This document shows, one piece after another, positions 1 to 41,965 of a stretch of DNA of 41,965 nucleotides. Within the stretch, counting starts at the first letter, position 1. Each line of letters opens with the position of its first letter. The DNA is from an uncultured Verrucomicrobiota bacterium (GTDB lineage Bacteria > Verrucomicrobiota > Verrucomicrobiia > Verrucomicrobiales > Akkermansiaceae), in NCBI GenBank assembly GCA_913063525.1, contig CAJXYV010000006.1, positions 1 to 41,965 on the forward strand. Reading direction: 5' to 3'. Both the position numbers and the translations under genes were made by a program. The notes beneath the pieces were generated by a model that made no database searches, was not told the DNA's origin, and saw nothing but the letters and a program-made list of their open reading frames with translations.

Positions 1-116
1 TCACCACGTTCTTCTTTGAAGCATTCGATGAAGACTGGAAAGGCAACCCCAGCGATCCGCTCGGCGCAGAAAAGCATTGGGGACTCTTTACCGTCGACCG
101 CAAGCCGAAGAATTAG
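1..116 (+). CDS. C-terminal end of a GH17-like beta-1,3-glucanase (partial)
   Basis: Only the last 37 codons are present, read from base 3 to a TAG stop at 114-116. The tail contains FFFEAFDEDWKG followed by a KHWGLFTVDRKPKN ending. This FEAFDE.WK...HWGLF...RKPK pattern closes family 17 glycoside hydrolases (endo/exo beta-1,3-glucanases), where it forms the last strand and helix of the TIM barrel. The catalytic glutamates lie outside the window. The assignment rests on this short motif alone, so family is likely but exact specificity is open. Confidence 0.6.
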   Translation, partial: TTFFFEAFDEDWKGNPSDPLGAEKHWGLFTVDRKPKN

Positions 117-423
117 GCGTTTCGGCTAAACCTGATGTGAATGAGGTCTCACTATCCCCGGGCGTTTAGTCACCAGTGGACTTAAAAAACTGGCGATTGG
201 CGGTTGGAAACAAGTTCGGGAAACTTCTCAAGGCTGCTCACAGAAAAAGTTGATCGAGTGGTTGAGCCAAATTGCGTTGCAGTTGGCATTAGAAAGCAGC
301 AAAGCGCCGCCGTGGCTACTTTTTAATCTGCTTGCTCACCGAGGGTGAACATTAATAGATCACGCAACTACGGATTCTAGGATTGTAATTCCCCTCACAC
401 GGCAGACTTAGCTATGAAAGATT
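117..423. other. Gene-free stretch at the edge of the accessory region
   Basis: About 300 bases between the glucanase stop and the leftward regulator gene. I see no plausible reading frame, no strong hairpin with a T-run and no tRNA copy matching the fragment at 2186-2208. Base composition is more AT-rich than the flanking genes. It could hold the other boundary of the inserted region, but nothing in it shows that. Confidence 0.4.
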
Positions 424-819
424 TCACTGCAGCGTTGCCGCCTTTCGGCTAGCGGCGGAGAGGATCTTTTGGACGGCCGGCTCGTCTAGATCGCGAATCA
501 GGAAGCGGAATTTGCGGATAGCCGAAGCTGCATGTTTTGAAAGTTTTTTGGTCGCATGGTCCTCGGGCCTCGCCTCGGCCATATCTTGGCGTTGCTGCAT
601 CCACAGGCGGTGGAGTGATTCGTAAACGGTGGTGCCGGACTGGATATTCAACCCTACAACAAGGATGATGTGCAGGGTTTCCCAACGCACTGAACGTCCG
701 GACTCCACCTTAAACACGGTGGTTTCTGCGAGATTACACTTTTTCGCGATGGCGAGCAGCGTGAGGTGGCTCTCCGCACGGAGCGAAGCAAAGACGCTAG
801 AAAGGGTAGGTTTCTCCAT
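424..819 (-). CDS. Small helix-turn-helix (XRE-like) regulator
   Basis: 131 residues. The first 60 contain a helix-turn-helix of Cro/CI type: TLLAIAKKCNLAETTVFKVESG fits the helix 2-turn-helix 3 region, with ETTVFKVE in the recognition-helix position. The C-terminal half is basic and helical with no recognised domain. It starts at an ATG (817-819) and is divergent from the tyrosine recombinase, with about 100 bases between the two starts, the usual layout for a regulator controlling an integrase promoter. Function as a DNA-binding repressor is family knowledge; the integrase as its target is inference. Confidence 0.65.
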   Translation of the reverse strand: MEKPTLSSVFASLRAESHLTLLAIAKKCNLAETTVFKVESGRSVRWETLHIILVVGLNIQSGTTVYESLHRLWMQQRQDMAEARPEDHATKKLSKHAASAIRKFRFLIRDLDEPAVQKILSAASRKAATLQ

Positions 820-918
820 ACCTGTTTATGTTCTGTAATGGGAAAAGCATCGTCAACCCAATCGTTTCGGAAAAATCGACTCTTGACCCTTCGCCGATCC
901 ATGAGAACCGTATGCCTA

Positions 919-2049
919 ATGGAAACGGTCAAATACCGCACGGTTTCGATCGGCATTTATCCGTGGACGCATCCAAGCGGGCGGGAGTATTGGCGGTTTG
1001 ACGTGATTCAAAACGGCAAGCGCAAGTATGTCACGCGCTCGACGTTGGAGGCGGCTAAGAAAGATGCGCTCAAACATGCACAGGTGCTTTTTCGAGGGGG
1101 ATTTGACTTGTCGAAGTTAAGCGATGACCAAGAGGCCGCCGTTCAAAGATTACTGGGTGCTGATTTCACCTTGAAGCTGGTCGATGAGTTCCTCGTCTGG
1201 CACGCGAAAAAAGCACCTAGAAAGCCATCGCGAGAAGCTGTCGCTGAGTTTTTAGCAGAAAAAGAGCGCAACCGAGGTAGTTCCCCCCACAATGTCGCAA
1301 CTCTTCGACGGCATCTAAGCATGATCCCCGATTTGATGCTCTGCGACATCGGGCCAAGCGATTTACCAAAACTAGCCGGTGCGCCTCGCACGCGCCGCAA
1401 TGTGAGGGCGGCATGGGTGACATTCTTCAAATGGTGCGTTGAGCACGAATATCTGCCCTATGGTGAGAAAACGGTGGCTGAACGGGTAGGAAAGCCGATT
1501 GTGACGCGGGGCATTCCCTCAACATGGACGCCGGACGAGCTGCGAGTGCTGTTGGCGAATGTGCGTCATCAATATCTTCCCTGGCTCGCCCTGGCGGCAT
1601 TTGCGGGGATTCGCACGGAGGAGATTTGCCCAGACAAAAAAAGCCAAAAATCCCCGCTTGATTGGTCGGATTTCCATTGGGATCGTGACCTAGTCATCGT
1701 TCGACCTGAAACGGCAAAAACGAAGCAACGGCGGGTTGTGCCAATTCTTCCTGCGTTGCGGTCTTGGTTGGAGCCAATCAAGAAGCAGTCTGGAGCGATT
1801 GGGCCTCACTTGCCACCATCGACCCCACCGAAAGGTGGAGTTCAGGCGGAAACGACAAGGCTTGGGGAATTTGTTGGAGACTGGCGGCGAAACGCTTTGA
1901 GACACTCGTTCATATCCTACCGCGCAGCCATCGTCGGGCTAGGCCAAACGGCAATGGAAGCGGGCAATTCCGAGAGCGAGGCAAGGAAGTCATACAACGA
2001 CGCGAAGGGGGCAGACGAGGCCGCCATCTGGTTTGCCATCACCCGTTAG
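919..2049 (+). CDS. Tyrosine recombinase (phage-integrase-like) with non-canonical active site
   Basis: About 376 residues. The N-terminal part has a small beta-rich region (SGREYWRFDV..GKRKYVTRSTLEAAKKDA) like arm-binding domains, then a helical core-binding domain. The catalytic domain shows AAFAGIRTEEI with the box I arginine near residue 232, ALRHSFISYR with Arg near 328, and the nucleophile Tyr near 359 (ARKSYND). The usual HxLRH reads NALRH, and the usual GHS reads GNS, so both active-site histidine positions carry Asn. I recall GNS variants in verrucomicrobial integrases, so activity is still plausible. Several in-frame ATGs (838, 901, 919) exist without a clear ribosome-binding site; 919 was chosen because conserved-looking sequence begins there. 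It lies beside a tRNA fragment, as expected of an island integrase. Confidence 0.75.
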   Translation: METVKYRTVSIGIYPWTHPSGREYWRFDVIQNGKRKYVTRSTLEAAKKDALKHAQVLFRGGFDLSKLSDDQEAAVQRLLGADFTLKLVDEFLVWHAKKAPRKPSREAVAEFLAEKERNRGSSPHNVATLRRHLSMIPDLMLCDIGPSDLPKLAGAPRTRRNVRAAWVTFFKWCVEHEYLPYGEKTVAERVGKPIVTRGIPSTWTPDELRVLLANVRHQYLPWLALAAFAGIRTEEICPDKKSQKSPLDWSDFHWDRDLVIVRPETAKTKQRRVVPILPALRSWLEPIKKQSGAIGPHLPPSTPPKGGVQAETTRLGEFVGDWRRNALRHSFISYRAAIVGLGQTAMEAGNSESEARKSYNDAKGADEAAIWFAITR

Positions 2050-2056
2050 GATTGGG

Positions 2057-2078
2057 AAATGTTCTGCAAATGTTCTGC
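2057..2078. repeat. Tandem 11-bp repeat after the recombinase gene
   Basis: AAATGTTCTGC occurs twice in direct succession (2057-2067 and 2068-2078), eight bases after the recombinase stop. Lying between an integrase gene and a likely attachment site, it is a candidate arm-type or excision-factor binding site. The repeat is seen; its role is inferred. Confidence 0.5.
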
Positions 2079-2102
2079 AAACGGCTTGATTCCTCACGTT
2101 AC

Positions 2103-2170
2103 GTAAAGACCTAAAAAAGATGTAAATCACACAAAAACAATAGGTAAAGAATCTTTACAGTTCGTAAAGA
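2103..2170. repeat. Cluster of GTAAAGA repeats, candidate integrase arm sites
   Basis: GTAAAGA occurs at 2103-2109, 2144-2150 and 2164-2170, and inverted (TCTTTAC) at 2152-2158. The middle pair forms a perfect palindrome, GTAAAGAATCTTTAC (2144-2158). The cluster sits between the recombinase gene and the tRNA-like core, where arm-type binding sites are normally found. Protein binding is inference. Confidence 0.5.
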
Positions 2171-2185
2171 ATGGTCAAAACAGGA

Positions 2186-2208
2186 TTCGAATCCCTCCCT
2201 GTCCGCCA
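2186..2208 (+). other. tRNA 3'-end fragment, probable attachment site (att core)
   Basis: TTCGAATCCC (T-loop and start of the T-stem) is followed by TCCCTGTCCGCCA, ending in an encoded CCA. This is the 3' half of a T-arm plus acceptor strand. The expected acceptor partner GGACAGG and the rest of a tRNA are absent upstream, so this is not a functional tRNA. CCTGTCC + G + CCA suggests a serine tRNA, tentatively. Such fragments mark the end of elements integrated into a tRNA gene; the partner copy is not in this window. Confidence 0.65.
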
Positions 2209-2309
2209 TTTTTGATTTGAGGTTCCGCATAGTTTGCGAAGTTCCTTATACCGTTCCCTGAAATTAGGGTGACAATCTTCGCAAGATCGTTTCGACACGC
2301 GATCCTATC

Positions 2310-2331
2310 ATTCCCGATCGGGAACAGATTG
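2310..2331. promoter_or_regulatory. Palindromic operator upstream of hipB (site 1)
   Basis: TTCCCGATCGGGAA (2311-2324) is a perfect 14-bp palindrome about 55 bases before the hipB start. A second TTCC-N6-GGAA site lies exactly 50 bases downstream. HipB proteins are known to bind paired palindromic operators in their own promoters. Bases 2310-2331 recur with one mismatch at 4599-4620. Confidence 0.6.
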
Positions 2332-2360
2332 CTTGCTTTGTTCGGTTTTTGGTGATTCTA

Positions 2361-2374
2361 TTCCCGCACAGGAA
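2361..2374. promoter_or_regulatory. Second TTCC-N6-GGAA operator upstream of hipB (site 2)
   Basis: TTCCCGCACAGGAA repeats the TTCC-N6-GGAA outline of site 1, with the first six bases identical. It overlaps the ribosome-binding region (AGGAAGA) of hipB, so binding there could block both promoter clearance and translation start. The regulatory role is inference from spacing and HipB precedent. Confidence 0.5.
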
Positions 2375-2377
2375 GAA

Positions 2378-2596
2378 ATGACGAACGCACTCGATATCGG
2401 CCGACAGGTCAAACAGCAGCGCAAGCGACTCGCGATGAACCAATCCGAGTTGGCGATGGTCTCCGGCACCGGGGTTCGTTTCATCAGCGATTTGGAGAAT
2501 GGCAAGGAAACCTGCGAAGTGGGAAAGATGCTGCAAGTGTTGGCCAGTCTCGGGATCAAAATCGAATTCAGTGGTGTTGGGGAGGGCCACGGCTGA
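2378..2596 (+). CDS. hipB: HipB-like antitoxin, helix-turn-helix DNA-binding protein
   Basis: 72 residues from the ATG at 2378, which has AGGAAGA just upstream. The XRE-type helix-turn-helix spans about residues 9-60 (IGRQVKQQRKRLAMNQSELAMVSG, then FISDLENGK and LQVLASLGIKIEF), the standard HipB fold. HipB dimers bind operator DNA and neutralise HipA. Its TGA overlaps the ATG of hipA by one base, giving translational coupling and the antitoxin-first order. Two matching palindromes upstream support autoregulation. An upstream TTG at 2333 in the same frame is less likely because it would place both operators close to or inside the gene. Confidence 0.85.
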   Translation: MTNALDIGRQVKQQRKRLAMNQSELAMVSGTGVRFISDLENGKETCEVGKMLQVLASLGIKIEFSGVGEGHG

Positions 2597-3822
2597 TGGC
2601 TCGCGTTCTGGACGTGTATTTGGGGCGGAGTCTGGCGGGGCATTTCACGCAGGATGATTCAGGATCGCTATGGTTCCGTTATGCGGCGGAATGGCTGGCG
2701 AGTGATCACGCACGGGCGCTTTCCCGATCGCTGCCGCTGCAGGCGGAGGAATACGGTCGCACCGAGTGTCGGCCGTTTTTCGCAGGATTGTTGCCCGAGG
2801 ATGAAGGGCGGGAATTGATCGCGCGGCGCTTCGGGATCAGCGGGCGCAATGATTTTGCGCTACTGGAGAAAATCGGTGGCGAGTGCGCGGGCGCGGTCAG
2901 TTTGATGCCGTCGGGTGAACAGCCGCCCGAATCCGGAAGCTACCATGAGATTTCTGAACACGAACTGGCGCGGTTGTTGGGCCTGCTGCCGCAGCGCCCT
3001 CTACTGGCGGGCGAAGAAGGAGTGCGACTCTCGCTGGCAGGAGCGCAGGCAAAGCTGGCGCTGACCATCCGCGAGGGTATTTTCCTGCTGCCGCAAGGAG
3101 GAGCAGCCAGCACGCACATTCTCAAGCCAAGTAGCCCGCACTTCGAGGGACTCGTGGAAAACGAGCATTTCTGCATGACTCTGGCCGCGAACGTTGGCTT
3201 GTCGGTGGCCTCCACCAGCATCGGCCAGGTTGATTCGATTCGTTTCCTGCAAGTCGAACGCTACGACCGCAGGCGATTGCCCGACGGGACGCTTGTGCGA
3301 TTGCACCAAGAGGATTTCTGTCAAGCGATGGGGATTCCGCCCGAGCTCAAGTACCAGCAAGAGGGCGGACCCAACTTGAAAAAATGTTTTGGGCTCGTGC
3401 GCAGTGCCTCAAGCGCACCAGGGCCCGATGTCCTGCGTTTGTTCGACGCGGTGGTGTTCAACTACGTGATCGGCAACAACGATGCGCACGGCAAAAATTT
3501 CTCCCTGCTCTACGATGGCGGCGCGGTGCGGATGGCCCCGCTTTATGATTTGGTCTGCACTCAGGCGTGGGGAGGCCTGGCCGCCACCCTGGCCATGAAG
3601 ATCGGCGACGAGCGCAAACCCGAACGGGTCCGTGCGGCGAACTGGCGGAAGTTTTTCAAGGATGCCGGATTGGGCGCCGCCACGGCGGAGAAGCGGTTGC
3701 GGACCCTAACAAAAGATATCTTAGCCTCCGCGCTCGAGCTTGGCAAAGCGCACCCCGCATGCGCTCGGCTGTCTTCGATTATCGATCAAAATGGCGCGCG
3801 CTTACTCTCGCTCGATTGGTAG
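2596..3822 (+). CDS. hipA: HipA-like serine/threonine kinase toxin
   Basis: 408 residues. The N-terminal HipA_N domain is followed by the activation-loop motif RLSLAGAQAKLAL (144-156; Ser146 matches the autophosphorylated serine of E. coli HipA). The kinase core FNYVIGNNDAHGKNFSLL carries catalytic Asp296, and APLYDLV carries metal-binding Asp318. All catalytic residues appear intact. E. coli HipA phosphorylates glutamyl-tRNA synthetase and causes growth arrest and persistence; the target here is unknown. It is translationally coupled to hipB and lies in an accessory region close to a tRNA-type attachment site, consistent with acquisition by transfer. Confidence 0.88.
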   Translation: MARVLDVYLGRSLAGHFTQDDSGSLWFRYAAEWLASDHARALSRSLPLQAEEYGRTECRPFFAGLLPEDEGRELIARRFGISGRNDFALLEKIGGECAGAVSLMPSGEQPPESGSYHEISEHELARLLGLLPQRPLLAGEEGVRLSLAGAQAKLALTIREGIFLLPQGGAASTHILKPSSPHFEGLVENEHFCMTLAANVGLSVASTSIGQVDSIRFLQVERYDRRRLPDGTLVRLHQEDFCQAMGIPPELKYQQEGGPNLKKCFGLVRSASSAPGPDVLRLFDAVVFNYVIGNNDAHGKNFSLLYDGGAVRMAPLYDLVCTQAWGGLAATLAMKIGDERKPERVRAANWRKFFKDAGLGAATAEKRLRTLTKDILASALELGKAHPACARLSSIIDQNGARLLSLDW

Positions 3823-3883
3823 GCAATCGAGCGCGCTGTGGGGTAACAGGTGTATCGGGGGGACTACGTAAAATGATTTGTCT

Positions 3884-3955
3884 TCAAAGGCCCTGCTTGG
3901 GTTTTCTGGGGCGGCTGCGGCGGCGAATTGAGCAGACCCTAAACCTTAAGGCTCG
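3884..3955 (-). pseudogene. 3'-end remnant of the unknown family found at 5979-6338
   Basis: Twenty-three codons plus TGA read RALRFRVCSIRRR followed by SRPRKPKQGL. This aligns with the C-terminus of the gene at 5979-6338 (RALGFVPKSEQRRG, RPRKPKPGL). DNA identity is strongest from about 3885 to 3925 against 5980-6020. No frame continues upstream, so only the tail survives. The two copies are in the same orientation and flank a 2.1 kb stretch with three small genes. It could be a leftover of a tandem duplication or of an insertion that regenerated the gene's 3' end. Confidence 0.6.
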
Positions 3956-4143
3956 CCCTATCCAGATTTGAAGCTTGGTTCGCCAGTAAGATGGAGTTAG
4001 AAGTCCTCTCGTGACGAAGCAGCCAAAGACTTTTTGAACTGCCGATAAGCACCTTAGTGTAATTTACTTTTCTTTTCAATCGCTCCCGTAGGAGCACACA
4101 AACGTTCTGCTGAGACACGAATCATAAATCCCTACCCAACCCC

Positions 4144-4449
4144 ATGAAACGGTTACTGCTGATGATCGACCTTCATATCGTAGTCTTGGGGATCACTGTA
4201 TCCGTGCTCCTCGTGGGTATTGTTTCTGTCATCACGTTTGTACCTGGAACCCCGCGTCTGCTTCCCTGTTTGGTTATGGGGCTTGTCCCGCTGCTCGTCT
4301 TTCTAGAGCCGTCGATCATTACGCGGGCAATTGATCGGAAAAAGATTGGCGGCGAAACGTGGCGATACTTCGGTGTGAATACACTGATTGCCATGCTATA
4401 TGGGATAACTTGCGGCTTGCTGATCTTCGGATTACTTCCGCGTGCGTAG
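4144..4449 (+). CDS. Small membrane protein of unknown function
   Basis: 101 residues with three likely membrane segments, at about residues 8-34 (a long hydrophobic stretch), 38-58 and 78-98, the middle loop being RAIDRKKIGGETWR. No family was recognised. It begins at an ATG without a strong Shine-Dalgarno sequence. It lies between the decayed gene tail and the operator-like copy at 4599, with no partner gene close enough to be a clear operon. Codon use is more AT-rich than the flanking chromosome, consistent with acquisition. Confidence 0.55.
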   Translation: MKRLLLMIDLHIVVLGITVSVLLVGIVSVITFVPGTPRLLPCLVMGLVPLLVFLEPSIITRAIDRKKIGGETWRYFGVNTLIAMLYGITCGLLIFGLLPRA

Positions 4450-4598
4450 AATCAATCCAACGAAGATGCAGAACAAAAAACTCCCGGTTCGGGTTTTACT
4501 TTGATCACCAACGGATCGCTCAATGACACGCCTCAGAAAGATCCAGCGCGAGGTGACCTCGCTGGCCTCATAAAGAGCGAACTCCGTTATTTACTGGA

Positions 4599-4620
4599 AT
4601 TCCTGATCGGGAACAGATTG
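4599..4620. promoter_or_regulatory. Copy of the hipBA operator in front of a secreted orphan protein
   Basis: TTCCTGATCGGGAA (4600-4613) followed by CAGATTG repeats bases 2310-2331 over 22 positions with a single C-to-T change. Sequence on both sides differs, so only the operator block is shared. It lies 52 bases before the ATG at 4672, close to the distance of site 1 from hipB (47 bases). This suggests that HipB also controls the downstream gene; that is inference. Confidence 0.55.
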
Positions 4621-4671
4621 TGAATTGGGCCTTGTGCGTCGCGGCCTCACTTCATACATTGAACATTATTC

Positions 4672-5202
4672 ATGAAAACCCTAACAGCAACAATTCTACT
4701 CATTTCTGGAATCATCACACACGCTTGGGCTGAACCAGCAACGGCCGATGCCGCACAGGTTAAGATTTCAATCAGCTTCAAAGGCGTGGACGCCAAGTGG
4801 TTCTCCGCACTCGATCAAGCAACGATGCCTTCCCGAAAGAAAGATGGAACGCTGGTGTGTCCCAGTGTAACGGCGAAGAGCGGGCAGTCGGTGAAGCTCG
4901 AGATGGTCCAAGACTATCGGTTGGACGCATCGACTCTCAAAGGTCCCATAATTCCGTGTGGCATTATCGTCGATCTGACCCCGGAATTCGATGGGGACAG
5001 CATTCAAATGACTGGGTCAGGTGTCCTTCGCTATCCATCGGACAAGCGTGCCATTGGGGTGGCAACTCGATTCACGGCGGAAGAGGCTATCATAGGGCTT
5101 AAGTTCAAGGACGGAGCCACGAAGGCCATCGATCTTGGTGGGGGGCAGATGTTGATTGCCGTGTCGTTGATCGACAAGTCTGGAGTCCCCATCAAAAAAT
5201 GA
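4672..5202 (+). CDS. Secreted protein of unknown function under a hipBA-like operator
   Basis: 176 residues. A signal peptide is clear: MKTLTATILLISGIITHAWA with cleavage after AWA. The mature part is beta-rich, includes two cysteines (CPSV and PCGII) that could form a disulphide, and a glycine-rich DLGGGQML segment near the end. I recognise no family. The context is unusual in that the only visible regulatory site in front of it is a near copy of the hipB operator. A short intergenic repeat follows the stop. Confidence 0.55.
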   Translation: MKTLTATILLISGIITHAWAEPATADAAQVKISISFKGVDAKWFSALDQATMPSRKKDGTLVCPSVTAKSGQSVKLEMVQDYRLDASTLKGPIIPCGIIVDLTPEFDGDSIQMTGSGVLRYPSDKRAIGVATRFTAEEAIIGLKFKDGATKAIDLGGGQMLIAVSLIDKSGVPIKK

Positions 5203-5210
5203 AGAAGTCG

Positions 5211-5237
5211 AGCAAGGCGAGGATCCCACTAGCCGCT
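5211..5237 (+). repeat. Intergenic repeat, copy 1
   Basis: AGCAAGGCGAGG then ATCCCACTAGCCGCT begins eight bases after the stop of the gene at 4672-5202. A second copy, with a five-base insertion and three changes, is at 5866-5897. Matching tails after small orphan genes suggest a shared cassette or insertion history, but no integron site features were found. Confidence 0.45.
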
Positions 5238-5336
5238 TTGCTTTCGATGATCCCGTCTAATTTTCACCACATCACGCCCGTGATCGACGCGCGCCCTCAC
5301 TGGTAGTGGTGTACGCGCTTTACGTTCCGCAAAATA

Positions 5337-5750
5337 ATGAATCAACCAATTGCCAGCGTTACCTATCGATGTTCCCTTCCATCTGGAGCGTCAAAGGAAG
5401 TCGTAATTGGCGTTTCATCCCCTCAACCACACCACCGATTCGATTTCAGCTGCTTTGTGAGTTTGCCGGATCGCGATGAACCGTTCGAGATTTATGGTGT
5501 GGATTCCCTTCAGTGTCTTTCATTAGGGATGAGATTCGCATCTAGCCGCATTGATGATCTGATATCGAAGGGATGGTCCTTCTACGGTCGTGATGGTGAC
5601 GAAGAATATGAGATGGAGTGGTCGGCTTACTTTATGCCTCAAACTGTCCTCGACAAGCTTTCGGCGATTGGAGAGAAGGCAATGAGCTCGATTGAGAGTA
5701 AAACCAAAGAATCAGAAGCAGAACAAGTCGTGTCTCCTAACGAGACATGA
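5337..5750 (+). CDS. Conserved-looking hypothetical protein, possibly DUF6968-like
   Basis: 137 residues, no signal peptide or membrane segment. The middle part FDFSCFVSLPDRDEPFEIYGVDSLQCLSLGMRF resembles, from memory, small DUF6968-type proteins that carry a GVDS.QAL.LA pattern; this is a weak match. The C-terminal 30 residues are acidic and polar. It stands alone, with intergenic repeats on both sides. No function can be proposed. Confidence 0.45.
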   Translation: MNQPIASVTYRCSLPSGASKEVVIGVSSPQPHHRFDFSCFVSLPDRDEPFEIYGVDSLQCLSLGMRFASSRIDDLISKGWSFYGRDGDEEYEMEWSAYFMPQTVLDKLSAIGEKAMSSIESKTKESEAEQVVSPNET

Positions 5751-5865
5751 GCCCTTTAATTTCGATTCATTTTCCTTTCAACCGCGCCGGTGTGCGCATT
5801 CAAACGTTTGGCAAATCAACAAATCCAGATTGAATGACGAACCAGATGAACAATCAAAGAAACTG

Positions 5866-5897
5866 AACAAGGCGAGGCTGGGATCTCACTAGTCGCT
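5866..5897 (+). repeat. Intergenic repeat, copy 2
   Basis: AACAAGGCGAGG, then CTGGG, then ATCTCACTAGTCGCT. It matches the block at 5211-5237 apart from the five inserted bases and three substitutions. It lies about 115 bases after the stop of the gene at 5337-5750. Confidence 0.45.
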
Positions 5898-5978
5898 GCT
5901 GCGTGTGCGCTTGATTCTTAGATTTTCCTCGACAAAAACGCGCCACGGTTTGGCGTGACGCCTCATCGCGCAGCTCGT

Positions 5979-6338
5979 TCAGAGGCCCGGCTTGGGTTTT
6001 CTGGGGCGGCCGCGGCGCTGTTCGCTTTTGGGGACGAAGCCGAGGGCGCGGTAAAACGAGCAGTCTTCGCCGAGGTCGGGGTTGCCGCGCACGGCGCTGG
6101 CGATGTGGACGAGGTGATCGTTAAGGGCCTCCTCCTTTTGATCCCGCGTCTGGATCAGTCCGGCGATCAGCGTTCGCGCGGCGGAAATTTCTTGGCGCAC
6201 CGCTTCGACGTCTGCGGCCTCGGCGGCAAATTGGTCGACGCTGAAGCCGGCGAGTTTGGCATCCGGCGCGAACTTCCGCCAAGCGGTGACAAAGTGGCTG
6301 CTGCGGACGGCGATGGGCTTGTTGTGTAAGAGCGACAT
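5979..6338 (-). CDS. Conserved protein of unknown family (paralogue of 40772-41158)
   Basis: 119 residues from the ATG at 6336-6338. It is mostly helical, with an invariant-looking core FYRALGFVPKSEQRRGRPRKP. The same layout appears in the gene at 40772-41158 (FYRSLGFIVDNERQ). From memory, proteins ending in an ALGYVRKSER-type segment are widespread in Verrucomicrobiota and have no assigned function. The basic, proline-rich tail suggests nucleic-acid contact, but that is a guess. Its upstream region holds the phased palindrome array at 6388-6605, and its 3' end is duplicated at 3884-3955. Confidence 0.6.
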   Translation of the reverse strand: MSLLHNKPIAVRSSHFVTAWRKFAPDAKLAGFSVDQFAAEAADVEAVRQEISAARTLIAGLIQTRDQKEEALNDHLVHIASAVRGNPDLGEDCSFYRALGFVPKSEQRRGRPRKPKPGL

Positions 6339-6387
6339 GGTGGAGCTTTTAAAATCAGTGCTTTGGGGCACGATGTCGACATTTTTA

Positions 6388-6605
6388 ATTCGCTTGTATC
6401 GATGTGCAAGGGGATTCAAGCCGTCTCAATTTCGCTTGGGTTGTGTTCCAAGCGAAATAAAACGCGTTTTGGCGCGGTAATATCGTTGTTTAATTCGCTT
6501 GGGTTCGCCTGTAAGCGAAATAAAATGAACTGAAATTCGCTTTAGAAGTCATGCAAGGGAATTGATTTTGATTTTAAATCGCGTGGAACTGGTTTTAAGC
6601 GATTT
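6388..6605. repeat. Array of five helically phased 29-bp imperfect palindromes
   Basis: Units start at 6388, 6430, 6493, 6535 and 6577, so the intervals are 42, 63, 42 and 42, all multiples of 21 bases (two helical turns). Each unit is 29 bases with left arm ATTCGCTT and right arm AAGCGAAAT 20 bases later. Units 2 and 3 have near-perfect arms. Unit 1 reads AAGGGGATT, unit 4 AAGGGAATT and unit 5 AAGCGATTT on the right. Spacers are 13 bases, except 34 between units 2 and 3. The array lies upstream of the leftward gene at 5979-6338 and downstream of the channel gene at 6720-8156. It fits an operator array or other nucleoprotein site; function is unknown. Confidence 0.7.
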
Positions 6606-6719
6606 TAATGTCGTCGGATCGCGGGCAAAAGCCGTGTCCTCAGAGCAGCAAGGGGTCTTGTTCGCGCCAAGGGTCGGCTTGGCGGCGAGGCGGAATGGGC
6701 CGACCTCGGCAAAAGCCGA

Positions 6720-8156
6720 TCAGGCTTTGTCGGACAGCACGTTGGCCAGGCCGGTCTCCGTCAGTTCGATGGCTTCTTCGAAGCGCCGGGCGAGCCTTGG
6801 GTTGGCGGTCAGGAAATCGAGCACGGCGTGAGCTTCGAGGGTGATGACGGAGGCTTCGCCATCTGCCCTGAGATTCACGATCGACGGGGCTCCCGTCAGG
6901 AAGGCGCGCTCGATAAAAAACTCGCCCGCGCCGACTTGTTGGACGACCCGCAGGGTCTGGCCTTGATTGACACTGGTGGCCAATTCGCCTTTGACCACCA
7001 GATAGAGTCGGGTGAAGGGCTGGCCAGCGGCGAGTAGGAGTTCGTCGTTATCGTACAGTTCAAATCGCGCGTGGTTCACCACGGTGTCGAAGGCGGGCGC
7101 ATCCTGCGGGAACATGCCGCTGGCGGCCAATGCGGCGATGATTTCGGCGCGGGTCATCTGCGGCAGGCGGTCGTTGCGATACATCCGGTTGGCGGCGCCA
7201 GAGAGTGTCAGCCCGTCGCGCTGGCAGATGTACCAGAGTTTGCGGAGGATCTCGGTGACGGCTTCTTCTCCTTCCTTGCGGCTGTTGGTATGCATGGTCA
7301 ATTCAAAGACCATGCCGTTGGGGCCGTGTTCCACGAAATCGATGTCATGGGGTGGCTCTTGCAGGATCGAATCGACCGATGCGACGGCTTTTTCGAGAGC
7401 GTCCATGGCGCGGGCCGGTGGCGTCGTGTAGGCGAACGAAATCAACATGTTTTCGCCAAAGCTACGGGTGGCCGTGGTGAGAACGGTGAACATCGTTTTC
7501 GCCAATTCCGAATTCGGAATCACGACCAGCCGGTTGTCGTCCAGTGATTCGACGGTGACGGTGCGCCAGTTCATGTGGACGATCCGCCCGGAGACTTCGC
7601 CCGCTTCGATCCAGTCGCCTTCCTTGAAGTGGCGGCCGGACATGATGGAAACCCCGGCAAAAAAGCCGGATACGGTGTCCTGCAGTGCAAACCCGAGGAC
7701 CACCGAGCCGACGCCCAGTGCCGCCAGTAGCGAGCCGAGATCCATCGCCCAAATGTGCGATGCAACAAAGGCCGCTGCCAGCAAGACCAGTGCCAGCCGA
7801 ATGATGTCGAGGATCAGCTCCGGGGTTTGCTGCACCCATTGCGCGGAAAAAATCCCGGTCCGCATGACCACGTTGAGAGTCGCTAGGCAGGTATTGATCG
7901 ATGCGATGGCGAGGATGCTGAGCAGTAGCTTGGTGGCGACTCCATCGGGGGCACCATGTGCCACCTGGCTGGTGAGGATGAAAACCGCGAGTGGCGGCAA
8001 GATCGTGACCTGCAGTAAGGTGCAGATTTTAGCCGCTTCCGGCAGCCGCTTGAGGGACAGCCGCTTGAGCTCCACCATGAGGATCGCCAGCAGCGGGTAG
8101 CCAATGGCAACGATGACGGCCCAGAGGGTGCCGCTTTCCGAGAAGAGAGAGGTCAT
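6720..8156 (-). CDS. MscS-type channel with C-terminal cyclic-nucleotide-binding domain (bCNG-like)
   Basis: 478 residues. Membrane helices lie at about 10-30, 47-65, 77-97 and 116-136. The pore-lining MscS helix is at 140-172 (LGSLLAALGVGSVVLGFALQ). The beta domain (EGDWIEAGEVSGRIVHMNWR) and a cytoplasmic alpha/beta domain follow to about 315. Residues 360-460 form a cyclic-nucleotide-binding fold (LYLVVKGEL and GAGEFFIERAFLTGAPS). The phosphate-binding cassette keeps Gly-Glu (411-412), but the Arg that normally contacts the cyclic phosphate is Ser425. This is the bCNG architecture, in which ligand rather than tension is thought to gate the channel. The ATG overlaps the stop of the cyclase gene (ATGA), so both are co-translated. 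Confidence 0.85.
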   Translation of the reverse strand: MTSLFSESGTLWAVIVAIGYPLLAILMVELKRLSLKRLPEAAKICTLLQVTILPPLAVFILTSQVAHGAPDGVATKLLLSILAIASINTCLATLNVVMRTGIFSAQWVQQTPELILDIIRLALVLLAAAFVASHIWAMDLGSLLAALGVGSVVLGFALQDTVSGFFAGVSIMSGRHFKEGDWIEAGEVSGRIVHMNWRTVTVESLDDNRLVVIPNSELAKTMFTVLTTATRSFGENMLISFAYTTPPARAMDALEKAVASVDSILQEPPHDIDFVEHGPNGMVFELTMHTNSRKEGEEAVTEILRKLWYICQRDGLTLSGAANRMYRNDRLPQMTRAEIIAALAASGMFPQDAPAFDTVVNHARFELYDNDELLLAAGQPFTRLYLVVKGELATSVNQGQTLRVVQQVGAGEFFIERAFLTGAPSIVNLRADGEASVITLEAHAVLDFLTANPRLARRFEEAIELTETGLANVLSDKA

Positions 8157-10240
8157 TGGGCGTTCCTGTTAGAGATCTCGTGGTCTGGCAGCGAAGCCGG
8201 CAGCAGTGCGGCTTCGAAACCCGCCGTCATGTAAATGCCCGGGGTGTTCGAGGTCAGAGCGAGACGGCGCGCGTCGACGACACATTCACCCAGAATTTCG
8301 TAAACGAAGCGCTTGCGACCGACAATGCCAGCATCGACTTCGCCGTTTGCCAGCCCCACCTGCAGGGACAGCTTGTAGCCTTTGGCTTCGTTGAAACGAT
8401 CGAGAATGGTAACGATCTCGTCGGCAAAGGCTTTGATGCGCTGGCGGTGATCCAGTCGGGGGGTCGAAAGCCCGCAAGCGGCCAGGTAGGCATCGCCCGC
8501 CGTTTTGATCTTCTCGACGCCGTGGCGTTCGGCAGCCTCGTCGAATCCGTCAACCAGCTCGTTCATCATCCGGATCATTTCTCCGGCGGTCGTTTCCTTC
8601 ATCATCTGACTGAGGCCGAGGATGGCCACATAGCCCACGCTGACATTGTCAAACGTGTCGGCCACCATTAGTTCGCCACCGCTGAAACGATCGGCCACGG
8701 CATCGGGGAGGACGTTTCGGAGCAGGGTTTCGTACTCCGCGGTTTTCTCTTCGATGATGCGGTTGCGGCGGGCGATTTCTGACACCATGCCGTTGAATGC
8801 ACCGCCGAGCGCGGCGAATTCGTCATGGCCGGATGCATCGATTTCGAAGTTGAGTTCACCCGCCTTCAGGCGCTCGACCCCCGTTTGCAAGCGGGCGATC
8901 GGGCCGAGAAACAGTCTCGCTGCGAGCAGGGCAAACAAAGTCAGCAGGATGGAGGCCGTGCCTGTTGCAATGAGGATATTGCTGCGAAGATTGAACAGGG
9001 GTTCGAGCGCTTCGGACATGTCTTTTTCCGCAATGATCGCCCAGCGCATTCCTGCGACATCGATGGGGGCATAGGCCGACAGCACGTCGACGCCGCGATA
9101 GTCGGGGATGATTTCGGTGCCGGCATTGCCCGCCAGCGCCTCGCTCACCGCTTTGGTGGCGATTTTCTGATGGAGGATCGAGTGGCCGCTGGCGGCAATC
9201 GCGTCGACGGTAGCGGCATTGACGCCCAGAGAGGTGAGAAGTTTGAGATAACCCGCACGATCCTCGATGAGAAAGCGGCTATCGGTCCGTGCGCATGAAT
9301 CGGGGCCGACGAGATAGACTTCGCCGGTTTTGCCGAGGCCTTCGGACGCCCAGCGACCGGCTGATGTCATGGCGCCATTGAGGGCGGTGATTGAAATTTG
9401 GCCGACGACGATTCCCTTCATTTCGCCGTTGAACATGACGGGTGCCGCGATAAAGGCGGAAGGAGCGCCGAAGGAGGCGGCGTAATTCTCGAAATCCACC
9501 ATGACCACCCCGCGCTCGCCGAGCGGGGTGTCGCGCGCTTTGCGGAATGCCTTGGCCAGCACCGAATTCCGATACGGACCGGATTCCAGATTGGTCGCGA
9601 AATCCGCCTCTTTCTGCACGGTGTAAAGAACGTCGCCCGTCTTGTGATCGATCAGGAACAGGTCGTACATATTCATGTCCGACATCATCCGCGAAAACAG
9701 CGAATGAAAGCGGCGGTGGGCTTCGTCGTAGGAATCTTTGGATGCGCCTGGGAATAGGCTTTCGCTTCGGGCTTCTAGCAGTCCTTTCTTGCCGGCGGGC
9801 TGCGGGTTATCGACGATGTAATTGATCTGAAGCATCGCCCCAGCCTTCGAAGTCGGCAGGACATCCGCGAGCGAGGTCATCGCCGAGCTTTTCGGCATAT
9901 TGGGCAGGAAGTCCTTTTTATAGTATTCCACCAGTCGGCTCTCTTGCTCCGTCGTCAGTTCGCCGCCCTTTTCGGCAAAGCCGTGGCGGAACGCATCCAG
10001 CGCCACGGGCAATTGTTCTTGATAAGAGAACACCTGAAATAGCCGCAGCTGCTGGTCGACGTAGCGCAGCAGGCAGCCCTTTTTCGTTTCCCGCGTGGCG
10101 ACGAGCTGATTCCACGTCGCATTGCGCAAGGCGATGTCGGCACTGAAAAAGCCGAGGGCGCTTAGTGCCAGTGCACCGCCTACCCCGCTGGCAATCAGCA
10201 GGATCATCAGCTTCGAACGAATGGAAAACCAGTTTTTCAT
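8153..10240 (-). CDS. Membrane sensor with HAMP and class III nucleotidyl cyclase domain, probably catalytically altered
   Basis: 695 residues. A membrane helix at 11-33, a periplasmic Cache-like sensor at about 40-415, a second helix at 421-446, HAMP at about 445-500, then a cyclase domain at 530-665. The cyclase keeps EKIKTAGDAY (Lys579, second metal Asp583), but the first metal Asp of the FADI motif is Ala539 (VSVGYVAILG). The transition-state Asn is Val655 in GECVVDARR; Arg659 is kept. Class III cyclases normally need both aspartates, so this enzyme is either inactive, part of a heterodimer, or uses altered chemistry. It is the first gene of an operon with the nucleotide-binding channel at 6720-8156. 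Confidence 0.82.
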   Translation of the reverse strand: MKNWFSIRSKLMILLIASGVGGALALSALGFFSADIALRNATWNQLVATRETKKGCLLRYVDQQLRLFQVFSYQEQLPVALDAFRHGFAEKGGELTTEQESRLVEYYKKDFLPNMPKSSAMTSLADVLPTSKAGAMLQINYIVDNPQPAGKKGLLEARSESLFPGASKDSYDEAHRRFHSLFSRMMSDMNMYDLFLIDHKTGDVLYTVQKEADFATNLESGPYRNSVLAKAFRKARDTPLGERGVVMVDFENYAASFGAPSAFIAAPVMFNGEMKGIVVGQISITALNGAMTSAGRWASEGLGKTGEVYLVGPDSCARTDSRFLIEDRAGYLKLLTSLGVNAATVDAIAASGHSILHQKIATKAVSEALAGNAGTEIIPDYRGVDVLSAYAPIDVAGMRWAIIAEKDMSEALEPLFNLRSNILIATGTASILLTLFALLAARLFLGPIARLQTGVERLKAGELNFEIDASGHDEFAALGGAFNGMVSEIARRNRIIEEKTAEYETLLRNVLPDAVADRFSGGELMVADTFDNVSVGYVAILGLSQMMKETTAGEMIRMMNELVDGFDEAAERHGVEKIKTAGDAYLAACGLSTPRLDHRQRIKAFADEIVTILDRFNEAKGYKLSLQVGLANGEVDAGIVGRKRFVYEILGECVVDARRLALTSNTPGIYMTAGFEAALLPASLPDHEISNRNAQ

Positions 10241-10421
10241 AGGGTAAGTTCAGATCAATTTGCCTGATTGGATGGAGCCATTGTTACTCCGTGCTGCTCA
10301 ATAAAGGTGGGCAGATGACTGGCCATCAGGAACTTCGGGACCGTATGGGGCGGATGTCTGGAGTGTCAACGATTTGGTGATAGATTGGGCCATCCGAGCG
10401 TGTATCAAGAGTGAGCTTTTT

Positions 10422-11867
10422 ATGAACCTTTTGACGCTAGTTCGGTTTGGTTGGATGCCGTGGTTGCTTTTGGCACCGGGAGCGTGGGCTGCTCCCGACA
10501 AGATGGTGGAGGTCAAGCCGTCGGTAGTCCAAGGCACGTGGGAGGCGTGGGGTTGTTCGCTGTGCTGGTGGGCCAAGGTTTTTGGCGATCGCGACGATCT
10601 GGCTGATCTGTTTTTCACGACCAAGACGGTCACATTCAACGGCAGTGATCTGCCCGGACTGGGTTTTAACTATGCGCGCTACAACGCCGGGGCTTGTTCG
10701 TGGAACGAGGTCGACGGACGCAAGATGGTCGTTTCCAAAACGATCCAGCCCTATCGCCAGATGGAGGGATTCTGGCTGGATGGCAAAAACGCGGACCCTG
10801 ATTCGGCCAGTTGGAATTGGTCGGCCGATGTCAAGCAGCGGACGATGCTGCTGAAGGCGCGCGATCGCGGTGCGAATTATTTCGAGTTGTTCTCCAACTC
10901 GCCGATGTGGTGGATGTGCGCCAACGACAATCCATCGGGCGCGGGTGGGGAAGATAACCTGCGACGGGGGCAGGAGAAAAACCATGCCATCTACCTGGCC
11001 GCCATCGCCAAGCGCGCCAAACAGGACTGGGGCCTGACTTTCACCACGGTCGAGCCGTTCAATGAATCGGTGTCGAACTGGTGGACTGCCGATTGCAAGC
11101 AGGAGGGCTGTCACTTTGCGCCGAAGGTCCAAGCGGCGGTGTTGCCGCTGTTGCGTAAGGAGTTGGATCAGCGTGGCTTGGGCGACATGGCGATCGCCGC
11201 CTCCGATGAAAACACCTACGACGAAGCGATCGCCACTTGGAAAACTTACCCGCCGGCGGTGAGGCAGGTCGTCGCCCAGATCAACGTGCACGGCTATCAG
11301 GGGCCCAAAGGCGAGCGCGAACGTTTGCTGGCTTACGCCCGCAAGGATGGCAAGCGGCTGTGGAATTCGGAATACGGCGACGGCGGGCGCAGCGGTCTGG
11401 AAATGGCCCGCAATCTGCACCTCGATTTCCACCAACTGCAGCCGACGGCGTGGGCCTATTGGCAGCCCTTGGATGGCAACGGCTGGGGGCTGATTGATAC
11501 CAATTTTTTTACCAACAACCTCGGCGAAACCAATCCGAAGTATTTTGTTCTCGCCCAATACACGCGGCACATCCGCCCCGGAATGAAGATCATCGACAGC
11601 GGCTCGCCGGATGTAGTGGCGGCCTTGGATGAGGCGGGCCACCGCTTGGTTTTGGTGGCGCTCAACGAGGGGGCGATGAAAAATCTGACCTTCGACTTGT
11701 CTCATTTCGACACGGCGAGAGCGGCCGCCGCCCGTTGGGTCACGGAACCGAAAGCCAGTGCGCGCTACGAGTTTCGCCGCGATTTGAAACTGGACTACGG
11801 GCGGTTGGAATGCGCCCTGCCGGAAAAGTCCATCCAGACGATCGAGGTGCGCAACCTAGGGCGCTGA
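10422..11867 (+). CDS. Secreted GH30-family glycoside hydrolase, endo-beta-1,6-galactanase-like
   Basis: 481 residues from the ATG at 10422, with signal peptide MNLLTLVRFGWMPWLLLAPG, AWA cleavage. The N-terminal WGCSLCWWAKVFG segment and FNYARYNAGA are typical of bacterial and fungal GH30 beta-1,6-galactanase-like enzymes. The catalytic acid/base is Glu215 (VEPFNES) and the nucleophile Glu317 (WNSEYGDG), both in expected positions on a TIM barrel. A beta-sandwich domain makes up the last 90 residues. It would act on beta-1,6-linked galactan or a related glycan outside the cytoplasm. It stands alone. An in-frame upstream start at 10374 would spoil the signal peptide. Confidence 0.78.
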   Translation: MNLLTLVRFGWMPWLLLAPGAWAAPDKMVEVKPSVVQGTWEAWGCSLCWWAKVFGDRDDLADLFFTTKTVTFNGSDLPGLGFNYARYNAGACSWNEVDGRKMVVSKTIQPYRQMEGFWLDGKNADPDSASWNWSADVKQRTMLLKARDRGANYFELFSNSPMWWMCANDNPSGAGGEDNLRRGQEKNHAIYLAAIAKRAKQDWGLTFTTVEPFNESVSNWWTADCKQEGCHFAPKVQAAVLPLLRKELDQRGLGDMAIAASDENTYDEAIATWKTYPPAVRQVVAQINVHGYQGPKGERERLLAYARKDGKRLWNSEYGDGGRSGLEMARNLHLDFHQLQPTAWAYWQPLDGNGWGLIDTNFFTNNLGETNPKYFVLAQYTRHIRPGMKIIDSGSPDVVAALDEAGHRLVLVALNEGAMKNLTFDLSHFDTARAAAARWVTEPKASARYEFRRDLKLDYGRLECALPEKSIQTIEVRNLGR

Positions 11868-11930
11868 TCGCGCGGGCCGCGTGGGGAGATTTGCCGCGGA
11901 GTGATGGAGGAAAAACGGGGGGAATAGTGG

Positions 11931-11961
11931 TTTGTGAGAGGAGCAAAGCGCCTCTCACAAA
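11931..11961 (+). terminator. Strong hairpin after the GH30 gene
   Basis: TTTGTGAGAGG (11931-11941) pairs perfectly with CCTCTCACAAA (11951-11961) around a nine-base loop. It lies 64 bases after the GH30 stop. No long T-run follows on the plus strand, so intrinsic termination is uncertain; it may act as an mRNA 3' stabiliser. No gene is seen in 11868-12181. Confidence 0.5.
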
Positions 11962-12123
11962 AGCACCAAGTTTCAGATCGCTTTGATGATTCATCTAAAA
12001 TGCATCTCATCACCTTTCGCGACTTCGCTGCTTCGTGAGAGACCTGTGGTGGCTTGGTGCGTTGCATCGCAGGAGAGGGCCGCTACTTTGCTCTGCGGTC
12101 ACTTACGCAGAGTCGTAAAATAA

Positions 12124-12153
12124 AAAGGCGGTAAGCATGAGCTTACCGCCTTT
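12124..12153 (-). terminator. Rho-independent terminator of the autotransporter gene
   Basis: A 13-bp stem AAAGGCGGTAAGC / GCTTACCGCCTTT with a four-base loop. On the minus strand it is followed by TTATTTTA. It lies 28 bases after the autotransporter stop, an ideal position. Confidence 0.8.
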
Positions 12154-12181
12154 GGCGATGGAAACCTCGCTAGCAAATTCC

Positions 12182-14962
12182 TCAGAAGAGGAATTTGACC
12201 GATGCGTTGGCGTTGCCGCCTGAGGCGTCTTCGCCCCAAACGCCATTCAGTCCGACGTTGAGTACGGCGCTCTCTGTCATGTTGAACGTCGCATCCGCAC
12301 CAATGAAGCCGTACCCCTCGTCGTCAGCAAAAAACGAGACATTGCGGGTATCCTCGATCATGGTAATGCGCACCTGCTCGTCACCGGTGTTCGAGCGATA
12401 GAAGTAGCCGCCGCGAAAGCCAAACCCGCCAAAGCTGGTGACTCTAGCGACCTGCGCCTCCAGAGTAGTCTCTAGGGTTGCAAGGTCGCGGCTGTCTACT
12501 TTGGCATTGGAGTTAGAGCCATTCTCGGTGTAGCCATCCACGTTCTGCATCGAATAGCGAAGCCCCAAGCTTGGGGCGCAACTCCAGCCGTCCGCCATGC
12601 CAAAAAGGCGGGAAACACGGATCTCTGGACTCAGCCAGCTACTGTCATAGCCTGATGAGGCATTGGAACGTCCCCACCACAGGAGGTTGTCGTTCACAAA
12701 GCGACGATCGTCGTGACTGAGCCAGCCGCCGGCGAGGCTGAGGTCGAGCGTGTAGTCGCCCAACAGGCTGCTTCCATAGATGCCGAGGAATCCGCCGTCT
12801 GCGCTATTGTCGTAGGAGTTGCTGTAGATGCTAGAGTAGGTGCTGCCCACTTCGAGTGAGGAGTTGCTATAGCCCGCCATGAATCCCATCCGCCGTTCGG
12901 GGGTGAAATCGTAAGTGTATCCCGCTGCGAAGCCGTACAAGTCGGTATCTTGGTCTAGAGTGGCACGGCCATCTCCATCATAGTCCATTTGCCCACCCGC
13001 AGCCGCCATCCAAACGGACGATTGCTGCGTTGCAGCGCGAACCGGAACCGCGCCCTTGGCGGAAGGTGCGTCCGCACGGGTCGGCTGAGGCGTCCGGGCC
13101 ATGGCATTTCTCATCAGCGAGGAAGTCATCCCCGTCAGATCTGCCAATTGTTTGGGCGCGGCAGAGAATGCGGAAGGATCGAGCGTCGCATAGATGTCGG
13201 CTAAGTCTCCTTCATTGACGAACCATGGGACTGAACCGGTCAGACTGGCGCGGGTCAAACTTGCGCCATCGCCCCAAGGGTATGGATTTTCCTGATCGAA
13301 CTGAGCCAGCCCATCGCCGTCGAACCCACCGCGCGCGATCTCCCAGCGCACGGAATGGGACGCCCCCGAGTGGAGGTTGACGGCAACATTGGAGTCGGCT
13401 CCGAGGAGAATTTCGCCGGCGAGATAACCGGGCGCATTCAGATTCAGCTCGTTGTTTGCCTCGAGTTCGAGGTTGTTGCCGGAAATCAGGATCGCGGTTC
13501 CCAGCGTCCAGTTCCCATCGACGCCGCTGGTTGACCTGGTGAGGGTGGTCCCATCGAGGCTCATTCCCGGATCGGAGACAATTAGGCCCGAGTTGGTGAT
13601 CGAGTTGCCCGTGGTTTCGTCAGCAACAATCGCGACGCCAATGTCGCCGCTGACGATGTGGCCGCTGTGGAGGTTGACAATCGAGTTATCAGCAATGGTC
13701 CCCAAAATGCTGATCGCACTGAGGCTGATGCCGTCGCGGTCTGCATAAATGCGTCCGCGGTTTTCAATGCTGTTACCGGAGACCGTGGCGGTGCCTGTGG
13801 TGATTCCATCAGCCTCCGCACGCAGGCGGATGCCGTTGGCTCCGTCGATTCCGTCGGCCAGCGCTAAAATGGGCGTGCCTGCGGCTGCGATGATGCCTTG
13901 GTTGATGAGGGTATTGTCTGAAACGCTGGCATTGGCGGTGTCGGGTGACCCGTCATAACCCGCGAAGGAGCTATCGATTCCGTCGATATTTCCGGCCTTG
14001 GCCAGGAGTTCAAATCCAGGGCCATTCGCAACCACGGTGGAGCCCGAGTTGCTTAGAATGTTACCGGAAATTTCCGAGCTGGCCGTGGACGTAGCGGTGC
14101 CGCTGTCGCCGATCGCCGATTCTCCCGCGTCAGAGAGAGCGAGCAGCCGAACGCCGGCCGTGAGACTCGAGATGGCGCCGCCATTCTCAAGGGTGTTGTC
14201 TGCGACGGCTGCGTTGGCAGCGGTCGCTACATTTGCGGTGGTTAACAAGTCGGCATTTGCCTCAGCACTCGCATCTGCAACTGCAGAGGCGCGGATAATC
14301 ACGCCGCTCTCCGCGGAAATATCGCGGTGATTGATGAGGCTGTTGATCTCGGTTGTGGCCGTTGCATTCGATGTTGCATTCGATGTGGTGCTCGCTCCTG
14401 CATTGGTCGCCAATGAGGTGGCGGTCGCCGTCGAAGATGCCCCGGATCGAATGCCGACGCCTGCTGAGAAGGGGTCTGTGCCGATGTTCGTAACGGCTCC
14501 ATCGTTCGTCAGGAGGTTGCCATCGGTCAAAGAGGTGGCTGTGCCGCCGGATGTTGCGGAAGTGGACGTCGTATTGCTGGCATTCGCGGTAGCACTGCTG
14601 GCCGATGTCGCGCTGATGCTGATTCCACCTTGCTCAACGACACCGCTTTTGGTGTTGGTGACCGTGTTGTCAGTGGCGGCCGCGTCGGTCGTCTGTGTGG
14701 AGGTAATCGGGCCGAGTCCCGTATTGGTGACAGGTCCGGGGATGTCGTCGGCGGGGAGACTAATCCCGTTGGTGATTGCCGAGTTGGTTGTCGATGTGCC
14801 GATGATGTCGGCTGCGGATCCGATGGGGGATGCTCCCAGCATGGCAAGGAGGGTGGCGGTGGCGACGGCATTGCGTTTAGGCTGTTGGGCCAATGAGCTT
14901 GCGGCACGAGTTTGACGATAGAGCTCCTGATGGAGGGATGTGCGTTTCGATAGTGACTTCAT
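12182..14962 (-). CDS. Autotransporter (type V secretion) with repetitive passenger
   Basis: 926 residues. The N-terminus is a long basic stretch, then the hydrophobic segment ATATLLAMLGASPIGSAA, an extended signal peptide. Residues 50-500 are a low-complexity, Ala/Ser/Thr/Asn-rich passenger with recurring N.(L/I).N.G.I motifs (for example DNTLINQGIIAA, GNSIENRGRIYA), as expected for a right-handed beta-helix. The last 270 residues are an autotransporter barrel with alternating strands, GFMAGYSNSSLEVG and GGYFYRSNTG, ending in VKFLF with a terminal Phe. The barrel inserts in the outer membrane and displays the passenger. Ligand unknown. A C8 tract just before the ATG could make expression phase variable. 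Confidence 0.88.
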   Translation of the reverse strand: MKSLSKRTSLHQELYRQTRAASSLAQQPKRNAVATATLLAMLGASPIGSAADIIGTSTTNSAITNGISLPADDIPGPVTNTGLGPITSTQTTDAAATDNTVTNTKSGVVEQGGISISATSASSATANASNTTSTSATSGGTATSLTDGNLLTNDGAVTNIGTDPFSAGVGIRSGASSTATATSLATNAGASTTSNATSNATATTEINSLINHRDISAESGVIIRASAVADASAEANADLLTTANVATAANAAVADNTLENGGAISSLTAGVRLLALSDAGESAIGDSGTATSTASSEISGNILSNSGSTVVANGPGFELLAKAGNIDGIDSSFAGYDGSPDTANASVSDNTLINQGIIAAAGTPILALADGIDGANGIRLRAEADGITTGTATVSGNSIENRGRIYADRDGISLSAISILGTIADNSIVNLHSGHIVSGDIGVAIVADETTGNSITNSGLIVSDPGMSLDGTTLTRSTSGVDGNWTLGTAILISGNNLELEANNELNLNAPGYLAGEILLGADSNVAVNLHSGASHSVRWEIARGGFDGDGLAQFDQENPYPWGDGASLTRASLTGSVPWFVNEGDLADIYATLDPSAFSAAPKQLADLTGMTSSLMRNAMARTPQPTRADAPSAKGAVPVRAATQQSSVWMAAAGGQMDYDGDGRATLDQDTDLYGFAAGYTYDFTPERRMGFMAGYSNSSLEVGSTYSSIYSNSYDNSADGGFLGIYGSSLLGDYTLDLSLAGGWLSHDDRRFVNDNLLWWGRSNASSGYDSSWLSPEIRVSRLFGMADGWSCAPSLGLRYSMQNVDGYTENGSNSNAKVDSRDLATLETTLEAQVARVTSFGGFGFRGGYFYRSNTGDEQVRITMIEDTRNVSFFADDEGYGFIGADATFNMTESAVLNVGLNGVWGEDASGGNANASVKFLF

Positions 14963-14967
14963 GAATT

Positions 14968-14975
14968 GGGGGGGG
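14968..14975 (-). repeat. C8 homopolymer in the autotransporter leader
   Basis: Eight consecutive C (minus strand) lie five bases before the autotransporter ATG, exactly where a Shine-Dalgarno sequence would sit, and no purine-rich site is visible. Such tracts change length by slipped-strand mispairing. Whether it varies here is not shown by one sequence. Confidence 0.5.
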
Positions 14976-15214
14976 TATCTTATTTAAGGCAGGCGAATTA
15001 TTCGCGATTGCACTAATCCAATCGTTTAGTTTGTCGATGGGGGAATGTAAAACAAATTACTTGGGGTCGGGTGATTTTTTCGGCGGCGATCGTACTTAAA
15101 GCGGGAACTTTGCATCGGGCGGGGTGGGTGAACACCTCTTCGCATTTGATCAACTTTTTTTGATGATTTCTTGCCATGACGGTCGTCCGCGCTTACCGCT
15201 AATTCATCAAGCAC

Positions 15215-16504
15215 ATGATGAATCTAACCAACCACGCGACCCCGGCACGGCACCCCAGAGGGACGAGCATCCAGCTGACGCTGACGAGCCTGATCTTGTT
15301 GTGTGTTTCATTGATCGCCGCCACGGGGGTCGCCTATCGATTGCTGGACCGTTCCGGCAGGGCCAAGGTCACAGAACCGACGGTGAAGGCGGCGATTTCC
15401 AAAGCTCCGACGGACTCCAACGCGAACCAGGTGGGGCCGTGGGGGGAATTGGTGACTCTGGATATCGATATCGAACAGCCGGCAGAGTATGTTTCCTTCG
15501 CCGCAGCGGATCAGAATGAGGCAACGTGGACTTTTACCGGTACCAGCGAGGCCCAGGCTCGGACCTTGATGCTGGATGCCGGGATGACGGCGGCACAGGT
15601 CAGCGAGGCCATGGCGGAGGGGAAGGTGGAAAACACCGCGGAGGCGATCATCGTCAAGCCGGGCGATGATCTGGTCATCGCCCTGCCACCGGAAGTCCGC
15701 GAGAAATTCTATGCCGTCTTAGCCCAATGGCCTGAAAATAAATTGATGCGCGAACCTTACCATCTTCAAAGCGATCAATTCGAAGAGGTCTTTACCAAAA
15801 ACGGAGTGGCTCCGGGCACGATCGCCCAGCTGAGAAAGCTGGCTTACTTGCGCGGTGGGAATCTCTACTTCAGCGACCTCGGGGCAGTAATCCACGGCCT
15901 GCCATCCGAGGCTGCCCGCATTGATCTTTTGAGGTCGCTGACGTATCAATCGGCGGTTCTGGCCCGGCTCAAGATCGGGCCCGATACGGATGTCGATAAA
16001 ATGCTGGGCTACTGGGGCACGGTGCCGGGGGTGCATGTCAAGGATCTGCGGCCGCTGGTGGAATCCATCACGCACACGGCGGAGGGTGGCACCATTAGCT
16101 TGGTCTACTTTCTGCCGGCATTTGCCCGCGAGCGGCTTTACACCTTTCCACTGCCGCCCAAGCCGGGCGAGAAGGTGAAAGATTGCCACTGGAGCGCGCT
16201 CAACTTCCTCAACGAGGAGCCGGATGACAAGCTCTTGGACAATGCCTACGCCAGCGCGTACGTGCAGAAGAATTTTTACCCCATTGGGAAACCTTCGCAG
16301 TGCGGAGATTTGATCTTCTTGCTGGATGCCAAGGGCGAGGTGATTCACTCTGCAGTCCACATTGCTGGCGACATCGCCTTCACCAAGAACGGTGCCAACT
16401 ACGCCCAGCCGTGGATATTCATGCGGATGGGCAAGCTCTTGAAGGTCTACTCATCCGGCTCCTCCGCGCCCAAGGCGCTGTATTATCGCCGCAACAGCTC
16501 CTAA
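15215..16504 (+). CDS. Large exported or membrane-anchored protein of unknown function
   Basis: 429 residues with an N-terminal signal anchor, IQLTLTSLILLCVSLIAATG at about 20-39, after a short basic cytoplasmic stretch. The rest is periplasmic and soluble, with no recognised domain. Some segments look enzymatic (WSALNFLNEEPDD, QCGDLIFLLDAKGEVIHSAVHIAG). The latter loosely recalls cysteine-type amidase/peptidase active-site regions with Cys and His, a speculative reading. It is divergent from the autotransporter across a 250-base gap. Two adjacent ATGs (15215, 15218) are possible starts. Confidence 0.5.
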   Translation: MMNLTNHATPARHPRGTSIQLTLTSLILLCVSLIAATGVAYRLLDRSGRAKVTEPTVKAAISKAPTDSNANQVGPWGELVTLDIDIEQPAEYVSFAAADQNEATWTFTGTSEAQARTLMLDAGMTAAQVSEAMAEGKVENTAEAIIVKPGDDLVIALPPEVREKFYAVLAQWPENKLMREPYHLQSDQFEEVFTKNGVAPGTIAQLRKLAYLRGGNLYFSDLGAVIHGLPSEAARIDLLRSLTYQSAVLARLKIGPDTDVDKMLGYWGTVPGVHVKDLRPLVESITHTAEGGTISLVYFLPAFARERLYTFPLPPKPGEKVKDCHWSALNFLNEEPDDKLLDNAYASAYVQKNFYPIGKPSQCGDLIFLLDAKGEVIHSAVHIAGDIAFTKNGANYAQPWIFMRMGKLLKVYSSGSSAPKALYYRRNSS

Positions 16505-16526
16505 GGAGGCGGGGGCTCCGCGCACT

Positions 16527-17099
16527 CTAGTGGCCGCGGAGGATGGCTTGTCCTTGGCGGATGTAGGCGATGCTGGACCAGAGGGTGAAGACCGCGGCGA
16601 CGACGCATGGGTAGATCGGCGATAGGGGCACCACTTTCAGCATGACCCAGCCGAGGGCAAACATCTGGGTGACGGTGCAGACTTTGCCGGTCCAGTGGGG
16701 GAGGATTTTGACCTCGCGGTGGTGGCAGTAGAGGATTTTGATACCGCCGAGGATGATACAGTCGCGCAGAACGACGATGGCGGCAAACCAGAGGGGGAGG
16801 TGCCAGCCGGGCGTGCCCCAGTCGACGAGGGAAAGGGTAATGATGCCGGTCAGTAGCAGAGCTTTGTCGGCGATGGGGTCGATGTACGCGCCGAAGGCAG
16901 AGCATTGGTTGAAGCGGCGGGCGACCCAGCCGTCGATGCCATCAGTGCTGGCGGCGGTGATAAAAACGCCAAGGGCCCACCAGCGCATCGCTTCGAGCGG
17001 CTGCTGGATGGCGACGGTGTGTCCATAGGAGAACGCCAGCGCGGCGAACACGGGGACTAGGCAGATGCGGGCGATGGTGATTTTACTGGCGAAGGTCAC
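16527..17099 (-). CDS. pgsA: CDP-alcohol phosphatidyltransferase, probable phosphatidylglycerophosphate synthase
   Basis: 190 residues from a GTG. The family motif D-G-x2-A-R-x8-G-x3-D-x3-D is present as DGWVARRFNQCSAFGAYIDPIAD; the aspartates bind the metal and CDP-diacylglycerol. Several membrane helices flank it. PgsA makes phosphatidylglycerophosphate from CDP-diacylglycerol and glycerol-3-phosphate, the committed step to phosphatidylglycerol and cardiolipin. Length matches the family (about 180-200). Cardiolipin synthase-type members of the same fold are an alternative, but pgsA is the usual identity. Confidence 0.8.
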   Translation of the reverse strand: MTFASKITIARICLVPVFAALAFSYGHTVAIQQPLEAMRWWALGVFITAASTDGIDGWVARRFNQCSAFGAYIDPIADKALLLTGIITLSLVDWGTPGWHLPLWFAAIVVLRDCIILGGIKILYCHHREVKILPHWTGKVCTVTQMFALGWVMLKVVPLSPIYPCVVAAVFTLWSSIAYIRQGQAILRGH

Positions 17100-17168
17100 A
17101 CTGCTATTGAAGCAGAGAGGTCCGCCGGGGGAAACCTGAAAATTTCTCGGGCCAGCCGTCCGCCAGGC

Positions 17169-17303
17169 TCAATAGCCGTCGTTGCCTTGGATCTTGTTTT
17201 TGGTCCAGATGACGCCGGCCTTGGTGTCGCGGTAGAGGCCGATGGAGGTGTTGCAGGCATTGAGGGCCAGCGCGGTGACGATCACGATGAGCAGTTTCTT
17301 CAT
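17169..17303 (-). CDS. Entericidin-like small lipoprotein
   Basis: 44 residues, MKKLLIVIVTALALNAC as the lipoprotein signal (lipobox LNAC, Cys17), then NTSIGLYRDTKAGVIWTKNK and a short tail. The order basic N-terminus, lipobox, then CNT..G...D...AG closely follows entericidin A/B, tiny bacteriolytic or envelope lipoproteins. It has its own ATG with no close upstream gene on its strand, and pgsA follows 70 bases downstream. Codon usage is GC3-rich, as in real genes of this window. The function in this lineage is unknown. Confidence 0.7.
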   Translation of the reverse strand: MKKLLIVIVTALALNACNTSIGLYRDTKAGVIWTKNKIQGNDGY

Positions 17304-17499
17304 GGCTCTGAATTAGTGGGTTTGCTGATTTTTGGAAGCACAAAGTAAGGAAAAGTTAAATAGTCGGGGGGTCGCAGATGACTTGTTTTTGAATAAAATG
17401 CAGATTGAGGGCGAGAAATGGCTTTACAAGGCTGGGCGGACGGGTAGGTTTCGCGCCCCGGCGACTATCGTTGCCATTCATTTTTATCCATCTTACGCC

Positions 17500-17661
17500 A
17501 TGAAAGTTCTCTCCTCACTCGCTTCCGCAAAACGCCGTCACGCCGATTGCCAAGTCGTGAAACGCAAAGGCACGGTCTACGTGATCTGCAAATCGAATCC
17601 GAAGTTCAAGGCGCGCCAAGGCGCAACCGCCGGCACCCGCCTTTCAAAGAAGGGCCTGTAA
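17500..17661 (+). CDS. rpmJ: Ribosomal protein L36, zinc-free (YkgO-like) form
   Basis: 53 residues. [20 protein letters not shown] and [20 protein letters not shown] follow the YkgO type of bL36, which lacks the CxxC-C-H zinc site; only Cys17 and Cys30 remain. A 12-residue tail ([13 protein letters not shown]) extends beyond the usual end. L36 sits in the large subunit near the peptidyl-transferase region. It is monocistronic here, with a clear terminator. In E. coli the zinc-free form is used under zinc limitation; whether a second L36 exists cannot be seen here. Confidence 0.93.
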
Positions 17662-17703
17662 TTCTTTCCGGCAGCGAGTCTGCCAAAGATGAATCCTTTC
17701 ACG

Positions 17704-17735
17704 AAAAGCGACCTCCGGGTCGCTTTTTTGTGTTT
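17704..17735 (+). terminator. Rho-independent terminator of rpmJ
   Basis: AAAAGCGACC pairs with GGTCGCTTTT around a four-base loop and runs into TTTTTTGTGTTTT. It lies 42 bases after the rpmJ stop. Confidence 0.85.
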
Positions 17736-17869
17736 TATTTTGGTGGCTCCCTGCGCTTGGTAAAACCTCATTGGCCCTCTCCGACCTTGGCTTACGCTCA
17801 CGTGAAATCTGGTCGTTCTGATGCTTGCATGCTTCCTATAGTCTGCTAGAAGATGGCAGTGACAATCTC

Positions 17870-19213
17870 GTGAAAAGTTATTTCCTCAGACGCTTGCTGC
17901 TGATTCCGCCGACTTTGATCGGCATCACGCTGCTTGTTTTCACGATCACCCGCTTTGTGCCAGGTGGACCGCTCGACCGGATGCTCCAGGAGGCATCGCG
18001 CGGTGCGGACCAAGGCGGCAAGCCTGCCGGCTCGAACCAATCGCAAGGTGGGTTGAGCGAAGAGCAGCTGGAGGAGCTCGAAGAGCAGTTCGGTCTCGAT
18101 AAGCCGGTTCTCATCGCCTACGGGCAGTGGCTGGGCATCGCGGCGCGCGAGGTGCAAATTTCGAAAGGCGAGTACGGGGATCGGGGCGATGAAATGATCG
18201 GTAGCGAAATCGACCCAGCCAGCACCGCGATCGTGGTCTTGCGCGGTGATGGGCGGGCGGTGCGGGCCACCCGAAAAAACGATGCCGTGGTTACCGCCGT
18301 TTTCGTGGATACGGGGAAACCGGTGGCGAACGAAGGCTGGAAAATCCGCTACGAGACGGAAAAAGACCGCCAAGACCGCTACCAACGCAGAAACAGCAGT
18401 AAGGACAAGTTGCCCAAGTACTCTCCGCGAGTGGCAATCTATCAGACACGTTTTTCGGGGCTACTCCAAGGGGATCTCGGTCGCTCGACCGTCTATAATG
18501 ATCCCGTGCATGAGATGATTCTGGCGCGGATGCCGATCGCGGCCTACTTCGGGCTGCTCACGGCCTTCATCACCTACGCGATTTGTCTGCCGCTGGGAGT
18601 CTTGAAGGCGCTGAAGCACCGGACTTTCATCGATACTTCCAGCTCGGTGCTGATTTTCCTAGGCTACTCGATTCCGGGGTTCGCGCTGGGAGCGATCTTG
18701 CTGGTCCATCTGGGGGCACGGATGAACCTCTTTCCACTATTCGGCCTTACGAGTCCGAACTTCGAGCAACTGGGACCGTGGGCGCAAGTGAAAGACGTCG
18801 CACATCACACCGTGCTGCCTCTGATTTGTTATGTCATCGGCGAGTTCGCGATGTTGACCATGCTTACTAAAAACAGCCTGATGGACAATCTGGCCGCAGA
18901 CTATGTGCGGACGGCGGTGGCCAAGGGGGTGAGTTTTCCCCGCGCGGTCTTCGGCCACGCATTTCGGAATTCGATGATCCCGATCGCCACCAGTCTAGGC
19001 GGATTGGTCGCAATTTTCATTGGCGGCTCGATGCTGGTTGAGACGGTTTTCGACATTCAGGGTTTTGGCCTGCTGCAGTACCAATCGGTGATCGCGAGGG
19101 ATGTGCCGGTGATTATGGGCACCCTCACCATCGCGGCCTTCCTGATGTTGATCGGGCATGTCATCTCTGACCTCATCGTGGCCATGGTAGACCCACGCAT
19201 CAAATTTGAATGA
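17870..19213 (+). CDS. yejB: Yej-type peptide ABC importer, inner-membrane permease B
   Basis: 447 residues from a GTG. The N-terminus YFLRRLLLIPPTLIGITLLV with FVPGGPLD is typical of OppB/YejB permeases. Five further membrane helices lie in the C-terminal half, with the EAA-type loop DYVRTAVAKGVSFPRAVFGHAF that docks the ATPase. Between helix 1 and helix 2 is a soluble periplasmic stretch of nearly 190 residues, roughly 80 longer than I recall for E. coli YejB, including VVLRGDGRAVRATRKNDAVV. It is first of five coupled genes, overlapping the next by four bases. The family imports oligopeptides; in enterics Yej takes up microcin C. Confidence 0.85.
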   Translation: MKSYFLRRLLLIPPTLIGITLLVFTITRFVPGGPLDRMLQEASRGADQGGKPAGSNQSQGGLSEEQLEELEEQFGLDKPVLIAYGQWLGIAAREVQISKGEYGDRGDEMIGSEIDPASTAIVVLRGDGRAVRATRKNDAVVTAVFVDTGKPVANEGWKIRYETEKDRQDRYQRRNSSKDKLPKYSPRVAIYQTRFSGLLQGDLGRSTVYNDPVHEMILARMPIAAYFGLLTAFITYAICLPLGVLKALKHRTFIDTSSSVLIFLGYSIPGFALGAILLVHLGARMNLFPLFGLTSPNFEQLGPWAQVKDVAHHTVLPLICYVIGEFAMLTMLTKNSLMDNLAADYVRTAVAKGVSFPRAVFGHAFRNSMIPIATSLGGLVAIFIGGSMLVETVFDIQGFGLLQYQSVIARDVPVIMGTLTIAAFLMLIGHVISDLIVAMVDPRIKFE

Positions 19214-20775
19214 TGATGAGACTCGTTGGAATTTTCAGCATCCTGCTCGGTGTGCTTGCCGCCACGGGCGAGTGCATGCACCTCGCCTTTCCGACAACGC
19301 GCTGGTTTTTCGAAGTGAGCCGGGATGTGTCATTGCTGGGTGGGCAGGGCCTGCCATGGTTCGGTTGGCTCTGTGCGGCGGTGTTTGTCATAGGGGGGCT
19401 GGCGTGCGTCGTGCGTTCTTTCACCGCGGGCCCACGTAACCCGATCACCACCCGCCGCATCCAGCGATTTTGCGAGATCAAGCGCGGTTATTATTCGCTC
19501 GTTTTCCTGTTAGCCCTCGGTGGGGTCGCTGCATTGGACCAAGTCGTGGTTGGCAAGCGTGCGCTCGCGGTCCGCCACAACGGCAAATGGACGTATCCTG
19601 CTTTTTTGCCCAGCGATCTAAAAAACAAAGATTTTGGTGTGAGCGATGAAACGTCGGAAGCTCCAGTGGACTACCGGAAGCTGAAGCGCGCATGGAATAA
19701 CTCCACGGAGAATCGTGTCATCCTGCCGCTCGTCCCCTATGATCCGACGGGTGATACTTTGCCTCCACGCTCGCGCGGGCTTTGGCAGCGCGACGACGCA
19801 TTTTTCGAAAGCGGCAGCGGCAATCCCTATTGGGGGCTGGTCGCAAAATACTTTGATACAGCGGGGGGCAAGATGCACCTCCGCTACACCATGCGCAAAG
19901 GCATGCTCTCGGGACCGGCGGACGGCTGGAATGCGGAAGGGCTGCGCGTTTACACCGCGGATTATCAAGACGGGAAACTCGTCGCAGATCGTTACAATGG
20001 CGAGGGGACCAAAGAGGCGTTTCTCGCGCTGCCAACGAGTGAGATGCGGGCCGTTAAGTACCACCCCGCACCTCCGATTCCCGAGGAAGGGAACTGGCTG
20101 GGCACCACCTCGCAAGGCTATGACGTTCTGGCCTACCTCTATGGCGGCCTTCAGGTGAACTTCAAGGCGGCGCTCATTTATCTGCCGATCGTCTATATCA
20201 TCGGCATCACCCTCGGGATGATGATGGGGTATTTTGGCGGCTGGTTCGACATGGTTGCGCAGCGATTGATTGAGATTTTTTCGAACATGCCGTTTCTATT
20301 TGTTGTGATTATTTTTTCGAGCATGATGCCGGATCGCTTCAAGGGGTTGCCGATCATTTTAACCATTCTCGTCGCTTTTGGCTGGATGGGGATGACCTTT
20401 CTTATGCGGACGGCAGCGTACCGCGACAAAGAGCGCGATTACATTTTCGCAGCGAGGGTTCTTGGCGCCGGCACGCCGCGGATCTTGTTCCGCCATTTGC
20501 TGCCTAACACCGTGGCCATCATTGTGACCTTGGTGCCGTTCACCGTATCCGGCTTGGTGTTTTCGCTTACCTCTCTCGACTACTTGGGCTTCGGTCTGCC
20601 GCCCGAATATGCGACTTGGGGCCGCTTGCTCAACGACGGACTTTCCAATCTTTCAGCACCTTGGCTGGTTAGTTCCACCTTCATGGTCCTTGTCGGGTTG
20701 TTGGTCTTAATCACCTTTGTCGGTGAGGCGGTTCGCGAAGCCTTTGATCCCAAAAAATTCACCTACTATCGTTGA
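19210..20775 (+). CDS. yejE: Yej-type peptide ABC importer, inner-membrane permease E
   Basis: 521 residues, far longer than E. coli YejE (about 340). Residues 1-75 add two membrane helices with a cysteine-containing stretch. The YejE-like start CEIKRGYYSLVFLLALGGVA follows, then the conserved periplasmic AVRHNGKWTYPAFLPS. Next is an inserted soluble block of about 110 residues (from WQRDDAFFES to AVKYHP) that includes tyrosine/glycine repeats (LRVYTADYQDGKLVADRYNG). The five-helix core and EAA loop (AARVLGAGTPRILFRHLLPN) end in GEAVREAFDPKKF, a YejE hallmark. The stop overlaps the next ATG (TGATG). Confidence 0.85.
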   Translation: MMMRLVGIFSILLGVLAATGECMHLAFPTTRWFFEVSRDVSLLGGQGLPWFGWLCAAVFVIGGLACVVRSFTAGPRNPITTRRIQRFCEIKRGYYSLVFLLALGGVAALDQVVVGKRALAVRHNGKWTYPAFLPSDLKNKDFGVSDETSEAPVDYRKLKRAWNNSTENRVILPLVPYDPTGDTLPPRSRGLWQRDDAFFESGSGNPYWGLVAKYFDTAGGKMHLRYTMRKGMLSGPADGWNAEGLRVYTADYQDGKLVADRYNGEGTKEAFLALPTSEMRAVKYHPAPPIPEEGNWLGTTSQGYDVLAYLYGGLQVNFKAALIYLPIVYIIGITLGMMMGYFGGWFDMVAQRLIEIFSNMPFLFVVIIFSSMMPDRFKGLPIILTILVAFGWMGMTFLMRTAAYRDKERDYIFAARVLGAGTPRILFRHLLPNTVAIIVTLVPFTVSGLVFSLTSLDYLGFGLPPEYATWGRLLNDGLSNLSAPWLVSSTFMVLVGLLVLITFVGEAVREAFDPKKFTYYR

Positions 20776-22907
20776 TGCGCCGACTGCTGACATTTTGGGG
20801 TTTTCTCTGGCTGGCGGCTTGCGCGATGTTAGTGGTCAGTTGCCGCCACGACTCCCGCGAAGTCTCCCGGAAACTGGAGTTTGACGCCTTTGTTCCCATA
20901 TACAATCGCCACATCAAAGACTGGCTGCTCACCCAGCAAGCGGCGAGCGAAAAAGAGGCGGCTCATATCGCGAAGGATCTTGCCGCCTCCCAAGGCGAGG
21001 CGAAAGCGGCTTTGGCCATTCGCGCGGAAGCGGTGCGCCTGGCACAGGAGAAGTGGAAGTTCCGCCGCGGTCTCGGCGACTATTTAAAAGTGGCAAGCCC
21101 TGCGGAAGTTCCTACGGATCTCGTTTGGACCAATGGCATGGATCAACCGGAGATCGGCGACGCGGCTGCGAAAAAAGGCGGGGTTTTCCGCCGTTTTATT
21201 CCGAGTTTTCCGCCCACGCTTCGCCCCATTGGAGACAACTCGAACAATTCCTTCCGCGGCGATCTTTATGACTATATCGACATGCCCATGGTCAATCTTC
21301 ATCCCGAGACGATGGAAATGATCCCGGGTTTGGCCAAGGAATGGGCGACCTCCGCTGATGGCCGCACCATTTATTTTCATCTCGATCCAGAGGCCCACTA
21401 CTCCGACGGAGTTCCCGTCAAGGCCAAGGATTTCCTTATCTCTGTCTATCTCCACGTCTCGGACAACATCGTCAATCCCCACTCGAAACAGTATTATCGA
21501 GAAAATATCGCCCAGGTTGCGATGTATGACGATCTGACGGTTTCGGTCTCCCTGCCGGAGTCCAAAATTTATGCTCCTGTTGTTGCCGGAGCGATCACGC
21601 CAGCACCACCGCATTTTTATTCGGAATACGGCCCCGACTACGCCGAGCGCTACCAATGGCGCTTCCCGCCCACCACGGGCGCTTATGAAGTGCTGCCTGA
21701 AGACGTCATCAAGGGGGCGTCGATCACCCAGACCCGCGTCAAAAACTGGTGGGCGAAGGATCGCAAGTATTACCGCTATCGGTTCAATCCCGACAAGTTG
21801 GTCCACACCGTGGTCCGCGATGAATCCAAGGCGTTTGAATTGTTCCGTGCAGGTGAGCTCGATACTTTTTTTCTCACCCAGCCGCAGCTATGGTATGAAA
21901 AATCGGAGATGGATCCGGTTTACAAAGGCTACATTGAGCGCGTCACTTTTTACAATCGTTACCCCAAGGTGCCGCGCGGACTTTATCTCAATGTCAGCAA
22001 GGCCCCCTTGAATGATCTTAACGTCCGCATCGGCATCCAACATGCCATGAACTGGCAGAAGGTTATCGATGTGATGTTCCGCGGCGATTACCAGCGACTC
22101 AATGCCTTCAATGAAGGTTATGTCATGTTCAGCGATCCATCGATTGTCGCCCGCCCCTTTTCGATCGATGCTGCCCGCGCGGCTTTTGCCAAAGCGGGCT
22201 ATGTCCAGGAGGGGCGCGATGGCATTCTAACGAAATCTGATGGCACCCGGCTTTCCATATCGGTTACCTATCCTGCCATGCCTCAGATCGACCGGATCTT
22301 CGCCATTCTCCGTGAGGAGGCCAAGAACTGCGGGTTTGAGCTGCGGCTCGACGGGCTGGAGCATACCGTCGCCTATAAAAAGCAGATGCAGAAGCAGCAC
22401 GAAATGGCGTTTGGCAGCTGGTTGATCGGTCCGCCCACCCCCGACTTTCACCAGTTCCTTCACTCCACAAATGCCATCGATGAAAACGGCAATTTGAAGC
22501 CTCAGACCAACAACACCTTCGCTTGGCACCGCGCCGATACGGATGTTCTTAGCGAAAAAGTCCGCACGGCAAGCACGGCCGAGGAGCTCAAAGACGCCGC
22601 GTGGAAACTCCAGCGCATCATGCACGACGAGGCATTTTTTGTGCCTGGATACTCGGTGGACTTTGTCCGCATTGGTTCGTGGCGTTGGGTGAAATGGCCC
22701 GACTGCGAAACCACGCATTTCAGCCCGCCCGTCGTTTACGATCCCCACGAAACCTTTGTGTTTTGGGTTGATGATGCCGTAAAGGCCGAAACTCAAGCAG
22801 CGAGACGTCGCGGCAAATCATTCTCCGAATCGACCCGAAGCATTGAAGGCTACCGTGCGAAGTCGCCTGAATCGAAGCCAACCCCCGAGCAGCCCGGCAA
22901 ACCATGA
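20775..22907 (+). CDS. yejA: Peptide-binding lipoprotein (SBP family 5) of the Yej-type importer
   Basis: 710 residues from the ATG at 20775. Signal LLTFWGFLWLAACAMLVVSC has a lipobox ending at Cys23 (an earlier LAAC is also possible). A helical spacer at 35-95 (many Ala, Glu, Lys) precedes the family 5 binding fold: NNSFRGDLYDYIDMPMV, GLAKEWATSADGRTIYFHLD, and YSDGVPVKAKDFLISVYLH. The C-terminus HDEAFFVPGYSVDFVR is also typical of YejA. It would capture oligopeptides in the periplasm and pass them to the two permeases. The lipid anchor and coiled-looking spacer are additions relative to enteric YejA. Start and stop overlap both neighbours. Confidence 0.85.
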   Translation: MRRLLTFWGFLWLAACAMLVVSCRHDSREVSRKLEFDAFVPIYNRHIKDWLLTQQAASEKEAAHIAKDLAASQGEAKAALAIRAEAVRLAQEKWKFRRGLGDYLKVASPAEVPTDLVWTNGMDQPEIGDAAAKKGGVFRRFIPSFPPTLRPIGDNSNNSFRGDLYDYIDMPMVNLHPETMEMIPGLAKEWATSADGRTIYFHLDPEAHYSDGVPVKAKDFLISVYLHVSDNIVNPHSKQYYRENIAQVAMYDDLTVSVSLPESKIYAPVVAGAITPAPPHFYSEYGPDYAERYQWRFPPTTGAYEVLPEDVIKGASITQTRVKNWWAKDRKYYRYRFNPDKLVHTVVRDESKAFELFRAGELDTFFLTQPQLWYEKSEMDPVYKGYIERVTFYNRYPKVPRGLYLNVSKAPLNDLNVRIGIQHAMNWQKVIDVMFRGDYQRLNAFNEGYVMFSDPSIVARPFSIDAARAAFAKAGYVQEGRDGILTKSDGTRLSISVTYPAMPQIDRIFAILREEAKNCGFELRLDGLEHTVAYKKQMQKQHEMAFGSWLIGPPTPDFHQFLHSTNAIDENGNLKPQTNNTFAWHRADTDVLSEKVRTASTAEELKDAAWKLQRIMHDEAFFVPGYSVDFVRIGSWRWVKWPDCETTHFSPPVVYDPHETFVFWVDDAVKAETQAARRRGKSFSESTRSIEGYRAKSPESKPTPEQPGKP

Positions 22908-23890
22908 TTCCCGAAACGGAAAATATCCTCGAAGTTGATAAACTCATCACTTCCTTTGAAACGGATCGCGGTCTGCTGCGCGCAGTAGATCAAGTATCCT
23001 TTACTGTGCCTGCTGGCAAAACGGTCGGCATCGTTGGCGAGTCGGGCTGCGGTAAAAGTGTCACCGCCATGTCGATCATCCGCCTGCTGCCGCAGCCGGC
23101 GGGAAAGATTCTCGGTGGGCATGTCTATTTTAAAGGTCACGACCTCGTTCATGCCAGTGACTCCGAGATCCATAAAATCCGCGGTGGCGAAATCGGCGTG
23201 ATTTTCCAAGAGCCAATGGCTGCGCTCAATCCCGTGCACCCCATCGGTCGGCAAGTCGCCGAAGTCTTCCGCATTCACAAAAATCTCTCCAAAAAGGACG
23301 CCTGGGCCGCTGCCACCGAGATGCTCGAACTTGTCCGCATCCCCGCCCCCGGAAAGCGGATGATGGATTACCCACACCATCTATCAGGCGGCATGCGCCA
23401 GCGGATTGTCATCGCCATGGCCCTCGCCTGCCGCCCATTGCTCGTCATCGCCGATGAACCGACGACCGCGCTCGATGTGACGGTGCAGGCACAGATTCTC
23501 GATCTGATGGCACGTCTTCAGTCGGAAATGGGGATGTCGACTGTTCTCATCACCCACGATCTGGGAGTCATCGCAGAGACCTGCGATGAAGTGGTGGTGA
23601 TGTACGCCGGCCGCGTCGTCGAGCGTGCGAGCGCCAAGGAACTTTTCACCAACCCACTTCATGCCTACACCCGAGGGCTGCTGAGCTCGATCCCGACACT
23701 CAGTACGCCTTCAAAATCCCTGCTCAACACCATTCCCGGAATGGTCGCAGCCCTTGCGGATTACGCCCACGGCTGCCGCTTTTGCCAACGTTTGGGCCGC
23801 AGCCACCTTGCCCCGCGCGAGCGGCCCATATTTGCAGAGGTGTCACCTCAGCATTGGGTGGAAACCTGTCCGCTTTGTTACCAGTTGTGA
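22904..23890 (+). CDS. Oligopeptide ABC transporter ATPase (OppD/DppD type)
   Basis: 328 residues. Walker A GESGCGKS (about 45-52), Q-loop [12 protein letters not shown], signature LSGGMRQRI, Walker [16 protein letters not shown] and switch His in THDLGVIAE are all present. The C-terminal oligopeptide domain follows, with cysteines ([14 protein letters not shown]) that in this family can bind an iron-sulphur cluster. In enteric yej operons the two ATPase halves are fused as YejF; here they are separate genes. The ATG overlaps the binding-protein stop by four bases. Confidence 0.9.
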
Positions 23891-23895
23891 ACGTC

Positions 23896-24906
23896 ATGCC
23901 ACTTTTATCCGTCAAAGACCTCCGGGTTCATTTCGCCGTACGCTCGGGCGTCATGCTGCGCCAGACCGCCGCCGTCCGTGCGGTCGACGGTGTCTCGTTC
24001 GACATCGGGCCCGGCGAAACGCTCGGGCTGGTTGGCGAATCCGGGTGTGGCAAATCCACGCTCGGCAAAGCCATTGTCCGGCTTCTCAAGCCGACTTCTG
24101 GCAGCATTCACTTTGAATCGAAGGATATCAGCCGCGCAAGCCAAGGCTCCTTGCGCCCGCTGCGCCGCGATTTCCAAATGATCTTCCAGGATCCTGCCGA
24201 ATCGCTCGACCCGCGGATGAGTGTGCGCTCGATCATCGAAGAGCCGTTTGTCATCCATGGCCTTGGCAATCGCGCGGAACGCCTGCGATGGGTCAGCGGT
24301 TTGTTAGACCGCGTCGGCTTGCCCGCGTCATCTGCCGAGCGTTACTCCTTCGAATTTTCTGGCGGCCAACGCCAGCGCATCGGCATCGCGCGCGCGCTGG
24401 CCTTAAAGCCGAAGCTCATCGTCTGCGATGAGCCTGTGTCCGCGCTCGATGTTTCCGTGCAGTCACAGATTCTCAATCTGCTTGTCGAGTTGCAGCGAGA
24501 TTTCGGGCTATCCTATCTATTCATCGCACACGACCTCTCGGTGGTGAAACACGTGAGCGACCGCGTGGCGGTGATGTACCTCGGAAAAATCGTCGAGCTG
24601 GCGACCGCGGATGCCATCTATCAGGATCCCCGCCACCTTTACACCCAGGCACTGCTCTCTGCGATTCCCTCACACGACCCGCGAGTGAAACGCGAAAAAA
24701 TCCTGCTCGAAGGCGACGTCCCATCGCCCATCGACCCGCCGCCGGGCAGCGCCTTTGGCCACCGCATGAGTCATCCGCGTTACGACGAAACCGTCGGCGC
24801 TGATCTTTCTCTTAAGGAAATTGCCCCCGCCCACTGGGTCGCCGCCGATCCCTGCTGCGTCTCGGCCAGCGACTGGCAAAAACTTCGTCCCGTCAAAGCC
24901 AGCTAG
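23896..24906 (+). CDS. Oligopeptide ABC transporter ATPase (OppF/DppF type)
   Basis: 336 residues from the ATG at 23896, five bases after the stop of the partner ATPase. Walker [10 protein letters not shown]-loop [14 protein letters not shown], signature FSGGQRQRI, Walker [15 protein letters not shown] and switch His in AHDLSVVKH are all intact. The C-terminal part carries the oligopeptide-transport ATPase tail. With the upstream gene it forms the heterodimeric motor of the importer. It is the last gene of the coupled five-gene set. Confidence 0.9.
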
Positions 24907-24950
24907 GTTTACCGATGCCGCGTGTTGTCTGATCGGCGTCTTCCCTCTTG

Positions 24951-24956
24951 TATAAT
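24951..24956 (+). promoter_or_regulatory. Possible -10 element for the DUF1844-kdsA-lpt genes
   Basis: TATAAT lies 25 bases before the ATG at 24982, in the gap after the transporter operon. A good -35 at 17 bases is not obvious, so this is tentative. It would give the envelope genes a promoter of their own. Confidence 0.35.
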
Positions 24957-24981
24957 TTGCCAGAAGTCGGATTCTGAGCGC

Positions 24982-25254
24982 ATGCCTGCAGCACCCGAAG
25001 CCGATTCCCGGTTCAACGAATTTGTCATCCTCCAAGCCCAAAACGCCGGACTTTTCCTCGGGCAAATCCCCAATCCCCACAGCGGCGAGAAGCAGCTCAA
25101 CCTCCGCGCGGCCAAATCGGTGATCGATTCTCTCGAAATGCTCGCTTTCAAAACCTTGGGAAATCTCACAGGCTCTGAGGAGAAACTCCTAGCCACCGCG
25201 CTCGACAACTTGCGCCCGCTGTTCCAAGCGGCGTATGATTCGGCCAACCACTGA
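24982..25254 (+). CDS. DUF1844 family protein
   Basis: 90 residues from the ATG at 24982. FNEFVILQAQNAGLFLGQI, then LNLRAAKSVIDSLEMLAFKT and GNLTGSEEKLLATALDNLRP match the DUF1844 pattern (F..FV....A...LG, NL..AK..ID.L.ML..KT.GNLT..E...L...L..LR). Its function is unknown; it is a small, helical, cytoplasmic protein common in Planctomycetes and Verrucomicrobiota. It ends 16 bases before kdsA, suggesting one transcript. An upstream TTG start at 24922 would add a non-conserved leader. Confidence 0.85.
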   Translation: MPAAPEADSRFNEFVILQAQNAGLFLGQIPNPHSGEKQLNLRAAKSVIDSLEMLAFKTLGNLTGSEEKLLATALDNLRPLFQAAYDSANH

Positions 25255-25270
25255 TCCCCGTATTTTTCCC

Positions 25271-26089
25271 ATGAACTTCGACCCTTTCAACATCGGCAAC
25301 GTCCCCGTCGGCGGCCCGGCGCCCTTTTTTATCCTCGGCCCCTGCGCTCTTGAAAGCGAGGCATTTGCTTGGGAAATGGCCCGCTCCCTCAAAGAGATCG
25401 CCGACCGCACCGGCATCCACTTCATTTTCAAAGCATCCTTTGATAAGGCGAACCGCACATCGGTGGGTGCCTTCCGCGGCCCCGGAGTCAAGGAGGGTTG
25501 CCGCATCCTCGGCGAAATTGGCAAAGAACTCGGCGTTCCTGTCACCGCCGACATTCACACCGCCGAACAGGCGGAAATCGCCGCAGAATTCATCGATCTG
25601 CTCCAGATCCCCGCTTTCCTCTGCCGCCAGACGGACTTGCTCGAAGCCGCTTCCAAAACCGGCCGCGCCGTGAACGTCAAAAAAGGCCAGTTCCTCGCGC
25701 CGCTCGACACCATCAACATCGCCGGCAAAATGCGGGCCTTCGGTTGCGAGCGCTTCCTCATCACCGAGCGAGGCACGACCTTCGGCTACAACAACCTCGT
25801 CGTCGACATGCGCTCGCTTTACTGGATGCGCAAAGAGGGGCTGCCTATTATTTTTGATGCCACCCATTCGGTCCAGCGCCCCGGTGGACTCGGTGCTGCG
25901 ACGGGTGGTGACGGAGAGCTGGCCCCCGTGCTGGCCCGTGCCGCCGTGGCGACTGGGATCGACGGCCTTTTCATGGAAGTTCATTCCGATCCGGCCAACG
26001 CCGTGTCCGATGGACCCAACCAGATTCCACTCGAATTCATTGAGGATCTACTCATCAAACTGATTGCCATTCACCACGCTTCGCATTGA
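25271..26089 (+). CDS. kdsA: 3-deoxy-8-phosphooctulonate synthase (KDO-8-P synthase)
   Basis: 272 residues, the usual family length. FFILGPCALESEAFAWEMA, IFKASFDKANRTSVGAFRGP and ERGTTFGYNNLVVDMRSLY are KdsA hallmarks; KANRTS contributes phosphate and PEP contacts. The enzyme condenses arabinose-5-phosphate and PEP to KDO-8-phosphate, the first dedicated step of KDO synthesis for lipid A-core. It is followed by LPS-export genes, so the organism makes LPS. An upstream in-frame start at 25235 overlaps the DUF1844 gene and was rejected. Confidence 0.95.
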   Translation: MNFDPFNIGNVPVGGPAPFFILGPCALESEAFAWEMARSLKEIADRTGIHFIFKASFDKANRTSVGAFRGPGVKEGCRILGEIGKELGVPVTADIHTAEQAEIAAEFIDLLQIPAFLCRQTDLLEAASKTGRAVNVKKGQFLAPLDTINIAGKMRAFGCERFLITERGTTFGYNNLVVDMRSLYWMRKEGLPIIFDATHSVQRPGGLGAATGGDGELAPVLARAAVATGIDGLFMEVHSDPANAVSDGPNQIPLEFIEDLLIKLIAIHHASH

Positions 26090-26143
26090 GAGCTTCACTC
26101 TCCCGATCGCAGACGGCCCTCTAGGCCATGGATTCACCCTGCC

Positions 26144-27403
26144 TTGCGCCGCCTCCTTACAGTCTTAGTTTTAGCAGCACCCGCCATCGCCTTGGCTGGG
26201 GGCGCTCCAGCCGTCCTCCAGCCAAAGAAAAAGATGCTGGCCATCTCGTTGCTCCCCAAGGGCAGCGAACTCAAGGACGTGATCGCGCCCCGCTATGATG
26301 AAAACCGCAAACTGGTCAGCGTGCTCAAGGCCAAGTCCATGGTGCTCGTCAGCGAAAGCCAAGTCTCGGGCGAAACTGTATCGGTCGAGATGTTTAATCC
26401 CGACCTCAGTCCACGCGGGCGCATCGATCTGGTGCGGGCGACATTTTATCAGGACAAAGGGCTGCTGGTGGCGAAGGAGCCCACCGAAATTCTCACTGAT
26501 CGAATGATCACCCGCAGCAGCGGCCTTTACTATGCGTTCGAGCGAGGCGAAGGTTTCATGCCCGGCCCGGCCACGACCATCATCCTAGCACCTACTGAGA
26601 CGACTATGCATCCGCTCCAATCCCCGCTTCGCGCCACGGCTCTGCTCGGCATGTCGCTTTTGACTCAGCCCCTCAACGCCGCCGCGCCACCCACGCTCAC
26701 ACCTGCAGAAATGGCAGCGGTGCAGGCTGATGCCGCATCCAAGTCTGCGGGAGCAAAGGCTGCGGCAACCGCCGCCCGCGCGGGCTTGGACCAAGATCTT
26801 TCCGACGCACAGGCCGCCTCGCAGGCCGCGACCAAGTTTTTAGCCGAATCCGACCAAGCCGCCGTCGCCACAGACACGATTCCGGCGCCCGCCAAGCCTC
26901 TCGAGGTTCAGCCTGGCCCGGCCGACTCGGTGATCCAGTGCGAGGGGGGGATGTATTTCGATGCGGATGGCGGCGTGCTCGTTTACCTCAAAAACGTGAC
27001 GGTTAAGGATCCCCGCTTCAACCTTTCCGGAGCTAACGAGTTGAAGATTTTCCTCAGCAAAAAACCCACAAAACAGGGTGCCCCTCCCAACGCGAATCCG
27101 GGGAAATCTGAAAAAGCCCGCTTTGGCGATGTTGAGCGGATGGTCGCCACGGGGGCCGTAAAGATCGAACAAAAGGCGCCTGAGGCCGGAAAGCTCCCCA
27201 TTAACGCCAGCGGGGCTGTTTTCACCTACAACATCAAAAAAGAGGAAATCGTCCTCAGCGGCGGTTACCCGTGGATCACCCAAGGAACCACCTACATGCG
27301 GGCCAAAGAGCCCAACCTCATCCTGCGCATATTCCCGAAAACCGGGAGCTTTGTCACCGAGGGGAACTGGGACATGGGTGGAAATATCGAACAAAAAAAC
27401 TAA
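26144..27403 (+). CDS. Two-part LPS-export protein, LptC-like then LptA/OstA-like
   Basis: 419 residues from a TTG with a signal peptide (RRLLTVLVLAAPAIALAGG). Residues 45-150 resemble the LptC/YrbK jelly roll (KLVSVLKAKSMVLVSES, FYQDKGLLVAKEPTEILTDR). Around residue 155 a second signal-peptide-like stretch appears (MHPLQSPLRATALLGMSLLT, then NAAAP), then an Ala-rich helical linker to about 255. Residues 262-419 look OstA/LptA-like (VATGAVKIEQ, GAVFTYNIKKEEIVLSGGYP). LptC and LptA form the periplasmic bridge that carries LPS from LptBFG to the outer membrane. It looks like a fusion of two exported proteins. It sits directly before lptB. Confidence 0.65.
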   Translation: MRRLLTVLVLAAPAIALAGGAPAVLQPKKKMLAISLLPKGSELKDVIAPRYDENRKLVSVLKAKSMVLVSESQVSGETVSVEMFNPDLSPRGRIDLVRATFYQDKGLLVAKEPTEILTDRMITRSSGLYYAFERGEGFMPGPATTIILAPTETTMHPLQSPLRATALLGMSLLTQPLNAAAPPTLTPAEMAAVQADAASKSAGAKAAATAARAGLDQDLSDAQAASQAATKFLAESDQAAVATDTIPAPAKPLEVQPGPADSVIQCEGGMYFDADGGVLVYLKNVTVKDPRFNLSGANELKIFLSKKPTKQGAPPNANPGKSEKARFGDVERMVATGAVKIEQKAPEAGKLPINASGAVFTYNIKKEEIVLSGGYPWITQGTTYMRAKEPNLILRIFPKTGSFVTEGNWDMGGNIEQKN

Positions 27404-27413
27404 CCTTTCACCC

Positions 27414-28178
27414 ATGCACGACCCCGGCTCGACTTGCTCCCACACCGAATCTGCCGTCCTCTTTGCCAGCGGACTGCGCAAGACCTACGGCGATCGCCCG
27501 GTGGTGGACGGCGTTTCCATCACGGTGCGGCCCCGCGAAATCGTCGGCCTGCTCGGCCCCAACGGCGCGGGGAAGACCACTTCGTTCTACATGATCGCCG
27601 GGCTGGTCCCCGCCGATGCTGGGACCGTGCACTTCAACGGCCACGATTTGTCGAGCATGCCGATGCACCGCCGCGCCCGCTTGGGTCTTGGCTACCTGCC
27701 GCAAGAAGAGTCGGTGTTTCGCAAGCTTTCGGTGGTGGATAACTTGCTCGCCATCCTCGAAACGCGGCCCAACCTCAATCGCGCGGAGCGTCTTGACCGC
27801 GCGCACGATCTGCTCGCCCGCTTCGGCATCACCAAGTTGGCCAAGTCGCTGGCCATCACCCTCTCCGGTGGAGAAAAGCGCCGCCTCGCCATCGCCCGTT
27901 CGCTCTGTTCCGATCCGACCTTGCTGATGCTCGACGAGCCCTTTGCAGGGATTGATCCCATTGCCGTTGAGGACATCCAGCGCATCGTCCGCGAGCTGCG
28001 CGACCGCGATGGGCTGGCCATTTTGATCACCGACCACTCCGTTCGCGAGACTCTCAGCATCACCGACCGCGCCTTCCTCATCCACGACGGCAGGGTGATC
28101 CTGGAAGGTGCCTCCAACGAGCTCGTCGACGACCCGATCGCCCGCAAGTACTACTTGGGCGACGACTTCAAGATGTGA
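27414..28178 (+). CDS. lptB: LPS export ABC transporter ATPase LptB
   Basis: 254 residues from the ATG at 27414, ten bases after the previous stop. Walker A GPNGAGKTT, Q-loop GYLPQEESVFRKLSV, signature LSGGEKRRLAIAR, Walker B LLMLDEPFAGIDP and switch His in ITDHSVRETL are all standard LptB. GYLPQE.S.FRKL and FAGIDPIAVEDIQ are diagnostic of LptB over LivF/LivG. It powers extraction of LPS from the inner membrane with LptF and LptG, whose genes are not in this window. Confidence 0.95.
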   Translation: MHDPGSTCSHTESAVLFASGLRKTYGDRPVVDGVSITVRPREIVGLLGPNGAGKTTSFYMIAGLVPADAGTVHFNGHDLSSMPMHRRARLGLGYLPQEESVFRKLSVVDNLLAILETRPNLNRAERLDRAHDLLARFGITKLAKSLAITLSGGEKRRLAIARSLCSDPTLLMLDEPFAGIDPIAVEDIQRIVRELRDRDGLAILITDHSVRETLSITDRAFLIHDGRVILEGASNELVDDPIARKYYLGDDFKM

Positions 28179-28262
28179 GCCCGATTTGCGCCGTCCTGCA
28201 AAAAAGCCAAGCACGAACTCTTGTTCCTTGAATCTCCAGTTCGAGCTGATTAAATCAGTGGC

Positions 28263-28721
28263 GTGAATCTTCGTTACAGTCTACTTCTGGCACTCTCGCT
28301 TGGCGCCTGTGCGGGGCAGCGCGGTCCGCTTGTGGTCAAGCAGTTTCAACTCCGCGACCAAGTTCCGTTTGCGACCGATGAACCGATGACTAGGATGGAA
28401 AAGCAGCGGCGCTTGCACGGTGCTGTCACTCTGGCGGATCGCCGCAATCGGCTGGGGCAGTACTACGACATCTTTTGGAATGACGCCGCCGGCGCCAACC
28501 AAGGCCCCGTGGAACTGATCTTTGAGTATCAGCAAGGTGCCACTGCCAGCCTGGTCAAGCGCATGAGCCACACGTTTCCCGCATCAGATACCTCGGGCAC
28601 GGCAGAATTTTCCGTCATCGGAGACGACTACTTCAAGGGCGGCAAAGTGTTGGCGTGGAAAGTCACCCTTTTGCGGGGCGATCGGACCACCGCCACACGG
28701 CAATCATATCTTTGGCAGTGA
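28263..28721 (+). CDS. Lipoprotein of unknown function
   Basis: 152 residues from a GTG. The signal NLRYSLLLALSLGAC gives a lipobox LGAC at Cys16. The mature part is beta-rich (GPVELIFEYQQG, GKVLAWKVTLLRG) with no domain recognised. It lies 84 bases after lptB and could be in the same transcript or have its own promoter. An envelope role is plausible from signal and context only. Confidence 0.6.
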   Translation: MNLRYSLLLALSLGACAGQRGPLVVKQFQLRDQVPFATDEPMTRMEKQRRLHGAVTLADRRNRLGQYYDIFWNDAAGANQGPVELIFEYQQGATASLVKRMSHTFPASDTSGTAEFSVIGDDYFKGGKVLAWKVTLLRGDRTTATRQSYLWQ

Positions 28722-28796
28722 GTTCGCAAATTTCGAGATGGAAGGTTGACCAGTGGCTGCTCGTCTTCTAGACTGCCAAAGCCTTTTGCCGTGGAG

Positions 28797-29363
28797 ATGA
28801 CGGCCTTTTTTTCGGTGACTACAGAATGCCAAATCTTAATCGGAATTTTCAATGGATTCAGCTGGATCCGTTGCGAAGGCAAGGGCTCTTTCCTCAATAG
28901 CCCCTTGCTCAAAGAGTTCGGTGCCGTGCGGATGGATGCGGGCGAAAGCTGCCTCGTCGTCGACCTAGAGGCCTGCACCGGCATGGACTCGACTTTTATG
29001 GGGACGCTTGCTGGCATCGCATCGCGCTTGTCGGCCATTGGCGCTGGGGGGCTTCACATCGCCGGCGCCGATGCGCGCAACCGCCGCTCGCTTGAGGACT
29101 TGGGATTGGATTTTCTGATGGAAATCGACCCGGCCGACGCGGTCTGGCTCGCTGATATTGAAACGATCCGCGTCGATCTGAGGCCACCGCAACCGATCGC
29201 GTCGCAGAGCCCCGTGCAGCGGACCCAGCTCGTGCTGGATGCCCACCGGGTTCTCTCTGAAACCAACGAGAAAAACGCCTCGTCTTTTTCCACGGTGGTT
29301 CACTTGCTGGAAGCCGAGCTGACCGAGAAACTGGCATTGGCCCCGAAGTCCGCCCGGGATTAA
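28797..29363 (+). CDS. STAS-domain protein (anti-sigma-factor antagonist type)
   Basis: About 188 residues. The STAS fold spans roughly residues 10-110: SCLVVDLEACTGMDSTFMGTL holds the conserved DSTFMG loop, in which the Ser after Asp is the phosphorylation site in SpoIIAA/RsbV-type proteins. The C-terminal 80 residues are helical and not part of the standard fold. The start is uncertain: ATG 28797 is preferred, with TTG 28746 and GTG 28818 possible. The next gene encodes a PP2C phosphatase with a GAF domain, the expected partner that dephosphorylates such antagonists. No kinase is adjacent. Confidence 0.75.
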   Translation: MTAFFSVTTECQILIGIFNGFSWIRCEGKGSFLNSPLLKEFGAVRMDAGESCLVVDLEACTGMDSTFMGTLAGIASRLSAIGAGGLHIAGADARNRRSLEDLGLDFLMEIDPADAVWLADIETIRVDLRPPQPIASQSPVQRTQLVLDAHRVLSETNEKNASSFSTVVHLLEAELTEKLALAPKSARD

Positions 29364-29404
29364 GCTTTTAGCCACGATGCATCCGAAAGACTGATTTCCG
29401 CGAG

Positions 29405-30847
29405 ATGCAAGATTCCATCACCATTGCGCTCGCAGTCGCCGCCCTGATGGCCGTCGGCTTACTGCTCGCCCTCCAGAACCAGCGCCGCAAAGTCCGGCGA
29501 GTCAGGAAAAAATTCAATGAGCTCGAAGGCGAAGAACAACGGATGTTCACCTTCCTTCACGAACTGGGCCTCGCCATTGAAAATGAGCCATCGCCCACCA
29601 TGCTTTCCCGCATCATCGTCGACGGTATCGACAACGTTGTTGCGGCCTGTGGCGGTGCGATTTACTTTGCCAGCCCCGAGGGCGACTTCCTCAACCCATC
29701 CTACATTTCGGAAAACTGCCCACCGCTGATCGGCATCCCGATGGAAATCCGCAAAAGGGCCGAGCGCGACCCACGCGCACTCGAAAGCCACCTCCGCCTC
29801 TCCCGTGTCCCCGTGGATGAAGGAATCCTTGGCCACTGCTTGAGCGTCGGCGAGGCGATCCACGTCAAGGACGTGAAAAACCATCCCTCCTTCCGAGACG
29901 CCTTCATCGGCTACAGCGACAACGTCTCCGCCCTGCTCGCCCCGCTCCGCCACGCCAACAAGGATCTTGGCGTGCTGGTCGTTGCCCGCCGCCATACCGA
30001 TGGCAGCTTCACCCCCAATGACTTCGCCGTCTTTCGCTCCGCCGCAGAGCAATCCTCCTTCGCCATCGGCAACGCCCGCATCCACCGCGAAGCCCATGAA
30101 AAACGCGCCATCGAGGTCGAATTGAAAAACGCCCGCGAAGTTCAACGCATCCTCCTCCCCCAGCAAGATCCCGTCGTCCCCGGCTTCCGCATCAGCGGCA
30201 CCAACCTTCCCGCCCGCATCATTAGCGGTGATTACTACGACTACATTGACCTCGCCGAGAAACAATTCGGCATCGCCATCGCCGACGTTTCCGGCAAAGG
30301 CGTCCCCGCGGGCCTCTTGATGGCGATGTGCCGCAGCACCCTGCGCTCCTTTGCCCCCGGGCAAATGTCGCCCTCACTCGCCATGGCTGCCGTCAACCGC
30401 CAGATATTTCCCGACATTCGCGAAGACATGTTCATCAGCATGACCTACGGCATTCTCGACGCTGCCAGCGGCAAGCTCATCCTCTCCCGCGCCGGCCACG
30501 AACCCGCGCTCCTCTATCGCCGGGAAACTGGCAAAGTCGAGCTCCTGCGCTCTCCCGGCCTCGCCCTCGGCATCGACAGCGGTTCCGTTTTCGAGCGCGT
30601 CACCCGCGACCAGGAAATCGAACTCCATTCCGGCGACTGCGTCCTCCTCTACACCGATGGCGTCAAAGAAGCCCTCGACATCCACGAAGAAGAATTCGGT
30701 ATGGATCGCATCTCGGAAACCTTCCGCATCGCGGCCCCGCTCGGTGCCGAAGCCATCCTCGCCCAAATGCAAAGCGAGCTCAAACGCTTCACCGGCCCCG
30801 GTCCTCAAATGGACGACATCACCCTCGTCGCCATCGAGAAACGCTGA
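29405..30847 (+). CDS. GAF-PP2C (RsbU/SpoIIE-type) serine phosphatase
   Basis: 480 residues. A membrane helix at about 6-24 (IALAVAALMAVGLLLALQNQ) is followed by a coiled coil, then a GAF domain at about 45-225 (DGIDNVVAACGGAIYFAS, SALLAPLRHANKDLGVLVVA) and a short helix to the PP2C domain at 250-480. The metal-binding motifs SGDYYDYI, IADVSGKGVPAGLLM and LYTDGVKEA are intact. It would dephosphorylate the STAS protein encoded 42 bases upstream in response to a signal seen by GAF, switching an anti-sigma partner. It is convergent with queA. Confidence 0.88.
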   Translation: MQDSITIALAVAALMAVGLLLALQNQRRKVRRVRKKFNELEGEEQRMFTFLHELGLAIENEPSPTMLSRIIVDGIDNVVAACGGAIYFASPEGDFLNPSYISENCPPLIGIPMEIRKRAERDPRALESHLRLSRVPVDEGILGHCLSVGEAIHVKDVKNHPSFRDAFIGYSDNVSALLAPLRHANKDLGVLVVARRHTDGSFTPNDFAVFRSAAEQSSFAIGNARIHREAHEKRAIEVELKNAREVQRILLPQQDPVVPGFRISGTNLPARIISGDYYDYIDLAEKQFGIAIADVSGKGVPAGLLMAMCRSTLRSFAPGQMSPSLAMAAVNRQIFPDIREDMFISMTYGILDAASGKLILSRAGHEPALLYRRETGKVELLRSPGLALGIDSGSVFERVTRDQEIELHSGDCVLLYTDGVKEALDIHEEEFGMDRISETFRIAAPLGAEAILAQMQSELKRFTGPGPQMDDITLVAIEKR

Positions 30848-30874
30848 CGATGGATACGTGGACGCACCAGAAAA

Positions 30875-31873
30875 TCAAATCAGCAACATGCAATCCCCGT
30901 ACGAGAAAAAGCGGTACCGCTTCTCGACTGCTTGGCGGTAGGCTTCCATGACCAGTTCTTGGCCTGCGAAGGCACTGACCAGCATGATCAGCGTGCTCTG
31001 CGGCAGGTGGAAGTTCGTGAGAAGTGCCCCGACGACGCCAAACTCATACGGCGGGTGTATGAAGATGTCGGTCTCGCCGCGGCGCTCTAGCTCCCCGATC
31101 CGCACTCCGCACTCCGCATTCCGCACTCGAATCGATTCCAGCACCCGTGTCACCGTCGTTCCCACGGCGACGACGCGGCCTGCGGAATTCACTTGCTGAG
31201 CCGTCGTCGCGCTGACGGCGTAGCGTTCGGAATGCATCACGTGATCGGCGACCACCTCCGCACTTACGGGGCGGAAGGTACCGACTCCGACGTGCAGGGT
31301 AAGAAAGGTGTGGCGGATTTTTGCCAGCAGCTCGGGCGTGAAATGAAGCCCGGCGGTCGGCGCGGCGATGGCGCCCTCTTCGCGGGCAAACACGGTTTGA
31401 TAGCGTTCGAGATCGGCGAGTTCGTCGTCGCGGCCCATGTAGTGCGGCAGCGCGAGGTGGCCGTGCTGGTGCAGATCGACGTGGCTCTCCCAGCGGACGA
31501 GCCGGTCGCCGTTTTCGAAGACTTCCGTCACCGTGCCCGCGATTCCGCCGACGCTGACGCTGCGGCCCAGCTTCATCCGCTTGCCGGGGCGGACGAGGCA
31601 GCGCCATTCCAGCGGGGATAGTCGATCGAGGCAGAGCAGTTCGGTTTTGCCATCGTCGGAGAATACCCGCGCGGGTATAACCTTGGTGTCGTTCAGGACC
31701 AGCAGGTCATCCGCCCGCAGGTACTCCGGAAAATCGCAGAACATCCGGTGTTCGATCAAGCCGCTGTCCTTGTGCACCACCAGCATCCGCGAGGCCGAGC
31801 GCTCCGCCAGCGGCCGCGCGGCGATCAATTCCTCCGGCAGGTGGTAGTCGAAATCTTTGGTCAGCAGCGGCAT
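30875..31873 (-). CDS. queA: tRNA preQ1(34) S-adenosylmethionine ribosyltransferase-isomerase
   Basis: 332 residues from the ATG at 31871-31873. FDYHLPEELIAARPLAERSASRMLVV, LLVLNDTKVIPARV, EGAIAAPTAGLHFTPELL, LHVGVGTFRPV and TNFHLPQSTLIMLVSAFAG are all QueA signatures. The enzyme transfers ribose from SAM to preQ1 in tRNA, giving epoxyqueuosine. Between the conserved ALES/TRVLES helix and TDIFI the protein carries an extra stretch (RVRNAECGVRIGELERRG) encoded by four heptanucleotide repeats. The strongly conserved blocks are intact, so activity is likely. Confidence 0.94.
   Translation of the reverse strand: MPLLTKDFDYHLPEELIAARPLAERSASRMLVVHKDSGLIEHRMFCDFPEYLRADDLLVLNDTKVIPARVFSDDGKTELLCLDRLSPLEWRCLVRPGKRMKLGRSVSVGGIAGTVTEVFENGDRLVRWESHVDLHQHGHLALPHYMGRDDELADLERYQTVFAREEGAIAAPTAGLHFTPELLAKIRHTFLTLHVGVGTFRPVSAEVVADHVMHSERYAVSATTAQQVNSAGRVVAVGTTVTRVLESIRVRNAECGVRIGELERRGETDIFIHPPYEFGVVGALLTNFHLPQSTLIMLVSAFAGQELVMEAYRQAVEKRYRFFSYGDCMLLI
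31100..31127. repeat. Four tandem heptanucleotides inside queA
   Basis: CCGCACT, CCGCACT, CCGCATT, CCGCACT in direct succession on the plus strand. On the coding strand they give the extra RNAECGVR residues of QueA. A 7-base unit shifts frame each time, so gain or loss of one unit would break the gene; gain or loss of three would not. Confidence 0.8.
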
Positions 31874-31996
31874 CACTCATCCCTAGTCAGCAACAGTGGG
31901 AACTGCAAGAGCAGCGCTTGTTGGACGAATCAAAACGAGGTGAAACCCCCTCAACTTGGATCTGGCAAATGGGCGATTCTCTGCTAACATAGCGAC

Positions 31997-32359
31997 GTGT
32001 TTCAGATCGTTTTCAATGAAATCAGCGCCGCCGAGCTTTCCGCTTTAGGGACCCTCGAGCAACTGGAGTTGCTGGAGGAGTTCAAAGTCGGCGAGGAGGA
32101 TTTGGATAACCTCAACGAAGATCGCTTTGGTAAAATTGATCGCAAAGGCACGGTTTTGTACCGCTTCCGAGCCAAGGATTTCCGCTTTTACTTCGAGGTC
32201 AAGGACGGTGCGGTCGTGGTCCATCGGGTGCTGCACAAGGGGACATTTTCCGATTTCAAATTCCGCTCCAGGATGCCGCTGGCCGAGGACGAGGCGCTGG
32301 CAAACTCCAAACACTTTTGGAAGCTCATCGACGAGGGCCGCAACGCGCGTCGGCTTTAA
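31997..32359 (+). CDS. RelE/ParE-like small protein without an antitoxin gene
   Basis: 120 residues from a GTG. Residues 50-85 (GTVLYRFRAKDFRFYFEVKD, VVHRVLHKGTFSDF) resemble the strand-rich core of RelE/ParE toxins (Y.....DYR..Y......V.V..V.H). I recall similar verrucomicrobial proteins labelled cytotoxic translational repressor. No antitoxin gene lies next to it, so it may be a domesticated housekeeping member rather than a toxin. The next gene starts 52 bases later. Confidence 0.5.
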   Translation: MFQIVFNEISAAELSALGTLEQLELLEEFKVGEEDLDNLNEDRFGKIDRKGTVLYRFRAKDFRFYFEVKDGAVVVHRVLHKGTFSDFKFRSRMPLAEDEALANSKHFWKLIDEGRNARRL

Positions 32360-32411
32360 GATTCGCAGGATTTTGCTTCCCGTATCGGTCGGGGTTAGAG
32401 CATTCTCGGGC

Positions 32412-33197
32412 ATGCTTAAATGGAGTCTGTATTTGGTGCTCGCGGTGCTCGTGGGTGGAAGTTGGATGATGTATTCCAAAAAGGGCAGCGATATCACGTC
32501 GATCAACCGGCAAGTCAGCCAGCTCCAAGAAATTGGCGACCCCGATGAAAAACTGCCCGACATCCAAACCCGCCTCCACGCCTTGGAGGGGGAGCGCACC
32601 TTCAGCGGGATTCTTCTCACCTTCCTCAGCGCGGGCCTCGCCGCAGTGTTTTTCGTCATCTATGCGCTGCCGTTTTTCGCCCAACGCGTCAGCCAGTCAG
32701 TTTACGACAGTGCGGAATCGGTGGAAAAGGACTTCATGCGCGATGCGCGCTCATTGTTCGCGCAGGGGGATTACGAAGGAGCGATTGAGGCGTTCAAAGT
32801 GGCGGCGGATGCCGATCCCATGAACCGTTTGCCCTGGGTGGAAATCATCAAAATCTACAAAGAAAACCTGCACGATGCGGCGGCGGCGGTCCAGACGGCC
32901 CGCCAAGCGCTCGAAAGCCACGAATGGCAGCCCAACGATGCGGCCTATTTCCTTTTCCGCCTAGCCGAGCTCCACGACGAGGTCGAAGGCGACCGCGCCG
33001 CTGCCGTGGCCATCATGAACCGCGTGGTCGAAGAGTTCCCCGGCACCCGCCATTCCGCGAATGCGACCCACAAGCTTCACGAGTGGAGCGCGGCGGGTAG
33101 CGCCGGAAATGTCGTCCCCCGCGTTAGCGACCTGGCCGCCGAGGAAGAAGAATACTTGGCGCGGATGCGTCAAACAACGACCCAGCCGCCGGCGTAA
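32412..33197 (+). CDS. Membrane-anchored TPR protein
   Basis: 261 residues. A membrane helix at 4-20, an extracytoplasmic coiled segment (ITSINRQVSQLQEIGDPDEK, RLHALEGE), a second helix at about 62-86 (FSGILLTFLSAGLAAVFFVI), then three tetratricopeptide-like repeats at 100-225 (ARSLFAQGDYEGAIEAFKVA, AAYFLFRLAELHDEVEGDRA). TPRs scaffold protein complexes; partner unknown. An acidic tail, AAEEEEYLARMRQ, closes it. comEC follows 49 bases downstream. Confidence 0.7.
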   Translation: MLKWSLYLVLAVLVGGSWMMYSKKGSDITSINRQVSQLQEIGDPDEKLPDIQTRLHALEGERTFSGILLTFLSAGLAAVFFVIYALPFFAQRVSQSVYDSAESVEKDFMRDARSLFAQGDYEGAIEAFKVAADADPMNRLPWVEIIKIYKENLHDAAAAVQTARQALESHEWQPNDAAYFLFRLAELHDEVEGDRAAAVAIMNRVVEEFPGTRHSANATHKLHEWSAAGSAGNVVPRVSDLAAEEEEYLARMRQTTTQPPA

Positions 33198-33246
33198 AGT
33201 CTGCGGCATGGTCCGCGTCCCTCCCCCTCGATGTCATCCCCCCCTG

Positions 33247-35514
33247 ATGTGGCAAAACTCATTCAACAACTGCGGGCCGGTCGCTGCATTTTGTGGCCGG
33301 TACCCCCTCTTCGTCGCCGCGCTGGTGGCGGCTTTTGGCGTGGTGGCGGCCGATCACGGGGTTGCGGCGGGGGTGGTCCCCGGGCCGCTGCTAGCGCTCG
33401 CCGCCTGGCGATTGCGCGGCTGGCGCGTTGCCTTGGCCTGGCTCCTCTGCGGCTGGCTCGCCGCCGGGCTTTTCATCTGGCGCGATGCCGCGGGCAAATC
33501 GGCCGAGCGCGATTTGTTAGCATCGGCCGCGGGCGAGATGCAGGCCCGCGTGCTTTCGGATGCCAAGGCCGGCGGCAAGTCGTGGTCGGTGCCCGCGGTT
33601 TTACTCAGTGGCCGCCACGCGGGGGCTAAAGTCTGGTGGGAAGGGCGGGGGAAGCTGCCGGTGGCGGGGTCGCTGGTGAAATCCCAAGGCAATTTCGGCC
33701 CGCTGCTGGCGCCGCGCAATCCCGGCGAGTTCGACCGCGCGGCGTGGCTGCGCAGCCAAGGCGTGACCGCTGTTTTTCACGCCGGCTGGGTGAATGGCAG
33801 CGTGGTGACCGGCCGCTGGGCGGAGTTCGGCGCGAAGCTGCGCCACGGATTTCGCACAGCGGTGACGACGGGTCTGGCCGAAGATTCCCAAGAGGCCACG
33901 GTCATCCGCGCCGTGGTCATCGGCGAGCCCCCGCCCGATGCCGAGGAGCTGGTTGCCGCGTTTCGCAACAGCGGGACACTGCACGCCTTTTCCGTCAGCG
34001 GCTTGCACGTGGCGATGGTCGGCAGCATCGGCTGGCTCGTGCTTCGGTTGGCGGGTATCCCGCGCAGGTGGGCGGCGCTGGCCCTGTTGCCGTTGATCTT
34101 CGGCTACTCCTGGCTCACCGGCAACAGCTCGCCGGCCGTGCGGTCGGCATGGATGGCGGCGGTTTTTTTGGGGGCCTTTACCGCGCGCCGTCGGCCGGAT
34201 TTGTTGAATGCCCTCGGCGCGGTCCTGCTGGCTGTGTTGCTGTGGGATGGTCGTTTGATTTTCCAACCAGGTGTGCAGCTTTCCTACGGGGTGGTGGCTG
34301 CCATCGCCTTTGGCGCGGACTGGGCCACGCGGCCGTTCGAGTGGCTCGCCCGGCTGCCGCTGTATGTTCCGCGCCCGCTGCTGACGCGGTGGCAAATTGT
34401 CTGGCTCGGCGTACGCCAAAACGTTGCGCAGTCGCTCGGGGTCTCCGTGGTGGCCGGCATCGCCTCCTCCCCGTTGACGGCCTACCACTTTGGTTTGATC
34501 ACCCCGGTCTCGGTGCTGGCAGGGGTGTTTTTTGTGCCTCTGGTTTTCATCCTGCTCAGTCTCTCTTTGTTGGCGGCCGCGTTGTTTCCGCTGATGCCCC
34601 CGGCCGCACCGTGGCTGAATCGCGCGAATTTTTTCGTCGCAAAAGCATGCATCCAGACGGCAGAGAAATTTTCGGCGATTCCCGGCGGCCACCTTTCATG
34701 GAAAGGCGACTCGCGACCGTTCCTCCTCGTCTATGATCTCGACCACGGCGCCGGCGCCGCATGTTTTTATGACGGCAAGAGCGCTGCGGTGTTGTTCGAC
34801 TGCGCGGATCGCTTTAGCTTCAGTCGGCGGGTCGCGCCTTCCCTGCGGCGGCTGGGGATCGCCCCGGATGCCGTCGTCCTCAGTCACCCCGACGGTGGCC
34901 ACCTCGGCGGCGGCGCGCCGGTTTGGGCCGCATTCCCGATTCGTCAGGTCATTTTGCCGGTCGAGCGGTCGCGCAGCCCGGCCTTCCGGTCGTGGCTCGA
35001 CGCTGCACCGCTCGCCGGGATCAAGACCGTGCAAGCGGCCGACTTCCGCGAACTGCCGCTGCCAGACGGTGCCCACCTTGAAATCCTCCACGTTCCCCGT
35101 CCCGATACCCAAAACGCCAGTGCCGATGACCGGGTCGCCATCTATCGCCTCCACTGGCGCGGCTGGAAACTGCTTTTGACCAGCGATGCGGGCGTCGGCA
35201 CCGAGTCGGATCTGCTCGCTGCCCACACCGATGTCGCGGCCGATGTGATTATCGCCGGCCGTCATCGGCGCGTCTTAAGTTTGGGCGATGCGTTTCTCGC
35301 CGCCGTCCACCCGCAGGTGATCGTCGCTTCCCATTCCGAGTCCCCGGCCAGCGAGCGGCTCCAGCCAGAAACCGTCGCCTACTGGCGGTCCCGCGGCATC
35401 CAAGTCATCCATCAGGGCGAGTCCGGCGGAGTCACCATCGAGATCGACGACTCAGGGAGCCTGAGGTTGCAAGGCTTCGCCGATCATTCGGTCAAGGTTC
35501 TCCATCGGCCCTGA
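33247..35514 (+). CDS. comEC: DNA-uptake channel protein ComEC/Rec2
   Basis: 755 residues. N-terminal membrane helices and an OB-like DUF4131 domain (about 80-180) are followed by the Competence domain with at least six helices (NSGTLHAFSVSGLHVAMVGS, the family signature). The C-terminal metallo-beta-lactamase-like domain starts at about 495 (LVYDLDHGAGAACFYDG). ComEC forms the inner-membrane channel for transforming single-stranded DNA. The metal motif, usually HxDxDH, reads SHPDGGHLGG, so one Asp is Gly. A start at ATG 33208 is also possible. Confidence 0.9.
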   Translation: MWQNSFNNCGPVAAFCGRYPLFVAALVAAFGVVAADHGVAAGVVPGPLLALAAWRLRGWRVALAWLLCGWLAAGLFIWRDAAGKSAERDLLASAAGEMQARVLSDAKAGGKSWSVPAVLLSGRHAGAKVWWEGRGKLPVAGSLVKSQGNFGPLLAPRNPGEFDRAAWLRSQGVTAVFHAGWVNGSVVTGRWAEFGAKLRHGFRTAVTTGLAEDSQEATVIRAVVIGEPPPDAEELVAAFRNSGTLHAFSVSGLHVAMVGSIGWLVLRLAGIPRRWAALALLPLIFGYSWLTGNSSPAVRSAWMAAVFLGAFTARRRPDLLNALGAVLLAVLLWDGRLIFQPGVQLSYGVVAAIAFGADWATRPFEWLARLPLYVPRPLLTRWQIVWLGVRQNVAQSLGVSVVAGIASSPLTAYHFGLITPVSVLAGVFFVPLVFILLSLSLLAAALFPLMPPAAPWLNRANFFVAKACIQTAEKFSAIPGGHLSWKGDSRPFLLVYDLDHGAGAACFYDGKSAAVLFDCADRFSFSRRVAPSLRRLGIAPDAVVLSHPDGGHLGGGAPVWAAFPIRQVILPVERSRSPAFRSWLDAAPLAGIKTVQAADFRELPLPDGAHLEILHVPRPDTQNASADDRVAIYRLHWRGWKLLLTSDAGVGTESDLLAAHTDVAADVIIAGRHRRVLSLGDAFLAAVHPQVIVASHSESPASERLQPETVAYWRSRGIQVIHQGESGGVTIEIDDSGSLRLQGFADHSVKVLHRP

Positions 35515-35554
35515 GCGGAATGACTCGCTCGTGATTTTGTGGAGTGTTATTTTT

Positions 35555-35925
35555 AACCACAAAGGACACAGGGAGCACAAGGCGATGAAGACTGATTTAG
35601 AAGTGAAAGCGCTTTGTGATCAGGTGAGGCAACAGGATGAGATCAGGGTCTATGACGAGGACAGCGTGTTGTTCGGGGATTACTTCGCGGACATCATGGT
35701 CGGCGGTTGGCTGATCCTCGAACTGAAAGCCGTCAAGGCACTGGCTCCCGGACACACGGCCCAAATCATGGGCTACATGAAGTCCGCCAGGCTCAAGCAC
35801 GGACTCCTCATCAACTTGGGTTCCTATCGTTTCGAGATCAAAAAATACGTCCTGCGAGTGTTTCCAAGCCGCATGAACCCGAGGAATCAGAATCCGCCTC
35901 TGTGCTCCTTGTGCCCTTGGTGGTT
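35555..35925. mobile_element. Mini-element bounded by 25-bp imperfect inverted repeats, with a GxxExxY remnant
   Basis: AACCACAAAGGACACAGGGA (start of the left end, 35555-35579) matches the reverse complement of 35901-35925 (AACCACCAAGGGCACAAGGA...) at 22 of 25 positions. The enclosed 320 bases encode the C-terminal two thirds of a GxxExxY protein. The right end abuts the stop codon of trmB: TGA shares its first bases with the boundary. In many verrucomicrobial genomes GxxExxY genes have ACCACAAAGGACACA-type flanks, from memory. No transposase is present, so movement would need help in trans. Confidence 0.6.
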
Positions 35926-36106
35926 CAATCGGTCGGCTTGCGGCAGCGCAGCCGCCACATCGACTTGCCCTCCGCCTCCCACTGCAGCTGGAAATCGGTC
36001 TTGGGGTAAAAAAACGAATCCTCGGTCCATTCGAGCCGCTCAAACATGCCGAACTCTGCGACTTTGCCGACGGCCCACTGGAAGTATTCTTCGTGGTCGG
36101 TCATGA
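35585..36106 (+). pseudogene. Truncated GxxExxY family protein
   Basis: The frame runs 173 codons, but only the first 95 are family-like: VRQQDEIRVYDED, FGDYFADIMVGGWLILELKA, GHTAQIMGYMKSARLKHGLL, INLGSYRFEIKKYVLRVF. The defining N-terminal GxxExxY segment (about 30 residues) is missing, replaced by MKTDLEVKALCD. After about residue 97 the frame reads through the right inverted repeat and antisense to trmB, giving a meaningless Cys/Arg/Pro-rich tail. The family resembles PD-(D/E)xK nucleases, and DIMV..LILELK fits its core. This copy is probably inactive. Confidence 0.6.
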
Positions 36107-36557
36107 ATAGGAATTCGCCGCCCGGCACCAGCGCCTGCCGCACCGCTTCCAGAAAGTCCAATTGCACGATGCGCCGCCGGTGGTGGCGCAGCTTGGGCCA
36201 CGGGTCCGGGCACAACAGATGCAGGCGCGAAACCGCCGCCGCAGGCAGCAGCCACCCAGTGGTGTAGTTGCTCTCCAGGCGCAGCACCCGGGCATTCGCC
36301 AGATTTCGGCGGGTGAGCTTCTTGCAAACCTTGCGCACCCGGCCCAGCAAGCGCTCGACCCCCAGAAAGTCCCGCTCCGGGAATTCCTGCGCCATCCCCA
36401 TCAAAAACGCGCCGTCGCCGCAGCCGAGATCCACTTCCAGCGGTCGTCCGCCCCGGCAAATCTCGTCCCGTTCCAGTTTGCGGAAATAATCCGCCGGCAC
36501 GAATTCGCCAGCCAGCGCGGGGCGCGGAAGGATGTTGAAAGGCTGCGTCGCAATCAC
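35925..36557 (-). CDS. trmB: tRNA (guanine-N7)-methyltransferase
   Basis: About 210 residues. SAM-binding motif I is LEVDLGCGDGAFLMGMA, followed by FLGVERLLGRVRKVCKKLTR, the substrate segment CPDPWPKLRHHRRR and FLFMTDHEEYFQWAV, all TrmB hallmarks (the PDPWPK.RH.KRR motif is diagnostic). It makes m7G46 in tRNA. Upstream of the GTG at 36555-36557 the frame stays open to a TTG at 36635, with no ATG in frame, so the start is uncertain. Its stop codon touches the right inverted repeat of a small mobile element. Confidence 0.88.
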   Translation of the reverse strand: MIATQPFNILPRPALAGEFVPADYFRKLERDEICRGGRPLEVDLGCGDGAFLMGMAQEFPERDFLGVERLLGRVRKVCKKLTRRNLANARVLRLESNYTTGWLLPAAAVSRLHLLCPDPWPKLRHHRRRIVQLDFLEAVRQALVPGGEFLFMTDHEEYFQWAVGKVAEFGMFERLEWTEDSFFYPKTDFQLQWEAEGKSMWRLRCRKPTD

Positions 36558-36731
36558 CGGCGCATGAAAAAGTGCAGAACACGGGGTGGCGAGCGCGGAA
36601 TCGAAGAAAAATCGCGCCGAAGCATCCCGATGCAAATGCGGCAGGGGCGGCGGCCCGCTTTTTCGACGAACGAGTCACACCGTCGGATAATACGCTTCCT
36701 TGTGCGGGGGGCGCGGTCCTACAGTCGCCCT

Positions 36732-36827
36732 CTAATCGATATGGATCGAGAGAGCTGTGGGTTCGGCGATGGCCGTGCTTACAAGCGCCGTAGCCGCAAG
36801 GAACGATAGTGGAAGCATGGGTTTCAT
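36732..36827 (-). pseudogene. Orphan signal peptide followed by a stop codon
   Basis: From the ATG at 36825-36827 the frame reads MKPMLPLSFLAATALVSTAI, AEPTALSIHID and then TAG. The first 22 residues are a convincing signal peptide with cleavage at AIA. Only nine residues follow, so this looks like the start of a secreted protein gene whose body has been lost, or a tiny secreted peptide. It lies just downstream of the secreted GH43 gene on the same strand. Confidence 0.4.
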
Positions 36828-36921
36828 TTCGGGATTGAATGGTGAGTGGCGATGTTCGCGTGGCGATTGCTGAAAAAAGTCCGATCCCATCGTGATGGTT
36901 TGCGCCCGCACCATTCCGAGC

Positions 36922-37962
36922 CTATGGCTGGGCGACGACGGGCCAGCCTTCTGGACTCCACTTGATTACCTCGATGCGCAGTTTGGGCAGCGCCTCTTTG
37001 GTGCTGGCATCATAGCCATGGAAAACGAGGTAATCGACGCCGTCGAACTTGTAAGCGGAATTGTGTCCCACGCCTTGCCAGTCTTTGTTACCTTGGAGCA
37101 GGAGGGTGCCGCCGCCTTCGAGCATGGGGACACCGTCAGTATCGAGGTAGGGACCCGTCACCGACTTGGAACGGCCAACGATCATTCGGTAAGTGCTCGC
37201 CGGGCCGAGGCAGCAAAGGCCGGTGGAGGCGAATAAATAGTAGTAGTCGCCGTGATGATAGATAAACGGGCCTTCGACGTCTTTTTTGCCTTTTTCCAAG
37301 GGCGAATCTTTGCCGGCTTTATGGACGCGCTCGCGCGAAGCGATCGTGATGAATTGTTTCCGGTCATCGATCACGGACATCCGATCTGGGGAAAGCCGGG
37401 CGAGCTTGAGGCCACTCCAGAATGAGCCGAATGCGAGGTAAGCTTGGCCGTGTTCGCCTTCGACTAACTGGGGGTCGATGGCATTCCAGTTGTCGGCACC
37501 TGGAACGGAATCCAGCACAATGCCGTGATCGACCCACTGGTAGGCTGGGTCAGTCGGAGAGAGGGTTTTGTTGGTGGCTAAACCGATGCAGGAGCGGTTG
37601 CTGCCAAAAGCAGAAACCGCATAGTAAAGGTAATAGGTGCCGTTGTAGAAGCTGATGTCGGGTGCCCAGAGATGGCCATTGAACTTCGGCACTGCGGCGT
37701 CAGCCCATGCGGGCCGGTCGGGGTAGATACGGCCTTCTTGCAGCCAGTGACGCATGTCTTTCGACTGCCAGATGGTGATGCCTGGCCCGGTGGTGAATAG
37801 ATAACAAACTCCCTTTTCGCGAGCGATCACCGGGTCGTGCGCGAGCACTTTCTCCGTGATCAACGGCTCGGTGCTTTTTGCCGTCACCGGTGGATTCGTA
37901 ATCATGTCGGCCATGGCCGTGGCCGTGCCTATTAGCAGGATGGTTGCTAAAATCCTTTTCAT
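36922..37962 (-). CDS. Secreted GH43 arabinanase (endo-1,5-alpha-L-arabinanase type)
   Basis: 346 residues with signal peptide MKRILATILLIGTATAMA. The five-bladed propeller catalytic residues are visible: the Asp base in AHDPVIAREKG, the pKa-modulating Asp in NAIDPQL and the Glu acid in DVEGPFIYHHG. HLWAPDISFYNGTYYLYYAVS and VGHNSA are typical of GH43 arabinanases. It would cut arabinan outside the cytoplasm. It is the third gene of an operon whose first two encode a sugar symporter and a cytoplasmic GH43. Confidence 0.85.
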   Translation of the reverse strand: MKRILATILLIGTATAMADMITNPPVTAKSTEPLITEKVLAHDPVIAREKGVCYLFTTGPGITIWQSKDMRHWLQEGRIYPDRPAWADAAVPKFNGHLWAPDISFYNGTYYLYYAVSAFGSNRSCIGLATNKTLSPTDPAYQWVDHGIVLDSVPGADNWNAIDPQLVEGEHGQAYLAFGSFWSGLKLARLSPDRMSVIDDRKQFITIASRERVHKAGKDSPLEKGKKDVEGPFIYHHGDYYYLFASTGLCCLGPASTYRMIVGRSKSVTGPYLDTDGVPMLEGGGTLLLQGNKDWQGVGHNSAYKFDGVDYLVFHGYDASTKEALPKLRIEVIKWSPEGWPVVAQP

Positions 37963-38004
37963 ATCAATATCGCTGGTTGGTCTATGCCTGAGGGCATTCT
38001 GTGT

Positions 38005-38955
38005 TTACTCGCCGGGTTTGCCGAAGACCGGCCAGCCATTCGCATCCCATACCACGGGCTTAGTGAAAGTGTGGCGGTTAGGGTCCCATAGTGGATCGCC
38101 GACGATCTCGGTGTAGGTGCGCGCGTGATAGACGAAGATGTCCTGCGAGCCATCCTCTGAAGTGGTGAAGCTGTTGTGGCCGGGGCCAAAGATTTGATGC
38201 TCTGGCGCGCTTTGGAACACCGGGCGGGGCGACTTGGTCCAGCTCGTTGGGTCGAGTAAATCAGCGTCCATATCGACGCTCAAGAGGCCGACCGCGTAGT
38301 TTTCATCGGTGGCACTGGACGAATAGGTCACAAAGATCCGGTTGCCGTGACGCAGAATGCCTGGGCCTTCATTCACGCTGAAGCCGATGCATTCCCAGTC
38401 GTATTCCGGCACGGTGAGAAGCACCGGTTCGGTGGCAAGCGTGACCGGCGTGGCCATGCGGGCGATATAGAGGTTGGAGTTACCAGCGATGCCGGGCCCC
38501 TTTTGCGCCCACAGGTAGTAGAGCACGTCCTTGTGATAGAAAGTCGTCGCGTCGAGGCAAAAGGTGTCGATCCCCGTGTCGATTTGCACGACCTCGCTCC
38601 AGGTCCCGGTGAGCGGATTGGCATCGGCGCAGGAAATGGCATACATCCGGTGCTGGAAGAGATCGTCCTTGATCTCTCGGCTCGGTGCCGCAGCAAAGTA
38701 AATATACCAGGCGCCGTCATTGAAGTGGATCTCGGGGGCCCAGATCAGTTCCGAAAACGGACCGGTGCCGGGCTTGCGCCAGACGGTCACGCGCTCCGCA
38801 TCTGCCAGTCCGGCGATGCTGCTGGCGCGGCGCAGTTCGAGGCGATCGTACTCCGGCACCGAGGCAGAGAAATAATACATTCCGTCGCTGTGCTTGAAAA
38901 CAAACGGGTCTGCGCGTTGCTCAATGAGAGGGACGTCGACTTTCAATGTGCTCAT
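38005..38955 (-). CDS. Intracellular GH43 enzyme, exo-alpha-L-arabinofuranosidase-like
   Basis: 316 residues without a signal peptide. RADPFVFKHSDGMYYFSASV holds the Asp base, DTFCLDATTFYHKDVLYYLW the second Asp, and GFSVNEGPGILRHGNRIFVT the acid Glu. GPGHNSF near the end contributes the structural His. This pattern matches GH43 exo-acting arabinofuranosidases. The lack of an export signal and the neighbouring transporter suggest that it hydrolyses imported arabino-oligosaccharides to L-arabinose. The gene starts five bases after the symporter stop. Confidence 0.82.
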   Translation of the reverse strand: MSTLKVDVPLIEQRADPFVFKHSDGMYYFSASVPEYDRLELRRASSIAGLADAERVTVWRKPGTGPFSELIWAPEIHFNDGAWYIYFAAAPSREIKDDLFQHRMYAISCADANPLTGTWSEVVQIDTGIDTFCLDATTFYHKDVLYYLWAQKGPGIAGNSNLYIARMATPVTLATEPVLLTVPEYDWECIGFSVNEGPGILRHGNRIFVTYSSSATDENYAVGLLSVDMDADLLDPTSWTKSPRPVFQSAPEHQIFGPGHNSFTTSEDGSQDIFVYHARTYTEIVGDPLWDPNRHTFTKPVVWDANGWPVFGKPGE

Positions 38956-38960
38956 CGTGA

Positions 38961-40334
38961 TTAGGTGTTAGGAAAGAGGTCGCTTTTGACGGTGTGGTCA
39001 TCTGCTTTTGGTACGGACAGCGATTCGTAATAGGCATCCGTGATGCGGTAAAAGAACATCAGCACGCCCATCACGACGTGGAAAAATCCGGGGATGATCG
39101 AGAGCATGAGCGCGATGCCCATCAGTGCGCGTGGGCTCTGGTGAACCTCGTTGGGTATGTATTTGAAAACATCGAGCAGCCAGCCGACCACCGCACCGGC
39201 GATGCCCATGCCCGCTTTTTGGCAGAATGAAATGCCGCCAAATGCGAGGCCAGAGACGCGCTTGCCGGTTTTGACGTGGCCATAGTCGACCGCCTCAGCA
39301 ATCGCCGACCAGAAGACCGGCGCGTGAAGATCCACCACAAAGGAAATGAGGAAGTAGAGGACAAAAGCCGGAATCACGTCGCCTTGTTTTGGCACCACAA
39401 ACATCAAAATGCTGAGCACTCCGACCAGCAGTTGGCTCCAGCGGAACAGCTTGATTTTGCAGAATGATTTGGTGATCCACGTCGAGGCCACCATGGCCAA
39501 CACGGCTGCCACCACGCCGGTGCCCATGAAGGCCGACTGCAAGCTGGCGTCGCCACCGAGATAATACTTTGCGTAGAAAATCGCCACCGATCCGCGGATG
39601 ACATAGCCCACGGTGCCGATCACGCAGACCGAGCAAAGGATCAGCCACTGGTCGTTTTTAAGGAGCAGTCTGAGTTGTTCCATAAACGGCTTCTTGTCGA
39701 TCTCGTGTTCGACACGCTCGGTGGTCGTGAAAAAGCAGAATAGAAACAACGCCACGCCCAGCGCGGCCATCAATGCCATCGCGGCTTGGTAACCGCGTGC
39801 TGCATCGCCGCCGCCCCATTTCACGGCTAGAATCGGCACCACGATGGAGACGAGAAAGGCCGCTACCTTGGCACAGAAAAGCCGATAGCCATTGGCGGAT
39901 AGTCGCTCTTGTGGCGAGTTCGTCAGCACGCCGATTAGCGAGATATAGGGAATCGTCACCGACGTGAACGCCAGCATCACTAGTGTGTAAGTGGCATAAG
40001 CCCATGCCAGTTTGCCAGCGTAATCGAGCGATGGCGTGGTGAATACTAAAAACACCGAGACCCCAAACGGCACGGATAGGAAAAGGAAATACGGACGGTA
40101 GCGGCCCCAGCGAGTCGTCACGCGGTCGGTCAGCATGCCCATCAAGGCATCGGCCACCGCGTCAATCATCCGCACGACCAAGAACATGATTCCCATATCA
40201 GTCGGCTTTAATCCAAACACGTCGGTGTAGAATAAAGTAATGATCAGGAACATCGCAGAGATCACGACGTTGACCGCCATGTCGCCGGCGCCAAATCCGA
40301 TTTTCTCGAGCACCGAGAGTTTGTGGTTTTTCAT
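38961..40334 (-). CDS. Glycoside/pentoside:cation symporter, GPH family (MelB/XynP type)
   Basis: 457 residues, 12 predicted membrane helices. The N-terminus LSVLEKIGFGAGDMAVNVVI and the cation-site region MIDAVADALMGMLTDRVTTRWGRYRPY match the GPH signature (D..D...G...D...T..G..RP). AEAVDYGHVKTGKRVSGLAFG in the second half is also typical. It would import arabino-oligosaccharides with a cation. First gene of the arabinan operon; the ATG at 40332-40334 follows a 430-base gene-free region likely to contain the promoter. Confidence 0.87.
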   Translation of the reverse strand: MKNHKLSVLEKIGFGAGDMAVNVVISAMFLIITLFYTDVFGLKPTDMGIMFLVVRMIDAVADALMGMLTDRVTTRWGRYRPYFLFLSVPFGVSVFLVFTTPSLDYAGKLAWAYATYTLVMLAFTSVTIPYISLIGVLTNSPQERLSANGYRLFCAKVAAFLVSIVVPILAVKWGGGDAARGYQAAMALMAALGVALFLFCFFTTTERVEHEIDKKPFMEQLRLLLKNDQWLILCSVCVIGTVGYVIRGSVAIFYAKYYLGGDASLQSAFMGTGVVAAVLAMVASTWITKSFCKIKLFRWSQLLVGVLSILMFVVPKQGDVIPAFVLYFLISFVVDLHAPVFWSAIAEAVDYGHVKTGKRVSGLAFGGISFCQKAGMGIAGAVVGWLLDVFKYIPNEVHQSPRALMGIALMLSIIPGFFHVVMGVLMFFYRITDAYYESLSVPKADDHTVKSDLFPNT

Positions 40335-40771
40335 AGGTTGTTAGGAATATGATGATTGGGTTTGGATGTGCGTCGGAACCTGCGTGAGAGGTGCCGAGAC
40401 GCGGAAATGAAGAATGGCGCCCATGCGACTCCCTGTGGTGAGCACAGGAAGTTCTATCGGCTAGACTTAGTGCTCAAGACCCTAGGCATCCTGCCTGCCT
40501 TGCCAAGGAAGTTTTAGGGGGATCGATTTTTATGGGCTCAAGCTGGGCGAATTGATTTCTTGCGGGTCGTCTCGGATTCATCCGGTCTTCTTCCATCCCT
40601 TGAAAGCCCCGTGCGCGCCTGCGCAGCGCCGGGTCTGCTTTTTTAATTTGATTCCCGGCGGTGGGCCGGTATGCTCCCCAACAAGAAAAGCTGCTGATCC
40701 TATTGGATCAGCAGCCCTCTTGGATCAACGCTTACGCGGCGTTGTTTGATTCGGCTTACTACGGCGATGAA
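40335..40771. other. Gene-free region upstream of the arabinan operon
   Basis: Apart from the terminator at 40680-40715 I see no gene here. The first 150 bases on the minus strand must hold the symporter promoter; CATATT about 20 bases before the ATG is a weak -10 candidate. No adjacent arabinose-type regulator gene is present. Confidence 0.35.
40680..40715 (-). terminator. Rho-independent terminator of the gene at 40772-41158
   Basis: GCTGCTGATCC (40690-40700) and GGATCAGCAGC (40705-40715) form an 11-bp perfect stem with a four-base loop. On the minus strand the stem is followed by TTTTCTTGTT. It lies 57 bases after the stop of the unknown-family gene. Confidence 0.8.
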
Positions 40772-41158
40772 TCAAGCAACGTTCGCGGTCGGCGTTATGG
40801 CCGGGACGACGACCCCCTTGCGCGCGGGACGCTGCCGTTCGTTGTCGACAATGAAGCCGAGCGAGCGGTAAAACGCGCTATTTGGCCCAAAGGGTGGAGT
40901 GGAGCGGATGGCATTTGCCAGCATGATCAACGTTTTCCTCAGGGTGGTATTGGCTTCGTCGCGCTCCACGAGCAGGCCCTTATACACGGCTTTCGCCGTA
41001 TCGATGCGTTGCTGGATCTCTCCCGGCGCGAGCTTTTCAACTTCGAACTGGGCGAGCGTCCGACCGGCGAGGCTGACTTCGGGGGCGTATTCACGCCACG
41101 AGGTGATCAGCTCATAGCTGCGGGCGGCGAGGGTTTGTGTTTTTAATTTAGTAACCAT
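40772..41158 (-). CDS. Conserved protein of unknown family (paralogue of 5979-6338)
   Basis: 128 residues from the ATG at 41156-41158, with AGGAAA about ten bases upstream. It shares the plan of the 5979-6338 gene: an N-terminal SWREYAPEVSLAGRTLAQFE, a long helix with LL..RDEAN, then ANAIRSTPPFGPNSAFYRSL and GFIVDNERQ. Conserved spacing indicates common descent. The basic RGRPRKPKP tail of the other copy is replaced by ARKGVVVPAITPTANVA. It is monocistronic, with its own terminator. Function unknown. Confidence 0.62.
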   Translation of the reverse strand: MVTKLKTQTLAARSYELITSWREYAPEVSLAGRTLAQFEVEKLAPGEIQQRIDTAKAVYKGLLVERDEANTTLRKTLIMLANAIRSTPPFGPNSAFYRSLGFIVDNERQRPARKGVVVPAITPTANVA

Positions 41159-41453
41159 GGTGGTGTTTCCTGTGAACGTCCGGATTGAATTGAGCAGGGC
41201 GGTACCGAGTGCATCGCTTGGCAGCTCTTCCGAACACCTGAAGATTGCGCCAAACGACGGATCATGGCAAACCGATTTTTGCCCATCTGGTATTAACAAA
41301 TTATTCACAGTCCCACATGTTGTGGTTGAGTCCTTGTGATTACAATGTAAACAACAAGCGTTTAAAAGGGTTTGCGGCGACTCGCAGCGGGGCCACTTGG
41401 GGTTTTGTGGGTTAAAAAAAACTTTGCCATGAGTCGAATCTGGCCCGCGGTGC
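41159..41453. other. Upstream region of the unknown-family gene
   Basis: No gene is seen. On the minus strand TTGTTTACATTGTAATCA at about 41335-41352 is AT-rich and promoter-like. Unlike the paralogue at 5979-6338 there is no ATTCGCTT/AAGCGAAAT array here. Confidence 0.35.
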
Positions 41454-41475
41454 AGCAAATTTTAAAAAATTTGCT
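41454..41475. repeat. Perfect AT-rich inverted repeat
   Basis: AGCAAATTTT (41454-41463) and AAAATTTGCT (41466-41475) are exact reverse complements separated by AA. It lies between the coding-like fragment at 41546-41716 and the unknown-family gene, both leftward. It could be an operator or a weak terminator. Confidence 0.5.
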
Positions 41476-41545
41476 TAGGTTTGCGTAGCACCACCGTTTT
41501 TCGAACGTCGCGCGCCATAAGTCATTTGAAATGAATTGTAAAATT

Positions 41546-41716
41546 TTATGGGTCGGCCGATGCGGAGGCGGTTTTGGCGGCGGATTTTTGGAAAGCTCCG
41601 GGATTCTCGCCGAAGTTCTGCCGGGCTTGCGCGTGCGCGTCTTCGAGATGGAGGCGCGCGTTTTCGGGGTGGACGTGTTGCCCCTTGTTGCGAGTGATCT
41701 CATCGCGGATACGGTG
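41546..41716 (-). pseudogene. Coding-like fragment without a start codon
   Basis: Fifty-six codons read HRIRDEITRNKGQHVHPENA, RLHLEDAHAQARQNFGENPG, AFQKSAAKTASASADP and stop at TAA. Third positions are mostly G or C, and the charged, helical composition looks like real protein. There is no ATG, GTG or TTG; a TGA immediately precedes the first codon, within a run of nine T. A slip in that homopolymer could restore a longer frame. I recognise no family. Confidence 0.4.
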
Positions 41717-41811
41717 TCAAAAAAAAATTGTTTTTTCTTGTCGGAGTGGGGGTAGGGGGAAATGATGAAATGTTTGTTAGATTCAAGATGTTGGCTTAAA
41801 TCAATTTTTGC

Positions 41812-41965
41812 ATGAAATATTTCAAATGGCTCCTCTTCCTGCTGTCGGCGACTTGCCTGCAGGCTTTCCCGCCCGCGCCTTATTACACGCTTTACGGGAT
41901 CGTCCGCGACCAGGTGGGCCAGACGGTGACGGCGGAAGGCGCGGAGATCATTTTGCTCAAGGGCG
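41812..41965 (+). CDS. Start of a secreted protein (partial)
   Basis: Fifty-one codons before the window ends. Signal peptide MKYFKWLLFLLSATCLQAFP is followed by PAPYYTLYGIVRDQVGQTVT and AEGAEIILLKG. The YGIVRDQ.G....GAEI.L segment resembles the first strands of carboxypeptidase-regulatory-like (Ig-type) domains common in large verrucomicrobial surface proteins. Too little is present to name it. Confidence 0.55.
   Translation, partial: MKYFKWLLFLLSATCLQAFPPAPYYTLYGIVRDQVGQTVTAEGAEIILLKG

Follow-up and report, generated by a model that had tools for sequence, protein, structure and literature searches.

The window analysed here is a stretch of 41,965 nucleotides from an uncultured Verrucomicrobiota bacterium of the Akkermansiaceae (assembly GCA_913063525.1, contig CAJXYV010000006.1). 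It contains a small minus-strand gene of an unannotated family, a phased repeat array whose end lies 49 bp from the start codon of this gene, and a second member of the same family (Table 1). In addition, a small helix-turn-helix gene adjoins a HipA-like gene at 2333-3822, and by eye the two form a putative hipBA-type toxin-antitoxin pair.

Table 1. Positions of the family genes, the phased array and the associated hairpins within the window.
Feature	Position	Strand	Remarks
Terminator-like hairpin with T run, 3' of family gene	5940..5961	-	Consensus match only
Family gene	5979..6338	-	119 aa plus stop; predicted N-terminal helix, long helix 34-85, basic C-terminal tail SEQRRGRPRKPK
21-bp-phased array	6387..6605	-	Ten 9-bp half-sites in eleven 21-bp slots; upstream of minus-strand gene 5979-6338
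Best palindromic unit	6429..6458		ATTTCGCTTGG ... CCAAGCGAAAT; 11-bp arms 100% complementary
Empty 21-bp slot	6471..6479		Half-site absent; source of the 63-bp interval
Second near-perfect palindromic unit	6492..6521		AATTCGCTT ... AAGCGAAAT
Hairpin across stop codon of second member	40740..40781	-	CGTTGCTTGATTC ... GAATCAAACAACG; conserved, with compensatory changes in 12 paralogues
Second family member	40772..41158	-	128 aa; no array in the 807 bases from start codon to contig end

A preliminary description of this locus had placed five palindromic units in the array, with starts 42, 63, 42 and 42 bp apart. These units and spacings are present in the sequence, and the proposed 21-bp register emerges more sharply as a row of ten alternating half-sites. 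Allowing up to two mismatches to AATTCGCTT, half-sites were located at 6387+, 6408-, 6429+, 6450-, 6492+, 6513-, 6534+, 6555-, 6576+ and 6597-, and no further one was found in the interval 6300-6700 at the same tolerance. Their orientation flips every 21 bp within a single register, all centres being congruent to 7 modulo 21. The top four lags in the autocorrelation of the array were 105, 42, 63 and 84, and none of 2000 dinucleotide shuffles reached a periodicity as high, either at a base period of 21 or at any period from 15 to 35. The wide interval between units 2 and 3, previously read as containing an extra 21 bp, corresponds to one unoccupied slot at 6471. The palindromic character ascribed to all units holds for some of them: unit 2 has perfect arms and the unit at 6492..6521 is near-perfect, whereas units 1, 4 and 5 are degenerate, with the right arms AAGGGG and AAGGGA or the left arm AAATCGCGT. 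TTCGCTT-N8..14-AAGCGAA was found as a palindrome at two places in the window and in none of the shuffles.

Dispersal of the motif through the genome, as expected of a generic REP-like element, was not observed: elsewhere in the 3.0-Mb draft genome the window motif had no match with 0-1 mismatches, and matches appeared only at 2 or more mismatches. The window motif is private to its own locus. A promoter search of the window returned one weak site, located inside the array and disregarded here, and an Rfam search of the window gave no match to a known RNA family.

Searches of Pfam, NCBIfam, PHROGs and the PDB gave no acceptable match to the 119-aa window protein. AlphaFold2 models of this protein and of a Chloroflexi homologue (mean pLDDT 90.7 and 89.7, respectively) both predict a first helix of ~15 residues, a long helix of ~52 residues, a short C-terminal part and a basic tail, with no sheet; the most conserved residues of the family lie in the short C-terminal part before the basic tail. 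A putative dimer formed through the long helix is plausible. In the models (pLDDT about 90), composed of one short and one long helix, no ribbon-helix-helix or winged helix is seen. Structure searches of the PDB and of viral models with the family protein revealed no relative, and low-Z structural matches such as HMG boxes were not accepted as evidence. Carriage of the family by viruses or plasmids was rejected after searches of IMG/VR with the window protein and of plasmids and phages with a homologue from the same genus, both of which returned no match; one cyanobacterial plasmid was matched by a distant family relative.

The family has 31 members in the 3-Mb draft genome. About 24 of the 31 possess an upstream array whose step is exactly 21 bp, or 42 bp where neighbouring units are inverted, as in the window, and the downstream flanks of the own-genome members contained no array; two members have an upstream region shortened by a contig end. 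Beyond what the preliminary description had noted, paralogues differ in the letters of their motifs, each array having its own sequence (e.g., GAAGTCGACTTCCAACATTGG, AACGTTCGTTGCCAGAGCAGA, CTTTGGGCACTCGTGGATAAG), and have only the 21-bp step in common. Because the array letters differ, this geometry is easy to miss. Several members have their array at a distance of 400-960 bp from the start codon, beyond the block of homology shared by the paralogues.

The stop-codon hairpin of the second window member recurs at the 3' ends of ~16 paralogues (e.g., L085, L087, L092). Among 12 paralogues, 5 of its 12 pairs show compensatory changes; it is followed by an intrinsic terminator and has no Rfam match. 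The homology block of these ~16 paralogues extends over ~600 bp and comprises leader, gene, hairpin and terminator. Across 20 family loci, Rfam gave a single match, far below its gathering score.

Within the same order and class, divergent members from other families are likewise preceded by an array (L115, L117). Using an alignment of divergent members, a scan of GTDB genomes uncovered relatives in Cyanobacteria, Chloroflexi, Bacteroidetes, Acidobacteria, Desulfobulbaceae, Myxococcales, Planctomycetes and other Verrucomicrobia, and homology between the two protein sets extends from end to end (hhalign probability 98.7, E 4e-16). Under a strict test with a single threshold for all periods, 81 superfamily loci in other phyla had a 21- or 42-bp array upstream in 45 cases versus downstream in one. 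Other periods were encountered at one to three loci each, with the exception of 63 and of a set with step 20, and most of the remaining loci displayed a period of 63, a multiple of 21, or a less pronounced 21. Of 30 matches in ten further genomes, 24 were preceded by an array and most of the others were gene fragments; in two single-contig cyanobacterial genomes the array was found upstream of all members tested (26/26). Such a location is the one expected of an autoregulatory operator array, and homologues with upstream arrays at multiples of 21 bp, as anticipated by the preliminary description, were looked for and found. A typical array measures ~240 bp, has eleven or twelve units and stops 100-260 bp short of the start codon. 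Family members are many per genome and patchy between species. Taken together, these results show that the gene and its upstream 21-bp-step array constitute a conserved module over several phyla.

Several loci deserve separate mention. In six orthologues from one Nostocales clade (L206, L238, L240, L253, L254, L257) the step is exactly 20 bp. At L244, L248, L219 and L215, a higher-order period of 63 bp is built from three different 21-bp units. In Nostocales, the region from the array to the start codon contains a conserved stretch (alignment A5; L227:1650-1815 and orthologues) with a small leader hairpin, AATAAC / GTTATT, which reads AAGAAC / GTTCTT in one clade. The protein of the class-level relative L116 is identical to that of L179 from a Verrucomicrobia MAG, in keeping with a probable origin of the window in Verrucomicrobiota. 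Two very diverged members in genome G575 (L314, L315; HGLQTISTYNTNRTDAS...) still have a 21-bp array upstream, which suggests a still wider family. At L064 (G012:C30:16552-16803), the family domain ends a 600-aa open frame whose upstream part resembles antisense sequence, so that the arrangement does not look like a true fusion.

The array motif is common to 94-99% of protein pairs that are >80% identical and to 0-2% of pairs below 70%, it is retained by orthologues in different genomes, and the 21-bp step is kept at <30% protein identity. Since motif sharing tracks protein identity, motif and protein travel together; motif turnover is fast and the step is constant. Fast turnover, together with the degeneracy of many arrays, the one in the window included, is in line with a passive satellite, that is, a functionless product of an upstream region that tends to duplicate in tandem at a step of 21 bp. 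Such a process, however, is at odds with a step of 21 bp, and no other length, at nearly every locus and with the retention of the motif by orthologues, and the coexistence of conserved and variable columns within units suggests that selection acts on part of the array unit. We regard a satellite of this kind as distinctly improbable.

The period equals seven codons, and the repeats might accordingly be imagined to encode coiled-coil heptads; a few arrays (L068, L083) can indeed be read as heptads in one frame. Yet codon-phase variability at p<0.05 was detected in 0 of 51 arrays (median p 0.58), and some arrays have no open frame running through them. The equality with seven codons is, on this evidence, a coincidence, and the arrays are not coding; as a general explanation, encoded heptads are refuted, and we attach hardly any credence to them.

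Variation within the arrays also bears on whether they could act as RNA. By analogy with type III toxin-antitoxin systems, the array might be transcribed into repeated 21-nt units that are bound by the small protein: a single small gene always lies 3' of the array, each module has its own repeat, and many of the transcripts, as read from sequence, would have a structured leader and a 3' hairpin. Dyad-symmetric units, however, are present in about a third to a half of the arrays, half or more of the array types lacking significant dyad symmetry, and changes in the dyad arms are mostly uncompensated, with 618 one-sided versus 81 complementary changes (42 expected). About half of the 81 stem from two composite arrays, C10 and L077, which are the main source of the complementary excess. 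Arrays of RNA hairpins were weakly supported and set aside, the predominance of one-sided changes being what is expected for protein sites on DNA and not for RNA stems. Moreover, the AT skew of the arrays relative to the gene is not consistent (the GC skew lies close to zero or just below it), the step corresponds to two DNA turns in all phyla, and the members have no ToxN-type or other defence family in common. An RNA-level system appears quite unlikely on these grounds.

Arrays without an adjoining family gene (solo arrays) were surveyed in several genomes. In 400 kb of own-genome contigs lacking the family gene, 19 arrays with a step of 21 or 42 were detected versus at most 2 at any other period from 9 to 62, indicating that the step of 21 is special to this genome; per kb, 21-bp arrays are ~8-fold denser near family genes than in this background. 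The solo arrays occupy mostly intergenic gaps, in all gene orientations, and 8 of 18 have a motif in common with a gene-linked array. Four of these eight are located at contig ends, so that an unseen adjoining gene is possible. About five solo arrays were seen in 172 kb of G033 (13 members). Of the two single-contig cyanobacterial genomes, G518 had about four in 160 kb of background and G575 (14 members) no convincing one in 120 kb. G012 (five members, with arrays at L040 and L049) had none in 200 kb except one short-period and one coding repeat, and four relatives without the gene (G003, G306, G079, G041) were free of such arrays over 500 kb. Three Nostoc genomes keep the motif almost wholly at the gene locus. 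The 42-bp scan also caught a coding repeat at L066 (81-1497), a gene for a histone H1-like protein rich in Lys, Ala and Pro (PAAKKPAAKK).

A selfish or dispersing repeat resembling REP-RAYT, whose protein would help to copy or amplify array DNA and whose gene-linked array would seed the solo arrays, could account for the abundance of solo arrays only in gene-rich genomes, their absence in relatives without the gene, the eight matching motifs and the many, patchily distributed paralogues. It fits poorly with the confinement of the motif in Nostoc, with the lack of convincing solo arrays in G575, with the contig-end position of half of the matching solo arrays and with the absence of a transposase family match. 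Terminal inverted repeats were looked for around the arrays and, as a rule, not found, which also speaks against this explanation and led us to reject a location of the arrays within MITE-like elements. We consider a dispersing repeat unlikely overall.

Sites on the same face of the helix and two turns apart, a co-inherited motif and no coding signal fit a protein-DNA assembly in cis, most simply an autoregulatory one. We therefore favour, with a probability of roughly 0.5, a model in which the array would serve as a row of same-face binding sites, acting in cis, for the adjacent small protein encoded just downstream. The family protein, with its long helix and basic C-terminal tail and probably oligomeric, would bind its own array cooperatively along one helix face, and a nucleoprotein filament or wrap would form beside the promoter of the family gene. 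This structure would control expression of the gene itself and possibly organise the local DNA. Each paralogue would recognise its private motif, allowing many modules to operate in one cell without cross-talk, and in gene-rich genomes the extra copies of some array types elsewhere may represent additional targets. For the window array, an operator or cooperative binding array, as put forward in the preliminary description, is the reading that fits best as judged from sequence, and the array does belong with the gene; nothing favours the partition site that had been offered alongside.

Several observations count against a row of binding sites. The predicted model of the protein contains no recognised DNA-binding fold, half or more of the array types are not significantly dyad-symmetric, and the motif turns over much faster than the protein, beyond what is expected of an ordinary operator. 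In its simplest form, the binding-site model also fails to explain the step-20 Nostocales clade and the arrays located 400-960 bp away.

On a broader view, which we advance tentatively, the loci might represent an undescribed and widespread class of gene-array module that combines a novel helical protein, a fixed 21-bp pitch and a private array in dozens of orthogonal copies, with a motif that evolves like a centromere or satellite and a pitch set by the protein assembly. Here, an unannotated protein family that occurs in several phyla, at up to 31 copies per genome, proves to be linked to a strict geometry of the DNA. Its dozens of naturally matched proteins and motifs are material for working out a recognition code and open the origin of many intergenic tandem repeats to testing, and the family may define a new means by which bacteria assemble phased nucleoprotein structures.

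No description of the family or of its arrays was found in open-licence papers, an absence that is weak evidence; as far as this literature shows, the gene-array module appears to be undescribed. Judged by the libraries used, the predicted gene product is not a RAYT transposase, a known type III toxin or a known defence protein.

Comparison with known systems brings out partial likenesses. CRISPR and TIGR arrays adjoin a gene and alternate conserved blocks with variable stretches, as the module does; its variable stretches, however, are short and change gradually from one unit to the next, and the array-linked protein, the one protein searched in this respect, matched no Cas or Nop-domain family. 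The iteron and operator arrays of plasmid replication and partition likewise consist of tandem sites spaced by about two helical turns, and they precede the gene for a small DNA-binding protein. The module shares this spacing and position next to a small-protein gene but differs in its many chromosomal copies, each with its own motif, in lacking a replication or partition family match and in a predicted protein model without ribbon-helix-helix or winged helix.

Type III toxin-antitoxin systems (ToxIN, CptIN) have locus-specific tandem repeats directly upstream of one small gene, according to two reports (PMC8860590, PMC4627078). The layout of the module is the same, with a tandem array particular to each locus immediately 5' of a single small gene. 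No family of the ToxN/CptN/TenpN endoribonuclease type, whether from Pfam, NCBIfam or PADLOC, is common to its members, isolated single-member matches being the only ones obtained. It also differs in its step, 21 bp as opposed to about 36 nt for the ToxI repeat, and in its DNA-like changes.

REP/REPIN elements with their RAYT (TnpA-REP) are described as short, often palindromic intergenic repeats that are both gene-linked and dispersed (PMC3116915, PMC8266576). The module resembles them in its often palindromic intergenic repeats and in having gene-linked plus dispersed copies, the latter found for some own-genome array types, not for the window motif and barely in the three Nostoc genomes. 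Unlike them, it has no transposase match (no Pfam match to a Y1 (HUH) transposase in 29 + 42 members and no conserved His pair in the alignments), and its repeats are tandem, upstream only, at a fixed 21-bp step and with a motif that is not conserved between paralogues.

The heptamer direct repeats of Beggiatoaceae and cyanobacteria are intergenic tandem repeats at multiples that include 21 bp (PMC4679880), and in this the module is alike; arrays of this type were seen here as cyanobacterial background. Lags of 14, 28 and 35 also occur among the heptamer repeats, whereas the units of the module, free of a 7-bp inner period, are set only at multiples of 21 bp.
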